A stretch of DNA of 64,000 nt from the NCBI GenBank assembly GCA_001296005.1, contig LJHR01000011.1, positions 124,001 through 188,000 on the forward strand. The letters are read 5' to 3'. Below the pieces are notes generated by a model that had not been told where the DNA came from, searched no databases, and saw nothing but the letters and a program-made list of their open reading frames with translations. The DNA is from an alpha proteobacterium AAP38 (GTDB lineage: Bacteria; Pseudomonadota; Alphaproteobacteria; Azospirillales; Azospirillaceae). The position numbers were made by a program, and so were the translations under genes. Of this stretch, positions 1 to 64,000 are shown piece after piece (positions within the stretch are counted from its first letter, which is position 1; each line of letters starts with the position of its first letter).

Positions 1-474
1 CCATCCTTCCGGGAAAAGCTGACCCGGACGCAGCGGAAGGCAGCGGCGGCGGGGGTGATCGTCGATACACTGAACCCCGATGAATGGTCCTTGGCCGCCG
101 ACCTGTTCCTGTCCCTGCATGCTGACCGGTTCGGGGATCGCAGCCTGTTTACCCGCTTCCCCTGGGCGGCCGACTTTGTGCGGGCAGCGCTTCCGGGCCT
201 GCTGGCCGATGGTGCCGTCCATATCGTCGCCCTGCGCAGCGGGGGGGAAATCACAGGGATGTGCCTGTGCATGGTGGGAGCCGACCATCTGGGTTACTGG
301 AATGCCGGGTTCCGGGCAGTGATGGAGCCGTTTTCGCCCGGTGTCCTGATGCTGCATGCCGCCCTGCGCGAGGCGGCGACGCGGGGGCTGGCTGAATTTG
401 ACCTGCTGCGCGGGCTGGAGGCCTATAAGGATCGCTGGGCCACGGGCCGGCGGCGGATCGGACGGTTGCCATGA
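1..474 (+). CDS. GNAT-family acetyltransferase (CelD/BioF2-like), 3' end
   Basis: The reading frame is open from the first base of the window with no stop, so this is the C-terminal part (about 157 residues) of a gene that starts upstream. The internal GTG at 55 is not a likely start. The tail has the pattern of the BioF2/CelD-like acetyltransferase domain: an RFGDRSLF-like segment, a long helix (HAALREAATRG) and a terminal FDLLRGLEAYKDRW block, which in the family normally reads FDFxRGxExYKxxW. Family members are usually found in exopolysaccharide or cellulose loci. It overlaps the next gene by 4 nt (ATGA), so the two are translationally coupled. The N-terminal half and the exact substrate cannot be judged here. 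Confidence 0.75.
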   Translation, partial: PSFREKLTRTQRKAAAAGVIVDTLNPDEWSLAADLFLSLHADRFGDRSLFTRFPWAADFVRAALPGLLADGAVHIVALRSGGEITGMCLCMVGADHLGYWNAGFRAVMEPFSPGVLMLHAALREAATRGLAEFDLLRGLEAYKDRWATGRRRIGRLP

Positions 475-1337
475 CGCCGCTGCCCCCCGACCCCTGGTCC
501 ATCGCCATCTATCAGGGGCCTGATCCGCTGCACCTGTCACCCTTGGCCGGCGGCGATGGGCCGGTGATGACGCGGGAACAGGTGACGGATGTCCGCGCCC
601 GCTTCGTGGCTGATCCGTTCCTGTTTCCCCATGGCGGGCTCTGGCACCTGTTCTTTGAGGTGTTGAACCATGATAGCGGTCTGGGAGAACTGGGATGGGC
701 CAGCAGCACCGACCTGACCCGCTGGACCTATCAGCGCATCGTGCTGCGCGAGGGGTTTCACCTCTCCTATCCGCAGGTCTTCGCCCATGACGGGCAGATC
801 TACATGCTGCCGGAAACGCTGGATGCGGGGGCGGTGCGGCTCTATCGCGCCGAACCGTTTCCCACGCGCTGGGTGCCCGTGGCGGATTTGGTGACGGGCC
901 GGCTGGCCGACCCCAGCTTGTTCCAGCATGATGGACGTTGGTGGATGTTTGCCTGCCCCACGCCCGACCGGCATGACGCGCTGGTGCTCTATCATGCCGA
1001 TGATCTGTTCGGGCCGTGGCATCCGCATCCGGCCAATCCGTTGCGCCACTCCTCCCCCTCCGGGTCGCGCCCTGGCGGCCGTGTGGTGGCGTGGAAGGGT
1101 GGTCTTTACCGTCTGGCGCAGGATTGCGGCCCCCGTTATGGCCATGGCCTGCGGGCCTTTGCCATCACGGTGCTGACCCCGACCCGGTATCAGGAGGTGG
1201 AATGCCCCGAAAGCCCGGTTCTGACAGCCAGCGGCCAGGGTTGGAACGGCAAGGGCATGCACCATGCCGATATCTGGCCCTGGGCCGGCGGCGTCATCGC
1301 CGCCGTCGATGGCCTGTGGCGGGAGCCATCCCAATAA
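471..1337 (+). CDS. Glycan-associated beta-propeller protein (GINT1 N-terminal-like)
   Basis: A 288-residue protein with no signal peptide. It carries repeated propeller-blade motifs: VADPFLFP followed by WHLFFE near residues 46-63, then YPQVF..DGQIYMLPE near 100 and ADPSLFQHDGRWWMFA near 147-161. This pattern matches the five-bladed, GH43-like domain found at the N terminus of glucosamine inositolphosphorylceramide transferases and in bacterial polysaccharide loci. It overlaps the preceding acetyltransferase by 4 nt, so the pair is probably the end of a surface-glycan operon. I see no proof of catalytic activity; a sugar-binding or transferase-accessory role is equally possible. It ends at a hairpin shared with the convergent phaZ gene. 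Confidence 0.6.
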   Translation: MTPLPPDPWSIAIYQGPDPLHLSPLAGGDGPVMTREQVTDVRARFVADPFLFPHGGLWHLFFEVLNHDSGLGELGWASSTDLTRWTYQRIVLREGFHLSYPQVFAHDGQIYMLPETLDAGAVRLYRAEPFPTRWVPVADLVTGRLADPSLFQHDGRWWMFACPTPDRHDALVLYHADDLFGPWHPHPANPLRHSSPSGSRPGGRVVAWKGGLYRLAQDCGPRYGHGLRAFAITVLTPTRYQEVECPESPVLTASGQGWNGKGMHHADIWPWAGGVIAAVDGLWREPSQ

Positions 1338-1340
1338 AAA

Positions 1341-1370
1341 GGGGCGCCGATCCGTCAGGACCGGCGCCCC
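1341..1370. terminator. Bidirectional hairpin terminator between convergent genes
   Basis: A perfect 9-bp stem (1341-1349 with 1362-1370) of GGGGCGCCG type, preceded by AAAAA at 1336-1340. The A run becomes a T tail for transcripts coming from phaZ on the minus strand, so it fits best as the phaZ terminator while also lying just past the upstream plus-strand stop codon. Confidence 0.7.
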
Positions 1371-1396
1371 CGCCTTATCGTGATTTCCCCCGTCAC

Positions 1397-2650
1397 TCAG
1401 GCCGCGGCGGTCGTCTTCCGCCCGGCGCGCACCGCGTCATTTTCCAGGATGAAGCGACGCACGCGCGGCTCGATATCTTCGCGCCATTTGCGGCCATTGA
1501 AAATACCATAATGGCCGACCGCCTTTTGCAGGTGGTTGTGTTTCTTGGCCTCGGGAATGCTGCTGCACAGGCCATGGGCAGCGATGGTCTGGCCGGGGGC
1601 GGAGATATCGTCCAACTCCCCTTCCACCGTCAGCAGGGCCGTCTTTTCGATGGCCGAAGGATCGACCGTCATGCCGCGCCACTTCATGCGGCCATTGGGC
1701 AGGGCGCGTTCCTGGAAGACCTGATTGACGGTCTGCAGGTAGAATTCCGCTGTTAGATCCATGACGGACAGATATTCATCATAGAACTTGCGATGGGCTT
1801 CCGCACTTTCCCCATCGCCGCGCACCAGATGGCGGAACAGCTTCATATGTTCGCCGACATGGCGGTCCAGGTTCATTGACATGAAGCCCGTCAACTGCAC
1901 GAAGCCCGGATACACCTGACGCAGGGCGCCGGGGTAATAGAAGGGCACAGTCGTGACGACATTGCGTTCAAACCAGCCAATATCCTTGTCCACGGCCAGC
2001 TGCGTCACCACCGTCGGGGCGGCAGCCGTATCGATCGGCCCACCCATCAGGGTCATGGAGGCGGGCTGGCACGGATCATCCAGCTGTGCCATCAGGGCGA
2101 CGGCGGCCAGCGTCGGCACCGCCGGCTGACACACGGCCATGACATGCGTGTTGGGTCCTAAGTGACGGATGAAATCCATCACATAGTCCATGTAATCTTC
2201 CAGGTCGAAACGACCCTTGGACAGCGGCACCAGCTTGGCGTCGTGCCAGTCGGTGATATAGACATCGTGATTGGGCAGCAGCGCCTGAACCGTCCCGCGC
2301 AGCAGGGTCGCATAATGGCCCGACATCGGCGCGACCAGCAGCAGCTTCGGGTCATCGCGCGGAATGGCGCGGGCGAAATTCACCAGATTGCCGAACGGCT
2401 TTTCCAGCACAACCTGTTCGGTCACTGCCACATCGCGGCCATTGATGTGCGTGGTCGGCAGCCCGAAATCCGGCTTGCCCCAGCGGCGCGTGGTGCGGTT
2501 GATCAGTTCCGCGCCTGCCGCGACCGCGCGACCGACCTTGGTATAGGAGGCGGGAAGGAACGGGTTCTGGAAGGTCTGTTGCGTGGCCTCCGCCATCAGG
2601 CGCAGGGGCGTCAGGGCGGCATGTTGAAGATCATACAGGTGATAGAGCAC
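1397..2650 (-). CDS. phaZ: Intracellular poly(3-hydroxybutyrate) depolymerase (PhaZ type)
   Basis: A 417-residue cytoplasmic protein starting MLYHLYDLQHAALTP, typical of intracellular PHB depolymerases of the PhaZ1 class (usual length about 400-420). These hydrolyse native PHB granules to 3-hydroxybutyrate oligomers. An alpha/beta-hydrolase nucleophile elbow is visible as VCQPA with Cys174 in place of serine, as in the Cupriavidus PhaZ1 group. The acid Asp (GELDDISA, near 340) and the His of the C-terminal VGHYGIFNG are present. It stands alone, convergent with the upstream glycan genes and with a 381-bp upstream gap containing one sequence like the ACCGGT operator. No phaC or phasin gene is in the window. 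Confidence 0.9.
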   Translation of the reverse strand: MLYHLYDLQHAALTPLRLMAEATQQTFQNPFLPASYTKVGRAVAAGAELINRTTRRWGKPDFGLPTTHINGRDVAVTEQVVLEKPFGNLVNFARAIPRDDPKLLLVAPMSGHYATLLRGTVQALLPNHDVYITDWHDAKLVPLSKGRFDLEDYMDYVMDFIRHLGPNTHVMAVCQPAVPTLAAVALMAQLDDPCQPASMTLMGGPIDTAAAPTVVTQLAVDKDIGWFERNVVTTVPFYYPGALRQVYPGFVQLTGFMSMNLDRHVGEHMKLFRHLVRGDGESAEAHRKFYDEYLSVMDLTAEFYLQTVNQVFQERALPNGRMKWRGMTVDPSAIEKTALLTVEGELDDISAPGQTIAAHGLCSSIPEAKKHNHLQKAVGHYGIFNGRKWREDIEPRVRRFILENDAVRAGRKTTAAA

Positions 2651-3031
2651 TGTGAACGTCCCCTTTCAACCAAGCCACCATCCCCACTCTGGATGGCGCT
2701 CAAACCTTTGAACCCAACCCCGGCGGACACCCGTCCGGGGACCCTCGATAGCGGTACCCCTGCGGCACCCTGTCTCAGGTGCGTAGCCTAACCACGCTTG
2801 GACAGCTTGCAACAGATAAATCTCGAAACCGTTAAGATGACTTCCAGGCGACTAAAGTAGGGGGTGGTCCGTGACACCGGTCTCACCTGCCTTGTGCGGG
2901 AGCTGTTTACATATCAGACAGATGTATGTTGCTGCGTAGGTCAGGTCGAGCCGAAGGCGAGTCCTGACAGGACCTGTTCTGTCAGGATGAGGTATCCGCC
3001 TCGACCGTGACCCACAGTAGAACCACCCATG
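2651..3031. other. Intergenic region upstream of phaZ
   Basis: 381 bp with no convincing ORF between the phaZ start and the recR stop. It holds an operator-like sequence at 2872-2885 (TGAC-ACCGGT-CTCA) and a perfect 9-bp inverted repeat at 2962-2970/2979-2987 with an 8-nt loop. The repeat lies 45 nt past the recR stop and lacks a T run, so it could be a weak recR terminator or a protein-binding site for phaZ. Confidence 0.5.
2962..2987. repeat. Inverted repeat TCCTGACAG/CTGTCAGGA
   Basis: Nine perfectly complementary base pairs separated by GACCTGTT. It is placed between recR (convergent side) and the long phaZ leader. No T tail is present on either strand, so an operator or a rho-assisted terminator are both possible. 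Confidence 0.5.
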
Positions 3032-3625
3032 TCACAGGCTGCGGCGTGACCGGAGTGCTGCTGTCAGGGTGCCATCGTCCAGATAATCCAGCTCACCGCC
3101 CACGGGCACGCCATGGGCCAGCCGCGACAGGCCCACGCCGCAAGGCGCCAGCCGGTCGGACAGGTAATGCGCCGTGGTCTGTCCGCCGACGGTGGCGTTA
3201 AGCGCCAGGATCACCTCCTGCACCTCTGGTCGGCTGGCACGTTCCAGCAGGCTGGGGATGGAAAGATCGTCCGGCCCGATCCCGTCCAGCGCCGACAAGG
3301 TGCCGCCCAGCACATGGTAACGCCCCCGGAACGCCCCCGTCCGCTCCAGCGCCCAGAGGTCGCCCACATCCTCCACGACGCAAAGCAATCCCGAGTCGCG
3401 GTGATGGTCGGCGCAGATGGTGCAGGGATCGTGGCTGTCCAGGTTGCCGCAGACCGAGCAGGTGCGGATGGATGCCGCCGCCGCGGCCAGCGCCTCACCC
3501 AACGGCGCCATCAGACTGTCGCGCCGCTTGATTAGATGCAGCGCCACGCGCCGCGCCGACCTGGGGCCCAGGCCGGGCAGCTTGGCCAGCAACTGAATAA
3601 GGCGGTCAATATCCGGTCCGATCAT
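3032..3625 (-). CDS. recR: Recombination mediator protein RecR
   Basis: A 197-residue protein beginning [10 protein letters not shown], the normal RecR length (about 200). The frame is open further upstream, but that extension is the antisense shadow of the chemoreceptor gene, so the ATG at 3625 is taken as the start. Domains in order: a helix-hairpin-helix ([14 protein letters not shown], 13-26), a C4 zinc finger (Cys56, 59, 68, 71), a Toprim domain from about residue 79, and the C-terminal segment. RecR works with RecF/RecO to load RecA on gapped DNA. The usual dnaX-ybaB partners are absent; instead the gene follows a chemoreceptor by 49 bp. Confidence 0.95.
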
Positions 3626-3674
3626 GGCGGCGACGCTACAGGATGTTCGCCGAATGTTCCAGAAAAACCTGTTT

Positions 3675-5372
3675 CTATCCTGCGCCATTGGCGGCGGTCC
3701 GCCGGATATCCACCGCGAAATGCTCCACCTGTCGCGCCAATGCGCCGGCCTGTTCCACCAGTTCCTGGGTCCAGCGTTCAACCCCGGCGGCGCTGTCAAG
3801 CGCGGCACTGGCCCCTTGCGAGATGCCGCTGACCTGCTCGGACACGGCGCGCGAGGCGCTGGCGGCCTGTGCCGTATTGTCAGAAACGCCGGCGATGGTG
3901 GCCGCCTGCTCCTCCACGGCGCTGGCGATGGCGGCGGCGTTGCCATTCACGGCCTCGATGGTGGCGGCGATACGGCCGATGGCGGCCACCGCGTCCGCCA
4001 CCGTCTGCGACAGGGAGGCGATCTGGCGGGTGATTTCGTCGGTCGCCCGCGCCGTCTGTCCGGCCAGGCTTTTCACCTCGCCCGCCACCACGGCAAAGCC
4101 CTTGCCCGCCTCGCCGGCCCGTGCCGCCTCGATGGTGGCGTTCAGCGCCAGAAGGTTGGTCTGCGATGCGATATCGCTGATCAGGGCGACCACCGCGCCG
4201 ATATGGCCGGCGGCGGTGGACAGGCCGTTCATTACCTGCCGGGCGGTGTCCGCCTCTGCCACGGCGCTCTGGGTGACGCTTGTGGCGGTGCTGACCTGCC
4301 GCGCGATCTCGGCACTGGCGATGCCCAGTTCCTCTGCCGCCCCTGCCACCGATTGCACATTGCTGGCCGCATCCTGGGTGGCGCTGGCGATGGCGGTGGA
4401 GGAGATGGTGGTTTCGCGTGCCTTTTCCGCCATGTCGCTGGTCAGGGCATGGACCTTGCCGATCCCTTCTACGATCGCCTGAACCGCCACTTTCACCTGC
4501 CGGTCGATGGCGTCGGCCACCTGTTCCATCGTCTGGCGGCGTTCGGCCTCGGCCTGCGCGGTGGCGGCGGCGTTCTGCTGTTCCAGGGCGGCATTGGCGA
4601 CGGCGACATCGCGGAAATGGCCGGTGGCGGCCACCATTTCCGTCAACTCGTCACCATTATTGCAAATGGGCAGGGTGACCGCCGTATCCCCCGCCGCCAG
4701 CCGGCCCATGACATTGGTCAACCCCTGGATCGGCCCGATGATGGCGCGGCCCACCAGGGCCAGGATGGTGATCATCACCAGCAGGGTCACGCCATAGGCC
4801 GCCCCCGTCACCATGCGGGACTTCGCCATCCAGTCGCGCCGTTCCGCCTCCGCCCGGTCGGCCCTCGCCGTGACCAGCGCATCGACAGCATCCAACTGGC
4901 TTTTGATCTCCTCCGCCAGTCCATCAATCTGGTCATCCAGTTCGGCGAAACGGGCGGTGTCGGCCCGCCCCTCCACAGCCTTCACCAATCCGTCGCGCAT
5001 GGCCAGGGTCAGGGCGGCGGTATCGGTCACGGCCTTGGCGGTGTGCGCCTTCTCCGCCGCTGTGGCGGTCGCTGACAATTGCGCCGTCAGGGCGGCGAGC
5101 GCGTCCAGCCCCTCACGCATGGCCTTGGTACGCTCGGCGCTGACGGCACCGTCATCCTTGTCGACGATCACATCCATGGCCACTAGGCTCATTTCCGTGG
5201 CAAGCGCACCGGCCTTGTGAACCAGTTTCAGATAGGCCTCTGCCTGATCGGAAATGGCCGATTTCTGTACCGAGACCCGGTCAACAATGAAGAAGGTGGC
5301 GGCCAGGGTGGACAGCCCGACAAAGGCGATCACGCCGACAGCGATGAGTTTCATCCGGATGGTCCAACGCAA
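3675..5372 (-). CDS. Methyl-accepting chemotaxis protein
   Basis: A 565-residue transmembrane chemoreceptor. TM1 lies at about 8-30 and TM2 at about 188-209, with a mostly helical periplasmic domain of about 155 residues between them. A HAMP linker (about 211-262) and the cytoplasmic signalling domain follow, with the highly conserved tip [20 protein letters not shown] near residue 400 that contacts CheA/CheW. The start is a TTG at 5372 preceded by GGAGG at 6 nt; an in-frame ATG (MKLIAV) six codons later is the alternative. The helical sensor has no recognisable ligand motif, so the stimulus is unknown. It ends with no CheB/CheR-binding pentapeptide. Confidence 0.93.
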
Positions 5373-5486
5373 GGGGAACCTCCATTATCGCTGTCTGATA
5401 TAAGGTCAGGCTACGCCTCCTTTTCGGGATCACAACACCCATTTCATCGCGGTTAGGCTGTAGCTATGGCCGTGCCACGCATGGCT

Positions 5487-7982
5487 TCAGGTGCCGCGCC
5501 GCTTGGCCCGGGCCGTGGGTTCGGCGATCAGGGGATCGTCGGGCCAGTAATGGCGGGGGTAGCGTCCGGCCAGTTCCTTTTTCACATCCTTGTACGAACC
5601 GGCCCAGAACCCGGCCAGATCCCTTGTCACCTGCACCGGCCTGTGCGCAGGCGACAGAAGATGCAGCAGCACGGGGATGCGCCCACCGCCCAGGCGCGGC
5701 GTCTCCGCCAGGCCGAAAAGTTCCTGCAACCGCACCGCCAGCACGGGTTCTTCACCCGAGTAGTCAATGGGGATGCGGTTGCCGGTGGGCACCGTCAGAT
5801 GCGTGGGGATTTCCGCATCCATGGCCTGCCGCTGGTTCCAGTCCAGGATGCCGGTTAGGGCCGAATGCAGGTCCACCCGGTCCAGATGCGACCGCCGCGT
5901 CACACCCGACAGGTACGGTGCCAGCCAATCCTCCAAGGTAGCCAGCAGCCCCTCGTCAGAGACATCGGGCCAGCGGTCAGGCGATGCCCGATGCAGGAAA
6001 TTCACGCGCCGCCGCCATCCCTCCAACTCCTTGCTCCAGGGCAGACAGGCAAGACCCATGGCCCTCACCCCCTCCAGCATGGCCGGCAGGACCAGATCAG
6101 GGGGCGGACTGTTCAGCGGTTCATCCTTCAGCGACAGTTCAAACAGACGGCGGCGTCGGCGGGCCTGCACAATCTGCTCCCGCCCGTCCCACACCACTTC
6201 CGTCTCTGCCCGGATCACGTCGGCAAAGGCCTCTTCCAATGCGGATTGCGTGACCGGTGCCGCCAGGAAGATGCGTGCGTCACGCCCCTGACCGTCCAGA
6301 TCGGCGACGGCCAGCAGGTCGGCGGCGGCCAGCGCGTCGGTCGGGTCCAGCATGGCCCCGCGCCCGCTCGACAGGCGGAACTGCCCCGCCGCCCCCGCCC
6401 GCCGCTGCCCGATCCGGTCGGGATAGGCCAGCGCCAGCAGCAGGCCGGCATCCTCATGGTCCACCGGCCCTGCCGGCCCCCCCACCTGCCGTTCCAACTG
6501 CCGCGCCTGATCCAGCGCCTGATGCAGGGCGCTGCGATCGACATCGCCGCCACGCCCGCGTTCATCCAGATGTTCCAGGCGGGTGCGCAGGTCGGCATCC
6601 CGCCGTCCGCCGCCGCGCAGAATATCCCGCTCGCTGATCAAGGCCGCGATGCGGCAGGCCAGCCTGGTGCGGCCCAGTTCCTTCCCGCGCAGCACCAGAT
6701 GCGCCAGTCGCGGATGCACGCCCAGGCCGGCCATGGCCTTGCCATGGGCCGTGATGCGCAGGGCATCGTCGATGGCACCCAGCTGTTGCAGCAGCTTGCG
6801 TGCCTGGGCCAGCGTTGATGCTGGCGGACTGTCCAACCAGGACAGTTCATCGGCATCGATAATCCCCCATTGCGCCAGTTCCAGGGCCAGCGGCGTCAGG
6901 TCGGCGCGCGTGATCTCGGCGGCGGTGAAGGGGATCAGGGCGCGGTCGCTGGCCTCCGACCATAACCGGTAACAGACACCCGCCGACAGGCGCCCGGCGC
7001 GGCCCCGGCGCTGATCGACGGAGGCGCGGGAGGATTTGACGGTTTCCAGCCGTCCCATGCCGCTGCGCGGATCAAACCGCTGCAAACGCGACAGGCCGCT
7101 ATCGATAACGATGCGGATGCCCTCAATGGTCAGGCTGGTTTCGGCGATGCTGGTGGACAGCACCACCTTGCGCTGGCCCGCCGGGGCGGGACGGATGGCG
7201 ATATCCTGGGCCTCCAGGCTCATATCGCCATAAAGCGGGGTCAGCAGGACATTGGCGGGCAGGGGACCGTCGGCCAGCAGCCTTTCCACCCGCCGGATCT
7301 CCCCGCTGCCGGGCAGGAAGGCCAGGACGGAGCCATCTTCCTCGGCTAGCGCGCGGCGGATCGTACGGGCCATATGCTCATCCGCGCGATCCGTCGGCCC
7401 CGGTTCCACCCAGCGCGTCTCAACGGGAAAGGCGCGGCCTTCCGACGTGATCAGCGGTGCGCCGCCCAGCAGGGCCGCCACCGGCCCCCCATCCAAGGTC
7501 GCTGACATCACCACCAGCCGCAGATCATCGCGCAGCAGCTCGCGCGTCTGCAGACAAAAGGCCAGCGCCAGATCGGCGTCCAGGCTGCGCTCGTGAAACT
7601 CATCGAACAGCACCGCAGCCACGCCTTCCAGCGAGGCGTCGGATTGCAGGCGGCGCAGGAAAATCCCCTCTGTCACCACCTCGATCCGGGTGGCCGCCGA
7701 GACGCGGGCATCCATGCGCACACGGTAACCGACCGTCTGCCCCACCTCCTCGCCCAGCATCTGCGCCATGCGCCGCGCGGCGCCACGTGCGGCCAGACGG
7801 CGGGGTTCCAGCATGATGATGCGCCCCCCCGCTGCCCAGCTCTGGTCCAGCAGGGCCAGCGGCACCCGCGTCGTCTTGCCGGCCCCCGGCGGGGCCTGCA
7901 GCACGGCGGTCGAGCCGTTGTTTAGCGCCGACAGCAGCGCCGGCAGGGCTTCATCAATGGGAAGGGCGGGAAAGTCGGGCAT
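5487..7982 (-). CDS. hrpB: ATP-dependent RNA helicase HrpB (DEAH family)
   Basis: An 831-residue DEAH-type helicase of normal HrpB length. Visible motifs are the P loop PPGAGKTT (31-38), motif Ia LEPRRLAARGAA, a DEAH-box variant DEFHER near 126, SAT (MSATLDGGP), STSIAETSLT, and QRRGRAGR (motif VI). HrpB-specific C-terminal sequence follows, including RVNFLHRASPDRWPD, and the terminal PRHYWPDDPLIAEPT block typical of the family. HrpB proteins are cytoplasmic and non-essential; the RNA substrate is not well established. The gene is single, upstream of the chemoreceptor on the same strand. A large palindromic repeat lies immediately upstream at 8016-8098. Confidence 0.93.
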   Translation of the reverse strand: MPDFPALPIDEALPALLSALNNGSTAVLQAPPGAGKTTRVPLALLDQSWAAGGRIIMLEPRRLAARGAARRMAQMLGEEVGQTVGYRVRMDARVSAATRIEVVTEGIFLRRLQSDASLEGVAAVLFDEFHERSLDADLALAFCLQTRELLRDDLRLVVMSATLDGGPVAALLGGAPLITSEGRAFPVETRWVEPGPTDRADEHMARTIRRALAEEDGSVLAFLPGSGEIRRVERLLADGPLPANVLLTPLYGDMSLEAQDIAIRPAPAGQRKVVLSTSIAETSLTIEGIRIVIDSGLSRLQRFDPRSGMGRLETVKSSRASVDQRRGRAGRLSAGVCYRLWSEASDRALIPFTAAEITRADLTPLALELAQWGIIDADELSWLDSPPASTLAQARKLLQQLGAIDDALRITAHGKAMAGLGVHPRLAHLVLRGKELGRTRLACRIAALISERDILRGGGRRDADLRTRLEHLDERGRGGDVDRSALHQALDQARQLERQVGGPAGPVDHEDAGLLLALAYPDRIGQRRAGAAGQFRLSSGRGAMLDPTDALAAADLLAVADLDGQGRDARIFLAAPVTQSALEEAFADVIRAETEVVWDGREQIVQARRRRRLFELSLKDEPLNSPPPDLVLPAMLEGVRAMGLACLPWSKELEGWRRRVNFLHRASPDRWPDVSDEGLLATLEDWLAPYLSGVTRRSHLDRVDLHSALTGILDWNQRQAMDAEIPTHLTVPTGNRIPIDYSGEEPVLAVRLQELFGLAETPRLGGGRIPVLLHLLSPAHRPVQVTRDLAGFWAGSYKDVKKELAGRYPRHYWPDDPLIAEPTARAKRRGT

Positions 7983-8015
7983 AGGGCGATGCTATAGCGG
8001 GACCCCCGCGACTTG

Positions 8016-8098
8016 TGTAGCGCGGATTAGCGCCAGCGTAATCCGCGGCTTAACGGCACCGATTTTCCGCGGATTACGCGTCGCTAATCCGCGCTACA
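8016..8098. repeat. REP/BIME-like palindromic repeat pair
   Basis: Two head-to-head copies of a unit built on GTAGCGCGGATTAGCG...CGTAATCCGCG. The outer arms 8016-8032 and 8082-8098 are a perfect 17-bp inverted repeat, and the inner arms 8037-8048 and 8067-8078 a perfect 12-bp one. Each unit is itself a small palindrome. Similar TAATCCGC-type repeats are dispersed in many proteobacterial genomes. The outer arm supplies the TAG stop codon of the adjacent lipoprotein gene. Confidence 0.8.
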
Positions 8099-8897
8099 TC
8101 CCCGGCACACCCATCCATGCGGTAATGTCGAAATAAATCTTCACCCGCTGGCCCTCAACATTCTCCAGTTCCAGCACGTCAAAGCTTTTGCCGTCGCGCT
8201 GGAACAGCGACTGCGTCACCCGTTTCCAGCCGGGGTAGAGTACTGCAACCACCTTATATTCCAGCGGTACGCCCTCGTGGCTGCCGGCCAGCGGTTGGGA
8301 GAAGGTGATAGCGCTGTTGAAATAATCGCCGGTGCCGCTGCCGGGCGGCAGTTCGCCCTTGGCGCGGTGATCGGCCAGCAGCTTGTCGTACACCTCAACC
8401 GCCATGGCATCGCCCGACCGGCGGGCAATGTTGAACCAATAAGAGGCATGCTGGTTCAGGTTGGCGGATTTGGAGAGTTTTGACAGCCGCCACAGGGACA
8501 TGGCTGCCTGCCCATGCCCCTTTTTGGCCAGGTCCAGCAGCATGTCGAACCCGTCGCCCACCTTGTCCGGCCCGGCGGCACCAAAGGACAGCATGGTGGC
8601 GTAGCGGTATTTGCCTTCCGGGCTACCGGCTTCCGCAGCCTTCTGCCACACCGACAGGTGTGTGGCCGCATCTGTACTGCCCCTGGAATGGGCCTCCGCC
8701 TCTGCCAGCGCTGCTGCGGCCTCTGCCGGTTCGACCGGCGGCGTGATGGGACCGTCGGGCAGGTTGGCGACAAAGCGGCTGTCGGGCGGGCGTTCGACCA
8801 GGGCGACCGGCTTCGGCGTGCCGCATGCCGCCAACAGCAGCAGGGCGCAGAGGGCGGCCAGCGGAGCAAGGCGGGTGTGCAAGCGCAGAACTCCCAT
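8094..8897 (-). CDS. Putative lipoprotein with Sel1-like repeat
   Basis: A 267-residue predicted lipoprotein. A hydrophobic signal (LAPLAALCALLLLAAC) ends in a lipobox with lipidated Cys25. Residues about 80-175 form alpha-helical Sel1/TPR-like repeats (WQKAAEAGSPEGKYRYATML and AMSLWRLSKLSKSAN). The C-terminal third (about 190-267) looks beta-rich and has no family I recognise. The function is unknown; such proteins often act as envelope scaffolds. The final codons and TAG stop lie inside the palindromic repeat at 8016-8098, suggesting that the repeat inserted at the 3' end and may have changed the original C terminus. Confidence 0.75.
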   Translation of the reverse strand: MGVLRLHTRLAPLAALCALLLLAACGTPKPVALVERPPDSRFVANLPDGPITPPVEPAEAAAALAEAEAHSRGSTDAATHLSVWQKAAEAGSPEGKYRYATMLSFGAAGPDKVGDGFDMLLDLAKKGHGQAAMSLWRLSKLSKSANLNQHASYWFNIARRSGDAMAVEVYDKLLADHRAKGELPPGSGTGDYFNSAITFSQPLAGSHEGVPLEYKVVAVLYPGWKRVTQSLFQRDGKSFDVLELENVEGQRVKIYFDITAWMGVPGM

Positions 8898-9079
8898 GAC
8901 GGTACAACCGACACGACTGTCGCTTGCCCGCGGGCCCCGGTCAATGCGCCTGCCGGCCTACCCCAATTGTGTGGAAAAATCGCCCTTGGCCCAAGGGTTT
9001 GACCATGGCGCTTCAAATCCGGGTTCCGACTGTCTAGTATGGCCGCTTGTTCCACCATTAGCGGGTAGCCGCGAAAGAC

Positions 9080-9772
9080 ATGTCCGCGCTGAAAACCGTC
9101 ATCGTCCCGATCAACAAGGCCGGCTGGCCTTTTATCGCCCTGTTCGCCGTGGTCTCGGCCCTGTTGGCCACCCTGTCCCCGGCGCTGGGCTGGATCGGGC
9201 TGGTCCTGACCGCCTGGTGCGTCTATTTCTTCCGCGACCCCGACCGCGTGACGCCGACCAAGCCGGGCCTGGTTGTCTCCCCCGCCGATGGCCGCGTCAC
9301 CTTGATCACCAAGGTCGCCCCGCCGGCGGAGCTGGGCATGGGCGAGGAGAAGCTGACCCGCATCTCCGTGTTCCTGAACGTCTTCGACGTGCATGTGAAC
9401 CGCTGCCCCACCGATGGCGTCATCAAGGCGGCGGAATACAAGCCCGGCAAGTTCCTGAACGCCGACCTGGACAAGGCCAGCGAAGAGAATGAGCGGATGT
9501 CCATCCGTCTGGGCCTGCCTGATGGTCGCGAGATTGCCTTTGTGCAGATCGCCGGTCTGGTCGCCCGCCGCATCATCTGGTGGGTGGCGCCCGGTCAGTC
9601 GCTGAAGGCCGGTGAACGCTATGGCCTGATCCGGTTTGGCAGCCGCTGCGACATCTACCTGCCCGATGGCGTGCATCCGCAGGTCGTGGTGGGTCAGAAG
9701 ATGATCGCCGGCGAAACGGTCCTGGCCGATCTGAACAGCAGCGATGAACAGCGCGAGGGCGAGGTCCGCTGA
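9080..9772 (+). CDS. psd: Phosphatidylserine decarboxylase proenzyme
   Basis: A 230-residue member of the short alphaproteobacterial Psd class. It converts phosphatidylserine to phosphatidylethanolamine at the inner membrane. Two hydrophobic segments lie at about 16-50, followed by the conserved FFRDPDR and SPADGRV motifs. The His of [11 protein letters not shown] and the self-cleavage site RFGSR (Gly187-Ser188), which generates the pyruvoyl group on the alpha subunit, are present. The stop and the next start share TGATG, so psd and pssA form a coupled two-gene operon that runs successive steps in reverse gene order. Confidence 0.96.
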
Positions 9773-10620
9773 TGCCGCCGGAGGAGAACCCGTCATCGCG
9801 CACGGGTCACCGGCACCGGGTTCGGCGGCTGCGGCCGCCGCGCCTGAAGGGCCTGTCGATCAACAAGCTGCTGCCCAACATGCTGACGATGCTGAACCTG
9901 GCATCGGGCATGACGGGTATCCGATTCGCCATGGAGGGCAAGTGGCAGGAGGCGGTGATCGCCATCGCCGTTGGCGCCCTGTTCGACATGCTGGACGGTC
10001 GCATCGCCCGCATGCTGAACGCCCAGAGCAAGTTTGGCGAGGAACTGGACAGCCTGTCCGACGTGGTCAGCTTTGGCGTGGCACCGGCCATGATCCTTTA
10101 TCTCTGGTCACTGGACGATGCCCGTACCGTCGGCTGGATGGCAGCCCTGCTGATGGGTGTCTGTGCGGCCCTGCGTCTGGCGCGGTTCAACACCATGCTG
10201 GGGGCGGCGGCGGAGAAACCTGCCTTTGCCTATAATTACTTTACCGGCGTGCCTGCCCCGGCGGGGGCGTTCCTGGCGCTCTTGCCGCTGATTGCGACCT
10301 TGGAGGCGGGGCCGGGCTGGTTCGACAGCCCGTGGATCGTCGCCCCTTGGACCGTGGCGGTGGCGGGATTGATGATCAGTGCCGTTCCCACCTTCTCCAT
10401 GAAGGGGCTGCGCATTCCGCAGCGCTATGTCGTGTTCGTGCTGCTAGGCGTGGGGGCGACCGCTGCCGCCCTGGTCAGTGCGCCCTGGATGACGCTGTCG
10501 GTGGTGGGGTTGGTCTATATCATTTCCATCCCCTTCTCCGCCCGCCGGTACAAGGAACTGGCGGAGGCAGCGGCGAAGTTGCAGGAACGGCCCGAGACGA
10601 TGTCCGGGACTGAAACCTGA
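9772..10620 (+). CDS. pssA: CDP-diacylglycerol--serine O-phosphatidyltransferase
   Basis: A 282-residue multi-pass membrane enzyme that makes phosphatidylserine from CDP-diacylglycerol and serine. The full CDP-alcohol phosphatidyltransferase signature is present with exact spacing: Asp75-Gly76, Ala79-Arg80, Gly89, Asp93 and Asp97. The N terminus has an arginine-rich stretch before the first TM segment (NKLLPNMLTMLNLASG). At least six hydrophobic segments can be counted. The start ATG overlaps the psd stop by one base. A strong hairpin terminator follows. Confidence 0.96.
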   Translation: MPPEENPSSRTGHRHRVRRLRPPRLKGLSINKLLPNMLTMLNLASGMTGIRFAMEGKWQEAVIAIAVGALFDMLDGRIARMLNAQSKFGEELDSLSDVVSFGVAPAMILYLWSLDDARTVGWMAALLMGVCAALRLARFNTMLGAAAEKPAFAYNYFTGVPAPAGAFLALLPLIATLEAGPGWFDSPWIVAPWTVAVAGLMISAVPTFSMKGLRIPQRYVVFVLLGVGATAAALVSAPWMTLSVVGLVYIISIPFSARRYKELAEAAAKLQERPETMSGTET

Positions 10621-10625
10621 TGCAG

Positions 10626-10658
10626 ATCGGGGCCGGTGCAATCCCGGCCCCGATTTCC
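10626..10658 (+). terminator. Rho-independent terminator after psd-pssA
   Basis: A perfect 11-bp stem, 10626-10636 (ATCGGGGCCGG) with 10644-10654, followed by TTCCTC. It lies just after the pssA stop and before the convergent reductase gene. Confidence 0.75.
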
Positions 10659-10666
10659 TCAAAACC

Positions 10667-12118
10667 TCAAATCCCCCGCAGCGCCGCTTTCACCCCGCCA
10701 TCCAGCAGGCCATAGGCGCGTTCCAGGGCCGTGCGGAAGGCGGCGTTGCCGGTCAGGGTTGCTGGGAACACCTGTTCCAGCGCGAAAAAGCCGCAGACAT
10801 CACGGTGCGCGTCGCCGGTGCAGGCCCGCCCGATGGTCAGCAGCGCCTCGGACAGCGGATCAGTCAGCTTGGTTCCATCCGCCACCTTGCTCCGGATGAA
10901 ATGCATCCAGGCTGCCACGGGCAGGGCCAGATTATCGACCGCTGCCCCCGCCGCCAGCCGCTCTGCGATGGTGCCGAACAGGCGGAAGGGTAGCTTGGCC
11001 GACCCGTCCCAGGCGATCTGCGACAGAAGATGCCGGATGCCGGGATTGGCAAAGCGGGCCAGGATGGCGTCGATATAGGCGGGGTAATCGATGCCCGCGT
11101 CGGGGTTCAGGGTCGGACGGATATCGTCCAGCATCAGGCGGCGGACGAATCCGGCCAAATCTGCATCACCCATGGCATCGGCCACCGTCTCATACCCCGC
11201 CAGTGACCCCAGATAGGCCAGCGTCGAATGCGGCCCGTTCAGCAGGCGCAGCTTGGCGCGGTCATAGGCGCTGACATCCTTGGTCAGGGTCACGCCGATG
11301 GACGCGAAATCCGGTCGGACGTTGCAGAACTTATCCTCGATCACCCATTGCGTGAACCGTTCCCGCTGGATCGGCCAATTGTCCGACAGGCCAGTTTCGC
11401 TGGCCACGCGGGCGCGCAGCGCATCGTCGGTGGCGGGCGTGATGCTGTCTACCATGGTGCGCGGGAAGGCGACCTTATCACGGACCCAGTCGGCCAGGGC
11501 CGCATCCTGACGTTCCGCCAGTGCGGCCACGGCGCGGCCCAGCTTATGGCCGTTATCCACCAGATTGTCGCAGGAAATGACGGTGAAGGGGGCGGTCCCC
11601 GCCTTGAACCGGCGGCGCAAACCTTCAACCAGATGGCCGATCAGGCTGACGGGGTTCAGCGGCTCGGCCACATCATGGGCAATATCGGGATGGTCGAAAT
11701 CCAACGTGCCATCGCCCTTCAGGCAATAGCCCTTCTCGGTGACCGTCATGGTGACGATGACGGTATCGGGATTGGCCAGCCGGTCCAGCAGGGCCGCGCG
11801 GTCGCCCGGACCGGCCAGCGTTTCCTTGATCGACCCGATCACGCGATACCGCGTCTCCCGCTCCAGCTCCGCCAGGATATACAGATTATCCTGGGGCCGC
11901 AGGGCATCGCGCACATCGGTGCTGCGCAGGGCGGCGGCACAGATGGCCCAGTTGCCGCCCTTTGCCAGCGCCTCATCGAAGAAAAACGCCTGGTGCGCGC
12001 GGAAGAAGGCGCCGGGCCCGAAATGCACCACACCGATCCCGGCGGCATCCCGGTCATAGGCGGGGCGGGCCACATCGGCGCGCAGCAGGTCCAGATTGGC
12101 GGTGGACAGGGGCGGCAT
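10667..12118 (-). CDS. Mannitol dehydrogenase-family hexuronate reductase (UxuB/UxaB-like)
   Basis: A 483-residue polyol-specific long-chain dehydrogenase. The N-terminal Rossmann region includes GVVHFGPGAFFRAHQAFFFDE (about 27-47), followed by the family hallmark TVTEKGY (about 149) and the C-terminal catalytic domain with the conserved KLRLLNGPHSTLAYLG block (substrate-binding Lys and catalytic Lys/Asn/His region). Family members reduce fructuronate (UxuB) or tagaturonate (UxaB) with NADH. Its start overlaps the stop of the altronate dehydratase gene (TAATG), which favours tagaturonate to altronate reduction. Sequence alone does not settle UxuB against UxaB. Confidence 0.85.
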   Translation of the reverse strand: MPPLSTANLDLLRADVARPAYDRDAAGIGVVHFGPGAFFRAHQAFFFDEALAKGGNWAICAAALRSTDVRDALRPQDNLYILAELERETRYRVIGSIKETLAGPGDRAALLDRLANPDTVIVTMTVTEKGYCLKGDGTLDFDHPDIAHDVAEPLNPVSLIGHLVEGLRRRFKAGTAPFTVISCDNLVDNGHKLGRAVAALAERQDAALADWVRDKVAFPRTMVDSITPATDDALRARVASETGLSDNWPIQRERFTQWVIEDKFCNVRPDFASIGVTLTKDVSAYDRAKLRLLNGPHSTLAYLGSLAGYETVADAMGDADLAGFVRRLMLDDIRPTLNPDAGIDYPAYIDAILARFANPGIRHLLSQIAWDGSAKLPFRLFGTIAERLAAGAAVDNLALPVAAWMHFIRSKVADGTKLTDPLSEALLTIGRACTGDAHRDVCGFFALEQVFPATLTGNAAFRTALERAYGLLDGGVKAALRGI

Positions 12119-13650
12119 TACAGGGTCACTCCGTTCTTCCAGATGGCGATTTCACGCTGGCCGTTCTTTTCCGCGCGGGTTTCCTTGCCTGATGCGGTGT
12201 CCAGGATCAGGGACCACATCGCATCCGCCGCCCCGTCCAGCCCGGCATCGGTCAGGGCCAAGCCCGCATCGAAATCGATCCAGTTCGGTTTCTGCCGGGC
12301 CAGCGCGCTGTTGGACGCGATCTTCAGGGTCGGGGCGGGGAAGCCCAGCGGCGTGCCGCGCCCCGTGGTGAACAGGATCACCGTTGCCCCCGCCGCCGTC
12401 AACGCCGTGGAGGAAACGCCGTCATTGCCCGGCGCCTCCAGCAGGGTCAGGCCCTTGACCCGCCGCTGCTGCCCATAGGCGATGACATCGCACAGGGGCG
12501 CGCGTCCCCCCTTCTGCACGGCACCCAGCGACTTTTCCTCCAGCGTCGTGATGCCGCCCGCGATATTGCCGGGGGACGGGTTCTCATAGACGGGCTGGTG
12601 ATGGTCTAGGAAATATTGCTTGAAGCCATTGACCACATTGACGACGCCGTCAAACACCGTCTCGTCAACGGCCCGGCGCATAAGAAGTTCCTCCGCCCCG
12701 AAAATCTCCGGGATTTCGGTCAGGATGGCGCTGCCACCCGCCGCCGTCACCCGGTCGGCCATGCGGCCCACCAGGGGGTTGGCGGTCAGACCGCTGAACC
12801 CGTCCGACCCGCCGCATTTCAGGCCGATGACCAGATCGGAGGCAGGGCAGGGCACGCGGGCGTCACCCGCCGCGATCTCCACCAGCTCGGCGACCGCATT
12901 GATGCCGTCCTCTATCTCATCGCTGCTGGCCTGGGCGGTAAAGGCGCGCAGGCGTGACCGGTCGATGCCGGGCGCATCGCGCAGAAGCTTGTCCAACTGG
13001 TTGCTCTCACACCCCAGCCCCAGCAGCAGGACGCCGCCGGCATTGGGATGCTGCGCCAGGGCGGCGATGATGGATTTGGTATGGGCCAGATCATCGCCCA
13101 GTTGCGAACAGCCGAACGGGTGCGGGAAGGCGACCACACCATCCACCTTGCCGGCAAAGCGCTGGCTGGCCAACGTCGCGATACGCTCTGCGGTGCGGGC
13201 GACACAGCCGACGGTACACAGAATCCAGATCTCGTTGCGCGTTCCCACCCGCCCGTCGGGGCGGCGGTATCCCATGAAACTCTGGTCAGGCTTCGGCATC
13301 GCGGTCCAGGCCGCATCCGTGCCCGCCGGCGCATACTGATAGCTCAGCGTACCCGACAGGCCGGTGGCCAGATTATGGCTGTGAACATGCGCGCCGGTAT
13401 CAATGCCAGCGGTGGCAACGCCAATTGGCCAGCCATATTTGCGCACCGCTTCACCAGCCCTCAACGGGCGCAGGGCGAACTTGTGCCCGCGCGGAATGTC
13501 GGACAGCAGGGTGACGCTGTGCGCGCCCAGTTCGATCCGGGTGCCGGCCTCCAGCGCCTTGACGGCGATGGCCACATCATCGGCGGGATCGACGATATGG
13601 GCGGGCGGAAGCTCGTCATGCAGCGGTGCGGGTGGTTGCACGCAACTCAT
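12118..13650 (-). CDS. uxaA: Altronate dehydratase (UxaA)
   Basis: A 510-residue altronate hydrolase. It removes water from D-altronate to give 2-keto-3-deoxygluconate (KDG). An N-terminal SAF domain (about 20-95, DDVAIAVKAL...IPRGHKFAL) is followed by the main UxaA domain with GYRRPDGRVGTRN, PHPFGCSQLG, LGLGCESNQ and LKCGGSDGFSGLTANP, which hold conserved metal-site cysteines. The frame is open to 13761, but the ATG at 13650 fits family length and leaves the operator at 13722-13735 upstream. It is the first gene of a two-gene operon with the reductase and is divergent from the ABC transporter. Uronate isomerase (uxaC), needed before these steps, is not in the window. Confidence 0.93.
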   Translation of the reverse strand: MSCVQPPAPLHDELPPAHIVDPADDVAIAVKALEAGTRIELGAHSVTLLSDIPRGHKFALRPLRAGEAVRKYGWPIGVATAGIDTGAHVHSHNLATGLSGTLSYQYAPAGTDAAWTAMPKPDQSFMGYRRPDGRVGTRNEIWILCTVGCVARTAERIATLASQRFAGKVDGVVAFPHPFGCSQLGDDLAHTKSIIAALAQHPNAGGVLLLGLGCESNQLDKLLRDAPGIDRSRLRAFTAQASSDEIEDGINAVAELVEIAAGDARVPCPASDLVIGLKCGGSDGFSGLTANPLVGRMADRVTAAGGSAILTEIPEIFGAEELLMRRAVDETVFDGVVNVVNGFKQYFLDHHQPVYENPSPGNIAGGITTLEEKSLGAVQKGGRAPLCDVIAYGQQRRVKGLTLLEAPGNDGVSSTALTAAGATVILFTTGRGTPLGFPAPTLKIASNSALARQKPNWIDFDAGLALTDAGLDGAADAMWSLILDTASGKETRAEKNGQREIAIWKNGVTL

Positions 13651-13721
13651 CTTGGCGTCATCCTCGGGCATGCGGACAGCCGGCACCTTTCCGGCGCGTC
13701 CCGCGTCTGGCTGATTGAAAC

Positions 13722-13735
13722 TGACACCGGTTACC
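13722..13735. promoter_or_regulatory. ACCGGT-centred operator between uxaA and ABC transporter
   Basis: TGAC-ACCGGT-TACC, 72 bp upstream of the uxaA start and in the divergent control region of the transporter. It is identical over 14 positions to the site upstream of the pectate lyase. It is inferred to be a LacI-family operator. Confidence 0.7.
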
Positions 13736-13814
13736 GGATAGATCAAGAGCACAGGTGGCATCCAAGGCTGACATCGCCGAAGGGGCGACCACCGATAAAA
13801 GCAGGGGAGGGGGC

Positions 13815-14957
13815 GTGGCCAAGGGTCGGGTACTGCTGCGCGGGGTGACGAAATGCTTCGGCGCCGTCGATGTGATCAAGGGTGTGGACCTGGAAATCGC
13901 ACCGGGGGAACTGACGGTGTTTGTCGGCCCGTCGGGTTGTGGCAAGTCCACTTTGCTGCGTCTGGTGTCGGGTCTGGAACTGCCGACCGGCGGGTCGATC
14001 ATAATCGGCGACCGCGATGTCACCCTGGTTCACCCGTCCGAACGCGGCATCGCCATGGTTTTTCAATCCTACGCGCTTTATCCGCACATGAGCGTGGCGG
14101 AGAATATGGGCTTCGGCCTGAAGATCGCGGGCCTGCCCAAACCCCTGATCAAGGAGAAGGTGGCCAAGGCAGCGGAGATCCTGCAACTGACCCCCTTGCT
14201 GGACCGTAAGCCCCGCGCCCTGTCGGGCGGGCAGCGGCAGCGGGTGGCCATTGGCCGCTGCATCGTGCGCGAGCCGGAAGTGTTCCTGTTCGACGAACCC
14301 CTGTCCAATCTGGATGCGGCCCTGCGCGGGCAGATGCGGGTGGAAATCGCGCGCCTGCATGCCAAGCTGGGCGCCACCATGATCTATGTGACCCATGATC
14401 AGGTGGAGGCGATGACGCTGGCCACCCGCATCGTGGTGCTGAATGCCGGGCGGATCGAACAGATCGGCGCGCCTATCGAGCTGTACCGCCACCCCGCCAA
14501 CCTGTTCGTGGCCGGCTTCATCGGCTCCCCGGCCATGAATTTCATGGATGGGATCGTGGAGGCGGTGGAAACCGACGGCGTCAGCGTGCGCCTGAACGGC
14601 GCCACACTGCGCCTGCCCCGCCATGACGCGGCGGTGAAGCCGGGGGCCAAGGTCACGGTGGGCATCCGGCCCGAACATTTCCGTGTCGGCCCGACGCCGA
14701 CGGACATGGACCATGATCAGGCGGTGGAGTTTGACGCCATCATTGATCTGGTCGAACGTTTGGGTGGGGAAACATTGGCGCATCTGCGCATGCCGTCGCT
14801 GTCGGATGGGGTGCTGGTGGTAAAGATCAGTGGCGACGTACCGCTGCGCATCGGTACCGGCCTGCGCGTCGGCGTCCGTCTGGCGCAATGCCACCTGTTC
14901 GACGCCGATGGCCGCGCCGTGGGTGAACCGGCGGCGCGCGCGGTCGTGGCGGCGTGA
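13815..14957 (+). CDS. ABC transporter ATP-binding protein (UgpC/MalK family)
   Basis: A 380-residue ATPase of the CUT1 carbohydrate transporter family. Walker A is GPSGCGKST (38-46). The Q loop (FQSYALYP), signature [13 protein letters not shown], Walker B VFLFDEP and H-switch YVTHDQ are intact. A C-terminal TOBE/MalK regulatory domain follows from about residue 240. I chose the GTG at 13815 because GGGGAGGGGG lies just upstream and the protein then begins like other UgpC/MalK proteins; a GTG at 13755 would add 20 residues. It is followed after 12 nt by two permease genes and faces uxaA across an operator, so the likely cargo is a pectin-derived uronate or oligomer. Confidence 0.93.
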
Positions 14958-14969
14958 GGGGGCCAGCCT

Positions 14970-15863
14970 ATGTATGACAACCGCGTCTCCGGCTATCTCT
15001 ATATCGCGCCCTTCCTGATCGGTCTGGCGACCTTCACCCTCTTTCCTTTCCTGGCATCCTTCCTGCTGTCCTTTTCGGACTATCAGCTGCAGGACCCGGT
15101 GGAACAGGCGCGGTTTTTGGGCTTGGGCAATTACACGCAGATGGCGGGCGATGACACGTTCCATGGCTCGCTGGGCGTCACCTTCCTCTATGTGTTCATC
15201 ACCGTGCCTTTGAAACTGGCCTTCGCCCTGTTCATCGCCTTCGTCTTGAATTTCAAACTGCGGGGCATCGGTTTTTTCCGCACCGCCTATTACGTGCCCT
15301 CCATCCTGGGTGGGTCGGTGGCCATTGCCGTGCTGTGGCGCTATGTCTTCGCGGGTGACGGGCTGATCAATCAGGTGCTGGTCTGGGCAGGGGGAGAGCC
15401 GCTGAACTGGCTGGGGGAGCCTGCCTATGCCCTGTTCACCGTCGTGCTGCTGCGCCTCTGGCAGTTCGGGTCGGCCATGGTGGTGTTCCTGGCGGGCCTG
15501 CAGAACATCCCCACCGACCTTTATGAGGCGGCGACCATCGACGGTGCCGGCAAGGCCCACATCTTCTTCACCATCACCCTGCCGCTGCTGACGCCGGTGA
15601 TCTTCTTCAATTTCATCATGCAGATCGTGCAGGCATTTCAGGAGTTTAACGGCCCCTATATCATCACGGGCGGCGGGCCCCTGAAATCCACCTACCTGCT
15701 GCCCCTGATGATCTATGAGGAGGCGTTCAAGTACTTCAATGTCGGTTACGCCGCCGCCCTGTCCTGGGCCCTGTTCCTGATCATCGCGCTGTTCACCATC
15801 ATCGCCTTTGCGTCTGCCAAATACTGGGTCTTCTACGGGAATGAGCGGGAGGATGGGGAATGA
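14970..15863 (+). CDS. Sugar ABC transporter permease (UgpA/MalF type)
   Basis: A 297-residue inner-membrane permease with six predicted TM segments, the first at about 8-32 (YIAPFLIGLATFTLFPFLASF). The cytoplasmic EAA loop, which docks onto the ATPase, reads YEAATIDGAGKAHIFFTITLPLL near residue 185. It follows the ATPase by 12 nt and overlaps the next permease by 4 nt (ATGA). It belongs to the binding-protein-dependent transport family for carbohydrates (CUT1). The specificity is inferred only from location in the uronate cluster. Confidence 0.92.
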   Translation: MYDNRVSGYLYIAPFLIGLATFTLFPFLASFLLSFSDYQLQDPVEQARFLGLGNYTQMAGDDTFHGSLGVTFLYVFITVPLKLAFALFIAFVLNFKLRGIGFFRTAYYVPSILGGSVAIAVLWRYVFAGDGLINQVLVWAGGEPLNWLGEPAYALFTVVLLRLWQFGSAMVVFLAGLQNIPTDLYEAATIDGAGKAHIFFTITLPLLTPVIFFNFIMQIVQAFQEFNGPYIITGGGPLKSTYLLPLMIYEEAFKYFNVGYAAALSWALFLIIALFTIIAFASAKYWVFYGNEREDGE

Positions 15864-16732
15864 GCCTGATCAGCGCGCCCCGCCGCGATGTCGCCTGGAT
15901 TGGCCGTTTCAGTGCCCTGCTGCGCTACGCCGTGCTGATTGGGGTGGGGCTGCTCATGCTCTATCCCCTGTTCTGGATGGTGGCCGCCAGCTTCAAGCCG
16001 AACCATGAGATTTTCGGATCGGCCGGCCTGTGGCCGCAGGAACCGACCATGGACGGGGTGGTGAAGGGCTGGCGCACCGGCACCGAATACAGCTTCGCGA
16101 CATACCTGCTGAACAGCTTCGCCTTCATCATGCCGAAGGTGTTGCTGACGGTTGTGTCATCGGTGCTGGTCGCCTATGGCTTCGCGCGGTTCCGGATGCC
16201 GGGCAAGCAGCTTTGGTTTGCGCTGATGGTGGCGACCATCCTGCTGCCGAAAAGCGTGCTGCTGATCCCGCAATATCTGATGTTCCGGGAATTCGGCTGG
16301 CTGGATACCTATCTGCCGCTTTATGTGCCCTGCGCCTTCGCCACGGACGGCTTCTTCGTCTTCATGGTGGTGCAGTTCCTGCGCGGCATCCCGCCCGATA
16401 TGGAGGAAGCCGCCGTCATCGATGGCTGCAACTCGCTCCAGGTGCTGTGGCATGTGGTGGTGCCGGTGATCATGCCGGCCATCATCTCCGTCGCTCTGTT
16501 CCAGTTCATGTGGAGCCTGAACGACTTCCTCTATCCCTTGATCTACCTGTCTTCGGTCGGCAAATACCCGGTGGCCCTGGCGCTGAAAATGGCCATCGAT
16601 GTGACGGAGGCCACGGCCTGGAATCAGGTCCTGGCCATGTCCACCATCGCCCTGCTGCCCTCCCTGATCGTCTTCTTCCTGGCGCAGAAATATTTTGTCG
16701 AGGGGATCACATCGGGCTCGGTGAAGGGGTAG
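15860..16732 (+). CDS. Sugar ABC transporter permease (UgpE/MalG type)
   Basis: A 290-residue inner-membrane permease of the MalG class. The first TM segment is at about 20-42, and the EAA loop MEEAAVIDGCNSLQVLWHVVVP lies near residue 180-205. The end AQKYFVEGITSGSVKG is typical of MalG/UgpE proteins, whose C terminus inserts into the ATPase dimer. It is translationally coupled to the preceding permease. No periplasmic solute-binding protein gene lies on either side: the next gene is an agmatine deiminase on the other strand, so the binding protein must be encoded elsewhere or be shared. Confidence 0.92.
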   Translation: MSLISAPRRDVAWIGRFSALLRYAVLIGVGLLMLYPLFWMVAASFKPNHEIFGSAGLWPQEPTMDGVVKGWRTGTEYSFATYLLNSFAFIMPKVLLTVVSSVLVAYGFARFRMPGKQLWFALMVATILLPKSVLLIPQYLMFREFGWLDTYLPLYVPCAFATDGFFVFMVVQFLRGIPPDMEEAAVIDGCNSLQVLWHVVVPVIMPAIISVALFQFMWSLNDFLYPLIYLSSVGKYPVALALKMAIDVTEATAWNQVLAMSTIALLPSLIVFFLAQKYFVEGITSGSVKG

Positions 16733-16772
16733 TTTTGTCGCATAAGGGGTTGGCCCGCATGCGACACCCAAC

Positions 16773-17786
16773 TCACCCCACCGGCTGCTGTTGCGTGATG
16801 CAGTGGATACCGCCGCCGCCGCGCACGATATCCAGGGCCGGGACGGGGATGATCTTGCGGTCGGGGAACAGCTTGCCGAACAGGCTGATGGCCTCTGCAT
16901 CCATCGGGTCTTCGAACAGCGGCATGACGATGCCGCCATTAGCCATGTAGAAATTGGTGTAGGACAGCGTCAGGCGCACGCCATGCTGTTCCTGACGTGC
17001 CGGTGTGCGCAGGGTCACGACCTCCAGTGGGCGGCCCGCCGCATCGCGTGCGGCCTTCAGCCGGGCGACATTATCCTGGAACACGGGATAGTTCGGGTCG
17101 GACGTATCGTCTGTGACCATGGTCAGCACCACGCCCGGCTTCACAAAGGCTGCGATCTCATCGATATGGCCATCGGTTTCATCTTGCTCATAGCCCTTGT
17201 TCAGCCAGATGAATTCCCGCACGCCCAGATGCGACGCCAGATGCGCCTCGATCTCGCCCCGCGACAGATGCGGGTTGCGGTTGGGGTTCAGCAGGCATTC
17301 CTCCGTCGTCAGCAGCGTCCCCTCGCCATCGACATGGAACGACCCACCCTCCATCACCAGCGGGGCCGCAAACCGCTTCAGCCCCTGGTTCTCCAGGATC
17401 AGGCGCCCGACCTGCGTATCCAGCTGAAAATCGTCATAGTTCCGGCCCCAGGCATTGAAGCCCCAATGCACGCCGGCCACATCGCCCTTGCCGTTGACGA
17501 CAAAGCTGGGCGCGTTATCGCGCAGCCAGCTGTCGGAGCAGGGCACCGGCAGCACCGACACGCCCGGCCCGCAGGCCAGCGAGACATCGGCCAGCGCCCC
17601 GTCGGGGCACAGCATCGTTACCGGTTCGAACTGCGCGATGGCCTTCGCCACCTCGGCATAGGCGGCACGCGCGGCGGGCAGGCCGTTGGGGAACGTCTCC
17701 TCCCGCACCGGCCACGCCATCCAGCAACGCGCATGCGGCGCCCATTCGGCGGGCATGTAAAAGCCTTCGGCGGCGGGATGGGTCAT
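16773..17786 (-). CDS. aguA: Agmatine deiminase
   Basis: A 337-residue peptidyl-arginine-deiminase-family enzyme, converting agmatine to N-carbamoylputrescine and ammonia. Conserved features are the opening MPAEWAPHARCWMAWP, the substrate-binding SDSWLRDNAP, the catalytic GHIDE and the C-terminal nucleophile cysteine in GGGGIHC. The ATG at 17786 is the family-consistent start; upstream in-frame sequence is poorly conserved. The usual partner N-carbamoylputrescine amidase (aguB) is not adjacent or elsewhere in the window. Its position between the uronate transporter and KDG kinase is probably incidental. No ACCGGT operator is seen upstream. Confidence 0.93.
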   Translation of the reverse strand: MTHPAAEGFYMPAEWAPHARCWMAWPVREETFPNGLPAARAAYAEVAKAIAQFEPVTMLCPDGALADVSLACGPGVSVLPVPCSDSWLRDNAPSFVVNGKGDVAGVHWGFNAWGRNYDDFQLDTQVGRLILENQGLKRFAAPLVMEGGSFHVDGEGTLLTTEECLLNPNRNPHLSRGEIEAHLASHLGVREFIWLNKGYEQDETDGHIDEIAAFVKPGVVLTMVTDDTSDPNYPVFQDNVARLKAARDAAGRPLEVVTLRTPARQEQHGVRLTLSYTNFYMANGGIVMPLFEDPMDAEAISLFGKLFPDRKIIPVPALDIVRGGGGIHCITQQQPVG

Positions 17787-17952
17787 GATGCGATCCTTGC
17801 TTCTGATCTGGGCCGGACATGAAAACGCCCCGGCGAGGGTACCCGCCAGGGCGCTGTCATGACAACCATGCCGGTCCAAAAACGGGGGCCAGCTGATGAT
17901 TTTTGGTCAGACTGAAAAATGGGAACTGCTAAAAGAAGCAGGCCTTTCCGCC

Positions 17953-18048
17953 TCAATCACGGCGGTTGGCCGGGTACTGCTCAACCGAAGCGGCATAACG
18001 GGAAAAAGCACCGAGCCGCAGCATAGGAAGCAGGAAAAAGTACCGCAT
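17953..18048 (-). CDS. Possible 31-residue small protein
   Basis: A short ORF starting MRYFFLLPML with a GGAGA ribosome-binding site 6-7 nt before the ATG. The N terminus is hydrophobic and the C terminus polar (ending QYPANRRD). It lies in the 540-bp gap between aguA and kdgK. I recognise no family. The only support is the ribosome-binding site and the gap, so it could be a leader peptide or a chance ORF. Confidence 0.3.
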   Translation of the reverse strand: MRYFFLLPMLRLGAFSRYAASVEQYPANRRD

Positions 18049-18175
18049 GATGTGTCTCCATCGTTGTTTTCGATGGACGTAATATAGTTGCGCAACGGCT
18101 TTTGCGCCATCCGTGCCACGCGCCGGGGCAAGGCTGCGCGGCGCGCATGGCTTGGGGCAGGGGTTCTGGCGTGGT

Positions 18176-18315
18176 TCCCTCACCTCTCCCAAGCCGTCCG
18201 GCTTGAGCCCCTCCCTCTCCCACCTTCGTGGGCGAGGGGTGGAGATTTAGCCCCTCGCCCGCTTGGCAGGGAGAGGGAGGGGCCCGTCGGCGTCAGCCGA
18301 TGGGAGGGTGAGGGA
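18176..18315. repeat. Multi-stem palindromic intergenic repeat
   Basis: A nested palindrome of about 140 bp downstream of kdgK. The outer arms are TCCCTCAC (18176-18183) with 18308-18315. The middle arms 18207-18221 and 18269-18283 match perfectly over 15 bp, and the inner arms 18230-18239 and 18251-18260 over 10 bp. Its purine/pyrimidine-biased arms resemble dispersed repeats common between proteobacterial genes. It may act as the kdgK terminator. The rest of the 17787-18326 gap holds only the possible small ORF. Confidence 0.75.
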
Positions 18316-18326
18316 GCACCATCACC

Positions 18327-19346
18327 TCAGCGCTTCACATCCAGCCCTTCCTCATTCACCAGGCTCATCACATCGGCCACCGACACCAGATTGGCGTCGC
18401 CCGGCACCGAATGTTTCAGCGCGGCGGCGGCGGCGGCGAAATTGATGGCCTGATCGGCGGCCCAGCCCTTGTCCAGCCCATGAATCAGGCCGGCGGCAAA
18501 GGCGTCGCCGCCGCCGATGCGGTCGACAATGCCGTTCAGCTTGTAGGTGCGCGAATAATGCACCCGGTGGTCGCGCGCGGCGACACGGCCCGTCAGTTCC
18601 TGATGGTCCACGTCATGATGGCTGCGGATGGTGGAGGCCAGCCATTTCAGGCCCGGCCAGGTCTTGAACGCCAGCTCTGCCGCCGCCAAAAACCGCTCCG
18701 ACAGGGGAAGGGCGTGGAAATCGGCACCCAGGATGAGGGCGATATCGCGCTCATTTCCGAACATCAGGTCGGCGCAGGACGCCAGCTTGGCAAACACCGC
18801 CGGCGCGTCGCCTCCACGGTCGGCCCACAGCTTCGCGCGGTAGTTACAGTCGAACGACACTTTGACGCCCGCGGCCTTGGCGGCTTCTGCCGCCGCGACC
18901 ACGGCCTTCTCTGCCTCTTCGCTGACGGCGGGCGTGATACCGCCGACATGCAGCCATTCCGCCCCGTTCAGCAGCGTGGGCCAGTCATAGGCACCGGCCT
19001 CCGTCACCGCGAATGCGGACCCGGCGCGGTCATAGATGATCTCCGATGGGCGCTGCATGGCGCCGACGGTCAGGAAATACAGGCCCATGCGGCCATGGCG
19101 CATCTGGATGCCGCGCGTGTCGATGCCATGGCGGCGCAGTTCACCCCGGCAGGCCTCGCCAATGCCCTGGTCGGGCAGGGTGGAGACCACGGCAGCGTTC
19201 CAGCCGAATCGGGCCAGTGACACGGCGACATTGGCTTCCGCCCCGCCAAAGGTGACGTCCAGGCGTGGGCTTTGCAGCAGCATTTCCCGGCCCGGCGCCG
19301 TCAGGCGCATCAGTAATTCACCAAAACACACGATACGCCCGGTCAT
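18327..19346 (-). CDS. kdgK: 2-keto-3-deoxygluconate kinase
   Basis: A 339-residue PfkB/ribokinase-family sugar kinase that phosphorylates KDG to KDPG. Typical marks are the opening RIVCFGELLMRL, the substrate-binding GGAEANVAVSLARFG (about 34-48), and the ATP/catalytic motif DRIGGGDAFAAGLIHG near residue 285 with the base Asp. The ATG at 19346 has AAGGGAGAGA upstream; earlier in-frame codons are not conserved. It lies head-to-head with the TonB receptor gene, with two ACCGGT operators between them, so the two are probably co-regulated. Confidence 0.93.
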   Translation of the reverse strand: MTGRIVCFGELLMRLTAPGREMLLQSPRLDVTFGGAEANVAVSLARFGWNAAVVSTLPDQGIGEACRGELRRHGIDTRGIQMRHGRMGLYFLTVGAMQRPSEIIYDRAGSAFAVTEAGAYDWPTLLNGAEWLHVGGITPAVSEEAEKAVVAAAEAAKAAGVKVSFDCNYRAKLWADRGGDAPAVFAKLASCADLMFGNERDIALILGADFHALPLSERFLAAAELAFKTWPGLKWLASTIRSHHDVDHQELTGRVAARDHRVHYSRTYKLNGIVDRIGGGDAFAAGLIHGLDKGWAADQAINFAAAAAALKHSVPGDANLVSVADVMSLVNEEGLDVKR

Positions 19347-19437
19347 CGGGTCTCTCCCTTCCACCATGCAAACCCGCCTACTGCGGGATTTGTGCCACAT
19401 CCTGTGACGAACTTGGATATCTCAATGCAAAAACGTA

Positions 19438-19466
19438 TTGCCACCGGTGTCAGATCGGATCATTAA
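19438..19466 (+). promoter_or_regulatory. Predicted sigma-70-like promoter of the TonB receptor gene
   Basis: TTGCCA (19438-19443), a 17-bp spacer and CATTAA (19461-19466). The -35 box is overlapped by one operator copy and the expected +1 (about 19473) by the other. This gives a leader of about 137 nt before the start codon. Confidence 0.5.
19439..19452. promoter_or_regulatory. ACCGGT-centred operator, copy 1 (TonB receptor/kdgK)
   Basis: TGCC-ACCGGT-GTCA overlapping the predicted -35 box. Its centre is 34 bp from that of copy 2. Confidence 0.65.
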
Positions 19467-19472
19467 TAGCCC

Positions 19473-19486
19473 TGTCACCGGTGTCA
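19473..19486. promoter_or_regulatory. ACCGGT-centred operator, copy 2 (TonB receptor/kdgK)
   Basis: TGTC-ACCGGT-GTCA at the predicted transcription start, one of the most symmetric copies in the window. The pair is placed as expected for repression by a LacI-family protein. Confidence 0.7.
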
Positions 19487-19609
19487 ACGCCTACCGGCTT
19501 CGACGACTGGTATAAAGACCTAAATCGTTCGTCCTACCCCCTGCTTGCCGTTCCGGCTGCGGGCCGGATCGGTGCGGCCAGAACGATAAATCTGAAGGGG
19601 AAGGAAGCA

Positions 19610-22483
19610 ATGATGAAGTTCGCGGGTACGCCCTGCATCCGTCGCCGTCTCGCCGGCGCCTCGGCCCTGGTCATGCTGGCGGGCCTGATCCCTGCGGGTG
19701 CGCAGGCACAGGAAGCCCTGGAAGAAATCGTGGTTACGGGCTTCCGTGGCTCGCTGGCCAGCGCCATCAACAAGAAGCGGAACGAGAATGACATCGTCGA
19801 TGTCATCAATGCCGAAGATATCGGCAAGTTCCCGGACACCAATCTGGCCGAATCGCTGCAGCGTATCCCCGGCGTCTCCATCGACCGCGATGGCGGCGAA
19901 GGCCGTTCGATCACGGTGCGCGGCCTGTCCTCCACCTTCACCCGCGTGCGGCTGAACGGGCTGGAAGCCCTGGCCACCACGGGCGGCAAGGACGGGTCGG
20001 GCGGCGCCAACCGTGGCCGCGGCTTCGACTTCCAGATTTTCGCGTCCGAGCTGTTCAACAGCCTGACGGTGCGCAAGTCCACGTCGGCCCAGACCGAAGA
20101 AGGCTCGCTGGGTGCCACCGTCGACCTGCAGACGGCCCGCCCGTTCGACTATAACAAGTTCGTTTTCTCGGCCTCCGGCAAGATCGGCTACAACGACCTG
20201 TCCAAGTCGAAGGACCCGCGCGGCACCCTGCTGGTGTCTGATACGTTTGCGGATGGCAAGATCGGCGCCCTGTTCTCCGTCGCCTACTCGGAGACCAACC
20301 GTCTTGAGGAGGGCTCCTCGACGGGCCGTTGGGAACGCGGCATCGATACGATCGGCACCATTCCTGCCAGCGGCAATGGTAGCGCCACCGCCAACTTCCT
20401 GTTTGGCGGCGGCGGTGCGTCCAACACGCCGGGCAACCGTGCCCGGCCCGAACAGTCGGCCTGGCACCCGCGCATCCCGCGCTATGGCCGCCTGGATTAC
20501 GACCAGGAACGCCTGGGCGCCACCGCTGCCCTGCAGTTCCAGCCGTTTGAGACGACGCGCATCACGTTGGACGGCCTCTATGCCGATCTGAAGGGCACGC
20601 GCCAGGAACAGTATCTGGAAGCCATTTCCTTCAGCCGCAATACCGGTGCGGGCGGCATGGGCGGCACCACGGTCACCCAGGCCACCTATGATGATCTCGG
20701 CAACCTGATCAAGGGCACCTTCAACGGCGTCGATATCCGTACCGAACAGCGCCGCGACCGGTTGCAGACCGAATTCCTGCAATATTCCGTCAACCTGGAC
20801 CAGGAACTCTCCGAGACGATCCGTTTCAAGGGCATCGCCGGCTGGTCCTCCTCGGTGCAGGACAACCCCGAACAGACGACCCTGTCGCTGGAAGCCTATA
20901 ATGTCCAGGGCTACAGCTACGACTATTCCGGCAACAAGAATCTGCCGGCCTTCAATTACGGCTTCGACGTCACCAACCCCGCCAACTATATTTTCAGCCC
21001 CTCCACGCGTCTGGTCCGCAACGGTGCCGTCATCGGTGATCAGTCGCTGATCCGCATCCGTCCCAATAAGACGAATAACGATTTCCAGACCATGCGCGGC
21101 GAGTTCGAGTGGGATGCCCAGGACTGGGTGACCCTGAAGGCGGGTCTGGCTCACAAGGATTACAAGTTCAAGACCCAGGAATGGCGTCGCTACGGCACGC
21201 TGGACCCGGTGCAGGGGACCGGCAACCTGACCGAGGCCGCCGTGCCCCTGCCGGCTGGCACCAACCTCGCCAGCCTCACGGAACTGGTGTCTGGCTTCGG
21301 TCGCCACCTGAGCGTTCCGAACGGCACGCCCACCGCCTGGATCGTGCCTTCCATCGACAAGTTCGAGGAGCTGTTGGGCTTCTACTGTAACTGCGTCAAC
21401 CAGTATGGCGATTTCCGCGTTGCCAAGGATGGCCAGGGCGCCATCGGCAGCAACCGTCAGGCCCGCGAACGCAGCCTGAGCGCCTTCGTCCAGGCCGATT
21501 TCAACACCGAACTGGCGGGCATGCCGTTCCGTGGCAATGTCGGCGTGCGACAGGTGAAGACCAAGCTGACCTCCACCGGCTATGTCGGCACCACGCTGGC
21601 CACGGTGGAGCGTGAGTATGACGACACGCTGCCGGCCATGAACCTGTCGCTGGAGCCGATCGACGATTTCCTGGTCCGCTTCGGCGCAGCCAAGGTGATG
21701 TCGCGTCCCGACCTGCCGCAGTTGACGCCGGGCGGTTCGATCACCAACGCCAACCAGACGCTGAGCAGCGGCAATCCCTACCTGAACCCGATCCGCGCCA
21801 ATACCGTCGATCTGTCCTTCGAATGGTATCCGGAGAAGGAAACGCTGGTGTCGGTCGGCCTGTTCTATAAGGACATCAAGAGCTACATCCAGAACATCTC
21901 CGAAACCATTCCCTTCCGTGATACCGGCCTGCCGGAAAGCCTGCTGGCCAACGGCAACACGATGGACAGCATCTTCACCATCACGCGCGCCGGCAACACC
22001 AAGGGCGGCCCGCTGAAGGGCTTCGAAATCAGCGTGCAGAAGCCGTTCACCTTCCTGCCGGCCCCGTTCGATGATTTCGGTGGTATCGCCAACTTCACCT
22101 ATGTGACGTCGGACATCGATTACCGCGTCGGCACCCGTACCGTGCGCGAGCCGCTGGTCGGTCTGTCGCCCAAGTCGTTCAACGCCACTCTGTACTATGA
22201 GAACGACGATTTCAGCGCCCGTGTCTCCGGCTCCTTCCGTGACGAGTATCTGACCCAGATCTCGCCCGGCAACGCCAACGACATCCGTGGCAAGGCCTCG
22301 ACCTTCAACCTGGACTTCTCGGCCAGCTATAACTTCTCCGAGCAGATCTCGGTGACGTTCGAAGCCATCAACCTGACCGACGAGTTTGACGAGCGCTGGG
22401 TCGGTACCAGCGAGCGCCAGAACTCTGAAGAATATGTCCATTATGGCCGCCAGTTCTTCCTGGGTGCCAAGTACAAGTATTGA
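19610..22483 (+). CDS. TonB-dependent receptor (Xanthomonas/Caulobacter type)
   Basis: A 957-residue outer-membrane receptor. A signal peptide runs through AGLIPAGAQAQ, directly followed by a TonB-box-like EEIVVTGFRGSLASA. The plug domain carries INAEDIGKFPDTNLAESLQRIPGVSI with ITVRGL, and the beta-barrel ends in GRQFFLGAKYKY with a terminal aromatic residue. This is the TonB-Xanth-Caul group, commonly tied to uptake of plant-derived oligosaccharides. The ATG at 19610 has AAGGAAG upstream; the open frame before it is control region. Next to KDG kinase, KDPG aldolase and pectate lyase, the likely cargo is oligogalacturonate. Confidence 0.93.
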   Translation: MMKFAGTPCIRRRLAGASALVMLAGLIPAGAQAQEALEEIVVTGFRGSLASAINKKRNENDIVDVINAEDIGKFPDTNLAESLQRIPGVSIDRDGGEGRSITVRGLSSTFTRVRLNGLEALATTGGKDGSGGANRGRGFDFQIFASELFNSLTVRKSTSAQTEEGSLGATVDLQTARPFDYNKFVFSASGKIGYNDLSKSKDPRGTLLVSDTFADGKIGALFSVAYSETNRLEEGSSTGRWERGIDTIGTIPASGNGSATANFLFGGGGASNTPGNRARPEQSAWHPRIPRYGRLDYDQERLGATAALQFQPFETTRITLDGLYADLKGTRQEQYLEAISFSRNTGAGGMGGTTVTQATYDDLGNLIKGTFNGVDIRTEQRRDRLQTEFLQYSVNLDQELSETIRFKGIAGWSSSVQDNPEQTTLSLEAYNVQGYSYDYSGNKNLPAFNYGFDVTNPANYIFSPSTRLVRNGAVIGDQSLIRIRPNKTNNDFQTMRGEFEWDAQDWVTLKAGLAHKDYKFKTQEWRRYGTLDPVQGTGNLTEAAVPLPAGTNLASLTELVSGFGRHLSVPNGTPTAWIVPSIDKFEELLGFYCNCVNQYGDFRVAKDGQGAIGSNRQARERSLSAFVQADFNTELAGMPFRGNVGVRQVKTKLTSTGYVGTTLATVEREYDDTLPAMNLSLEPIDDFLVRFGAAKVMSRPDLPQLTPGGSITNANQTLSSGNPYLNPIRANTVDLSFEWYPEKETLVSVGLFYKDIKSYIQNISETIPFRDTGLPESLLANGNTMDSIFTITRAGNTKGGPLKGFEISVQKPFTFLPAPFDDFGGIANFTYVTSDIDYRVGTRTVREPLVGLSPKSFNATLYYENDDFSARVSGSFRDEYLTQISPGNANDIRGKASTFNLDFSASYNFSEQISVTFEAINLTDEFDERWVGTSERQNSEEYVHYGRQFFLGAKYKY

Positions 22484-22492
22484 TGACCTCGG

Positions 22493-22522
22493 CTTCCCCC
22501 GGCCCGACAGGGTCGGGGGAAG
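22493..22522 (+). terminator. Hairpin after the TonB receptor gene
   Basis: A 9-bp perfect stem, 22493-22501 (CTTCCCCCG) with 22514-22522, 10 nt after the stop. There is no T run, so it may slow or protect the transcript rather than terminate alone. Confidence 0.45.
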
Positions 22523-22552
22523 ACCCCACGGGGCTGCATCGCGGCCCGGCGT

Positions 22553-22566
22553 GGAAACCGGTGGCA
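22553..22566. promoter_or_regulatory. ACCGGT-centred operator upstream of KDPG aldolase
   Basis: GGAA-ACCGGT-GGCA, 104 bp upstream of the kdgA start. A second inverted repeat (GGCAATAC 22563-22570 with 22584-22591) overlaps its right half. It is less symmetric than the other copies. Confidence 0.5.
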
Positions 22567-22615
22567 ATACATGATTGCCTCCGGTATTGCCTTGATCTCC
22601 TGTTCCGACCTCATC

Positions 22616-22647
22616 ACGGCCCCACCGGCACAGGCGGGGCCGTTTTC
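22616..22647 (+). terminator. Terminator-like hairpin in the kdgA leader
   Basis: A perfect 8-bp stem ACGGCCCC (22616-22623) with 22636-22643, followed by TTTCC. It lies between the operator and the kdgA start. It can be the real terminator of the TonB receptor transcript or an attenuator for kdgA. Confidence 0.55.
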
Positions 22648-22669
22648 CTGTTGATGGGAGCCTTCCAAC

Positions 22670-23311
22670 GTGAATATCCAGGCCTTCACCCTGCTGCTGA
22701 AAAGCTCGCCCGTCATTCCGGTCCTGACCATCGAAAGGGTGGAGGATGCCGCCCCCCTGGCCCTGGCCCTGAAGGAGGGTGGCCTTTCGGTGGTGGAGGT
22801 GACCTTGCGCACGCCCGCCGCCCTTGACGCCATCACCGCCATGAAGCGGGCCGTGCCCGGCCTGATCGTGGGTGCCGGCACCATCCTGAAGCCGTCGGAT
22901 CTGGATGCCGCCATGTCGGCGGGGTCGGATTTCATCGTGACCCCGGCTACGACGGCGGCCCTGGTGGCCCCGCTGAAGGCCTGTGGCGTGCCGGTTATCC
23001 CCGGCGTGGCCACGCCCAGCGAGGTGCTGGAGCGCCTGGATGACGGGTTTGAGGTGCTGAAGCTGTTCCCGGCAGAGCAGTATGGTGGTGCAGCCACCAT
23101 CGCCGCCCTTTCCGCCCCCCTGCCGCAGGCCCGCTTCTGCCCCACGGGTGGCATCGGTCGCGACAAGGTGGCAGGCTATCTGGCGCTGAAGAATGTCGTC
23201 GGCGTCGGCGGCTCCTGGATCGCCACCAACAAGCAGATCGCCGAGGGCGACTGGGCCGGCATCACCGAAAATGCCCGCGCGGCGGCCGCGTTCGCCACGC
23301 CCGGCGTTTAA
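22670..23311 (+). CDS. eda: 2-dehydro-3-deoxy-phosphogluconate (KDPG) aldolase
   Basis: A 213-residue class I aldolase that splits KDPG into pyruvate and glyceraldehyde-3-phosphate. Glu43 and Arg47 of VEVTLRT and the Schiff-base Lys131 of VLKLFPAEQ correspond to the Eda active-site residues. The phosphate-binding CPTGGIG and VGGSW motifs follow. The start is a GTG at 22670 with GGGAG at about 9 nt; no in-frame ATG exists nearby. It follows the TonB receptor on the same strand but has its own predicted operator, so it may be transcribed separately. It completes the KDG branch begun by kdgK. Confidence 0.95.
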   Translation: MNIQAFTLLLKSSPVIPVLTIERVEDAAPLALALKEGGLSVVEVTLRTPAALDAITAMKRAVPGLIVGAGTILKPSDLDAAMSAGSDFIVTPATTAALVAPLKACGVPVIPGVATPSEVLERLDDGFEVLKLFPAEQYGGAATIAALSAPLPQARFCPTGGIGRDKVAGYLALKNVVGVGGSWIATNKQIAEGDWAGITENARAAAAFATPGV

Positions 23312-23397
23312 CACAAACGCCTCAAACGGGGTAAGCCCGGAACCAGGGGCAGGGTGGTATCGTTAAGGCTGCATCCACTAACCGGAGGATGCAAACC

Positions 23398-23925
23398 ATG
23401 AAGATGCTTCTCGGCACTGCCGCCCTGTCCCTGGTCCTGGTCTCGCCGGCCCTGGCCGCCAGCTCCGACAGTGACATCGCCGCCTTCCGTCAGGCCAAGG
23501 TTTCCCTGACCCAGGCCATCGCCCAGGCTGAACAGCAGGGCAAGGGCAAGGCGGTGGATGTCGATTTCGACACCAAGAACAGCGTCGGCCTGTATCAGAT
23601 CGACATCGTGTCCGGCGAGACCGTGACCCGTTGGGATGTCGATGCCTCCAACGGCAAGATCGCCTCGGCTGACAAGCAGACCCTGGCCACCTGGGCGCAG
23701 CAGCTGGGTGCGGGCGTGGAGCCGCGCGAACTGACCGCCGCCTCCACCAGCCTGGCGCAGGCCATCGGCATTGCGGAGAATAAGGGTGGCGGCAAGGCGA
23801 TTGAGGCCGAGGTCGATCACGATAATGGCCGCCTGACCTATGAGGTCGAGGTGCTGAACGGCAACGGCACCCGCACCATTCGCGTCGACGGCGCCACCGG
23901 TCAGGTCATGGCCGACAAGAGCTGA
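23398..23925 (+). CDS. Exported protein with two PepSY-like domains
   Basis: A 175-residue protein with a signal peptide (KMLLGTAALSLVLVSPALA). Two similar units follow, at about 25-90 and 100-175. Each has an alpha helix with SLTQAIAQAEQQGKGKAV or SLAQAIGIAENKGGGKAI, then a beta hairpin ending WDVDASNGKI or RVDGATGQVM, the PepSY pattern. PepSY domains are often inhibitors or regulators of proteases or parts of periplasmic electron-transfer proteins. The ATG at 23398 is preferred over that at 23389 because GGAGG sits about 10 nt upstream. The function in this locus is unknown. It ends at a strong shared terminator. Confidence 0.8.
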   Translation: MKMLLGTAALSLVLVSPALAASSDSDIAAFRQAKVSLTQAIAQAEQQGKGKAVDVDFDTKNSVGLYQIDIVSGETVTRWDVDASNGKIASADKQTLATWAQQLGAGVEPRELTAASTSLAQAIGIAENKGGGKAIEAEVDHDNGRLTYEVEVLNGNGTRTIRVDGATGQVMADKS

Positions 23926-23926
23926 T

Positions 23927-23958
23927 GATAAGGGGGCGGGGTTACCCGCCCCCTTATC
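23927..23958. terminator. Strong bidirectional terminator
   Basis: A perfect 14-bp inverted repeat, 23927-23940 (GATAAGGGGGCGGG) with 23945-23958, and a GTTA loop. It lies between the convergent PepSY and pectate lyase genes; the lyase stop codon overlaps the right arm. Confidence 0.75.
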
Positions 23959-25318
23959 ACAACCCGTTCAGATATTCTTCCAGATTGGTGTAGCCGTCGC
24001 CATTGCGGTCGGTTGCCCCATCCGCCTGATCGGTCGGGTTCAGGCCGTGGGCCTTTTCCCAGGCATCGGGCATACCGTCACGGTCGCTGTCAGCCGGTGC
24101 CCCTCCCGCCGCCAGCACCGGCCAGCCGCCGACATCGTCCTGATTGTCGATGATCCGTCCCTGGCCCTTGGCGACGCCTGCCGTGATCCGCTCATCCACA
24201 CTGTCGCGCACCCGTCCCGCCCCGGCCTTGGCCAGAACCGCGCGGAAGGCGGCGTCGGCGGGTTCCGTTGTCACCGCCGCAATCGGGATGGGGGCAGACT
24301 GGCGGTAGCCATCGGCCTGCACACCGGTCACCAGCGACCAGGGGTCCGCCGGTTCGGCATGGTTCATCCAGTTCCCGGCAAAATAGGCCTTGGCCACGGG
24401 GCTTTTCTCATCAAACGCGTGCGCACCCTTCGAATCCGGTCCGGCCACATAATAATTGTTCACGAAATTATAGGCCGTGACGGCATCGGTATCGGCGTTA
24501 TAGCCGGACGCCCCGCCCTTGCCCGTCCCCTTCCAGTTGAAGAAGACATTGTTGCGGAAATCCATGAAGGCGCCGGTCGGATCATCGGCCTGCTTTTCAA
24601 AATTGCCGGGGCGTGGCATGCGGGCCGTGTGGCTGGCCCACAGATTATGGTGAAAGCTGAAGCGCGATCCGAACGACCCGCGCGCCAGCGTGCCATAGCC
24701 ATGATCGCCCTTGGCATGGACCGATTTGTTCAGGCTTTCGGCGATCACCGACCATTGCACCGTCACATTATCCAGCCCCGTCATCCCTTCCTTCCATTTG
24801 AAGGAAAGCGACAGGCTTTCATCGGTGGACCAGCTGGCGGAGACATGGTCCAGGATGATGTGCTTGCCATCAAAGACCGTGACGGCATCGGCTTCTTGTC
24901 CCGCCGCACTGCCCAGGCGGGAGCGGACATGGCGGATCACTACATGGCTGGCCGTCACGATCAGCGGATAATCGCGCAAGGTGATGCCACCGCCCGGCGC
25001 CGACTGGCCCGCGATAGTGATGAAATCGTTCTTGATGCGCAGATCGGATTTCAGCTGGATGGTCCCCGACACGGCGAACACCACCATGCGCGGCCCCTTG
25101 GCCTCCACCGCCTCGCGCAGGCTGCCCGGTCCCGCATCTTCCAGGCTGGTGACGGTGAAGACCCGTCCCCCCCGTCCGCCCATGGCATAGGCGCCAGCCC
25201 CTTCGGCCCCCGGAAAGGCCGGAATGGCGGCGGGGGCCACATCGCGGCCGATGGCGGCAGCGGGAAGGGAGGGCAGCAGGCACAGCAGGGCAGCAAGTGC
25301 TGCCGGGCGCATCTTCAT
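23957..25318 (-). CDS. Secreted pectate lyase (PL1-like) with C-terminal calcium-binding segment
   Basis: A 453-residue exported polysaccharide lyase. The signal peptide is MKMRPAALAALLCLLPSLPAAA. The catalytic part is a right-handed beta-helix with PGAEGAGAYAMGGRGG, FAVSGTIQL, VIRHVRSRLG, HIILDHVSASWSTDE and the conserved HHNLWASHTARMPRPG, where the Arg-Met-Pro-Arg region holds the likely catalytic arginine. The tail (DSDRDGMPDAW and DRNGDGYTNLEEYLNG) forms EF-hand or thrombospondin-3-like calcium sites. It cleaves polygalacturonate by beta elimination. The ATG at 25318 has GGGAG upstream; an ATG or GTG-type extension to 25339 lacks one. An ACCGGT operator lies 64 bp upstream. Confidence 0.92.
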   Translation of the reverse strand: MKMRPAALAALLCLLPSLPAAAIGRDVAPAAIPAFPGAEGAGAYAMGGRGGRVFTVTSLEDAGPGSLREAVEAKGPRMVVFAVSGTIQLKSDLRIKNDFITIAGQSAPGGGITLRDYPLIVTASHVVIRHVRSRLGSAAGQEADAVTVFDGKHIILDHVSASWSTDESLSLSFKWKEGMTGLDNVTVQWSVIAESLNKSVHAKGDHGYGTLARGSFGSRFSFHHNLWASHTARMPRPGNFEKQADDPTGAFMDFRNNVFFNWKGTGKGGASGYNADTDAVTAYNFVNNYYVAGPDSKGAHAFDEKSPVAKAYFAGNWMNHAEPADPWSLVTGVQADGYRQSAPIPIAAVTTEPADAAFRAVLAKAGAGRVRDSVDERITAGVAKGQGRIIDNQDDVGGWPVLAAGGAPADSDRDGMPDAWEKAHGLNPTDQADGATDRNGDGYTNLEEYLNGL

Positions 25319-25381
25319 CGGGGCACTCCCTTTTATCACAGAAGCCGGTACCAGCTTTGCGTACCGTCTTTACACATGATT

Positions 25382-25395
25382 TGACACCGGTTACC
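25382..25395. promoter_or_regulatory. ACCGGT-centred operator upstream of pectate lyase
   Basis: TGAC-ACCGGT-TACC, between the divergent pectate lyase and LacI regulator genes. It is identical to the site upstream of uxaA. Confidence 0.7.
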
Positions 25396-25504
25396 ATTAT
25401 TCTGCAGGGCTGGGCAAATGAAAAGCAGACTTTCACTGCCGTCAAACCCGGACCATGACTGATTTGGGGTTGCGCCATCCCGGCGCACAGTGCAGTACAT
25501 TCCT

Positions 25505-25525
25505 ATTGTCCCCTGGGGGGACAAT
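25505..25525. promoter_or_regulatory. Palindrome upstream of the LacI regulator gene
   Basis: A perfect 9-bp inverted repeat ATTGTCCCC/GGGGACAAT with a 3-nt centre, 40 bp before the regulator start. It is unlike the ACCGGT sites, so it may bind a different regulator or form a leader hairpin. Confidence 0.5.
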
Positions 25526-25564
25526 TGATGCCGATAAACACATCAAAATGGGACAGCACCCTCC

Positions 25565-26668
25565 ATGCCCCGTGCCCGCACCGCCGACGCTGCCGCCGTG
25601 ACCGAACAGGCCGAAAAGCCGGAAGCGCCGAAGACCTATATCTGGGACCTGAAGCGCCGGCCCACCATCAATGATGTGGCCCGTCTGGCGGAGGTGTCGA
25701 AGAAGACGGTGTCGCGGGTCATCAACCAGTCGCCCCTGGTGAATGAGGAAACCCGTCAGAAGATCACTAAGGTCATCGATGATATCGGCTATGAGCCGGA
25801 CCCGCAGGCGCGCGGACTGGCGTCCCAGCGCTCCTTCCTGCTGGGCATCATCTATGACAATCCCAACAGCCAGTATGTGGTGAATGTCCAGGCGGGCATT
25901 CTGGAGGCCTGCCGCAAAAGCGGGTTTGAGCTGGTTGTGCATCCCTGCATCCGCACCAGCCCGACCTATATGAAGGAGATGCGGCAGTTCGCGGAGCGGC
26001 AGAAGCTGGACGGTGTCATCCTGCTGCCGCCCTTGTCGGAGGATGAGGCGCTGGCCGCCATGCTGGTGGAAATCGGCTGCCGCTTCATCCGGGTGGCCTG
26101 CGTGCCCCTCGATGTCGCCGCGCATCTGGTCGTGTATGAGGATTATAAGGGTGCGGCGGAGGTGGCCGACCATCTGGTCGAGCTGGGCCATCGCCGCATC
26201 GGCTATATCGCCGGCACGCCGCAATATAAATCCGCGCAGGAACGCCGCCGTGGCTTTGCCGACGGTCTGGCCCGCCACGGCCTGACGCTGGACCCCGAAC
26301 TGTCGGCCCAGGGGGCCTACACGTTCGAAAGCGGTCAGGAATGCGCTGAAAAGCTGCTGTCGATGGCGAACCCGCCCACGGCCATTTTCGCCTGTAACGA
26401 TGAAATGGCCGCCGGCGTCTATCGCATCGCCTATCAGAAGGGCATCGCCATCCCCCAGGACCTGACCGTCGTCGGCTTTGACGACAGCCAGCTGGCCCTA
26501 CGCATGTGTCCCGCCCTGTCGACGGTACGCTCGCCCGTTCGCGACATGGGCCGCGTGGCGGCGGAAAAGCTGATCCAGCGCATTGCACAGCCCGACGCCA
26601 AGCTGCGCGAGACGATTTTCCAGCCGCATCTGGTGGTCCGCGAAAGCAGCGCGCCGCCCAAGGCCTGA
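25565..26668 (+). CDS. LacI-family transcriptional regulator (KdgR-like)
   Basis: A 367-residue repressor. An unusual hydrophilic N-terminal extension of about 33 residues precedes the helix-turn-helix TINDVARLAEVSKKTVSRVIN (34-54) and the hinge. The periplasmic-binding-protein-like effector domain follows (LGIIYDNPNSQYV, DGVILLPPL, HRRIGYIAG, AIFACNDEMAAGV, VVGFDDS). Orthologues in other genomes regulate hexuronate or KDG metabolism. It is divergent from the pectate lyase gene and sits in the middle of the sites centred on ACCGGT, so it is the best candidate to bind them. The effector is probably KDG or a galacturonate product (inference). Confidence 0.9.
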   Translation: MPRARTADAAAVTEQAEKPEAPKTYIWDLKRRPTINDVARLAEVSKKTVSRVINQSPLVNEETRQKITKVIDDIGYEPDPQARGLASQRSFLLGIIYDNPNSQYVVNVQAGILEACRKSGFELVVHPCIRTSPTYMKEMRQFAERQKLDGVILLPPLSEDEALAAMLVEIGCRFIRVACVPLDVAAHLVVYEDYKGAAEVADHLVELGHRRIGYIAGTPQYKSAQERRRGFADGLARHGLTLDPELSAQGAYTFESGQECAEKLLSMANPPTAIFACNDEMAAGVYRIAYQKGIAIPQDLTVVGFDDSQLALRMCPALSTVRSPVRDMGRVAAEKLIQRIAQPDAKLRETIFQPHLVVRESSAPPKA

Positions 26669-26713
26669 TGGTTTGGGCCGTGGGTTCATCCCACGGCTCC
26701 TGCCGCCTTGCAT

Positions 26714-26727
26714 GGAAACCGGTGTCA
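26714..26727. promoter_or_regulatory. ACCGGT-centred operator upstream of the FAH-type hydratase
   Basis: GGAA-ACCGGT-GTCA, 40 bp before the start codon at 26768. It ties the hydratase gene to the same predicted regulon. Confidence 0.6.
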
Positions 26728-26767
26728 TCATAGGATGGCGCCTGATATATCCCATATTTCAGGAGTT

Positions 26768-27568
26768 ATGACGGTGTCCACCGCCCCGGAAATCGCCCAG
26801 CGTTTCGTCGCTGCCCGCCGTGCCGCAACATCCCTGCCGGATTATCCCGGCACAATTCCCGATCACCTGACCCAGTCCTATGACATTCAGGATGTGGCGC
26901 GGTTACTCTGGCCCACGCCGGTGCGCGGTTGGAAGATCGGCATGGTGCCGCCGGCCTTCCGGGAGAAACTGGGGGCCATGCGTCTGGCCGGTCCCGTGTT
27001 TGACGGCAATGTCTGGGATTACAGCGAAGGTCAGGTCATTGACCTTCCTGTCATTCCCGGCGGCTTCGCAGCGGTCGAAGGCGAGTTCGTGGTGAAGCTG
27101 GGCGCCGACATGCCGGCCAGCGGCCCGTCGGATGAGGCCGAGGCAAAGTCCCTGATCGGTTCCATCCATGCCGGTATCGAACTGGCCGGCAGCCCGCTAG
27201 CCACCATCAACAAGCTGGGCCCCACCGTCGTGGTCAGCGATTTCGGCAATAATGCCGGCCTGATCGTGGGTCCCGAACTGAAGGGCTGGGCCGATGCGGC
27301 ACCGGAAAGCCTGACCGTGGAAACCCGGATCGAAGGCGAACTGGTCGGCACGGGCAGCTTTGCCAGCATCCCCGGCACGCCGGTCCAGGCCGTCGCCTTC
27401 CTCCTGGCCCATTGCCGGGCACGCGGCATCGCCCTGCCGGCAGGCACCCTGATCACCACCGGGGCCGTGACGGGTATCCATGACATCGCCTTGGGCCAGT
27501 CCTCCACCGTCACCTTCGCGCCGGGTGGGGAGATCAAGGTGCGGACCGTCCAGGCACAGCCGCGCTGA
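26768..27568 (+). CDS. 2-keto-4-pentenoate hydratase/FAH-superfamily protein
   Basis: A 266-residue member of the MhpD/2-oxopent-4-enoate hydratase group of the fumarylacetoacetate-hydrolase superfamily. Conserved parts are VRGWKIGMV, the metal-binding VEGEFVVKLG (Glu-x-Glu), HAGIELAGSP and LITTGAVTGIHDI. Relatives hydrate dienols in aromatic meta-cleavage, or act on other 2-keto acids. The ATG at 26768 has AGGAG at 26761; the frame open to 26708 would swallow the operator. No aromatic genes surround it. Its position behind an ACCGGT operator suggests a role on a keto-deoxy sugar acid instead, which is inference. Confidence 0.8.
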   Translation: MTVSTAPEIAQRFVAARRAATSLPDYPGTIPDHLTQSYDIQDVARLLWPTPVRGWKIGMVPPAFREKLGAMRLAGPVFDGNVWDYSEGQVIDLPVIPGGFAAVEGEFVVKLGADMPASGPSDEAEAKSLIGSIHAGIELAGSPLATINKLGPTVVVSDFGNNAGLIVGPELKGWADAAPESLTVETRIEGELVGTGSFASIPGTPVQAVAFLLAHCRARGIALPAGTLITTGAVTGIHDIALGQSSTVTFAPGGEIKVRTVQAQPR

Positions 27569-27576
27569 ACCGATCA

Positions 27577-27611
27577 CGAAGGTTGGGGGCGTGCGTCGCT
27601 CCCAACCTTCG
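27577..27611 (+). terminator. Terminator after the hydratase gene
   Basis: A perfect 11-bp stem CGAAGGTTGGG (27577-27587) with 27601-27611, 9 nt after the stop. The tail CTTGACTTC is only partly T-rich. Confidence 0.6.
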
Positions 27612-27739
27612 CTTGACTTCAAACAGTGAATGAACAACGTTCAATTCAGCGGGGCGCAGCACCTTCCCGGAATTGGCGCTCTTGGGCGCGGGTGTCGGGG
27701 TGCTATAATGCGTCCGTCTGTTGAAGGGGCGTCTGTTCC

Positions 27740-28204
27740 ATGAAGAAAATCATCCTGCTTGTCCTGGCTTTGCTGGTGCTGATTGGCGCCGGTGTCGGCG
27801 GCTATGTCATGTTCGGGCCGAAGCCGCACAAGGAAGGCGAGCATGCGGAAGAAGCGCCCAAGAAGAAGGAGCGCACGGGTCCCCCCGTCTTCGTGCAGGT
27901 GGGCCCGATGATCGTGCCCGTCATGGGCGCCAAGACCGTGGAACAGAACATTATGGTCACCGTCAGCCTGGAAGTGGATGACGACACGATCCGCGAACAG
28001 GTCCGCGTGCAAAGCCCGCGTCTGATCGATGCCTATGTCCAGGCCCTTTATGGCGGCATCGACAAGGGGCAGGTGATCGACGGTCAGGTCCTGAACATTC
28101 CCGCCCTGAAGACCAAGCTGATGGAAACCACGGACAAGGTCCTGGGCCCCGGCATCGTGCATGACGTGCTGATCCAGTCGGTCAGCCAGCGGCCAGTTTA
28201 TTAG
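27740..28204 (+). CDS. FliL-like single-pass membrane protein
   Basis: A 154-residue protein with one N-terminal TM segment (IILLVLALLVLIGAGVGGYVMF, about 4-26). A charged linker (HKEGEHAEEAPKKKER) and a periplasmic domain of about 100 residues follow. The layout and the segment VTVSLEVDDDTIREQVRVQSPRLIDAYVQAL resemble FliL, which stabilises the flagellar motor, but the usual flagellar gene neighbours are missing, so it may be a FliL-fold paralogue with another role. It is monocistronic with a weak GAAGGGG ribosome-binding site about 11 nt upstream. Confidence 0.6.
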   Translation: MKKIILLVLALLVLIGAGVGGYVMFGPKPHKEGEHAEEAPKKKERTGPPVFVQVGPMIVPVMGAKTVEQNIMVTVSLEVDDDTIREQVRVQSPRLIDAYVQALYGGIDKGQVIDGQVLNIPALKTKLMETTDKVLGPGIVHDVLIQSVSQRPVY

Positions 28205-28650
28205 AGACTGTCTGTAACAGCACCCCCCTTCGTCATCGCGGCGCAAGCCGGGATGACGAAGGAAGATGTAATCCCGGTCAACGGAATACGTTTTATGAAC
28301 CGATACACACCGCGTCGGCACTGCTGACCTCTGGCCGTTTTCCTGCTATATTATCGTCATTACCGCCCTAATTGCGTCTGCACCCATCCGGAGCCAATGG
28401 CTTTCGGAGCGGGAAGGGTGCGCGCTCCTGAAACACACCTTTATTTTTTGTTTCACATCGTTGCACGGATACTGCCGCACCCGCGTCCGAATCATCCCGC
28501 ACTGCAATGCCGCAGTGCAAAGTGCAAGTCTGGTTAATGGTGGCGTATTGCCGCATTCAAAAGCGCATGGCATGCTTGCGTCCGCCTAATGCCGCCGGCC
28601 GTCCGGTCAGAAAAACAGAAGCGGCATCTTCAACAGGGTAAGGAAACGAC
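28205..28650. other. Intergenic leader upstream of hppA
   Basis: 446 bp with no supported ORF. It contains the hairpin repeat at 28228-28261 and a second foldable segment at 28380-28421 (GCACCC/GGGTGC arms enclosing an AGCC/GGCT hairpin). The A+T content is higher than in the flanking genes around 28430-28480. This is probably the hppA promoter region, but no promoter boxes could be assigned with confidence. Confidence 0.5.
28228..28261. repeat. Dispersed-type hairpin repeat (GTCATC-CCGG family)
   Basis: Arms 28228-28242 (CTTCGTCATCGCGGC) and 28247-28261 pair over 15 bp with one mismatch around a GCAA loop. This resembles CGTCATCCCGGC-type intergenic repeats found widely in proteobacteria. 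It may end the FliL-like gene transcript. Confidence 0.65.
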
Positions 28651-30774
28651 ATGACCACGCAAGTGCTGTACTTCGTGCTGGCATGTGGGGTGCTGGCCAT
28701 TCTTTATGGGCTGGTAACGGCCCGTGCCGTGCTCTCCGCCAGTCCGGGCAATGCCCGCATGCAGGAAATCGCCCACGCCATTCAGATCGGTGCGGGTGCC
28801 TATCTGAACCGTCAATATACGACAATCGGCATTGTCGGAGTCGTGATCGCGGTGCTGGTGGGTGTGCTGCTGGGCGTCAAGGTGACCATCGGCTTCATCA
28901 TCGGCGCGGTCCTGTCCGCCGCTGCCGGCTATATCGGCATGAACATCTCTGTGCGCGCCAATGTCCGCACGGCAGAGGCTTCGCGTCAGGGGCTGGCCCA
29001 GGGCCTGTCGCTGGCGTTCCGCGCCGGTGCCGTGACGGGCATGCTGGTGGCGGGCCTCGCCCTGCTGGGTGTTGCCGGCTACTATTTCGTGCTGACCTCC
29101 ATGGGCGTCACGGGCCGTGAACTGATCGACGCGCTGGTCGCGCTCGGCTTTGGCGCCTCGCTGATCTCCATCTTCGCGCGCCTGGGCGGCGGCATCTTCA
29201 CCAAGGGTGCCGACGTGGGCGCCGATCTTGTAGGCAAGGTCGAAGCTGGCATTCCCGAAGATGACCCGCGCAACCCCGCCGTGATCGCCGACAATGTCGG
29301 TGACAATGTCGGTGACTGCGCCGGCATGGCTGCCGACCTGTTTGAAACCTACGCGGTGACGGTTGTGGCCACCATGGTGCTGGCCTCCATCTTCTTCGCG
29401 GGTCAGGGTGTCCTTGCCTCGGCGCTGGTCTATCCGCTGGCCATTGGCGGGGCGTGTATCATCACCTCCATCATCGGTACCTATTTTGTGAAGCTGGGTT
29501 CGTCCAACAACATCATGGGCGCGCTGTACAAGGGCTTCATCGCCTGCGGTCTGCTATCGCTGGTCGCCATCGGAGGGGTCACGCATTACGTGCTGCCGGA
29601 AGGTTTCCATACCGTCTTTACCACGGGTGATGGCGTGACCTTCACGGGCCGGCATCTGTTCTATTGCGGCCTGATTGGTCTGGCCGTCACCGGCCTGATC
29701 GTCTGGATCACCGAATATTACACGGGCACCAATTACCGCCCGGTGAAGTCGGTGGCCCAGTCCTCCACCACGGGCCATGGCACCAATGTCATCCAGGGTC
29801 TGGCCGTGTCGATGGAATCGACCGCATTGCCGGCCCTGGTGATCTGTGTCGCCATCATTGCCTGCTTCCTGCTGGCAGGATTGTTCGGCATTGCCATTGC
29901 GGTCACCAGCATGCTGGCGGTCGCCGGTATGGTCGTGGCGCTGGATGCCTATGGCCCCGTCACCGACAATGGCGGCGGCATCGCCGAAATGGCTGACCTG
30001 CCCAAGGATGTGCGCGTCACCACCGATGCACTGGACGCCGTGGGCAACACCACCAAGGCCGTGACCAAGGGCTATGCCATTGGCTCTGCCGGTCTGGGTG
30101 CGCTGGTACTGTTCGCGGCCTATAATGAGGATCTGAAGTTCTTCATCGCCAATGCCGGCACCTACCCCTATTTCGACGGAGTGACGGTCGATTTCAGCCT
30201 CGCCAACCCCTATGTCGTCGTCGGTCTGATCCTGGGCGGCCTGCTGCCCTATCTGTTCGGCGCGATGGGCATGACCGCCGTGGGCCGCGCCGCCGGTTCC
30301 GTGGTGGAAGAGGTGCGGCGTCAGTTCCGCGAGGATAAGGGCATCATGGCCGGCACGTCCAAGCCGGACTATGGCCGCGCCGTCGACATGCTGACCAAGG
30401 CAGCCATCAAGGAAATGATCATCCCCTCGCTGCTGCCGGTGCTGGCCCCGGTGGTGCTGTATTTCCTGATCGCGGCCATCGCGGGCAAAGGTGCGGCATT
30501 CAGCGCCGTCGGCGCCATGCTGTTGGGCGTGATCGTCACGGGCCTGTTCGTCGCCATCTCCATGACGTCGGGCGGCGGCGCCTGGGACAATGCCAAGAAA
30601 TATATCGAAGAGGGCCACCATGGCGGCAAGGGCTCGGACGCGCACAAGGCGGCCGTGACCGGTGACACCGTGGGTGACCCGTATAAGGACACGGCAGGCC
30701 CCGCGGTGAACCCGATGATCAAGATCACCAATATCGTCGCGCTGCTGCTGCTGGCCATCCTGGCCCACGGCTAA
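28651..30774 (+). CDS. hppA: K+-independent H+-translocating pyrophosphatase
   Basis: A 707-residue membrane pyrophosphatase with about 16 TM segments. It couples pyrophosphate hydrolysis to proton export into the periplasm. Catalytic loops are visible: [48 protein letters not shown] near 185-230, and a C-terminal [10 protein letters not shown] plus [15 protein letters not shown]. The segment [10 protein letters not shown] carries Lys and Thr at the two positions that mark the K+-independent subclass (Ala and Gly/Ala in K+-dependent enzymes). The start has AAGGA 6 nt upstream and a strong terminator follows. Confidence 0.96.
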
Positions 30775-30796
30775 GCGTTACGCTTGCTCCTGATAA

Positions 30797-30827
30797 ACCC
30801 CGGTCTGGTGACAGGCCGGGTTTTTTT
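30797..30827 (+). terminator. Rho-independent terminator after hppA
   Basis: Stem CCCGGTCT (30798-30805) with AGGCCGGG (30813-30820, one G-U pair), followed by seven Ts. It is the clearest intrinsic terminator in the window. Confidence 0.9.
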
Positions 30828-31266
30828 ATGGTCGACCGTCATGATCAATGATCGGGCCTTTGGCCACATCCTCTGCCTTGGCCTTGCTGACCGAGTGTCC
30901 ATCCAGCCAGGTGCGGGCCTGCTGGCGGTGCTCCTCCCGGATCGACACGGATGCTGTACGCAGGGCCAGGGTCAGGACGGCCAGATCGTCGGTGAAGCCC
31001 AGCAGGGTGACGAAGTCCGGCACCGCATCCACCGGCATGATGAAATAGGCGAGCGCGCCCAGCAGCACCGCCTTGTCCCGCAGCGGTGTGGCCGGATCGG
31101 TGGCGGCATAGCGGGCGGCAATGATGCGGTCGGCAAAGGGAATGCGGGCCAAACTGCCACGCAGCTTGTCCCAGAAGCGGCGGCGGACAAGGTCGGCATC
31201 GCTGCGCATCTTGATCGGATCGATGCGCAGGGCTTCTTCACTATATTTATCGCCAGGCTCGCTCAT
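30826..31266 (-). CDS. DUF1232 (YkvA-like) protein
   Basis: A 146-residue protein. The centre holds the DUF1232 core LGALAYFIMPVDAVPDFVTLLGFTDDLAVL (about 78-108), a short hydrophobic hairpin with the conserved PxDxxPD motif. The N terminus (residues 1-60) is charged and includes RRRFWDKLRGSLARIPF. Family members are small membrane-associated proteins of unknown function. It is convergent with hppA and lies 40 bp downstream of the citrate-synthase-like gene on the same strand, so the two may be co-transcribed. Confidence 0.85.
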   Translation of the reverse strand: MSEPGDKYSEEALRIDPIKMRSDADLVRRRFWDKLRGSLARIPFADRIIAARYAATDPATPLRDKAVLLGALAYFIMPVDAVPDFVTLLGFTDDLAVLTLALRTASVSIREEHRQQARTWLDGHSVSKAKAEDVAKGPIIDHDGRP

Positions 31267-31305
31267 GCCCTGGATATGGCGAAGATACCGCGTCGGGGCA
31301 AGGGG

Positions 31306-32490
31306 TCAGGCAGGCCGCACCCCCGTATAGCGGGCGCGCGGCCGGATCAGGACGCCCGACCGCACCTGTTCCAGAAGATGCGCCACCCATCCGGCACTGC
31401 GCCCCAGGGTGAAGATGGTAATGGGCGCATGCGGCGGCAGACCCAGCCGGTCGGCCAGCAGGACCAAGGCAAAATCGATGGTCGGCGGTGTCCCCGCCAT
31501 CTCCGTCGCGGTGCGGGCCAGTGCCAGGGCGCGGCGCATGCGGGTATCGGCCCCCCAAGTCGCCGCCATCCGCTTCAACAGCCAGGCGGCCCGCACATCG
31601 CCCTTGGCGTAAAGCGGATGGCCGAATCCCGGCAGCTCATCCCCGCGCGCCAGATGGGCGGCCAAGGCCTGGGTCGGGTCGGGCGCATCCAGCAGCCCCG
31701 GCAGTATGGCCGCCACCCGCGCCGTCATCCCGCCATGGCGCGGTCCCCGCAACGCACCGATCCCCGCCGACAGGGCGGCATAGGGGCTGGCCCCGGTGGA
31801 GGCGACGCAGCGGACGGTAAAGGCCGATGCGTTCAGCTCATGATCCGCACACAGGACCAGGGCCGCGCGGATCAGGTCCGTCCCTGGCCCTGCCACGCCC
31901 CAGGCGCTGCACAGTTGCTGATGCAGGGGCAGGGCAGAGGGGTTGGTGCCTGCCAGGATGGCCGCCGTCAGACGCAGGATGCGCGCCCCCGTCCGTGCCA
32001 GCCCCGCCTGTGTGCGGTTCACGGACCGCAGGTCGCTCGCCGCCGCCAGTGGCAGCAGTGACAAAAGCCGGTCCAGCGGGTCCAGGCCCGGCGGCAGGCT
32101 GGCAAAGGCGGGCAGGGCGGACGGTTCCTCCGCGAACGCATCCTCCGTGCTGTCCCACAGCAGGCTGGCCACCGCCTCCAGCGTCGCGCCCGCCGCCAGA
32201 TCGCCGGCGTCCCGCCCGCGATAATACAGCCCGTCACCGGTGATCAGGGTGATGGCCGATTCCAGCACCGGTGCGCCCCAATCCAACGCTCGGTCGCTGG
32301 CCGCCTCCACGGGCCGGTCACGCCTGGTCACCAGGGCGCGGACATCCTCGGCGCGGTACAGCCGCGTGCGACCGCCCGCCGGGGCGTCGGACCGGATCAG
32401 GCCCCGGCTGACATAGGCATAAAGCGTGGGCAGGCTGACGCCTAGCTCGGCGGCGGCTTCCTTGGCAGACAGGGTCAGAGGTGCGGTCAT
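31306..32490 (-). CDS. Citrate synthase-family protein with N-terminal DNA-binding domain
   Basis: A 394-residue fusion. Residues about 5-55 form a MerR-like helix-turn-helix (LSAKEAAAELGVSLPTLYAYVSRGLI...RLYRAEDV). The rest is a divergent citrate synthase domain with HELNASAF, ALRGPRHGGMTA and FGHPLYAKGDVRA. The usual catalytic FGHRVY appears as FGHPLY, so the catalytic Arg is missing. The ATG at 32490 is chosen because the helix-turn-helix starts there; the longer frame runs through the control region. It is divergent from a second citrate synthase gene, with a 9-bp palindrome between them. It is likely an autoregulating sensor or an enzyme with a DNA-binding arm. Confidence 0.85.
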   Translation of the reverse strand: MTAPLTLSAKEAAAELGVSLPTLYAYVSRGLIRSDAPAGGRTRLYRAEDVRALVTRRDRPVEAASDRALDWGAPVLESAITLITGDGLYYRGRDAGDLAAGATLEAVASLLWDSTEDAFAEEPSALPAFASLPPGLDPLDRLLSLLPLAAASDLRSVNRTQAGLARTGARILRLTAAILAGTNPSALPLHQQLCSAWGVAGPGTDLIRAALVLCADHELNASAFTVRCVASTGASPYAALSAGIGALRGPRHGGMTARVAAILPGLLDAPDPTQALAAHLARGDELPGFGHPLYAKGDVRAAWLLKRMAATWGADTRMRRALALARTATEMAGTPPTIDFALVLLADRLGLPPHAPITIFTLGRSAGWVAHLLEQVRSGVLIRPRARYTGVRPA

Positions 32491-32496
32491 GATGAT

Positions 32497-32519
32497 ATAT
32501 TGATTTATTGAATCAATAT
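32497..32519. promoter_or_regulatory. AT-rich palindrome between the two citrate synthase genes
   Basis: Perfect 9-bp arms ATATTGATT (32497-32505) and AATCAATAT (32511-32519) with a TATTG spacer. It begins 7 bp upstream of the start of the helix-turn-helix protein and is strikingly AT-rich for this genome. It is a likely operator controlling both divergent genes. Confidence 0.65.
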
Positions 32520-32580
32520 TGACTGTATATCCGTCGCGTCCAACCCTGTCCAGGATGCAACAAGCTGGAAGGAGCCGGAA

Positions 32581-33645
32581 ATGACGACCGGACTGGATGG
32601 GATCATCGCCGCCGAAACCGTGTTGAGCCATGTGGATGGGGCGGCAGGCGAACTCGTCCTGCGTGGCCTGCCCGTGGAAAGTGCGGCGCAGACCCTGGAT
32701 TTCGAAGGGATCACGGCCCTGCTGTGGCAGGGGTTCCACCCGCTGGGCGGGCGGCCAGATGCCCTGCGCGAAGCCATTGGCCGGGCGCGGGTGGCCGTTG
32801 CGGCGCAGCTGCCCAATCTGCTGCCCGCCACGGCGGGGTTGAGCGATGTGGAGGCGCTGCGCCTGATGCTGTCATCCTTGCCCGATGGTGACGCGGCGGG
32901 GGATGCAGTGCGTGTGGTCGCCGCCGTTCCCGTCTTCATCGCGGCACGGGTGCGTCATGTCCAGGGGCTGGCCCCCATCGCGCCTGATGCCGGCGCCGGC
33001 CATGCGGCGGATTTCCTGCGCATGATGACGGGGCATGCCGCCGATCCGGCGCTGGCCCGCGCGCTTGACACCTATCTGGTGACTGTCAGTGACCATGGCC
33101 TGAACGCCTCCACCTTCGCCGCCCGAATCGTCGCCTCAACCCGCGCCGGCATGGTCAGCAGCGTGGTGGCCGGCCTCTGCGCCCTTAAGGGGCCGCTGCA
33201 TGGCGGCGCGCCGGGACCCGTGCTGGACATGCTGGACGCCATCGGCAGCGCGGATGCCGCCCCGGCCTGGATCGCGGGGGAACTGACGGCGGGCCGCCGC
33301 CTGATGGGCTTCGGTCACCGCATCTACCGGGTGCGCGACCCGCGTGCGGAGGTGCTGAAGGCCGCCGTTCGCCCCCTGCGCAGCCCGCGCATCGATCTGG
33401 CCGAACAGGTGGAGCATGCGGCCCTCTCGGCCCTTGCCGCCCACCGGCCCGACCGTCCGCTGGAAACCAATGTAGAGTTCTATACGGCCCTGCTGCTGGA
33501 CGCCGTCGGTCTGCACCGTGACCTGTTCACACCGATCTTCGCCATGGGCCGTGTGGCCGGCTGGAGTGCGCATGCCATGGAGCAGGAGGCGACGGGCCGC
33601 CTGATGCGTCCCGCCTCCCGCTATGTGGGGCCGGTGGCGGCTTAA
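32581..33645 (+). CDS. Citrate synthase/2-methylcitrate synthase family protein
   Basis: A 354-residue short citrate synthase. Active-site elements are present: HGLNASTFAARI, the first catalytic His in KGPLHGGAPG, the second in FGHRIYRVRDPR, and the Asp region NVEFYTALLLDAVGL. The C-terminal Arg is in AGWSAHAMEQ...GRLMRPASRYVG. GGAAGGAG precedes the ATG. It condenses oxaloacetate with acetyl- or propionyl-CoA. Short forms beside a DNA-binding paralogue are usually accessory, not the main TCA enzyme. Its stop codon overlaps that of the convergent epimerase gene. Confidence 0.88.
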   Translation: MTTGLDGIIAAETVLSHVDGAAGELVLRGLPVESAAQTLDFEGITALLWQGFHPLGGRPDALREAIGRARVAVAAQLPNLLPATAGLSDVEALRLMLSSLPDGDAAGDAVRVVAAVPVFIAARVRHVQGLAPIAPDAGAGHAADFLRMMTGHAADPALARALDTYLVTVSDHGLNASTFAARIVASTRAGMVSSVVAGLCALKGPLHGGAPGPVLDMLDAIGSADAAPAWIAGELTAGRRLMGFGHRIYRVRDPRAEVLKAAVRPLRSPRIDLAEQVEHAALSALAAHRPDRPLETNVEFYTALLLDAVGLHRDLFTPIFAMGRVAGWSAHAMEQEATGRLMRPASRYVGPVAA

Positions 33646-34814
33646 GCGGGCCTCTTTATGCCCGCCTCTGTCACCACTCGGTCGAACTCCACGATGGCGC
33701 ATATGATGTGATAAAAACTGCTGGCCGGGGTCGGCTCGTCCACGAAGGTACTGTCGGGCGACAGCCGGTCCCACCACAGACCCTTCACGGGTGTGTTGAG
33801 ATAGAGCGACAGCCCATCCGCCGCCTTTGCGGCCTGGGTCCAGTATTGTTCCTCGCCCGTGATTTCGGCGGCCAGCAAGGCGGCTTTCAACCGCTCCGTC
33901 TGTGGCCACAGACGGGCGGTATGATCATGGATGCTGAGATCATCCAGCAGGCTGTTGAAGGCCACACCACGCTCGGGATCGACCCCGTATGTTTCCCCGA
34001 TTTCCAGCAGGCGCAAACCCGCCCGTGTGCCATCGGCCCGCCCGCGCGCCCGGCCCCAGCGCAGCAGCAGCCAGGCCCATTCGAACTGGTGCCCCGGCTC
34101 CACGATCCGCCCCGCCTCACCGGGCGCCGGATGCCAGGACGCGTCGAAGAACTCCCGCAGCGCGCCCGTGACCGGGTCGATCAAGCGCGAAAGGGCCAGT
34201 TCGGCGATACCGTCGGCCATGGTGGTCCAGCGCATGTCCCCGCCCGCCTCTTCCCAGGCCAGCGATGCCTCCAGCAGATGCATGTTGGGGTTGGATTGCA
34301 GGGGCAGGGCATCGGGGTCCAGCAGCGCGAACCCGCCCTGGCGGCCACAGCGCCCGATCAGCAGATCCCGCAGCGCCGTGGCCACCGGCTCCAGTTCCGC
34401 CCGCTTGTTCAGCGCACGGGACGCATGGGCCAGCGCGAACAGGGCGAAGGCCTGATCATACAGGTCGGAGCTGTCATCCAGCACCCCGCCATCCGCCGCC
34501 ACCAGCGTGCGGAACAGGCCGTCCGCGCGGCGGTAACGCGCCAGATAGGCATCCAGGGCCCGATGCACGATGCTGCCCGCCGGTCCTTCCCAGCCCAGCG
34601 TATGGGCCGTGGCATAGGCATAGATCTGTCGTGGCTGCACCCGCGCCCGCCGGGGTAGGTCCACCGGCTGCCCCGTCTTGTCCAGTTTCTCATGAAAACC
34701 ATCGCGCGCATGGTCGTATCCGGCATCCCACCATAGGGGGAAGGCATGCTCAACGGCCCAGGTCACCAGGGCGTCGCGACGGCGGGCCGCCTCGTAGAGG
34801 GGTGATGCGAACAT
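33642..34814 (-). CDS. AGE-family epimerase/isomerase
   Basis: A 390-residue alpha/alpha-barrel protein of the N-acylglucosamine 2-epimerase family. Typical segments are FPLWWDAGYDHARDGFHEKLD, RARVQPRQIYAYA, LYDQAFALFALAHASRAL, NPNMHLLEASLAWEE and EPGHQFEWAWLLLRWG, with the conserved His residues of the active site. Members interconvert N-acetylglucosamine/N-acetylmannosamine or isomerise mannose and fructose. The RxxxxQxRQ and HxxE motifs fit the mannose isomerase type, but substrate choice is not certain. It lies 72 bp downstream of a ROK regulator on the same strand, probably an operon. Confidence 0.88.
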   Translation of the reverse strand: MFASPLYEAARRRDALVTWAVEHAFPLWWDAGYDHARDGFHEKLDKTGQPVDLPRRARVQPRQIYAYATAHTLGWEGPAGSIVHRALDAYLARYRRADGLFRTLVAADGGVLDDSSDLYDQAFALFALAHASRALNKRAELEPVATALRDLLIGRCGRQGGFALLDPDALPLQSNPNMHLLEASLAWEEAGGDMRWTTMADGIAELALSRLIDPVTGALREFFDASWHPAPGEAGRIVEPGHQFEWAWLLLRWGRARGRADGTRAGLRLLEIGETYGVDPERGVAFNSLLDDLSIHDHTARLWPQTERLKAALLAAEITGEEQYWTQAAKAADGLSLYLNTPVKGLWWDRLSPDSTFVDEPTPASSFYHIICAIVEFDRVVTEAGIKRPA

Positions 34815-34886
34815 GGGCTTGATCCTCGGGGCTTCCGGTCGGGTGACAGGCTACCGCCAACAACGATCCGTCGGCCCCATTGTTGC

Positions 34887-36110
34887 CTATTCTTCGGCGG
34901 TTTTCATCAAAACCGAACGACCCGGCAGCAGGCGGTGGTTGAAGGGCAGGATGGCGGCCCCTACTGCGGGCGCATCGGCGGCCATGGCGGCGCGGCGAAG
35001 GGGGGCCAGGATCGGTACCTGTCCCCGGCCCGCCTGCATGCGGGCATTCACCGCCACCGCCAGTTCATCCACCAGCGGTGCCGGCAACCGCCCGCCGATG
35101 AACAAGGCCTGCGGGTTGATCAGGCAGGAAATGGCCAGCATCGGTCCGGTCAGCAGATCCGCCGACAGCGTGATCCAGTCCGCCAGGGCCGCCTTGCCCG
35201 CCTCGTTCAGTGACAGAAGGTCGTCGGGCTGTGTCAGGCGGTGGCCATGTGCCGCCATGTGATCGAACAGGGCCGACAGCGACACGGCATCTTGCAATGC
35301 CGCCGCCTTGGTTGCGGGATGATGGACCGGCAGGAAGCCGATCTCTCCGGCCCGGCCATCGGCACCCCGGAAATATTGCCCATCCAGGACCAGCCCGCCA
35401 CCCAGCCCCCGGCTGATCAGCAGATAGAAAAAGCTGGGATGGCGCAGGCCCAGGCCGAACTGCGCCTCGCCCAATGCCGCCGCCGTCGCGTCATTCTCCA
35501 CAAAGATGGGCAGGGCCGGCAGGCCCGTGAACAGCGACGGGATATCGGTCTGGTTCCAGACCTCATATTCATCCGGCTGATGCGGCAGATGCACCCGGCC
35601 CAGATCGTCCGGCAGGGCCACACCCAGCCCGATCAGGCGCTTGGCCTTGATATTACCCTTGGCCAAGATGGCCGACAGTTCGGTACGCGCAAACTCCGCC
35701 ACCTCGTCCGGCAGGGCGAAATCCACCTCCCGCGTGGCCCGCGCCCGCACCTGACCCAGCAGGTCCAGCACGACCAGGGTGATGTGGTCGCGGTCGATAT
35801 TGACGCCGATGGAAAAACAGCCGTCGGGATTGATGGCCAGCTTCATGGCCGGCTGCCCCCGCTGCCCCAGCAGCCTTCCGGCCTCCAGGATCAACCCTTC
35901 GGAAAGCAGGCGCTTGGTGATGTTGGCGATGGCCGGCGCCGTCAGCCCCGTAATCTCCGCCAGATCGGCCCGCGTGATCGGCCCGCCCACCCGGATCGAC
36001 TGCAAAGTCACCCGCTGATTATGATCCCCCGCCCGCTCCAGGTTCGTCCCCGACAGGCTGGCCCCCACGGCGGCGGGGATGGCGGGGGAGGGATCAGACG
36101 GTTGGGACAT
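34887..36110 (-). CDS. ROK-family transcriptional regulator (zinc motif missing)
   Basis: A 407-residue repressor. An N-terminal winged helix-turn-helix (TRADLAEITGLTAPAIANITKRLLSEGLI, about 44-72) precedes a ROK sugar-kinase-like domain (FSIGVNIDRDHITLVVLDLLG, GLGVALPDD, FVENDATAAALGE, RGLGGGLVLDG, GRAGEIGFLPV). The Cys-rich zinc site normally found after AGEIGH is replaced by HHPATKAAALQDAVSLSALFD, with no cysteines, so this is a degenerate ROK protein that probably senses a sugar without kinase activity. It likely controls the adjacent epimerase gene. Confidence 0.87.
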   Translation of the reverse strand: MSQPSDPSPAIPAAVGASLSGTNLERAGDHNQRVTLQSIRVGGPITRADLAEITGLTAPAIANITKRLLSEGLILEAGRLLGQRGQPAMKLAINPDGCFSIGVNIDRDHITLVVLDLLGQVRARATREVDFALPDEVAEFARTELSAILAKGNIKAKRLIGLGVALPDDLGRVHLPHQPDEYEVWNQTDIPSLFTGLPALPIFVENDATAAALGEAQFGLGLRHPSFFYLLISRGLGGGLVLDGQYFRGADGRAGEIGFLPVHHPATKAAALQDAVSLSALFDHMAAHGHRLTQPDDLLSLNEAGKAALADWITLSADLLTGPMLAISCLINPQALFIGGRLPAPLVDELAVAVNARMQAGRGQVPILAPLRRAAMAADAPAVGAAILPFNHRLLPGRSVLMKTAEE

Positions 36111-36226
36111 GGGCAGGGGGCGGCTTTCGAAGGTTCTGTGGCGGCAGGTGCTCCTGGAATACGCCGCCGGGCCGCCCGGGGCAATGGGCGGTTAATCGAT
36201 CGGTCGGTTCTGGATGCCGAGCCTTT

Positions 36227-36256
36227 CGCTTAGGGGGGGGCTGCCCCCCCTAAGCG
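36227..36256. terminator. G/C-run hairpin after the 46-residue gene
   Basis: Arms CGCTTAGGGGGGG (36227-36239) and CCCCCCCTAAGCG (36244-36256) pair over 13 bp, 8 nt beyond the small-protein stop codon on the minus strand. There is no T tail in that direction except a weak AAAGG. Confidence 0.6.
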
Positions 36257-36263
36257 ACCTAGC

Positions 36264-36404
36264 TTAAGCTTCCACTAGGATTGGCCAAGCTCTCCTACCA
36301 TATGCACTTGCATACAGAGTGCGGCCAGTTTGCGGGCACTTCCTAGATTTACGAAATATCCACCTGTATCCGGGAGGAGGTGGCGGCAGGCTGTGCTTAG
36401 ACAT
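36264..36404 (-). CDS. 46-residue proline-rich small protein
   Basis: Starts MSKHSLPPPPPGYRW and ends AYGRRAWPILVEA. A strong AGGAG ribosome-binding site lies 7 nt upstream of the ATG at 36404, and a hairpin terminator follows the stop. The run of five prolines followed by basic and aromatic residues is compositionally unlike its surroundings and reads as a real protein. Function unknown. It lies 169 bp downstream of the ImmA/XRE pair on the same strand and may belong to that island. Confidence 0.6.
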   Translation of the reverse strand: MSKHSLPPPPPGYRWIFRKSRKCPQTGRTLYASAYGRRAWPILVEA

Positions 36405-36573
36405 TTTGGTCTCCTGCGGGTCGAGGGGGAATTCCCTTGACAATGCCACCCACTCCATGAGACGAAATGTGTGCGAAGACGTTTCGTCAGGGGCACTGGC
36501 AGGGTAATGGTTACGCCAGCAAGCCCGCTGCCTGACGCAAACCAAGAATATGGGTCTAGGTAAACTCTAGGCC

Positions 36574-37107
36574 CTATTTTTGTTTTTTCCTGATGTAACG
36601 CAGCCTGTTATCTGCGGCTTCGTATGATACGCCAAATCGATCCATAATCTCTGATTCCGTATCGCTACGTTTGATGTGTCTTCGCGGCATCAGGATTTCT
36701 GCGGCAAACTGGTTTGCTTGAGGTTCGGTCAGCCGATATGCCTTTACATCGGTGTGTTCGGTTATTCGGGCAAGTTTGATGTTTGTGTGTAGAACTAGAT
36801 GGCCCAGCTCATGAGCCGCTGTGAATCTTGCACGACCGTTGCCCTTGCAGCCCTCGATGTAGACATCGTTGTCCAGCATGATAAATGTCCCTGACGGGCA
36901 TGTGTACCCTTCGGCCCCATCCATTTCAGTCCGGTCACCAATGAGGAATTCAAATCCCTCAAGATATCGTCCAAGGACTTGTTCAAGTATGTCCATAATT
37001 GGAAGGTAAGGGGCATCATCAAGCTTAAAGAGGCTTCTAATTCTGTTTGCTCTGATGCCTATGTCGTCCCAGGATAACGGGGGGACGATGAATGATGGTC
37101 CACTCAT
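36574..37107 (-). CDS. ImmA/IrrE-family metallopeptidase
   Basis: A 177-residue cytoplasmic zincin. The zinc motif is AAHELGHLVLHT, with His99, Glu100 and His103. The further Glu ligand is in EPQANQFAAEILMPR (about 130-145). ImmA peptidases cleave the repressor encoded beside them to relieve repression after stress. The start overlaps the stop of the XRE gene by one base (TAATG), a strongly coupled pair. Codon use and base composition are visibly more AT-rich than the flanking genes, suggesting recent acquisition. No phage integrase or ICE genes are near. Confidence 0.9.
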   Translation of the reverse strand: MSGPSFIVPPLSWDDIGIRANRIRSLFKLDDAPYLPIMDILEQVLGRYLEGFEFLIGDRTEMDGAEGYTCPSGTFIMLDNDVYIEGCKGNGRARFTAAHELGHLVLHTNIKLARITEHTDVKAYRLTEPQANQFAAEILMPRRHIKRSDTESEIMDRFGVSYEAADNRLRYIRKKQK

Positions 37108-37460
37108 TATTTTTCTCCCCGTTTAAGTATTGTCTGGATTTCCTTCAGTTGGTCATCAGACAACGTATCGAATTTCCTGGCTAGCAAGCCTGCAGTATCC
37201 CTTGCAAAAGGGTTCAGGGCGTAAATTCTGAAATTATCTCTGCTCTTGTCGAATGCGGAGAGGAGCCGTTCTGCTGCCTCACCTGTGAGGCGATACGCTT
37301 TCACTATCATCTCTCCGAAACCGTCGGGAGGTGCCTTGCGCCCTGTTTCTACGGCCGAGAGGAAAGCGGGTGATCGTTCAACCTTCTCCGCCATGTCGAG
37401 AAGCCTTTCGTCCTTGTCGATACGCAACTTCCGCAGTTCTTTGCCAATTTCTGTGACCAT
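37107..37460 (-). CDS. XRE-family transcriptional regulator
   Basis: A 117-residue protein with an N-terminal helix-turn-helix (IGKELRKLRIDKDERLLDMAEKVERSPAFLSAVETGRK, about 4-42) and a helical C-terminal half. The ATG at 37460 has GGGGAGA upstream; the in-frame extension is rich in Arg and is not credible. It is the antitoxin/repressor-like partner of the ImmA peptidase. Candidate binding sequences (TTTACCT half-sites) lie at 37487-37495 and 37532-37549 upstream. Base composition is lower in GC than that of the genome. Confidence 0.87.
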   Translation of the reverse strand: MVTEIGKELRKLRIDKDERLLDMAEKVERSPAFLSAVETGRKAPPDGFGEMIVKAYRLTGEAAERLLSAFDKSRDNFRIYALNPFARDTAGLLARKFDTLSDDQLKEIQTILKRGEK

Positions 37461-37531
37461 CGCCGTTCTCCCCTTGCGATGTCGGAATTTACCTTGGCGT
37501 CGTCGCTGAGTCAATCGCGCGCATGAAAATT

Positions 37532-37549
37532 TTTCACCTGTAGGTAAAA
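37532..37549. promoter_or_regulatory. Candidate XRE operator
   Basis: TTTCACCTGTAGGTAAAA, a near-palindrome (ACCT-AGGT arms) in the gap between the divergent XRE and SulP genes. A related half-site TTTACCT occurs at 37488. Proposed from symmetry and position only. Confidence 0.35.
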
Positions 37550-37658
37550 TTATTCTACCAGCGACTGCCGGTATCCGCTCACCCCTTGACCAACATCCCC
37601 CAAAAGGCGGAACCTGAGAGAACTACATAATTCCTGATGTTGTTCTGTGAGGCCGCCC

Positions 37659-39356
37659 ATGAGCGCCAACCCTGTTCCCCTGACCCGCGACCTCCTGCCC
37701 AAGCTGGTCACCACCCTGCGTGAAGGCTACGGCCTAGCATCCCTGCGGGCCGATGCCATTGCCGGGCTGACGGTGGCCATCGTGGCCCTGCCGCTGGCCA
37801 TGGCGCTGGCCATCGCCTCGGGCACGACGCCGGACAAGGGGCTGGTCACGGCGGTGGTGGCGGGGTTCCTGATTTCGGCGTTGGGCGGCAGCCGGGTGCA
37901 GATCGGGGGGCCGACAGGGGCGTTTGTCGTCGTCGTTGTCGGGGTGATCAACCAGCATGGCTATGATGGACTGGTGCTGGCGACCCTGATGGCCGGCATC
38001 ATTCTGGTGGCCGCTGCGCTGCTGCGCCTGGGGCAATGGATCAAATATATCCCGGAACCTGTCGTGACCGGCTTCACCGCCGGGATCGCCGTCATCATAT
38101 TCTCCAGCCAGATCAAGGATCTGCTGGGCCTGTCGATGGGGGCAGTCCCGGCGGAGTTCATTGATAAATGGCCCGCCTTCTGGGCTGCCCGCGACACGGT
38201 GGGGGTGGCGGCCCTGGTGGGGCTGGGGGCATTGGCCTTGATCTTGTGCCTGCGTCGCTGGGCACCCCGGATACCCGGGTTTCTGGTGGCGGTGGTGCTG
38301 GGCTCCGTCGCGGCCTTCGTCCTGGGCCTGCCGGTGGAAACCATCGGTTCAAAATTCGGCGGTATCCCCGACCATCTGCCGATGCCGGTAATGCCGGATG
38401 TTACCTGGGGGAAGCTGCGTACCCTGCTGCCCGCAGCATTGACCATCGCCTTTCTGGCAGGGGTCGAGTCGCTGCTATCGGCGGTCGTGGCGGATGGAAT
38501 GACAGGGCGGCGGCATCGGCCCAATGCCGAATTGCTGGCCCAGGGGGTGGCCAATACGGCGTCGGCCCTGGTGGGTGGGCTGCCGGCCACGGGGGCCATT
38601 GCGCGTACCGTCACCAATATCCGGTCGGGTGCCCGCTCGCCTGTCTCCGGCATGCTGCATGCGGCCTTCCTGCTGCTGTTCATGCTGGTCTTCAGCGGGC
38701 TGGCCGCCTTTGTACCGCTGGCGGTGCTGGCTGCCGTGCTGGTGGTGGTGGCGTGGAACATGAGCGATGCGGGACGGTTCCTGCATGCTTTGCGCACAGC
38801 TCCCGTCAGTGATCGGGTGCTGCTGCTGACCACCTTCACCCTGACCATCGCCATCGACCTGACGGTGGCGATCGAGGTCGGGGTGCTGCTGGCGGCTGTG
38901 TTGTTCATGCACCGCATGTCGGAAACCGTTGCCGTATCCGACAGCGGGGAGCAGCCGGGTCTTGCCAAGGGTCTGCCAACAGGGGCCGCCCTTTACCGGA
39001 TCGACGGGCCGATGTTTTTCGGGGCGGCGCGCAAGCTGCTGGACGTGCTGGACCGCACCGGCGGCGCGCCGCGTGTTCTGATCCTGGATATGAATGCCGT
39101 GCCCATGCTGGACGCCACGGGTGCCGACGCCCTGTCCACCCTGGTGGCACGCGCGGCCAAGCGCGGGGCGCATGTGGTGATGGCGGGGGTGCAGCGCCAA
39201 CCGCTGGGCGTGCTGCGCGGACTGGGCCTGCGCCACCGCAAGGGGCCGGTGATCTTCGCCGCCGATATTGCTCGGGCCAAGGCAGAGGCAACGCATCTTC
39301 TGTCCGAAGGTTCCGGCACCAGCGCGGGGGGCAGCCCGGCGAGCGGGGCGGATTGA
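37659..39356 (+). CDS. SulP-family inorganic anion transporter with STAS domain
   Basis: A 565-residue inner-membrane transporter. About twelve TM segments run from residue 30 to 410, starting with the SulP signature DAIAGLTVAIVALPLAMALAIASG and including GGSRVQIGGPTGAFVVVV. The C-terminal STAS domain (about 450-545) carries RIDGPMFFGAARKLLDVLD and VLILDMNAVPMLDATGADAL. SulP members import sulfate, bicarbonate or other anions; the substrate is not clear. The ATG at 37659 has GAGG at 7 nt; a GTG at 37647 is an alternative. It is transcribed away from the XRE/ImmA island. Confidence 0.93.
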   Translation: MSANPVPLTRDLLPKLVTTLREGYGLASLRADAIAGLTVAIVALPLAMALAIASGTTPDKGLVTAVVAGFLISALGGSRVQIGGPTGAFVVVVVGVINQHGYDGLVLATLMAGIILVAAALLRLGQWIKYIPEPVVTGFTAGIAVIIFSSQIKDLLGLSMGAVPAEFIDKWPAFWAARDTVGVAALVGLGALALILCLRRWAPRIPGFLVAVVLGSVAAFVLGLPVETIGSKFGGIPDHLPMPVMPDVTWGKLRTLLPAALTIAFLAGVESLLSAVVADGMTGRRHRPNAELLAQGVANTASALVGGLPATGAIARTVTNIRSGARSPVSGMLHAAFLLLFMLVFSGLAAFVPLAVLAAVLVVVAWNMSDAGRFLHALRTAPVSDRVLLLTTFTLTIAIDLTVAIEVGVLLAAVLFMHRMSETVAVSDSGEQPGLAKGLPTGAALYRIDGPMFFGAARKLLDVLDRTGGAPRVLILDMNAVPMLDATGADALSTLVARAAKRGAHVVMAGVQRQPLGVLRGLGLRHRKGPVIFAADIARAKAEATHLLSEGSGTSAGGSPASGAD

Positions 39357-39411
39357 CAGCGCCGCCGCTTTCGCGGTCAATGCCGCGCTTGTACCGATCC
39401 CGATCCGGTTG

Positions 39412-40509
39412 ATGATGACCAAGCTTGTTTACCTGTGCGACTGGCTGCCGCCCGATTTCGGCGCCGTCGGCCAATATGCCGTGATGCATTGCCGTGACCG
39501 CGCGGCACTGGGCTATGACGTCACCCTGGTGGGCCTGACGTCAGGCAATGAGGCGAGCCTGACTGAAGAAGCGGTCGGTCCCGGCTCCGTACGCACCCTG
39601 CGCCTGCCAGCCCCGCCGCTGGACCGCGCCAGCCTGGGCCGGCGTCTGGCCTGGACCGTGCGCACCAATGCCATGCTGATCAGCCGGGCCTGGAAATACC
39701 TGTCGGCAGCGGATGAGATCCTGTTCACCGGGTCGCCGCCCTTCCTGCTGCATTTCCTGGTGCCGCTGAATGTCGTGCTGCGCAAGAAGCTGATCTATCG
39801 GATCGCGGACTTCCATCCCGAATGCCTGATCGCCTCGCGTACGACACCTTCCAAGGTTCTGGACGCTGCCCTGGCCCTGACCATCTGGCTGCGCCGGCGG
39901 GTGCAGATGTTTGAGGCGTCGGGAGAGGATCAGGTCCGCCTGCTGCGCCGGTATGGCATCCCCGCCGATAACATCGTGCTGAAGCGTGATCCGCCGCCCG
40001 TGGAACTGACAGGCGATGAGGTGCCGCTGGCTGTCCCGGCGGAACTGGTGGGCAAGAAAATCCTGCTCTATTCCGGCAATTGGGGTGTGGCGCACGATAC
40101 CGACACCTTTATCGACGCATATATCCGCCATCACCGGACGGGCAGCGGCACCGTCGGCCTGTGGCTGAACGCCATCGGGGCCGGGGCCGATGTCGTGGAA
40201 CAAAGGTTGAAGGATGAGGGTCTGCCCGTGGCGCGCGGTCGTCCCGTGCCGTTCGGGGACTTGGGCCGCCTCCTGGTCACGCCCGATGCGCATCTGATCA
40301 CGCTGCGCGACGGGTTCGTGGCGTATGTCATTCCGTCCAAGACCTATGGCTGCATCGCGTCGGGCAAGGATGTGCTCTATATCGGCTCGCCGGAATCGGA
40401 TGTCGACCTGATCTGCCGCGAGGGTCAGCGCGAGGGCCAGCGCTATATCCGCACGGATGTCGGCGATACCGACGCGGTATTCCGGGCGCTGGAGACGCTG
40501 GGGGCGTAA
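39412..40509 (+). CDS. Glycosyltransferase (GT4-like, GT-B fold)
   Basis: A 365-residue protein starting MMTKLVYLCDWLPPDFGAVGQY. The N-terminal Rossmann-like half and the later donor-binding region (ILLYSGNWGVAHDTDTFIDAY, near 220) fit the GT-B layout of GT4 enzymes. IPSKTYGCIASGKDVLYIGSPESDV (near 310) resembles the E/PxK-xxE-like nucleotide-sugar site. The open frame upstream to 39268 overlaps SulP and is not used; the ribosome-binding site is weak. Followed by gmd and fcl, it could use GDP-fucose or build the chain that receives it, for a surface polysaccharide. Confidence 0.75.
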   Translation: MMTKLVYLCDWLPPDFGAVGQYAVMHCRDRAALGYDVTLVGLTSGNEASLTEEAVGPGSVRTLRLPAPPLDRASLGRRLAWTVRTNAMLISRAWKYLSAADEILFTGSPPFLLHFLVPLNVVLRKKLIYRIADFHPECLIASRTTPSKVLDAALALTIWLRRRVQMFEASGEDQVRLLRRYGIPADNIVLKRDPPPVELTGDEVPLAVPAELVGKKILLYSGNWGVAHDTDTFIDAYIRHHRTGSGTVGLWLNAIGAGADVVEQRLKDEGLPVARGRPVPFGDLGRLLVTPDAHLITLRDGFVAYVIPSKTYGCIASGKDVLYIGSPESDVDLICREGQREGQRYIRTDVGDTDAVFRALETLGA

Positions 40510-40641
40510 CGGGTTCGCGTTCGGCGCGGGTTCACAATTCTGCCGCGACGCGGTAGAAGCACGGTTTGTTCGCCGCTGGCGGGGCGGTCAGGCGGTTCCT
40601 TTAACGGCGGTGGGCCAACCACCGCCCCGGAGAGTAGAAGC

Positions 40642-41682
40642 ATGTCGCGTAAGGTTGCCTTGATCACCGGCGTCACCGGCCAGGATGGTGCCTATCTGTC
40701 GGAACTGCTGCTGTCCAAGGGCTATATCGTCCATGGTCTGAAGCGCCGCTCCTCCTCGCTGAATACGGCCCGCATCGACCACCTTTATCAGGATATCCAC
40801 GAAAAGGATGTGCGGTTCCAGCTGCATTATGGCGACCTGACCGACAGCACCAACCTGATCCGCATCGTGCAGGAAACCCAGCCGGACGAGATCTACAATC
40901 TGGCCGCACAAAGCCACGTCCAGGTCAGCTTCGAGACCCCGGAATATACCGCCAATGCCGATGGTATCGGCACGCTACGCCTGCTGGAGGCCATCCGCAT
41001 CCTGAAGCTGGAAGAAAAGACCCGCTTCTATCAGGCCTCCACGTCGGAACTCTACGGTCTGGTGCAGGAAGTGCCGCAGCGGGAGACGACGCCGTTCTAT
41101 CCGCGCAGCCCCTATGCCGCTGCCAAGCTTTACGCCTACTGGATCACGGTGAATTACCGCGAGGCCTATGGCATGCATGCCAGCAACGGCATCCTGTTCA
41201 ACCATGAAAGCCCGATCCGCGGCGAAACCTTCGTGACCCGCAAGATCACGCGCGCCGTGGCCGCCATCCATCATGGCAAGCAGGATTGCCTGTATCTGGG
41301 CAACCTGGACGCCAAGCGCGACTGGGGTCATGCCCGCGACTATGTCGAAGGCATGTGGCGCATCCTGCAGCAGGAAAAGGCCGAGGATTACGTGCTGGCC
41401 ACGGGCGAAACGCACACGGTGCGTGAATTCGTGGAACGCGCCTTCGGCCATGTCGGCAAGAATATCGAATGGAGCGGTGAGGGTGTGGACGAGATCGGCC
41501 GCGATGCCGCCAGCGGCGCCGTGCTGGTCCGCATCGACCCGCGCTATTTCCGCCCGACCGAGGTTGACTTGCTGCTGGGCGACCCGGCCAAGGCCAAGGA
41601 AAAGCTGGGCTGGGCCCACACCACCTCCTTCCCCGATCTGGTGAAGGACATGGTTCTGTCCGACGTGAAGCTGTTGGCCTGA
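40642..41682 (+). CDS. gmd: GDP-mannose 4,6-dehydratase
   Basis: A 346-residue extended short-chain dehydrogenase. NADP-binding [11 protein letters not shown] (about 10-20), the family motif [15 protein letters not shown], catalytic Ser/Glu region ASTSELYG, and Tyr-xxx-Lys in [12 protein letters not shown] are intact. [16 protein letters not shown] is a Gmd hallmark. It converts GDP-D-mannose to GDP-4-keto-6-deoxy-mannose. GGAGAG precedes the ATG by 9 nt. It is 23 bp upstream of fcl, a two-gene unit for GDP-L-fucose synthesis. Confidence 0.97.
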
Positions 41683-41705
41683 CTGGTGCCCCAAAGGAAC
41701 GGATA

Positions 41706-42674
41706 ATGAGCGATCTGAAGCCCTATGACCTGACGGGCAAGCGCGTCTGGGTATCCGGCCATCGCGGCATGGTGGGCGGTGCCGTCGTCCGCCGCCTGCA
41801 ATCCGAAGGCTGCACCGTCCTGACGGCAGGTCGCGATAGGCTGGACCTGACGCGTCAGGCAGCGGTGGAGGAATGGGTCGCCGCCAACAAGCCGGACGCC
41901 GTCGTGGTGGCGGCGGCCAAGGTCGGCGGCATCCTGGCCAATAACAGCTATCCGGCGGATTTCCTCTACGACAACCTGATGATCGAGACGAACATCATCC
42001 AGGCATCGTTCCGCAACAATGTCGAAAAGCTGCTGTTCCTGGGTTCGTCCTGCATCTATCCGAAGCTGGCACCGCAGCCGATGACAGAGGATGCGCTGCT
42101 GACCGGCCCGCTGGAGCCGACCAATGAATGGTACGCGATCGCCAAGATCGCGGGCATCAAGCTGTGCCAGGCCTATCGCAAGCAGCATGGCTGCGACTAT
42201 ATCTCCGCCATGCCGACCAACCTTTACGGCATTGGTGACAATTTCCATCCCCAGGGCAGCCATGTCCTGCCGGCCCTGATGGCCCGCCTGCATGACGCCA
42301 AGCGTGACAGGCTGCCGGAGGTCACGATCTGGGGCACGGGCAAGCCGCTGCGTGAATTCCTCTATGTCGATGATCTGGCCGACGGTCTGGTCTTCCTGCT
42401 GAAGAATTACAGCGGCCATGACCATGTGAATATCGGCACCGGTCAGGAAGTGTCGATCCGTACGCTGGCCGAACAGGTGGCCGCCACCGTCGGCTGGCAG
42501 GGCCGGTTCGCCTTTGACGCGACCAAGCCGGACGGCAGCCCGCGCAAGCTGATGGACAATTCCAAGTTGGCCAAGCTGGGCTGGACCGCCAGGACCAGTC
42601 TGGCTGAGGGGCTGCGCCTCACCTATCAATGGTTCCTGGAAGAGGGGGCCAAGGGCGGGTTGCGCGGGATCTGA
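41706..42674 (+). CDS. fcl: GDP-L-fucose synthase
   Basis: A 322-residue NADPH-dependent epimerase/reductase (WcaG). It converts GDP-4-keto-6-deoxy-mannose to GDP-L-fucose. The coenzyme loop is [15 protein letters not shown] (about 17-31). The hallmark [22 protein letters not shown] and catalytic Tyr-xxx-Lys in [15 protein letters not shown] follow, with [24 protein letters not shown] lies before the ATG. It forms an operon with gmd and ends at an intrinsic terminator. The resulting fucose probably enters a capsule, exopolysaccharide or LPS. Confidence 0.97.
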
Positions 42675-42703
42675 TCCCAACGATCCTTCCAGATTATTTG
42701 TTG

Positions 42704-42736
42704 AAAGGCCGGACGGCGATGGCTGTCCGGCCTTTT
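42704..42736 (+). terminator. Rho-independent terminator after gmd-fcl
   Basis: A perfect 11-bp stem AAAGGCCGGAC (42704-42714) with 42725-42735, ending in TTTT. Confidence 0.85.
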
Positions 42737-42909
42737 GCATTTCAGCACGCGGGTGGCGTGCGCTTTGACCCGTTATAACAAAATCACCTTCCGCAATAGC
42801 ATCCCTATGCTTGTTCCGTTGGGGTGACGGCGCGACACTTCTCCCACGCAACCTCACCCATTTGATCCAATCACGCCGCCGGCAGGGCCGGGCGGCCAAG
42901 GGGGAAGTC

Positions 42910-43818
42910 ATGTCCTGGTATGCCCTTGCCACGCTTGAAAATGCCGATGGTCCGGCGGCCCTGGTCTTGCCCGATGGGGCGGTGACAGTGACCGATCTGC
43001 CCGATGCCGGCGACCTTGCCGGCCTGTCGGTCACCGACATCATCCGCCGCTGGGGGGAGTTGGAGGCGCGTATCGACCGTCTGGCCGTGGCCGCCGACAA
43101 TGGCGCGCGGCAGGGGAATGTAGCGTTGACAAAGGCTCCGCGTACCGCGGTACCGTTCCAGCCGTTCCGCATCTTCGGCGCCGCGTCGAACTATATCGAG
43201 CATGCGGCGGAGATGGAGACGAAACTGGCCGCCAAGGTGGACAGCACGCCGTTCGTCTTCATGAAATCCCAATCCAGCATCATCGGCCCCGATGAACCCG
43301 TGGTCCTGCCGCCCGAAAGCCAGAAGGTGGATTGGGAGGTGGAACTGGGTGTGGTCATCGGCAAGGCCGGGCGACGCATCCCGGAGGCACGCGCCCTGGA
43401 TCATGTCGCGGGATATGTCGTGGTCAACGATATCTCCGCCCGCGACCTGACGCGCCGCACCGACTTTCCGTTCAGCCATGACTGGTTCCGGGGCAAGAGC
43501 TTTGACAGTTTCACGCCCGTCGGCCCCTGGTTCGTGCCGAAATCCTGCGTGCCCGACCTGCACCGTCTGCGCCTGACCCTGTCGGTGAATGGGGAGATGA
43601 TGCAGGACGGGACCAGCGGCGACATGATTTTTAACACATTTGAACAGATCGCCTATCTGTCGCGCCTGCTGGAACTGCGCCCCACCGACCTTTTGGCCAC
43701 GGGCACGCCCGCCGGTGTGGGCATGGCACGCGGCATCTTCCTGAAGCCGGGCGACCGCATGGTGGCCGGCATCGAGCATGTGGGCGAGATCGCCAATCCC
43801 GTGATCGCGGAGGGTTGA
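42910..43818 (+). CDS. Fumarylacetoacetate hydrolase (FAH)-family protein
   Basis: A 302-residue FAH-superfamily enzyme and the first gene of a seven-gene operon. The C-terminal catalytic domain shows FGAASNYIEHAAEM, metal ligands in DWEVELGVVIG (Glu-x-Glu), VVNDISARD, KSFDSFTPVGPW and LATGTPAGVGM. Members hydrolyse or hydrate acylpyruvates and ring-cleavage products, or decarboxylate oxaloacetate. The ATG at 42910 is chosen (GGGGA nearby); the open frame upstream is poorly conserved. The stop is 1 nt before the binding-protein gene, so the enzyme and the transporter are made together. Confidence 0.88.
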   Translation: MSWYALATLENADGPAALVLPDGAVTVTDLPDAGDLAGLSVTDIIRRWGELEARIDRLAVAADNGARQGNVALTKAPRTAVPFQPFRIFGAASNYIEHAAEMETKLAAKVDSTPFVFMKSQSSIIGPDEPVVLPPESQKVDWEVELGVVIGKAGRRIPEARALDHVAGYVVVNDISARDLTRRTDFPFSHDWFRGKSFDSFTPVGPWFVPKSCVPDLHRLRLTLSVNGEMMQDGTSGDMIFNTFEQIAYLSRLLELRPTDLLATGTPAGVGMARGIFLKPGDRMVAGIEHVGEIANPVIAEG

Positions 43819-43819
43819 G

Positions 43820-44818
43820 ATGCGCTCGCTCACCCGCATTGTGACCGCCGCCACCCTTCTCACTGCCGGTCTGCTGCTTGGCGGATGCGGGAAGGACAGC
43901 CGCGAGGCGGAGAAGGTCACCTTCAACATGTCCTGGCTGCCCCAGGGCAGTATGGCCGGTGTCATCCTGGCCATCGACAAGGGCTTCTATGCCGAGGAAG
44001 GGCTGGTGGTAGAGGCCGTGCGCGGCTTCGGCGGCATCCGCACGGCCAATGAGCTGGACCAGGGCATGTTCCAGTTCGGCTATGCCGATCCGCTGGCCGT
44101 CATCCTGAACCGTGCCAATGGCGGCACGGCCCGCATGATCGGCGCTATCAGCGACCGCTGGCCCGCCGGCCTCTGCTTCATCAAGGAACGGCACAAGGTG
44201 GAAAGCCCTGCTGATCTGGCTGGCATGGTGGTTGGCGGTGGCCAGAACTCCCCCATGCAGGTGCTGGTACCGGCCTGGCTGGAAAAGAACGGCGTGGACA
44301 AGGGCAAGGTTACGCTGATGCAGTTGGACCCTGCCGTCGTCGTTGCCTCCTTGGTGGAGGGCAAGATCGATGCGGGTGAATGCTGGCTGGGCAATTCGCT
44401 GCCCCTGTTTCGCCGCCGGGCGGAAGAGGCGGGGCTTAGCCTTGGCTGGCTCGCCTATGCCGACTTCAACCTCGACATCTATGGCAACGGTCTGATCAGC
44501 AGCGACAAGGTGATCAAGGAACGCCCCGAACAGGTGCGTGCCTTCCTGAAGGCCACATATCGCGGCTACGCCGCCGCCCTGGCCGATCCCGATGCGGCGG
44601 TGGCCGTGATGCTGAAACATTATCCCATGCTGGATCCGGCCATCACCAAGCAGCAGCTGCTGGAAACCGGCGCGTTGCTGAAGCATCAGGCCCGTGCCGG
44701 TTGGATGGAGGCGGACCGGGTGGCAGGCACGCTCGACTTCCTGCGCGGCGCCTACGGGCTGAAAGCGGATGTGAAGGTTGGCGACGTATTCACCACCGAT
44801 TACTTGCCGCAGCCATAA
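43820..44818 (+). CDS. ABC transporter substrate-binding lipoprotein (NMT1/THI5-SsuA-like)
   Basis: A 332-residue periplasmic binding protein anchored by a lipobox (LLLGGC, Cys23). The fold of the NMT1/THI5 and SsuA/TauA group is seen in VTFNMSWLPQGSMAGVILAIDKGFYAEEGLVVE and FGYADPLAVILNRANG. It is followed by DLAGMVVGGGQNSPMQVLVPAWLE and CWLGNSLPLF. Such proteins bind pyrimidines, sulfonates, nitrate or aromatic acids, so the ligand cannot be told from sequence. It is the substrate-recruiting part of the permease and ATPase encoded three and four genes on. Confidence 0.9.
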   Translation: MRSLTRIVTAATLLTAGLLLGGCGKDSREAEKVTFNMSWLPQGSMAGVILAIDKGFYAEEGLVVEAVRGFGGIRTANELDQGMFQFGYADPLAVILNRANGGTARMIGAISDRWPAGLCFIKERHKVESPADLAGMVVGGGQNSPMQVLVPAWLEKNGVDKGKVTLMQLDPAVVVASLVEGKIDAGECWLGNSLPLFRRRAEEAGLSLGWLAYADFNLDIYGNGLISSDKVIKERPEQVRAFLKATYRGYAAALADPDAAVAVMLKHYPMLDPAITKQQLLETGALLKHQARAGWMEADRVAGTLDFLRGAYGLKADVKVGDVFTTDYLPQP

Positions 44819-44829
44819 GGAGCCGACCC

Positions 44830-45369
44830 ATGTTTCGACCCAAGCCACTGAAGCTCGGCCATCTGGTGCTTAAGGTGCGGGATATCCAGGCATCGCTGGC
44901 CTTTTACCGCGACATTGTCGGGCTGGAAGTGTCCGACTGGATCGACGGGCACATGGTCTTTCTGCGGGCGGGCACGGATCATCACGATCTGGCCCTGTTG
45001 CAGATGCCGCCGGATCAGGCGGCCAGGCACGACCCGGCCATGTCCCCCGTGGAGCATTTCAGCTATCAGGTCGCCGATATGGCGGAGATGGAGAAGATCA
45101 CCGAGTTCCTTATGGAGCGCGGCGTGCCCATCGACCGGGGGTACGGGCGGCATGGGCCGGGCGGCAACACCTTCATCGTGTTCAAGGACCCGGACGGTAA
45201 CAATGTCGAATTCTATTCCGACATGATCCAGGTGGATGAAGCCCATCCCCATACGCCCGCCATCTGGCCCGGCAAACAGATGCACACGTTCGACCGCTGG
45301 GACCTGGAGAAGTTTGTGGTTCCGCCGCCGGCCCGCATCGAACAGCTGAAAAAGGGAGGGGTGAAATGA
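44830..45369 (+). CDS. VOC-family protein, possible extradiol dioxygenase
   Basis: A 179-residue two-module VOC protein. Candidate metal ligands are His11 (LGHLVLKV), His76 (VEHFSYQV) and Glu127 (NNVEFYSD). Their spacing (65 and 51 residues) is close to the 2-His-1-Glu set of BphC-type extradiol dioxygenases, though other VOC enzymes share this layout. The C-terminal 45 residues (WPGKQMHTFDRWDLEKFVVPPP) are an unusual extension. AAGGAG is 8 nt before the ATG at 44830. It overlaps the permease gene by 4 nt. Ring cleavage or lactone/glyoxalase chemistry are the main options. Confidence 0.85.
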   Translation: MFRPKPLKLGHLVLKVRDIQASLAFYRDIVGLEVSDWIDGHMVFLRAGTDHHDLALLQMPPDQAARHDPAMSPVEHFSYQVADMAEMEKITEFLMERGVPIDRGYGRHGPGGNTFIVFKDPDGNNVEFYSDMIQVDEAHPHTPAIWPGKQMHTFDRWDLEKFVVPPPARIEQLKKGGVK

Positions 45370-46115
45370 CCGGCACGATCCGGCGGGCGGCTGAGGCACT
45401 GCTGTTCTGCGTCGCCCTGATCATCCTGTGGGAAGGCGGGGTGCGGCTGTTTGAAGTGAAGCCCTATCTGCTACCCTCGCTCTCCGCCATCGCGGAGGAG
45501 ACGTGGCGGGCAAGGGCCCAGCTCTGGCAGCATTCGCTGGTCACGCTGGGGGAGGTGGCGCTGGGTTTCGCCTTCGCTACCGTCCTGGGTGTGGCGCTGG
45601 CGGCCCTGATCTTCTTCGTGCCACTGGCCAAGCGTACGCTTTACCCGTTCGTGGTGGCGCTGCAATCCATCCCGAAGATCGGGCTGGCGCCCATCATCGT
45701 GGTCTGGTGCGGCTATGGGCTGGCATCGAAGGTCACCATGGCCTTCCTGTTCGCCTTCTTCCCCATCGTCATCACCACCCTGGGCGGGCTGGCCAGCACG
45801 CCGGCACACCTGGAGGAACATTTCCGGGCGCTGGGGGCCAAGCCCTGGGCCTCATTCTGGCGGCTGCGCGTGCCATCGGCCCTTCCCAGTTTTGTCGACG
45901 GGGCCAAGGTCGCCATGCCGCTGGCCGTTATCGGTGCCATCGTGGGGGAGTTTGTCGGGTCCAATGATGGCCTGGGCAATCTGATCCTGATCGCCACCGG
46001 GTCATCGCAGACGGCCCTTTCCTTTTCGGCCCTGTTGGTCGTCACCGGCCTGTCGCTGGCCCTGTTCTATCTGATTGAGGCATTGGGGAGGCTGGTATGG
46101 TGGCGGCAGGGTTGA
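45366..46115 (+). CDS. ABC transporter permease (SsuC/TauC type)
   Basis: A 249-residue inner-membrane permease of the nitrate/sulfonate/taurine group. About six TM segments are seen, with the EAA-type loop EEHFRALGAKPWASFWRLRVPSALP near residue 155. SIPKIGLAPIIVVWCG is a hallmark of SsuC-like permeases. Its ATG overlaps the VOC stop (ATGA) and its end overlaps the ATPase gene by 19 nt. It makes the membrane channel for the binding protein encoded upstream. Confidence 0.92.
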   Translation: MTGTIRRAAEALLFCVALIILWEGGVRLFEVKPYLLPSLSAIAEETWRARAQLWQHSLVTLGEVALGFAFATVLGVALAALIFFVPLAKRTLYPFVVALQSIPKIGLAPIIVVWCGYGLASKVTMAFLFAFFPIVITTLGGLASTPAHLEEHFRALGAKPWASFWRLRVPSALPSFVDGAKVAMPLAVIGAIVGEFVGSNDGLGNLILIATGSSQTALSFSALLVVTGLSLALFYLIEALGRLVWWRQG

Positions 46116-46882
46116 AACCCGTGGCGGACTTGGCCCCAGTGGCCATTGCCATTGATGGCGTGACCAAACGCTTCGGCGGCCTGACGGCGCTGGAGAATGT
46201 GACGGCGGACATAAACGACCGGGAATTCGTCTCCATCCTGGGGCCCAGCGGCTGTGGCAAGAGCACCTTGCTGCGTATCCTGGCCGGGTTGGTCGGGTGC
46301 GAGGAAGGAGGGATCGACATTTTCGGCGGGCGGGTCAGCGGCCCCCGCGATGATGTCGGCGTGGTGTTCCAGACCTCCAACCTGCTGCCCTGGCTGAATA
46401 TCGAGGCGAATTTGCGCCTGGGCCTGGAAATCCGGCGCGGCAAGGCTGTGGCCCGGGCTGCCGATATCGGACCGATGGTCGAAACGCTGGGCCTGAAGGG
46501 GTTTGAAAAGCATTTCCCGCATCAGCTGTCGGGCGGCATGCGCCACCGGGTGGCAATCGGCCAGACGCTGCTGTGCGATCCGCGTGTGCTGCTGATGGAT
46601 GAACCGTTCGGGGCCCTGGACGCGCTGACCCGTGACCGGCTGAACATGGAACTGCTGCGCATATGGCAGCGCGACGCCAAGACCGTCGTCCTGATCACCC
46701 ACTCCATCGCAGAGGCGGTGCTGCTGTCCGACCGGGTGCTGGTGATGTCGGAACGGCCCGGCCGGGTGATCCGCGACGTCACCATCGACCTTCCCCGCCC
46801 GCGTGATCCCAGCAAGACGCGCGAGAGTGCGGCGTTCGGGGAATATGTCGTGGAGTTGAGCCGGTTGATGGGCGTCGGCTGA
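46097..46882 (+). CDS. ABC transporter ATP-binding protein (SsuB/TauB type)
   Basis: A 261-residue ATPase. Walker [11 protein letters not shown] loop VFQTSNLLPWLNI, signature LSGGMRHRVAIGQ, Walker B VLLMDEPFGALD and H-switch ITHSIAEA are all intact. The signature has GGMRHR in place of the usual GGMRQR. It energises the adjacent permease. The 19-nt overlap with the permease gene shows tight coupling. It lies within the seven-gene operon. Confidence 0.93.
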   Translation: MVAAGLKPVADLAPVAIAIDGVTKRFGGLTALENVTADINDREFVSILGPSGCGKSTLLRILAGLVGCEEGGIDIFGGRVSGPRDDVGVVFQTSNLLPWLNIEANLRLGLEIRRGKAVARAADIGPMVETLGLKGFEKHFPHQLSGGMRHRVAIGQTLLCDPRVLLMDEPFGALDALTRDRLNMELLRIWQRDAKTVVLITHSIAEAVLLSDRVLVMSERPGRVIRDVTIDLPRPRDPSKTRESAAFGEYVVELSRLMGVG

Positions 46883-46920
46883 CGCCACACCGTATCCCTT
46901 CCTGAAATCGGGGACTTGCA

Positions 46921-47748
46921 ATGCCCTATCTGTCTCTTGGCGACGATCAATTTTATTATGAGACCCACGGCGAGGGGCCGGCCATTGTGCTGGCTCATGG
47001 GGTGGGCGGCAATCATGCCATCTGGTTCCGGCAGGTGCCGGTGCTGACCAAAGCCTATCAGGTCGTGCTGTTCGACCATCGCGGCTTCGGCAAATCCACC
47101 GACCGAGCCGGCCTGGGCCGCAGCGCCTTTGCCGATGACCTGACCGCCTTGCTGGACCATCTGGGCCTCGACCGTGTGGCGCTGGTGGGGCAGTCGATGG
47201 GAGCGGGGACCTGCATCAATTTCGCCGTGCGCCATCCGGGCCGGGTGGCGGCCCTGTGCATCGCGTCGTCCCTGCATGCGGTTGCGGAGGAGGGCGACGT
47301 GGCCGACCTGATGGCGGCGGCACGGGCGGCCAGCAATGACCTGGCGCAGCTTGACCGTGTGCTGGGCGCACCGTTCAAGGCGCGGGAGCCGGAATTGTCC
47401 TGGCTCTACGCCGCCCTGTCCGGCTTCAACGGCACCGACCGCAAGGGCCTGAAGGGCGATTGGCCACGCAGTGTACCGCCCGCCCTGTTGGGCAGCCTGG
47501 GTTTCCCCATCCTGTTCATCGCCGGGCATCTGGACCCTGTCTTCCCCGTCGATGCCATCCGGGCGGTGCAGGCGCAGGTGCCGGGCAGCTTTCTGGTGGA
47601 AGTGCAGGACACGGGCCATTCCGTGTTCTATGAACGTCCGGTGGAGTTCAATGACAGCCTGTTGAGCCTGCTGCAAATGGCGGGCTTTAAGGGCCGTCGC
47701 AAGTCCGTCCATTCCAACAGTGCCGGGTACAAGCCGGTCGTCGCGTGA
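46921..47748 (+). CDS. Alpha/beta hydrolase
   Basis: A 275-residue alpha/beta-hydrolase fold protein. The oxyanion loop HGVGGN (26-31), FDHRGFGKS (51-59) and nucleophile elbow GQSMGAG with Ser92 are clear. The acid is likely the Asp of HLDPVFP and the base His that of TGHSVFYERP. This layout fits meta-cleavage-product hydrolases and enol-lactonases, but many other esterases share it. The gene follows the ATPase after 38 bp and precedes the dehydrogenase by 14 bp. The tail after residue 250 (GRRKSVHSNSAGYKPVVA) is basic and unconserved. Confidence 0.9.
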   Translation: MPYLSLGDDQFYYETHGEGPAIVLAHGVGGNHAIWFRQVPVLTKAYQVVLFDHRGFGKSTDRAGLGRSAFADDLTALLDHLGLDRVALVGQSMGAGTCINFAVRHPGRVAALCIASSLHAVAEEGDVADLMAAARAASNDLAQLDRVLGAPFKAREPELSWLYAALSGFNGTDRKGLKGDWPRSVPPALLGSLGFPILFIAGHLDPVFPVDAIRAVQAQVPGSFLVEVQDTGHSVFYERPVEFNDSLLSLLQMAGFKGRRKSVHSNSAGYKPVVA

Positions 47749-47762
47749 AAGAGGTCATCGCC

Positions 47763-48701
47763 ATGAAGCCGCCCGTGCTGCTCTACGCCTGCCCCACGGT
47801 GGATCAGGAAGCCTGGGTCAAGGCCCTGAACGCGGCCTGGCCCGGCATCGACATCCGCCTGTGGCCGGAAACCGGCGACAAGAAGGAGATCGACTATGCA
47901 TTTGTCTGGAAGCAGCCGGCGGGCATCCTGTCAGATCTGCCGAACCTGAAGGTGATCTTCTCGCTTGGCGCCGGTGTCGAACATGTGCTGACCGATACGA
48001 CGCTGCCGGGCGATATTCCGCTGGTGCGCATGGTCGATCCCACCCTGGTCACCGGCATGGTGGAATTCGTGGTGATGCGGGTGCTGCATTATCACCGGTC
48101 CATGCCGGATTATGAGGCGCAGCAGAAGGCGGGCATCTGGAAGCAGTTGCCGCAGCTGCTACCGTCCGAACGCCGTATCGGCATCCTGGGCATGGGCGAA
48201 CTGGGGGCGGCCTGCGCCAAGGCGCTGACCGGGTTCGGGTTTGACGTGAGGGGGTGGAGCCGCACGGCCAAGGATGTATCCGGCGTGCGTGGGTTCGCGG
48301 GGCCGGCGCAGCTGGATGGGTTCCTGGCCCAGACCGACATCCTGGTCTGCCTGCTGCCCCTGACCGATCAGACGCGGGGCATCCTGAACCATCGCAACCT
48401 GTCGATGCTGCCGCAGGGTTCCTTCCTGATCAATGCGGCGCGTGGCGGCCATCTGGTGGAAGATGACCTGATCCCGCTGCTGGATCAGGGGCATCTGGCG
48501 GGGGCGACCCTGGATGTGTTTGCCGTGGAACCGCTGCCCGCTGCCCATCCGTTCTGGACCCATCCGAAGATCACCCTGGTCCCGCACGCGGCGGCATTGA
48601 CCCATCCGGGTACCGCGTCGCGCATCGTGGCGGCCAATATCGACCGGCATCGGCGGGGCGAGCCGCTGCACAATGTTGTGGACCGTACGCGCGGCTATTG
48701 A
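47763..48701 (+). CDS. D-2-hydroxyacid dehydrogenase (GhrA-like)
   Basis: A 312-residue NAD(P)-dependent dehydrogenase, the same length as E. coli GhrA (glyoxylate/hydroxypyruvate reductase A). The nucleotide-binding loop is RIGILGMGELGAACAKAL. Catalytic residues are Arg in LINAARGGHLVEDDLI, Glu in VFAVEPLPAAHPFW and His in TLVPHAAALTHP. The ATG at 47763 has AAAGAGG at 7 nt; a GTG at 47745 is possible. It is the last gene of the operon, where it could reduce a 2-oxoacid end product of the pathway. Confidence 0.9.
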   Translation: MKPPVLLYACPTVDQEAWVKALNAAWPGIDIRLWPETGDKKEIDYAFVWKQPAGILSDLPNLKVIFSLGAGVEHVLTDTTLPGDIPLVRMVDPTLVTGMVEFVVMRVLHYHRSMPDYEAQQKAGIWKQLPQLLPSERRIGILGMGELGAACAKALTGFGFDVRGWSRTAKDVSGVRGFAGPAQLDGFLAQTDILVCLLPLTDQTRGILNHRNLSMLPQGSFLINAARGGHLVEDDLIPLLDQGHLAGATLDVFAVEPLPAAHPFWTHPKITLVPHAAALTHPGTASRIVAANIDRHRRGEPLHNVVDRTRGY

Positions 48702-48707
48702 CCCCTG

Positions 48708-49961
48708 TCAGCCCTTGTCCAGGGCGCCGGGGAACCGGTCCACCTTGCGCAAGGCGGGAAACAGAACGCACCACAGCGCCACGATCACCAGCGTGCCGAC
48801 CCCGCCGACGATCACGGCGGGACCGGCACCCCACCAATGGGCCGTCAGGCCGCTTTCAAACTCACCCAACTGGTTGGACGCGCCGATGAACAAGCTGCTT
48901 ACGGCGCTGACGCGGCCGCGCATGTCATCGGGTGTTTCCAGCTGCACCAGCGACTGGCGGATGAAGACGCTGACCATATCCACCGCGCCCATGACGATCA
49001 GGGCAATACCCGCCACGATGGCCGAACTGGTGGACCCGAAGATGATGGTACCGACGCCGAAGGCGGCGACGCAGATGAACAGCACCCGGCCCACCCGCCG
49101 CCGCACGGGCCAGAAGGCCAGCACCAGCCCCGTCGCCAGCGCACCGACCGAAGGGGCGGCGCGCAGGATGCCGGCCATGACGGGACCTGCATGGAACTGA
49201 TCCTTGGCCAGAACCGGCAGCAGCGCCGTCGCCCCGCCCAGTAGCACCGCGAACAGGTCCAGTGAGATGGCGCCCAGCACGATGGGTTTGCCCCAGATGA
49301 AGCGGAAACCCGCGAACAGGGTTTCCAGGCTGACCTTCTTCACCGCCGCAGGATTGGTCTTTGGCGGTAGCTTGATGAACCGGACCAGAATGAAGGCGAC
49401 CATGAACAGCAGGGCGCACAGCGCGAAGACCCAATGGCCGATAAAGCCGTAAAGCAACCCGCCCAGCGCCGGCCCGACAATGGACGCCCCCTGCCACGCC
49501 GATGAATTCAACGCCACCGCGCGGGGAAAGATGGCGGGCGGGATCAGGTTGGGCACCAGCGATGCCGCCGCCGGCATCTCAAACGCACGGGCGGTGCCCA
49601 GGATGGTGACTGACAGGAAGGCCGGCCACAGCGCCTTGGTATTGTCATCCCAAAGCGCCATCCACAGCACCAGCATGGCGACGATTTCCAGCCCCTGGCA
49701 GACATTGATCACGCGGCGGCGGTCGAACCGGTCGGCAACATGGCCCGTGACCAGTACCAGAAGGATGGAGGGCAGAAACTCCGCCAGCCCGATGAAGCCC
49801 AGCGCCATGGCGCTGCCCGACACGTCATATACGCGCCAGCCGGTGGCAACGATCTGCATCTGAAGGGCCAGGATGGCGCAGATACGGGCAAACCAGAAAA
49901 GCCGATAGGGGGTATAGGCGAAGGGGCTGGTCGGCTGATCGACCGGGGAGGCATCGGACAT
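48708..49961 (-). CDS. MFS transporter (EntS-like drug/siderophore exporter family)
   Basis: A 417-residue membrane protein with twelve predicted TM segments. Visible features are LFWFARICAILALQMQIVATGWRVYD at the first segment, the MFS loop signature GHVADRFDRRRV and MGAVDMVSVFIRQSLVQLETPDDMRGRVSAV in the second half, where the RGRVSAV motif is characteristic of the EntS/DHA3 group. Members export siderophores or drugs. It converges with the seven-gene operon, with only 6 bp between stops. A structured region with a small ORF lies upstream. Confidence 0.9.
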   Translation of the reverse strand: MSDASPVDQPTSPFAYTPYRLFWFARICAILALQMQIVATGWRVYDVSGSAMALGFIGLAEFLPSILLVLVTGHVADRFDRRRVINVCQGLEIVAMLVLWMALWDDNTKALWPAFLSVTILGTARAFEMPAAASLVPNLIPPAIFPRAVALNSSAWQGASIVGPALGGLLYGFIGHWVFALCALLFMVAFILVRFIKLPPKTNPAAVKKVSLETLFAGFRFIWGKPIVLGAISLDLFAVLLGGATALLPVLAKDQFHAGPVMAGILRAAPSVGALATGLVLAFWPVRRRVGRVLFICVAAFGVGTIIFGSTSSAIVAGIALIVMGAVDMVSVFIRQSLVQLETPDDMRGRVSAVSSLFIGASNQLGEFESGLTAHWWGAGPAVIVGGVGTLVIVALWCVLFPALRKVDRFPGALDKG

Positions 49962-50099
49962 GGGACCGGGCAGGTAACGGGCGACAGATGGAAACTATGC
50001 GCCCCGGCCTTGTGATCCGTTAAGGGCGCTTCCTGCAACGCTGGGCCGCGCCCGGTGGCGGCGTTGAAAGACGGTGGGATTTCGCGTATATATGGAGGC

Positions 50100-50129
50100 G
50101 TCCTGACGGTGCGCGAACACCGCCAGGAC
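50100..50129. repeat. 12-bp stem-loop upstream of the MFS gene
   Basis: GTCCTGACGGTG (50100-50111) pairs with 50118-50129 over 12 bp with one G-U pair and a CGCGAA loop. It starts just downstream of the possible 25-residue ORF on the minus strand. Confidence 0.6.
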
Positions 50130-50137
50130 ATTCCTTC

Positions 50138-50215
50138 CTACCAGCAAATCTCCAGCTTCAGGGTAACACCGAGAAACCGGAGATGCAGGCGGATGGTTTT
50201 CGGATGTGTCAGCAT
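50138..50215 (-). CDS. Possible 25-residue leader ORF
   Basis: A short ORF (MLTHPKTIRLHLR ... LEICW) with an exceptionally strong ribosome-binding site, AGGAGG 5 nt before the ATG. It is flanked by stem-loops on both sides. It could be a leader peptide for the MFS gene 176 bp downstream, or a small regulatory protein. No homologue recognised. Confidence 0.35.
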   Translation of the reverse strand: MLTHPKTIRLHLRFLGVTLKLEICW

Positions 50216-50409
50216 CCTACCTCCTCCGTGGCGGGGACGGCCCATCCGTCCCCTTCAGCCACGAAAGAATGAGAAGGCGTCATGTCTGATTGCAGTCAAC
50301 TGTAGTCAGGTGTGGCGCCTTTCTTTTTCAACCGCATGCGATATGCGAAATTGGTTCGGTCCCGCCCCCTCGCGCTCTATGATGGTCCCCTGGCTTTCAG
50401 GGGGAATGT

Positions 50410-50871
50410 ATGTCGATCAAGGATGATGTCGTGGTCCGCGTGGCGCAGCGCCGCGACGTGCCGGAGATGGTGGCGCTGCTGATCGATGACATGCTGGGGC
50501 AGGGGCGTGAAGGGGCCACCGATCTGGAACCCTATTACGAGGCCTGGGATGAGATCATCCTGGACCCCAATGCCGAGATCCTGATTCTGGACCTGGATGG
50601 TCGCGTGGTGGGTATGGCGCAGCTGAACTATGCGCGGGGCCTGGGCCGCAAGGGTATGCGTCGCTGCACCATTGAGGCGGTGCGGGTGGCCTCCAACCTG
50701 CGTTCCAAGGGGCTGGGCGCCATTTTGATCGAAAACTGCCTGGATATGGCCCGTGCCCGTGGTTGCGGCATGGTGCAACTGACCACTGACAAGCGGCGGA
50801 CCGATGCGCACAGGTTCTACCAGCGCCTTGGCTTTGATGCTTCGCATGAGGGCATGAAGCTGTATTTGTAA
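50410..50871 (+). CDS. GNAT-family N-acetyltransferase
   Basis: A 153-residue acetyltransferase. The acetyl-CoA pyrophosphate-binding motif is VASNLRSKGLGAILIENCL (about 97-115; R/QxxGxG/A), preceded by the beta strand TIEAVRV and followed by VQLTTDKRRTDAHRFYQRLGFDASHEGMKLYL, typical of GNATs acting on small amines or protein termini. GGGGGAATGT precedes the ATG. The substrate is unknown. A 7-bp hairpin follows, and argC begins 51 bp downstream. Confidence 0.88.
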   Translation: MSIKDDVVVRVAQRRDVPEMVALLIDDMLGQGREGATDLEPYYEAWDEIILDPNAEILILDLDGRVVGMAQLNYARGLGRKGMRRCTIEAVRVASNLRSKGLGAILIENCLDMARARGCGMVQLTTDKRRTDAHRFYQRLGFDASHEGMKLYL

Positions 50872-50876
50872 CGGAC

Positions 50877-50903
50877 GGGTGCCAGTGTGGGGCACCCATC
50901 TTT
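50877..50903 (+). terminator. Weak hairpin terminator after the GNAT gene
   Basis: GGGTGCC (50877-50883) pairs with GGCACCC (50891-50897), followed by ATCTTT. It separates the acetyltransferase from argC. Confidence 0.5.
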
Positions 50904-50922
50904 GACCAGGAGATCGCAGTAA

Positions 50923-51984
50923 ATGAGCACCGCTTCCGCCGTCCCCCCCGTACGCGTCGCCATTCTGGGCGCTTCCGGCTATACGGGAGCGGAGCTGATG
51001 CGATTGCTGCTGCGCCATCCGCGCGTGCGTATTACGGCCCTGACGGGCGAACGCGCCGCCGGCAAGCCGGTGGCCGACGTGTTCCCGCATCTGGCCCCCT
51101 ATGACCTGCCGGCCCTGACCAAGATCGCCGATGTGAACTGGGACGAGGTGGATTTCGTCTTCTGTGGTCTGCCGCATGGCACCACGCAGGAGGTGATCGC
51201 CGGCCTTCCCGCCCATGTCCGCGTCTGCGACCTGTCGGCGGATTTCCGGCTGTTCAATGTCGATACCTATGCCGAATGGTATGGCCATGCCCATAAGGCC
51301 GTCGACCTGCAAGAAACCGCTATTTACGGCCTGTCGGAGGTGGCGCGCGAACAGGTGGCCACGGCTCGGCTGGTCGCCAATCCCGGCTGTTATCCCACGG
51401 CGTCCCTGCTGCCGCTGCTGCCGCTGCTGAAGGATGGTCTGATTTCCGCCGATGACATCATCATTGATGCCAAGTCGGGCGTGTCGGGTGCTGGCCGCGA
51501 TGCCAAGCAGGGCAGTCTTTATTGCGAAGTGGCGGAAGGCATGCATGCCTATGGCATCGCCTCCCACCGCCACGCGCCGGAGATTGAACAGAGCCTGGGC
51601 TGGGCCGCCGGCAGCACCGATATCCGCATCGCCTTCACCCCGCACCTGATCCCCATGAACCGGGGCATGATGGCCACCACCTATGTCCGCCTGAAGGACG
51701 GGGTGGATGTCGCTTCCCTGCGCGCCAGCCTGGAAAAGGCCTATGCGGGAGAGGCCTTTGTGAAGGTGCTGGCACCCGGTGTCGGTCCGCAGACGCGGCA
51801 TGTGGCCGGGTCCAACCTGGCTCTGATCAACGTCTTTGCCGACCGTATTCCAGGCCGCGCCATCCTGGTCTCCGTCATCGACAATCTGATGAAGGGCGCG
51901 TCGGGTCAGGCCGTGCAGAACTTCAACATCATGAACGGGTTTGATGAAACCTTGGGCCTGGACGTCGTTCCGGTGTTCCCGTGA
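50923..51984 (+). CDS. argC: N-acetyl-gamma-glutamyl-phosphate reductase
   Basis: A 353-residue long-type ArgC, the NADPH-dependent third step of arginine biosynthesis. The coenzyme loop is ILGASGYTGAELMRLL (about 9-24). The catalytic Cys is in VANPGCYPTASLLPL (about 157). SGVSGAGRDAKQGSLYCEVAEGMHAYGIASHRHAPEIEQ and HLIPMNRGMMAT with the active-site His are conserved. AGGAGAT precedes the ATG. Its stop overlaps the start of the gamma-carbonic anhydrase gene by 4 nt, so they form a short operon. Confidence 0.97.
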   Translation: MSTASAVPPVRVAILGASGYTGAELMRLLLRHPRVRITALTGERAAGKPVADVFPHLAPYDLPALTKIADVNWDEVDFVFCGLPHGTTQEVIAGLPAHVRVCDLSADFRLFNVDTYAEWYGHAHKAVDLQETAIYGLSEVAREQVATARLVANPGCYPTASLLPLLPLLKDGLISADDIIIDAKSGVSGAGRDAKQGSLYCEVAEGMHAYGIASHRHAPEIEQSLGWAAGSTDIRIAFTPHLIPMNRGMMATTYVRLKDGVDVASLRASLEKAYAGEAFVKVLAPGVGPQTRHVAGSNLALINVFADRIPGRAILVSVIDNLMKGASGQAVQNFNIMNGFDETLGLDVVPVFP

Positions 51985-52529
51985 TCCATACGCGCCCCAT
52001 CCCCACCATCCTGCCCTTCAAGGGCAAGCTGCCCGTCATCGACCCGTCGGTATTCCTGGCCAATGCCACGGTCATCGGCGATGTGGAGATCGGGGCCGGG
52101 ACTAACCTGTGGTTTGGCGTCACCATTCGTGGTGACGTCAATGCCATCCGCATTGGCCGCAACAGCAACATCCAGGATGGCAGCGTCGTCCACTGCACCC
52201 GCAACCGGTTCAGCACGACGATCGGCGACAATGTCACCGTTGGCCATCTGGCCCTGCTGCACGGCTGTGTGGTGGAGGATGGGGCCTTTATCGGCATGAA
52301 GGCCTGCGTCATGGATGGCGCCGTGGTCGAGGCGGGCGCCATGGTCGCTGCCGGTGCCCTGGTCACACCGGGCAAGCGCGTGAAGTCCGGCGAATTGTGG
52401 GGCGGCAGCCCTGCCAAATTCCTGCGCCCCCTGACCGAGGATGACATCAGGATGCAGATGTCCATCGCCCCGCATTATGCGGAAATGGCGAAGGTCTATC
52501 TGGATGAGGTTGGGGGCGGCGTCGGCTAA
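51981..52529 (+). CDS. Gamma-carbonic anhydrase family protein
   Basis: A 182-residue left-handed beta-helix (hexapeptide repeat) protein. The repeats run from VFLANATVIGDVEIGAGTNLWFGVTIRGD to VEAGAMVAAGALVTPGKRVKSGELWGGSPAKFLRPL. Likely zinc histidines are in VVHC, NVTVGHLALLHGC. The C-terminal helix has IAPHYAEMAKVYLDE. This YrdA/CaiE-type group is often called carbonic anhydrase without direct proof. Coupling to argC (4-nt overlap) could link bicarbonate supply to arginine synthesis, but this is speculative. It converges with the TetR gene, sharing 4 bp. Confidence 0.92.
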   Translation: MIHTRPIPTILPFKGKLPVIDPSVFLANATVIGDVEIGAGTNLWFGVTIRGDVNAIRIGRNSNIQDGSVVHCTRNRFSTTIGDNVTVGHLALLHGCVVEDGAFIGMKACVMDGAVVEAGAMVAAGALVTPGKRVKSGELWGGSPAKFLRPLTEDDIRMQMSIAPHYAEMAKVYLDEVGGGVG

Positions 52530-53206
52530 CGTGGTCGCATCCCGTCCATCAAAATCCCGATGGAGGTATCGATCCAGCGGTCGATGGGGGTGAAGTTGCT
52601 GTCGCCCTTGGTGATGACCAGGGAGACGATGCCGTGGCCCATGGCCCAGACGCTGTCGGCGAAGCCTTCCGGGTCGTCGGCGCGCAGCAGGCCGGCGGCG
52701 ACCAGCCGCTCGATGCCGGTTTGCAGAATGCCGAAGGACTGCATGGCCTTGACGGTTTTCTGCGCCACCTCCTCCGGCACCACGCCGGAGCAGGGCAGGC
52801 CGCGATGGCCCAAAGTGGGCACGAAGCGTGACAGGCTGGTCATAAAGACCAGCCGATATTCGTTGGGATGCGCCAGGCCATAGCGCACATAATTGATCAT
52901 TAGCTGTCGCAGCAGGCCCAGCGGGTCTGTCGCCGCGTCCGGCGGCACCGTCATGGCCGCCACCAGACCATCGAAGAAATCCGCCGCGATGGCGGTCAGC
53001 AGCGCTTCCTTGTCGGCGAAATGGTCGTAGATGGCGGTGGGCGTGATGCCGGCAGCATCGGCGATGCGGCGCATGCTGGCCTGTTCAAACCCCTGAGTTA
53101 CGAACAGGTCGCGGGCCACGGTCAGTATCTGGGCACGCCGTTCGGCGGCGGGAAGCCGTGTCCGCTTGCCTGGATTTGCTGCACGCCCGACTTTTTCGTT
53201 AACCAT
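52526..53206 (-). CDS. TetR/AcrR-family transcriptional regulator
   Basis: A 226-residue repressor. The N-terminal helix-turn-helix reads RAQILTVARDLFVTQGFEQASMRRIADAAGITPTAIYDHFADKEAL (about 24-70). The C-terminal ligand domain is all-helical. The ATG at 53206 has AAGGTTG upstream; the longer frame runs through the operator region. It is divergent from an RND efflux operon, the classic AcrR arrangement, with a 9-bp inverted repeat between them. It probably represses the pump until a toxic compound binds. Confidence 0.92.
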   Translation of the reverse strand: MVNEKVGRAANPGKRTRLPAAERRAQILTVARDLFVTQGFEQASMRRIADAAGITPTAIYDHFADKEALLTAIAADFFDGLVAAMTVPPDAATDPLGLLRQLMINYVRYGLAHPNEYRLVFMTSLSRFVPTLGHRGLPCSGVVPEEVAQKTVKAMQSFGILQTGIERLVAAGLLRADDPEGFADSVWAMGHGIVSLVITKGDSNFTPIDRWIDTSIGILMDGMRPR

Positions 53207-53253
53207 GCCATCAACCTTCAGAATCCCTATTGACCTATAGCGCGTTCGGACTA

Positions 53254-53286
53254 AACCTAACACCGTAAACTTATCGCTGTTAGGTT
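53254..53286. promoter_or_regulatory. TetR-type operator between repressor and RND pump
   Basis: AACCTAACA (53254-53262) and TGTTAGGTT (53278-53286) form a perfect 9-bp inverted repeat with a 15-bp spacer, in the divergent promoter region. The right arm is partly repeated as TTAGGT at 53285-53290. Proposed from symmetry and context. Confidence 0.55.
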
Positions 53287-53295
53287 AGGTGTGCC

Positions 53296-54345
53296 ATGCT
53301 GCGCGCGTCCATCCCGCTGATCATCGTCCTTGCCCTGTCCGCCTGTAGCAAGGCCGATCCCGATACGGCACAGGCGGCGCCAGCCGCCCCACCCGTGCCT
53401 GTATCGGTCAGTGTCGCCCGCCCGGCACCGGAAGCGCAGATGGTGAAGGCCACTGGCAGCGTCGCCTTCAAGCGGGAAATCCCGCTTTCGTTTAAGGTCG
53501 CGGGCAAGGTGGAGGGGTTCCAGGTCGACATTGCCGACCCGGTGACACGCGGTCAGCGGCTGGCGCGTATTCAGGTGACGGAGGTGGATGCACAGCTGCG
53601 CGCGGCGGATGCACGCGTCACCAAGGCGCGACAGGATCTCGACCGGCTGTTGCCGCTGGTCGCCAAGGGCTTTGTCGAAAAGGCGCGGGTGGATGCCGCC
53701 AAATCGGCCCTGGACACGGCGCAGGCCGACCGCGACGCCATCGCCTTCAACCGGGGCCTGTCGGAGATTGCGGCACCCGCCGACGGTGTGGTGCTCGCCA
53801 GACCACTGGAACCGGGGCAGATCGTGCCCGCCGGCACCACGGCCCTTGTCATTGGCGACCGGGAAAGCGGGGTGATCGTGCGGGCCGGCCTGTCCGACCG
53901 CGACGTGGCCCGCGTCGCCACCGGCAATGCCGTCGAACTGGACCTGCCGGAAGGCAAGCTGACCGGTCAAGTCACCCGCATCGCCGCTAAGAGTGCCACG
54001 GGCACCGGCGTGTTCGATGTGGAGGTGACCTTGCCCGACGCGCCGGCTTTCCTGTCCAGCGGGCGCATTGTCACCCTGCATATCGCGCCGCGACCCGGTG
54101 GTGCCGCCCCGCCGCTGGCGGTACCGGCATCCGCCATCATCGAAGGGTTTGGCGATCTGGCCACGCTTTATGTCGTGAAGGCCGATGGCAAGGCCGTGGA
54201 ACGGCGGCAGGTGAAGGTGGCGGGCCTGCGTGGGTCCGATCTTCTGGTGGCGGGCGGCCTGACGCAGGGCGAACGTGTCGTCTCGGCCGGCGGTGCCTAT
54301 CTGCGGCCCGACAGCGCCATCACCATCGCGCCGGCGGGGAAGTGA
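53296..54345 (+). CDS. RND efflux periplasmic adaptor subunit (lipoprotein)
   Basis: A 349-residue membrane-fusion protein. The lipobox is LALSAC (Cys16). A lipoyl/barrel-sandwich part (FKVAGKVEGFQVDIADPVTRGQRLARI) is followed by a short coiled-coil hairpin (about 95-150), the return lipoyl half (IAAPADGVVLARPLEPGQIVPAGT), a beta-barrel and a membrane-proximal domain. It links the RND transporter to an outer-membrane channel. The gene is 3 bp from the pump gene and directly downstream of the predicted TetR operator. No outer-membrane channel gene is in the window. Confidence 0.93.
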   Translation: MLRASIPLIIVLALSACSKADPDTAQAAPAAPPVPVSVSVARPAPEAQMVKATGSVAFKREIPLSFKVAGKVEGFQVDIADPVTRGQRLARIQVTEVDAQLRAADARVTKARQDLDRLLPLVAKGFVEKARVDAAKSALDTAQADRDAIAFNRGLSEIAAPADGVVLARPLEPGQIVPAGTTALVIGDRESGVIVRAGLSDRDVARVATGNAVELDLPEGKLTGQVTRIAAKSATGTGVFDVEVTLPDAPAFLSSGRIVTLHIAPRPGGAAPPLAVPASAIIEGFGDLATLYVVKADGKAVERRQVKVAGLRGSDLLVAGGLTQGERVVSAGGAYLRPDSAITIAPAGK

Positions 54346-54348
54346 GCC

Positions 54349-57300
54349 ATGGGCAATATCGGCGCCTTCTCCGTGCGCCAGTGGCAATTCACCCTGGTGC
54401 TGTTCGCCATGCTGGCCGCCATGGGCGTCAGCTCGCTTCTGTCCATTCCGCGTGCAGAAGACCCCAGCTTTCCCATCCCCACCATTCTGGTGGTGGCCGT
54501 GCTGCCGGGTGCCGATACGATTGACCTGGAAAAGCAGGTCACCGACCCGCTGGAAGATGCCATCGACAGTCTGGATGACATCAACAAGATCACCTCGCGC
54601 ACCCGCGACGGGGTGGCCGTGATCACGGTGGAGTTCGACTGGTCCAGCGACGCCGAGCGCAAGTATGATCAGGTGGTGCGGGAGGTCAATGCCATCCGCC
54701 CGACCCTGCCCGCCGGCCTTGTCCGGCTGGAAGTGAAGAAGTTCAACACCGCCCTGACCAACTTCATGCAGGTGGCGCTGGTCGGTGACGGCGCCTCCGC
54801 GCTGGAGCTTCGCAAGCGGGCCGATGATCTGCGCGATATTATCGACCGGGTCCCCGGCGTCTGGGAAAGCGAGATCTGGGGGGAGGAGCGGACGGAGGTG
54901 CGCGTCGCCGTCGATGCCGGGCGGCTGGCCGAACTGCGCCTGCCCGTCACGGCGGTGGCCGACGCCTTGAAGGCGGAGGGTGCGGCGGTTCCGTTGGGGG
55001 CCCTGCATGCAGGGGAACGCCGCTTCACGGTGAAGACCGAGGGTGATTTCGACACGCTCGACGATATTGCCAATACCGTTGTCCGTGCGTCCGATGGCCG
55101 GGTGGTTCGGGTGCGCGATGTCGCAGACGTCACCTGGGCGGCGGATGAGGCCAACCATATCGCGCGCTTCAACGGCAAGCGGGCGGTGTTCGTCACCGCC
55201 AACCAGAAGCCGGGGCAGAACATCTTTGAGCTGAAGAAGAATGCCTATGCCGCGCTGGATGAGTTTGAGCGGTCGCTGCCGTCCAACATCAAGCTGGAAC
55301 GCGGCTTCGATCAGTCGGAAAATGTGGCCAAGCGCCTGTCGGCCCTGTTCCGGGATTTCGCCATCGCGCTAGGGTTGGTGCTGATCACCCTGATTCCGCT
55401 GGGCTTGCGCGCCTCGCTGGTGGTGATGCTGGCCATTCCGCTGTCGCTGGCCATCGGTGTGACGGTGTTGCAGTTCGCAGGCTTTACCCTGAACCAGCTC
55501 TCCATCGCCGGTTTCGTCCTGTCGCTGGGTCTGCTGGTCGATGACAGTATCGTGGTGACGGAAAACATCGCCCGGCATCTGCGTATGGGCAAAAGCCGGG
55601 AAGAGGCGGCGATTGAGGGCACGCGGCAGATCGCGGTGGCAGTCCTGGGCTGTACGGCCACGCTACTGCTGGCCTTCCTGCCGCTGATGTTTTTACCCGA
55701 AGGGTCCGGCAAGTTCATCAAATCGCTGCCCGTGTCGGTGCTGGCGACGGTTGCGGCGTCGCTGTTCGTGGCGCTGACCATGATCCCGTTCCTGGCGGCG
55801 CGCATCCTGTCACGGCATGAGGACCCGGAAGGGAACAAGGCTCTGCAATGGGTGATGGGCGCCATCCACGCCGTCTATCGCCCCGTCCTGCACCGGGCGC
55901 TGGAACGGCCCGGTATCACGGTCCTGATCGCGACAATCCTGTTTGCCGGGTCCATCGCCCTTGTGCCGCGTATCGGGTTCAGCCTGTTTCCGCCCGCTGA
56001 CATTCCGCAATTCCTGATCGAGATCGACCTGCCCGACGGCGCGCCCCTGGCGGAGACGGACAAGGCCGTGAAGTTCGTGGAAGAACAGGTGAGGCAGATG
56101 CCGGACGTGCGCTTTGTCATGGCCAATGCCGGGCATGGCAACCCCCGCATCTATTACAACATCACCCCGCGGGAGGATGATCCCACGCATGGCGCCATCT
56201 TTGTCGGCCTGACGGAATGGAAGGGTCGGCAGAGCACAGCGGAACTGGACAAGCTGCGCGCCCGGCTGGCAGCATATCCCGGTGCGCAGATCATCGTGCG
56301 GGTGTTTGAAAACGGTCCGCCCATCGAGGCACCCATCGCGGTGCGCATCCTGGGTCCCGAATTGCCGGTCCTGAAGGAACTGGCGGCCAAGGTGACGTCG
56401 ATCATCGAGGGCACGCCCGGTTCGCGCGACGTGGTCAATCCGCTGCGCCTGGACCGCACCGACCTGGATCTGGGGATCGATCTGGACAAGTCGGGCGTTC
56501 TGGGCGTGCCGGCGGGGGCCGTGGACCGGGCCGTGCGTCTGTCCCTGTCGGGGGAGGCGGTGGCGACATACCGGGAAAGCGACGGCGACGATTACCCCAT
56601 CACCCTGCGCCTGCCAATGGAGGGGCGGCATGAACTGTCGGTGCTGGGCGATATCCGGGTGCCGGGTGCGGCAGGCGCGGTGCCTTTGTCGGCCATCAGC
56701 GACCCGCATTTCATCACCAGCCCGGCCCGCATCGACCGGTTCAACCGCGAACGCGCCGTCACCATCACCGCCTTCACGGCCACTGGCCACAATACCGACC
56801 GTGTTGCCCGTGCCATTGGCGAACAGCTGTCGGCCCTGGGTCTGCCGCCGGGTTACCGGCTGATGACGGGCGGGGAGGCGGAGACGCGGTCGAAAAGCTT
56901 TGCCGGCCTGTCAGGGGCCATCCTGGTGGCCATGTTCGGCATCATGGCCGTGCTGATCCTGGAATTCCGCAGCTTCGCCACCACCGCCGTCGTGGCCGGC
57001 GTCATTCCGCTGGGCATTATCGGCGGCATGGTGGCCCTGTTCGTGACGGGCTACACCCTGTCTTTCACAGCGGTCATCGGCTTCATCGCGCTGATCGGGA
57101 TCGAGATCAAGAACTCGATCCTGCTGGTCGATTTCACCACACAGCTGCGTCGGGCCGGCACCCCGCTGAAGGCCGCGATTGAGGAAGCAGGCGAGGTGCG
57201 TTTCCTGCCTGTCCTCTTGACCTCCGTCACGGCCATCGGCGGGCTGATGCCCCTGGCGCTGGGCGGGTCAGGCCTCTATTCGCCGCTGGCCGCCGTCATC

Positions 57301-57387
57301 ATCGGCGGTCTCGTCTCCTCCACCGTCCTGTCCCGTCTGGTGACACCCGCCATGTACCTGCTGCTGGCACCCAAGGAAGTGGATTGA
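54349..57387 (+). CDS. RND efflux pump permease (AcrB/HAE1-like family)
   Basis: A 1012-residue inner-membrane transporter with the standard two-fold RND layout: TM1, a large periplasmic porter loop, TM2-6, then TM7, a second loop and TM8-12. The proton-relay motif GLLVDDSIVVTENIARHL carries the conserved Asp pair in TM4, and the TM10 Lys is in EIKNSILLVDF. NQKPGQNIFELKKN and ERGFDQSENVAKRL mark the porter region. Substrates are probably drugs, dyes or solvents. It ends at a strong bidirectional terminator shared with the multicopper oxidase gene. Confidence 0.95.
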   Translation: MGNIGAFSVRQWQFTLVLFAMLAAMGVSSLLSIPRAEDPSFPIPTILVVAVLPGADTIDLEKQVTDPLEDAIDSLDDINKITSRTRDGVAVITVEFDWSSDAERKYDQVVREVNAIRPTLPAGLVRLEVKKFNTALTNFMQVALVGDGASALELRKRADDLRDIIDRVPGVWESEIWGEERTEVRVAVDAGRLAELRLPVTAVADALKAEGAAVPLGALHAGERRFTVKTEGDFDTLDDIANTVVRASDGRVVRVRDVADVTWAADEANHIARFNGKRAVFVTANQKPGQNIFELKKNAYAALDEFERSLPSNIKLERGFDQSENVAKRLSALFRDFAIALGLVLITLIPLGLRASLVVMLAIPLSLAIGVTVLQFAGFTLNQLSIAGFVLSLGLLVDDSIVVTENIARHLRMGKSREEAAIEGTRQIAVAVLGCTATLLLAFLPLMFLPEGSGKFIKSLPVSVLATVAASLFVALTMIPFLAARILSRHEDPEGNKALQWVMGAIHAVYRPVLHRALERPGITVLIATILFAGSIALVPRIGFSLFPPADIPQFLIEIDLPDGAPLAETDKAVKFVEEQVRQMPDVRFVMANAGHGNPRIYYNITPREDDPTHGAIFVGLTEWKGRQSTAELDKLRARLAAYPGAQIIVRVFENGPPIEAPIAVRILGPELPVLKELAAKVTSIIEGTPGSRDVVNPLRLDRTDLDLGIDLDKSGVLGVPAGAVDRAVRLSLSGEAVATYRESDGDDYPITLRLPMEGRHELSVLGDIRVPGAAGAVPLSAISDPHFITSPARIDRFNRERAVTITAFTATGHNTDRVARAIGEQLSALGLPPGYRLMTGGEAETRSKSFAGLSGAILVAMFGIMAVLILEFRSFATTAVVAGVIPLGIIGGMVALFVTGYTLSFTAVIGFIALIGIEIKNSILLVDFTTQLRRAGTPLKAAIEEAGEVRFLPVLLTSVTAIGGLMPLALGGSGLYSPLAAVIIGGLVSSTVLSRLVTPAMYLLLAPKEVD

Positions 57388-57393
57388 GGATTG

Positions 57394-57431
57394 GGGGGCG
57401 TGCTTTCAGCCTTGGCCGACAGCACGCCCCC
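57394..57431. terminator. Bidirectional terminator between RND pump and oxidase genes
   Basis: A perfect 11-bp stem GGGGGCGTGCT (57394-57404) with 57421-57431 around a 16-nt loop, between convergent stops. Confidence 0.7.
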
Positions 57432-57437
57432 GTCCCC

Positions 57438-59399
57438 TTAATGATGCCCCATCGCCGCCGCCTTGCCGTCAGCGCCGGGCAGCACGATCTGCACATTCTG
57501 CATCATGCCCTTATCCTCGTGATCCAGGATGTGGCAGTGCAGGACGAATTCCCCGATATAGCGATTGTAGCGGGTGCGGACCGTGATGATGGCGTTGGGG
57601 TCGGTGATCAGCGTGTCCTTCCACGTTCCCTGCATGCCCGCATAGATACCGTCCGTCCATTCCGGTCCCGGTGTGCCGTCGGGATTCTTTTTCCGGATCG
57701 ACACGACCTGGAACGGGTTCACATGGATGTGGAATGGGTGGTTCACGAACTTCGACATCAATATCCATTGCTGGGCCGTGCCCAGAACCAGGGTCTGGTT
57801 CACCACCGCCGGGTCGTATTCCTTGTCATTGACCGTGAACCGCGTGTGTTGATTGGGCTGGATATCTATGTTGAAGGTGATGGGGATGTCCGGCTGGCCC
57901 CATTTGGCAATTTCCGCATCCGTGATGGTCGGGTGCGGCACGTACTTGGTCAGTTTCAGACCATCATTGATGTCGCCGGTCACGGTGTCGCGCACCGGGC
58001 CTTGCAGTCGTGATGCACCTTCCAGCAGCTTGGCCTTCACCACGGCACCGGTGTCCGCCACCTTGTCGCCCGTGGCCTCAATAAAGCCGATGATCTTTGG
58101 GCTGTCTTCGCCCGCCACCTGATCGGTACCGCTGCTATCATCATAGACGCAGTAGCGCCCGGCCTCCGGTAGCACGAACAGGATGTCGCTGCGGTAACCG
58201 GGCTGGAGATTGTTCACCGTCTTGTTGAACACCTGCGGGCGGGTCAGGCCGTCGGTCGCCACCTCATACTGGGTGACATCGGCACCGGTGCAGGCCTTCG
58301 CCACCTCGTCCGACGCGGCCTTCACGGTTTTCACCAGACCGGTAGCAGGCGCTTTTGGTCCCATCTTGCGGATGCGCAGATTGATCGTCTCTTCCACCCC
58401 GGCATGGATCAGGCGCCAGCGATACATCTGGCCGGTCTTGGCTTCCATCTGGGGGCGGACAACGCCGTTGAACATTGTGAAGCGGCCACTCTGTGACCAA
58501 GCCTTGGGGTCGAACTGCGCGTCGAAATTCTCCACCTTGCCGATCTGGTCATCCTTGCAGATCCACTGACCCTTGGCGTCCTTTTCGATATTTCCCTGCG
58601 CGTCAAAGCAGGCATAGGGCAGCTGCTGGATCAGCATCACCTGGGCCGCAAAGTCGGCATTGGCCGTCACGGGCTGCAAAAGCGTGTCCAGGTCGCCATT
58701 CGACAATTCCGTCGGCACCCGGCTGCCTTTGATTACCAGGGCGCCAGCCATGCCGCTGCCCACCTGGATGGAGGTGGAGCCGTGCTTGTGCGGGTGGTAC
58801 CAGAAGGTGCCGGCGGGGTGATCCTCCGGCACATTGTACTCGTACTGGAAATTCACCCCCGGCTCGATATTCAGCAGGACATTGTCGCTGTTGCCGGTCG
58901 GCGAAACCCACAGGCCATGGCTGTGCAGGTTGGTGTTGTTGAAACAGTGCGGCGCGTTGGTGGCATAGGGCTTGCCGGTCTTCGGATCGATCTTGCAGTT
59001 CGGTTCTGCCGGCAGCTGGTTCAGCAGGCTGATGCGCACCGTCTGCCCCGGTTCCATCAGGATCATTGGGGCCAGGAACTGATCGCCGTAGGAACGCAGC
59101 CGCACCTTGTCATTCTTGCCCGTCGACGGGTTGTAGATGGTGCCGTCCGTGTACTTGATGGGCAGGACATAGTGGATTTCACGGCCCTGCTGAATGGCGG
59201 CGTTCAGGGCGCCCAGCGACAGTAGGTTATAGCCCTGGGGCTTTTCCTGATCGCGCGGCTTCTGTTCGTCCGACTTCAACACCGACGGTGCCTTCAACAG
59301 GCGCGGCGGTTCTGCCGACACGCTGCCGCAGGCCGTCAGCAACAGGCCTGCGCCAACGAAGGCCGCACCCCCGCGCCACATGTTCCGGTCCTGTCCCAT
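57438..59399 (-). CDS. Multicopper oxidase lipoprotein
   Basis: A 653-residue exported oxidase anchored through a lipobox (AGLLLTAC). Copper motifs are HSHGLW (type 2/3), WYHPHKHGST, HPFHIHVNPF and HCHILDHEDKGMM, which carries the type-1 Cys and flanking His ligands with an axial Met. Three cupredoxin domains fit the length. ATG 59399 has AGGAGGGG upstream; the TTG/ATG extension to 59471 is not supported. The lack of a Met-rich loop argues against a CueO-type cuprous oxidase, but the substrate (copper, phenols or bilirubin-like compounds) is open. It converges with the RND pump gene. Confidence 0.92.
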   Translation of the reverse strand: MGQDRNMWRGGAAFVGAGLLLTACGSVSAEPPRLLKAPSVLKSDEQKPRDQEKPQGYNLLSLGALNAAIQQGREIHYVLPIKYTDGTIYNPSTGKNDKVRLRSYGDQFLAPMILMEPGQTVRISLLNQLPAEPNCKIDPKTGKPYATNAPHCFNNTNLHSHGLWVSPTGNSDNVLLNIEPGVNFQYEYNVPEDHPAGTFWYHPHKHGSTSIQVGSGMAGALVIKGSRVPTELSNGDLDTLLQPVTANADFAAQVMLIQQLPYACFDAQGNIEKDAKGQWICKDDQIGKVENFDAQFDPKAWSQSGRFTMFNGVVRPQMEAKTGQMYRWRLIHAGVEETINLRIRKMGPKAPATGLVKTVKAASDEVAKACTGADVTQYEVATDGLTRPQVFNKTVNNLQPGYRSDILFVLPEAGRYCVYDDSSGTDQVAGEDSPKIIGFIEATGDKVADTGAVVKAKLLEGASRLQGPVRDTVTGDINDGLKLTKYVPHPTITDAEIAKWGQPDIPITFNIDIQPNQHTRFTVNDKEYDPAVVNQTLVLGTAQQWILMSKFVNHPFHIHVNPFQVVSIRKKNPDGTPGPEWTDGIYAGMQGTWKDTLITDPNAIITVRTRYNRYIGEFVLHCHILDHEDKGMMQNVQIVLPGADGKAAAMGHH

Positions 59400-59502
59400 C
59401 TGCCCCCTCCTCTCGCTTGGGTAAGGGCAGTAATATGACTTAGCGATGCGGCACAGGGCAATCTCAATCAAAGCAAGAATGAGACGAGTGTTTATGCGCT
59501 CA

Positions 59503-60195
59503 TTAAGGTGCCTTTATCGTTGCCTCCTCCGGCCCGACCAGCCCGCCGGACACCACCATCTTCAACCCATCCTCCACACTCATGGCGAGTAGCTTTACCT
59601 GATCGCGCGGCACGAACATCAAATAGCCGGAGGTGGGGTTGGGGGTGGTGGGCACGAAGACATTGACCCAGTCACCGCCGCCCAGAACCTGTTGTATATC
59701 ACCCTTGGTACCGCCCGTAACAAACGCGATGGCCCAGGCGCCGGGACGGGGAAATTCCACCAGCACCACTTCGCGGAACGCGTCCGATTTCTGGGCCAGC
59801 ACGGTTTCAAAAACCTGCTTCACCGCTGAATAGATGCCGCGCAGCACCGGCATCCGGCCCACCAGCGCCTCGCCGAGTCGCACCAGCAGATTGCCGACGA
59901 CCCCCGCCGAGACCATGCCAACCAGGATCAGGAAGATCAGCAGCAGCAGCAGGCCCAGCCCCGGCAGAGTAAAGGGCAGCAACTGGTCGGGGTGATAGGG
60001 GGCGGGCAGCAGGCTATCGACCATGTTATCGACCCCATCTACCAACAGCCAGGCCAGATACAGCGTGATGGAAATGGGGGCGGTGACCAGAATACCCGTG
60101 AACAGATAGGCCTTCAGCCGGGCCGCCAGCGTCAGGTGCAAGCCCGCGAACCGTGCCCGGCCCCGCCGCTCTTCCCCGCCATCGGTTCCGTTCAT
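59503..60195 (-). CDS. DUF502 membrane protein
   Basis: A 230-residue protein of the DUF502 family. Two TM segments are visible: LKAYLFTGILVTAPISITLYLAWLLVDG (about 22-49) and LGLLLLLIFLILVGMVSAGVVG (about 73-94). The conserved soluble part follows, with MPVLRGIYSAVKQVFETV, VVLVEFPRPGAWAIAFVTG and VFVPTTPNPTSGYLMFVPRDQV. The ATG at 60195 has GGAGA at 6 nt and is preferred over that at 60207. Function unknown; plant homologues exist in membranes. It is divergent from the Crp/Fnr gene. Confidence 0.9.
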   Translation of the reverse strand: MNGTDGGEERRGRARFAGLHLTLAARLKAYLFTGILVTAPISITLYLAWLLVDGVDNMVDSLLPAPYHPDQLLPFTLPGLGLLLLLIFLILVGMVSAGVVGNLLVRLGEALVGRMPVLRGIYSAVKQVFETVLAQKSDAFREVVLVEFPRPGAWAIAFVTGGTKGDIQQVLGGGDWVNVFVPTTPNPTSGYLMFVPRDQVKLLAMSVEDGLKMVVSGGLVGPEEATIKAP

Positions 60196-60277
60196 GCTGG
60201 TCTCCATCCGCCGTTGCTGCAAAAACAAGGATGTAACCGTAGCGGTTTGCAGGCGAACGGCCTAGATATACATTCCA

Positions 60278-61006
60278 ATGACCGTATCCCAAGCCCGGAT
60301 AGACGACGTGAGCGACGCCCATAACGCCAATCTCGATCGGATCGAACTGCTGCAAAGCCTGACGGCGGAGGCGCGTGCCGCCATCGCACGCCAATGCAGC
60401 TGGCGACACTTCCATCCCCATGAACAGATCGTGGACCGGTCGTCCGACAGCCGTGATGTCTGTCTGATCGTGGAAGGGCGGGTTCGCGTCGTGAACTACT
60501 CCCTGTCGGGGCGCGAGATCACCTTCGATGATATCGATGCCGGTGGTTATCTGGGCGAATTGTCGGCCATCGATGGCGGCCCCCGGTCGGCCAGCATCGT
60601 GGCGCTGACCGAAACGCAGGTCGCCTTCATGTCGCCGCGCCTGTTCCTGGAGACGGCGACCAACCATCCGGGCGTGGCCGCCAAGGTCATGCACCGCCTG
60701 ACCCAGATCGTGCGCGCCTCCACGGGCCGCATCATGGATCTGTCCACCCTGGGCGCCAATAATCGCGTGCACGCTGAATTGTTGCGCCTGGCCAAGGCTG
60801 GCCTGCGCCCGGACGGCAAGGCGGAGATCACGCCCGTGCCCATACATTCCGACATCGCCTCGCGCGTTTCGACCACGCGTGAAACGGTGGCGCGCGTGAT
60901 GAGCGACCTGTCACGCGACAATATCGTCATCCGCCAGGGCAACAGTCTGGTCGTTCCGGACTTTGAGCGGCTGGAGGAAATGGTGGAAGAGGTGCGCGGC
61001 GATTGA
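60278..61006 (+). CDS. Crp/Fnr-family transcriptional regulator
   Basis: A 242-residue regulator. The cyclic-nucleotide-binding fold (about 23-140) includes FHPHEQIVDRSSDSRDVCLIVEGRVRV and the phosphate-binding-cassette-like GGYLGELSAIDGGPRSASIVA. A dimerisation helix leads to the winged helix-turn-helix (SDIASRVSTTRETVARVMSDLSRDNIV, about 190-216). There are no N-terminal cysteines, so it is not an FNR-type iron-sulfur sensor. The GELSAIDGGPRSAS cassette fits cAMP binding. It is followed by a predicted small RNA at about 61117-61216. Confidence 0.92.
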   Translation: MTVSQARIDDVSDAHNANLDRIELLQSLTAEARAAIARQCSWRHFHPHEQIVDRSSDSRDVCLIVEGRVRVVNYSLSGREITFDDIDAGGYLGELSAIDGGPRSASIVALTETQVAFMSPRLFLETATNHPGVAAKVMHRLTQIVRASTGRIMDLSTLGANNRVHAELLRLAKAGLRPDGKAEITPVPIHSDIASRVSTTRETVARVMSDLSRDNIVIRQGNSLVVPDFERLEEMVEEVRGD

Positions 61007-61116
61007 TGGGCAGCATCCCGCCTCACGCAAGGGGTCGGAATATGAAATTTGCTGAGTGTAGCCTTTCGGACACGTTTTTTGCTTTTCAAACGGCTCATGA
61101 AGGGCTATAAGAAAGT

Positions 61117-61216
61117 GACTTGACCGTTGCATAAGGGCAACGGTCAGGGACTTTACCTCCTTATGAGGCTCCCTTCATCTCTGGCCGGCTGCGTCTCGCA
61201 GCCGGCTTTCTTTTTT
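61117..61216 (+). ncRNA. Predicted Hfq-type small RNA with exposed CCUCC
   Basis: A possible transcript of about 100 nt. It begins after a -10-like TATAAG (61105-61110) and contains a perfect 10-bp hairpin (61121-61130 with 61137-61146, loop ATAAGG). A single-stranded CU-rich linker follows, ACTTTACCTCCTTATGAGG (61149-61167). It ends with a 10-bp GC-rich terminator stem (61184-61193 with 61197-61206, loop TCT) and TTTCTTTTTT. There is no coding frame. CCUCC can pair with ribosome-binding sites, a feature of trans-acting regulators. No start or expression evidence is visible in sequence alone. Confidence 0.55.
61184..61216 (+). terminator. Rho-independent terminator of the predicted small RNA
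   Basis: GCCGGCTGCG (61184-61193) pairs with CGCAGCCGGC (61197-61206), followed by TTTCTTTTTT. It is 178 nt past the Crp/Fnr stop, too far to look like that gene's own terminator alone. Confidence 0.85.
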
Positions 61217-61272
61217 GGCTGAGGTGCTAATCATGCGCCTGTGACTGGCGCTGTGCAATGGGGATGGGGATA

Positions 61273-62466
61273 TCAGAACCCCACATCCGTTCCCAGCAGC
61301 ACCGACAGTTTCGGCGTCACGCCCCATTCGGCCACCAAGGTTCGGTATTCCTCGATCACCTTTGCGTCTGCTTTCGCGCCCGTATGGACGGCGCGCAACA
61401 GGGTGTTGCGGGGTGTGTGTTCGGAGGGGACGAACTCGATAATCTCCGTCCTATAGCCCGCCTGCCGCATCAGGCTGGCGCGGAGCGCGTCGGTCATCAC
61501 ATCGGCGAAGCGTTCGCGCAGGATGCCGTGGCGGGTCAGCAGACCATAGGCGGCAGGCGGCTCGCCGGCGCGCAACTGCTTTTGCAGGTCATGGTGGCAG
61601 CAGGGTGCTGCCAGCACATACTTGGCGCCCCATGCAACGGCACGGGCCAGGGCATCGTCAGTGGCCGTGTCGCAGGCATGCAGGGCCAGCACAATATCGG
61701 CCCCGTCCACCGGCGCTTCGGCAATCGTTCCTTCCATGAAGCGCAACCCGTCCCAGCCCAGGCTCTGCGCCAGTTCGGTATTGCGCTCGCGCGCCTGACG
61801 CTTGGTATCAACGCCCGTGAATTCCACGGCCAAACCCCGCACATGCGACAAGAAGCGATAGGCGGCAAAGGTCAGATAGGCGTTGCCGCAACCCAGATCG
61901 ACCACGCGCAGGGGGCGGTCTTCGGGCAGGTCCGCCCCTTTCAGCACGGCATCCAGGGCGCGGATGAATTCCTCTACCTGCCGGTACTTGTCCTGCCGTG
62001 TCGGCTTGATCCGGCCCTCGGCATCGGCAATGCCCACCGCGCGCCAGAAGGGATCGGCGGGGTCCAGAAGGCGCGGCTTGGCCCGGTCATGGTCCAGCGC
62101 GCGCTCTTTGGGTGCTGCCGCTGCCGTACGGCTGATCATCGCCTCCCCCTTCTTGGTGATGCGCAGCTGCACCGTGGTGTCCAGCGTCTCTACATGCCAA
62201 TTGCCAAGACCCAGGGCCAGCAGCGCGTCCACGGCCTGTTCGGCGGCAGGGCCAAAGGCGGCGTTGCTGGTATGGGCCTGCCGGTCATCATAGGCGATGG
62301 TCTGCAAATGCGCGCCGGCCTTCAACGCCACGGGCCGCAGCTCCACCCGCCGCCAGGGCGGGGTCATGTTGCGCATACGCCCGCTGGCCACGCCGCGCAC
62401 CAGCCGGTCCCCGTTCAGCAGCAGGGCGCGGATTTCGGCAAGGGCGGGGGCAAGGGGGCTGGCCAT
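61273..62466 (-). CDS. SAM-dependent methyltransferase
   Basis: A 397-residue class I methyltransferase. An N-terminal domain of about 165 residues precedes the Rossmann core: motif I LRVVDLGCGNAYLTFAAYRFL, motif II TGVDTKRQARERN, and IVLALHACDTATDDALARAV (near 255) plus LAAPCCHHDLQKQL. The two adjacent cysteines and two histidines in APCCHHD are notable and conserved in this group. The ATG at 62466 is used; a TTG five codons upstream is possible. The target (RNA or protein) is unknown. It converges with the small RNA region. Confidence 0.85.
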   Translation of the reverse strand: MASPLAPALAEIRALLLNGDRLVRGVASGRMRNMTPPWRRVELRPVALKAGAHLQTIAYDDRQAHTSNAAFGPAAEQAVDALLALGLGNWHVETLDTTVQLRITKKGEAMISRTAAAAPKERALDHDRAKPRLLDPADPFWRAVGIADAEGRIKPTRQDKYRQVEEFIRALDAVLKGADLPEDRPLRVVDLGCGNAYLTFAAYRFLSHVRGLAVEFTGVDTKRQARERNTELAQSLGWDGLRFMEGTIAEAPVDGADIVLALHACDTATDDALARAVAWGAKYVLAAPCCHHDLQKQLRAGEPPAAYGLLTRHGILRERFADVMTDALRASLMRQAGYRTEIIEFVPSEHTPRNTLLRAVHTGAKADAKVIEEYRTLVAEWGVTPKLSVLLGTDVGF

Positions 62467-62550
62467 GGCAAACGCAATCAATCATCGGGGGCGGGAAAGG
62501 GGCCGCATCCTATGCGCCTGTCCGCGCCTGCGACCAGTGCTATTCACACG

Positions 62551-63180
62551 CTATGGCCGCCAGTTGGGATCATAGGCGGGGCGGTCCATCTGCATCGTGT
62601 CGCCATTGCGCACATACCAGCCGCGGCCATGGGTGCGCCCGATCAGCTTCATGGCGGGCGTGTCCAGATGCTGGCTGTCGGCATCCAGAACGAACCGGTC
62701 GGCCACATGCGCCACCAGCACCTCACCCAGGATCAGGGTCTGGCGCGGGCCGGTTTCGATGATGCTGTGGCGGCGGCATTCAAAACTGGCGGGTGCGCTG
62801 GCGATCAATGGGGTGGCGATCACGCTGGCGGGAACGGTCTCAATTCCGGCATGGGCCAGTTCATCCACCTCCGGCGGGGCGTCGGCGGAACAGCGGTTCA
62901 TGCGCTCCGCATCATCCTCGGACACCAGATTCACCGTGAATTCGGCGGTGGCCAGGATATTGGCCGCCGTATCCTTCAATCGTCCGTCGGGCCGGTGCAT
63001 CAGACCCAGCGCCAGCAGGGGCGGATCATCGCCCACCATGTTGAAAAAGCTGAACGGGGCGGCATTGCGCACGCCATCGGCGGACACGGACGTCACCCAG
63101 GCGATGGGGCGCGGGGTGATGGTAGCGGTCATGATCTTGTACCGCGCCGATGGCGGCAGGGTGCGCAGGTCAAAGCGCAT
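62551..63180 (-). CDS. Flavin reductase-like (FMN-binding split barrel) protein
   Basis: A 209-residue protein beginning MRFDLRTLPPSARYKIM. FMN-binding split-barrel features include TPRPIAWVTSVSADGVRNAAPFSFFN (about 22-47), LGLMHRP, TAEFTVNLVSEDDAERMN and VLGEV-like ILGEVLVAHVADRFV. Members reduce FMN for two-component monooxygenases or act as flavoproteins. The ATG at 63180 is chosen; an upstream TTG at 63204 lacks a good ribosome-binding site. No partner oxygenase is nearby. Its start faces the DUF1579-like gene across 180 bp. Confidence 0.88.
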   Translation of the reverse strand: MRFDLRTLPPSARYKIMTATITPRPIAWVTSVSADGVRNAAPFSFFNMVGDDPPLLALGLMHRPDGRLKDTAANILATAEFTVNLVSEDDAERMNRCSADAPPEVDELAHAGIETVPASVIATPLIASAPASFECRRHSIIETGPRQTLILGEVLVAHVADRFVLDADSQHLDTPAMKLIGRTHGRGWYVRNGDTMQMDRPAYDPNWRP

Positions 63181-63360
63181 GGGGCAGGGTCCTTGAAAGG
63201 CCAATCTTACCCGTCAGTTAGGACCGGCCCCCGCAGCACGGCAAGGGGGCGGGCACGCAACCCAGGGGCCATGTTTTTCGGAAGGCACCCAAAATACCTG
63301 ACATAGCCTGTCAGGTATCGGCCTGTACAATGGGGAGCAATTCAACAAAGGAACCCGATC

Positions 63361-63852
63361 ATGACCGATACAGTCATCGCCACAGGAACCGGACAGGGCG
63401 ACTTCGCCTTTCTGAATGGCAAATGGAATGTGTGGCACCGCAAGCTGAACGGACGGCTGGTCAGGTCTCACGACTGGCAGGAATTCACCGGCACCTGTGA
63501 GGCGCGGGAGGTGATGGCAGGCCTGGGCAATTGCGACGACAATATCCTGCATGATCCCAGCGGCACCTACCGCGCCGCCACCTTCCGCCGGATCAGCCCC
63601 CGGACGGGGCTGTGGAACATCTGGTGGTTCGATGAGCGCCATGATGAGGTTGGCGTGCCCATGGAAGGCCGCTTTCAGGACGGGGTGGGTACCTTCCTGG
63701 CCGATGATACGCTGGCCGGCAGGCCCATCAAGGTGCGCTTCATCTGGTCCCACATCACCCCCACCAGCGCCCGCTGGGAACAAGCCTTCTCCCCCGATGG
63801 GGGAGAGACCTGGGAGGTGAATTGGTACATGCGGTTTGAGCGGGTGGTTTGA
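63361..63852 (+). CDS. DUF1579-like uncharacterised protein
   Basis: A 163-residue soluble protein with no signal or TM segment. The lipocalin-like, beta-rich pattern includes GDFAFLNGKWNVWHRKLNGRL (12-32), FTGTCEAREVMAGLGNCDDNIL, SPRTGLWNIWWFDERHDE and WEQAFSPDGGETWEVNWYMRFERV. It matches the DUF1579 style of proteins, whose function is unknown. ATG 63361 is preceded by AAAGGAACCCG. Its stop is directly next to the convergent ABC ATPase stop, with no room for a terminator. Confidence 0.65.
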   Translation: MTDTVIATGTGQGDFAFLNGKWNVWHRKLNGRLVRSHDWQEFTGTCEAREVMAGLGNCDDNILHDPSGTYRAATFRRISPRTGLWNIWWFDERHDEVGVPMEGRFQDGVGTFLADDTLAGRPIKVRFIWSHITPTSARWEQAFSPDGGETWEVNWYMRFERVV

Positions 63853-63999
63853 TCAGGCGGCTTCCGGCTTGGCGTGCCGTTCGTAAAGGAAGCGCAGGAC
63901 CGATGCCCGGTAGCCGACATAGCGGGCATCGTCCGACAGGTCCAGGCGGCGGCGGGGGCGGGGCAGGTCAACCTCCAGCACCTCCCCGATTGTGGCGGA
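63853..63999 (-). CDS. ABC transporter ATP-binding protein (SsuB/TauB-type), 3' end
   Basis: The last 48 codons of a gene that starts beyond the right edge of the window. The sequence TIGEVLEVDLPRPRRR, then a helical stretch ending FLYERHAKPEAA, is the typical C-terminal tail of nitrate/sulfonate/taurine-type ABC ATPases. The stop TGA (63855-63853) immediately abuts the stop of the convergent DUF1579-like gene. All catalytic motifs lie outside the window. Confidence 0.65.
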   Translation of the reverse strand, partial: SATIGEVLEVDLPRPRRRLDLSDDARYVGYRASVLRFLYERHAKPEAA

Positions 64000-64000
64000 C

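What the first reader, a model, noticed from the sequence alone, without database searches (positions are those of the whole stretch)
42910..48701. A seven-gene uptake-plus-ring-cleavage operon of unknown substrate
Seven genes are tightly packed (1-nt gap, 11-nt gap, 4-nt and 19-nt overlaps, 38-nt and 14-nt gaps): FAH enzyme, THI5/SsuA-like lipoprotein, VOC protein, permease, ATPase, alpha/beta hydrolase, GhrA-like dehydrogenase. VOC ligands His11, His76 and Glu127 have spacing near that of BphC extradiol dioxygenases. Extradiol dioxygenase, C-C hydrolase and FAH hydratase are the core of meta-cleavage pathways (established). Here they come with a dedicated transporter and no known aromatic oxygenase, so the substrate and exact order are unknown. 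This is the best candidate for an undescribed pathway.
Basis: partly seen in the sequence, partly recalled or inferred. Interest (0 to 1): 0.75.

Follow-up and report, generated by a model that had tools for sequence, protein, structure and literature searches.

The report
Uptake-and-ring-opening module tied to kynurenine
A packed set of bacterial genes for importing and opening an unidentified aromatic compound recurs in many unrelated bacteria, usually ones that also carry the genes to break down 3-hydroxyanthranilate, a product of tryptophan, so its unknown food molecule is probably a tryptophan-derived compound such as xanthurenic acid.

Summary
The block FAH - binding protein - VOC - permease - ATPase recurs, in that order and on one strand, in 41 of 59 loci found through the VOC protein (alpha-, beta- and gammaproteobacteria). 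The seventh gene (GhrA-like) is a local addition. The new result is a link to the 3-hydroxyanthranilate (3-HAA) branch of the kynurenine pathway: 3-HAA dioxygenase is in 36 of 37 VOC-carrying genomes tested, against 33 of 372 in an Alphaproteobacteria sample; in the window's genus it is in exactly the 3 of 11 species with the VOC gene; and it lies within 30 kb of the VOC gene in 12 of 22 genomes (0.26 expected). In N. cyanobacteriorum both loci are on one megaplasmid. The VOC protein keeps the metal triad and two second-sphere histidines of extradiol dioxygenases, but has an invariant Val where they have the catalytic Tyr, and only one domain. Best reading: an uptake and ring-opening front end that delivers a tryptophan-derived compound, perhaps xanthurenate, to the 3-HAA meta-cleavage pathway. 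Substrate and order of steps are inferred, not shown. Ten library searches found no description of the module.

The parts
42703..42737 (+). intrinsic-terminator-like hairpin after the upstream GDP-L-fucose synthase gene (likely boundary of the unit)
   Evidence: sequence read; fold -30 kcal/mol, z -6.95; not listed by the consensus scan
42910..43818 (+). FAH-superfamily enzyme, 302 aa; metal ligands Glu143, Glu145, Asp174 and His98/Glu101 dyad
   Evidence: Pfam FAA_hydrolase 236 bits; residues 64 of 64 rows; best PDB match HpcE, then diketo-deoxyrhamnonate hydrolase
43820..44818 (+). NMT1/THI5-like substrate-binding lipoprotein, lipobox LGGC
   Evidence: best PDB matches 4nmy and the formylaminopyrimidine-binding protein 3ix1
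44830..45369 (+). single-domain VOC protein ('VOC1'), putative ring-opening dioxygenase; His11, His76, Glu127, His52, Arg103, His108, Val117
   Evidence: model pLDDT 92.4; best fold match 3b59, then a mix of glyoxalase-named, extradiol and Fos proteins
45366..46115 (+). ABC permease
   Evidence: Pfam BPD_transp_1; EAA-type loop
46097..46882 (+). ABC ATPase; Walker A, Walker B and LSGG motifs present
46921..47748 (+). alpha/beta hydrolase with Ser92, Asp205, His233
   Evidence: the three positions invariant in 14 sequences
47763..48701 (+). GhrA-like D-2-hydroxyacid dehydrogenase (local addition, probably not core)
   Evidence: NCBIfam GhrA 285 bits, below its cut-off of 403; near VOC1 in 1 of 59 loci

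Best explanation
The block is the uptake and ring-opening front end of a catabolic pathway that delivers a tryptophan-derived aromatic compound to the 3-hydroxyanthranilate (3-HAA) / 2-aminomuconate meta-cleavage pathway. The lipoprotein, permease and ATPase import the compound. VOC1, a metal-dependent extradiol-like dioxygenase, opens a ring. FAH cuts the resulting 2,4-dioxo (acylpyruvate-like) side chain. The serine hydrolase cuts a remaining ester, amide or C-C bond. The product, most likely 3-HAA itself, is then opened by 3-HAA dioxygenase and finished by a probable aminocarboxymuconate-semialdehyde decarboxylase, a semialdehyde dehydrogenase, a deaminase, a decarboxylase and an aldolase, which are encoded elsewhere in the window's genome and on the same megaplasmid in N. 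cyanobacteriorum. My favoured substrate is xanthurenic acid (8-hydroxykynurenic acid): it is the side product of 3-hydroxykynurenine, carries the 3-HAA skeleton and is already hydroxylated, which would explain why no hydroxylase travels with the module. Shown: gene content, intact active-site residues, recurrence, co-occurrence and co-location. Inferred: dioxygenase activity, order of steps, substrate.
For: Five-gene core in order on one strand in 41 of 59 loci; FAH within 2.5 kb upstream in 56 of 59. In Sphingopyxis L037 the module lies between kynureninase and 3-HAA dioxygenase with the muconic-semialdehyde lower pathway; in Parahaliea L041 kynureninase follows the hydrolase after 4 nt. 3-HAA dioxygenase over cut-off in 36 of 37 carrier genomes against 33 of 372 in a class sample that includes two carriers; in the genus 3 of 11, the same three that carry a 96-100% identical VOC1. 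Kynureninase over cut-off in 31 of 37, partial in one more, fragments in the window's genome; tryptophan dioxygenase in 31 of 37. Within 30 kb: 3-HAA dioxygenase in 12 of 22 genomes (0.26 expected), kynureninase in 10 of 22 (0.28 expected) (positions). N. cyanobacteriorum: kynurenine locus and VOC1 on one 1-Mb replicon, about 110 kb apart. Of four carriers without kynureninase (G467, G478, G481, G483) three have 3-HAA dioxygenase, as expected if the module itself leads to 3-HAA; but all four are metagenome bins, so absence is weak. Two unrelated serine hydrolases replace each other: 12 loci with the window type at 50% identity or more, 32 with the HSL type, 0 with both, 15 with neither. VOC1 and FAH active-site residues invariant.
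Against: No substrate evidence of any kind. Val117 stands where extradiol enzymes have Tyr. In 10 of the 22 genomes the module is not seen within 30 kb of 3-HAA dioxygenase (contig ends play a part), and one carrier (G481) has none. No kynurenine gene is adjacent in the window itself. Companion genes differ between clades (HSL hydrolase, DHDPS-like, RidA, nitroreductase-like, 2-hydroxyacid dehydrogenase in many beta loci; a ThDP enzyme and an aldehyde dehydrogenase in gamma loci), and my scheme does not assign them. The base rate of 3-HAA dioxygenase in Burkholderiales was not measured. The three genus carriers are close relatives and may be one event. The shared node could be the lower pathway rather than 3-HAA.
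Confidence: 0.45

Rival explanations
1. Classical meta-cleavage: VOC1 opens the benzene ring of an imported catechol or o-aminophenol, the alpha/beta hydrolase is a C-C hydrolase and FAH a hydratase or decarboxylase; the kynurenine locus supplies only the shared lower pathway.
For: VOC1 metal triad and His52/His108 at the places of extradiol His200/His248; FAH closest in the PDB to HpcE with HpaG second among NCBIfam models; a DHDPS-like aldolase gene in 36 of 59 loci, best resembling DapA with HpaI-NOT-DapA next.
Against: Val at the Tyr position; no shared hydroxylase partner found; 3-HAA dioxygenase, specific to the 3-HAA branch, co-occurs in 36 of 37 genomes, which a shared lower pathway alone does not demand.
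Confidence: 0.25
2. Kynurenate branch: VOC1 is the 7,8-dihydroxykynurenate 8,8a-dioxygenase, and the DHDPS-like enzyme is a hydratase-aldolase acting on the oxopropenyl picolinate product. The pathway steps, and that the enzyme has no assigned gene, are recalled and come from no call.
For: Link to kynurenine genes; DHDPS-like gene in 36 of 59 loci; RidA or aspartate-dehydrogenase-like enzymes that could handle the ring nitrogen.
Against: No ring-hydroxylating dioxygenase shared among loci was found (unshared flank genes were mostly not annotated); it would not explain the tie to 3-HAA dioxygenase.
Confidence: 0.12
3. VOC1 is not a dioxygenase but a metal-dependent isomerase, lyase or hydrolase of the glyoxalase/FosA kind, acting on a ring-opened intermediate of the 3-HAA pathway or on its side products (for example salvage of quinolinate or picolinate).
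For: Missing Tyr; several single-domain glyoxalase-named, FosA and FosB structures rank close in the fold search; the tie to 3-HAA dioxygenase.
Against: Two histidines at the places of extradiol second-sphere residues are invariant; a dedicated importer points to an external substrate.
Confidence: 0.12
4. Uptake of an aliphatic sulfonate, nitrate or similar, with unrelated neighbours.
For: Binding protein matches SsuA_fam and taurine-binding models; a TauE-type transporter is in some loci.
Against: SsuA_fam 72 bits against a cut-off of 163.5; conserved enzyme partners; kynurenine link.
Confidence: 0.05

Closest known systems
Bacterial kynurenine / 3-hydroxyanthranilate meta-cleavage pathway
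   Same: Module co-occurs and often co-locates with kynureninase, 3-HAA dioxygenase, an amidohydrolase (probable decarboxylase), muconic semialdehyde dehydrogenase, RidA-type deaminase and aldolase genes
   Different: The window genes are none of its known enzymes; as recalled, the described pathway needs no VOC, FAH or ABC importer
Type I extradiol (VOC) dioxygenases: BphC, catechol 2,3-dioxygenase, homoprotocatechuate 2,3-dioxygenase (HPCD)
   Same: 2-His-1-Glu triad with spacing 65/51; His52 and His108 at the places of His200 and His248
   Different: Single domain of 179 aa; Val117 for Tyr257; no NCBIfam cut-off met
HpaG/HpcE and acylpyruvase-type FAH enzymes
   Same: Metal triad and His/Glu dyad invariant in 64 of 64 rows; HpcE is the best PDB match
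   Different: Below every NCBIfam cut-off listed
NMT1/THI5-like ABC importers
   Same: Binding lipoprotein, permease and ATPase
   Different: Interleaved with enzyme genes; ligand unknown

Membership tests
Type I extradiol dioxygenase | 2-His-1-carboxylate metal triad | tested here: met
   His76 and Glu127 64 of 64; His11 60 of 60, 4 rows truncated by start choice
Type I extradiol dioxygenase | second-sphere acid-base His (HPCD His200) | tested here: met
   His52, 64 of 64; placed by the HHD/HHR alignment with 3b59 and the HD-x-A motif, not by superposition
Type I extradiol dioxygenase | second-sphere His (HPCD His248; number recalled) | tested here: met
   His108 in RGxGRHG, 64 of 64
Type I extradiol dioxygenase | catalytic Tyr (HPCD Tyr257) | tested here: not met
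   Val117 aligned with Tyr of homoprotocatechuate dioxygenase 1f1r; Val in 64 of 64
Type I extradiol dioxygenase | two-domain subunit | tested here: not met
   179 aa, one domain; single-domain members are recalled to exist
Type I extradiol dioxygenase | O2-dependent ring cleavage | not testable with these tools
   needs purified enzyme
FAH superfamily hydrolase | Glu-Glu-Asp metal site and His/Glu dyad | tested here: met
   64 of 64; the role of the dyad is recalled
Meta-cleavage-product C-C hydrolase (BphD/MhpC) | Ser-His-Asp triad | tested here: met
   invariant in 14 sequences; shared with esterases
Meta-cleavage-product C-C hydrolase (BphD/MhpC) | family score over the curated cut-off | tested here: not met
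   BphD 47.9 of 462, HsaD 70.3 of 400 bits; PcaD (a lactonase) 97.9 of 256
NMT1/THI5 ABC importer | binding lipoprotein, permease and ATPase with intact motifs | tested here: met
Kynurenine/3-HAA catabolic locus | co-occurrence and co-location with 3-HAA dioxygenase | tested here: met
   36 of 37 genomes; 12 of 22 within 30 kb; not adjacent in the window itself
Kynurenine/3-HAA catabolic locus | substrate is a tryptophan metabolite | not testable with these tools
   needs growth, binding and enzyme assays

The most novel reading that the evidence does not exclude
The module is the first gene set for bacterial uptake and opening of a quinoline-2-carboxylate (xanthurenic or kynurenic acid), using a small extradiol-like VOC enzyme that works without the catalytic tyrosine and feeds 3-hydroxyanthranilate to the meta-cleavage pathway.
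Probability: 0.27. Interest if true: 0.75.

Novelty: new variant of a known kind. Interest (0 to 1): 0.55.

Why it matters
Kynurenic and xanthurenic acids are signalling molecules in animals and plants and, as recalled, bacterial enzymes that consume them have been known biochemically for decades without assigned genes. If this module is such a route, it gives testable genes, and markers for which soil, water and host-associated bacteria remove these compounds. If not, it still defines a widespread catabolic module, apparently moved between distant bacteria, with a clear place beside tryptophan metabolism, and a small dioxygenase-like family with an altered active site.

Tried and rejected
Shared hydroxylase: crude motif scans for Rieske and FAD proteins on the open frames of the first locus set and clustering of flanks that reach 30 kb in about 20 genomes gave no conserved one; flank genes found in a single genome were mostly not annotated. 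A PnpA/HspB-like flavin hydroxylase lies by the module in two loci, but relatives at E<=1e-60 occur in only 7 of 37 genomes, so it was dropped as a core gene.

LVIVD-like secreted beta-propeller protein of these loci: modelled in the hope of a substrate clue; mean pLDDT 62.8, best Foldseek match the Sphingobium phosphotriesterase 5hrm at 12% identity. Not used.

Literature: ten searches showed nothing on this cluster; four of them returned no paper at all, in part because the terms were strict. I saw search listings only and opened no paper. The library lacks most subscription journals, so absence is weak evidence.

Sulfonate uptake: rejected, because the SsuA_fam score is far below its cut-off.

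Rows dropped before counts: L090 and L091 (distant matches) were left out of the 59-locus counts; 4 of 64 VOC rows lacked residue 11 because of my start choice; the window-type hydrolase was counted at 50% identity or more, which leaves out a 38% match in L054. 38 of the 59 loci plus the window genome were handed to the genome searches, giving 37 genomes (L045 not held; L059 and L087 share one). G462 there appears to be the same genome as the genus member G072 (same matches at the same places). 22 of the 37, picked by me for mapping, were used in the distance test.
Full report
What is there. The seven genes at 42910-48701 are intact and packed as described. A strong terminator-like hairpin lies between them and the upstream GDP-fucose synthase gene; the 417-aa frame at 48708-49961 (MFS-like by eye) points the other way. 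Pfam gives FAH, NMT1/THI5, Glyoxalase (VOC), permease, ATPase, alpha/beta hydrolase and D-2-hydroxyacid dehydrogenase. None of the four enzymes reaches an NCBIfam cut-off in the rows shown, so their substrates cannot be read from families. The window lies in an Azospirillaceae genome of the Niveispirillum group: the seven proteins are 92-99% identical to those of an operon on the 1-Mb plasmid of N. cyanobacteriorum TH16.

The module recurs. One scan of genome contigs with the VOC alignment returned 61 loci. I left out two distant ones. In the remaining 59, FAH lies within 2.5 kb upstream on the same strand in 56, the binding protein immediately upstream in 45, permease downstream in 44, ATPase in 44, and the complete five-gene order is in 41. 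Some contigs are short, so these are lower bounds. Of the 14 loci without the ABC binding protein upstream, 9 have a tripartite-tricarboxylate-type binding protein and 5 have neither; 2 loci have both. The serine hydrolase is of the window's type (50% identity or more) in 12 loci and of an unrelated HSL type in 32, never both; 15 have neither. One of the 12 (L042) also has another Abhydrolase_3 protein that the HSL query did not reach, and L054, counted under neither, has a 38% match to the window type and its own Abhydrolase_3 protein. On a tree of 63 VOC proteins the window type needs 2 changes against a mean of 12.0 in shuffles; the window's VOC protein groups with Shewanella, Bowmanella, Lacimicrobium and Parahaliea, with the Sphingopyxis group as next neighbour (some branches are long), which suggests horizontal transfer. 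The GhrA-like gene is near VOC1 in only 1 of the 59 loci, of the same genus, and in N. cyanobacteriorum; a 67% relative lies 6.7 kb from kynureninase in a genus member without VOC1. It is a local addition.

The link to 3-hydroxyanthranilate. In Sphingopyxis microcysteis (L037 and flanks) the module sits between kynureninase, an amino-acid permease and an amidohydrolase (probable aminocarboxymuconate-semialdehyde decarboxylase) on one side and muconic semialdehyde dehydrogenase, RidA-type deaminase, 3-HAA dioxygenase and aldolase genes on the other. In Parahaliea kynureninase follows the hydrolase gene after 4 nt. I then tested this at genome level. Of 37 genomes that carry VOC1, 36 have 3-HAA dioxygenase over the cut-off, 31 have kynureninase over the cut-off and 31 have tryptophan dioxygenase. 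In an Alphaproteobacteria sample, which includes two carriers, 33 of 372 have 3-HAA dioxygenase; the base rate in Burkholderiales, where most carriers lie, was not measured. In the window's genus a 96-100% identical VOC1 is in 3 of 11 species (others have only weak VOC matches) and 3-HAA dioxygenase in the same 3 of 11, while kynureninase is over the cut-off in 9 of 11 and broken or partial in the other two. So the tie is to the 3-HAA branch rather than to kynureninase in general, though the three are close relatives. Among 22 genomes with mapped positions, 3-HAA dioxygenase is within 30 kb of VOC1 in 12 (0.26 expected, P about 3e-18) and kynureninase in 10 (0.28 expected, P about 2e-14). These P values treat genomes as independent, which they are not; the 12 are nine named genera (Herbaspirillum twice) and two unplaced metagenome bins.

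The window's own genome. Kynureninase pieces, each below the family cut-off, lie at the ends of contigs C8, C21 and C49. Beside them C8 holds the probable decarboxylase, 3-HAA dioxygenase, deaminase, decarboxylase, aldolase, semialdehyde dehydrogenase, LysR and a symporter; C21 holds a DHDPS-like enzyme, a second small VOC, an aspartate-dehydrogenase-like enzyme, a TauE-type transporter and a second FAH. The complete relative N. cyanobacteriorum has these in one uninterrupted run at C3:560-580 kb, with a kynureninase over the cut-off in the middle and VOC1 at C3:687 kb on the same replicon. The small VOC, aspartate-dehydrogenase-like and TauE genes stand next to the module in Sphingopyxis. So genes that stand beside the module elsewhere are present here too, about 110 kb away in the relative.

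VOC1. The AlphaFold2 model is confident (pLDDT 92.4). The best structural match is 3b59, a Mn(II)-bound glyoxalase-named protein, followed by a mix of lactoylglutathione-lyase-named, extradiol, integron-cassette and Fos proteins, so the fold alone does not decide the chemistry. Sequence says more. Invariant in 64 sequences are His76, Glu127, His51-His52-Asp53, Arg103 and His108; His52 and His108 fall at the places of the extradiol His200 and His248 (the numbers 200 and 257 appear in titles, 248 is recalled). But Val117, also invariant, replaces the catalytic Tyr. It may work like an extradiol enzyme; I do not file it as one.

Mechanism proposed. Import, oxygenolytic ring opening by VOC1, hydrolysis of a dioxo side chain by FAH, hydrolysis of the last bond by the serine hydrolase, release of 3-HAA. 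The exchange between two unrelated serine hydrolases fits one hydrolytic step. Three of the four carriers without kynureninase still have 3-HAA dioxygenase, as expected if the module itself leads to 3-HAA, but all four are metagenome bins (titles), so a missing gene may be missing sequence. That no shared hydroxylase was found fits a substrate that is already hydroxylated. Xanthurenic acid meets all this, but nothing here shows it. The ThDP enzyme and aldehyde dehydrogenase in gamma loci, and the DHDPS-like, RidA, nitroreductase-like and 2-hydroxyacid dehydrogenase genes in beta loci, remain unassigned.

Verdict. The operon is a new variant of a known kind (a catabolic uptake-plus-cleavage operon) with an unusually strong clue to its place in metabolism. 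Ten searches of the open library found no description (listed under tried and rejected).

Noticed in passing
L032:851-2596, L065:17697-19418, L096:5855-8608 (frame too long at its start) and others: A secreted LVIVD-like beta-propeller protein of about 585 aa, without a Pfam hit in the two copies scanned, stands near the kynurenine/VOC1 loci in 14 of 26 genome groups clustered, in some loci with a porin and a small cytochrome-c-like frame (by eye). Function unknown; best weak fold match is a Sphingobium phosphotriesterase.
   Followed up: partly
G000 contigs C8, C21, C49 (L097, L096, L095): Kynureninase is cut at contig ends in the window's genome; gene order in a complete relative indicates that the C21-C8 pair is one locus.
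   Followed up: yes
L096:370-2575; L137:8707-10902: A DHDPS-like enzyme, a small VOC protein and an aspartate-dehydrogenase-like protein form a companion set next to kynureninase; roles unknown.
   Followed up: partly
L054:1-1185 and L082:4086-5294: Flavin hydroxylases beside small VOC, Abhydrolase_3 and aspartate-dehydrogenase-like genes; the L082 one is closest to PnpA and HspB among solved structures.
   Followed up: partly
L042:18428-20414: A second, partial set (small VOC, binding protein, DHDPS-like) lies about 8 kb from the module in an uncultured proteobacterium.
   Followed up: no
G470:C346:973-1482: A second VOC1 copy, 60% identical to the window's, in the same genome as L039.
   Followed up: no
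L026:6345-6938: The nitroreductase-like gene scores over the cut-off of the malonic semialdehyde reductase model (269.5 against 152 bits); why a RutE-like enzyme travels with the module is unexplained.
   Followed up: no
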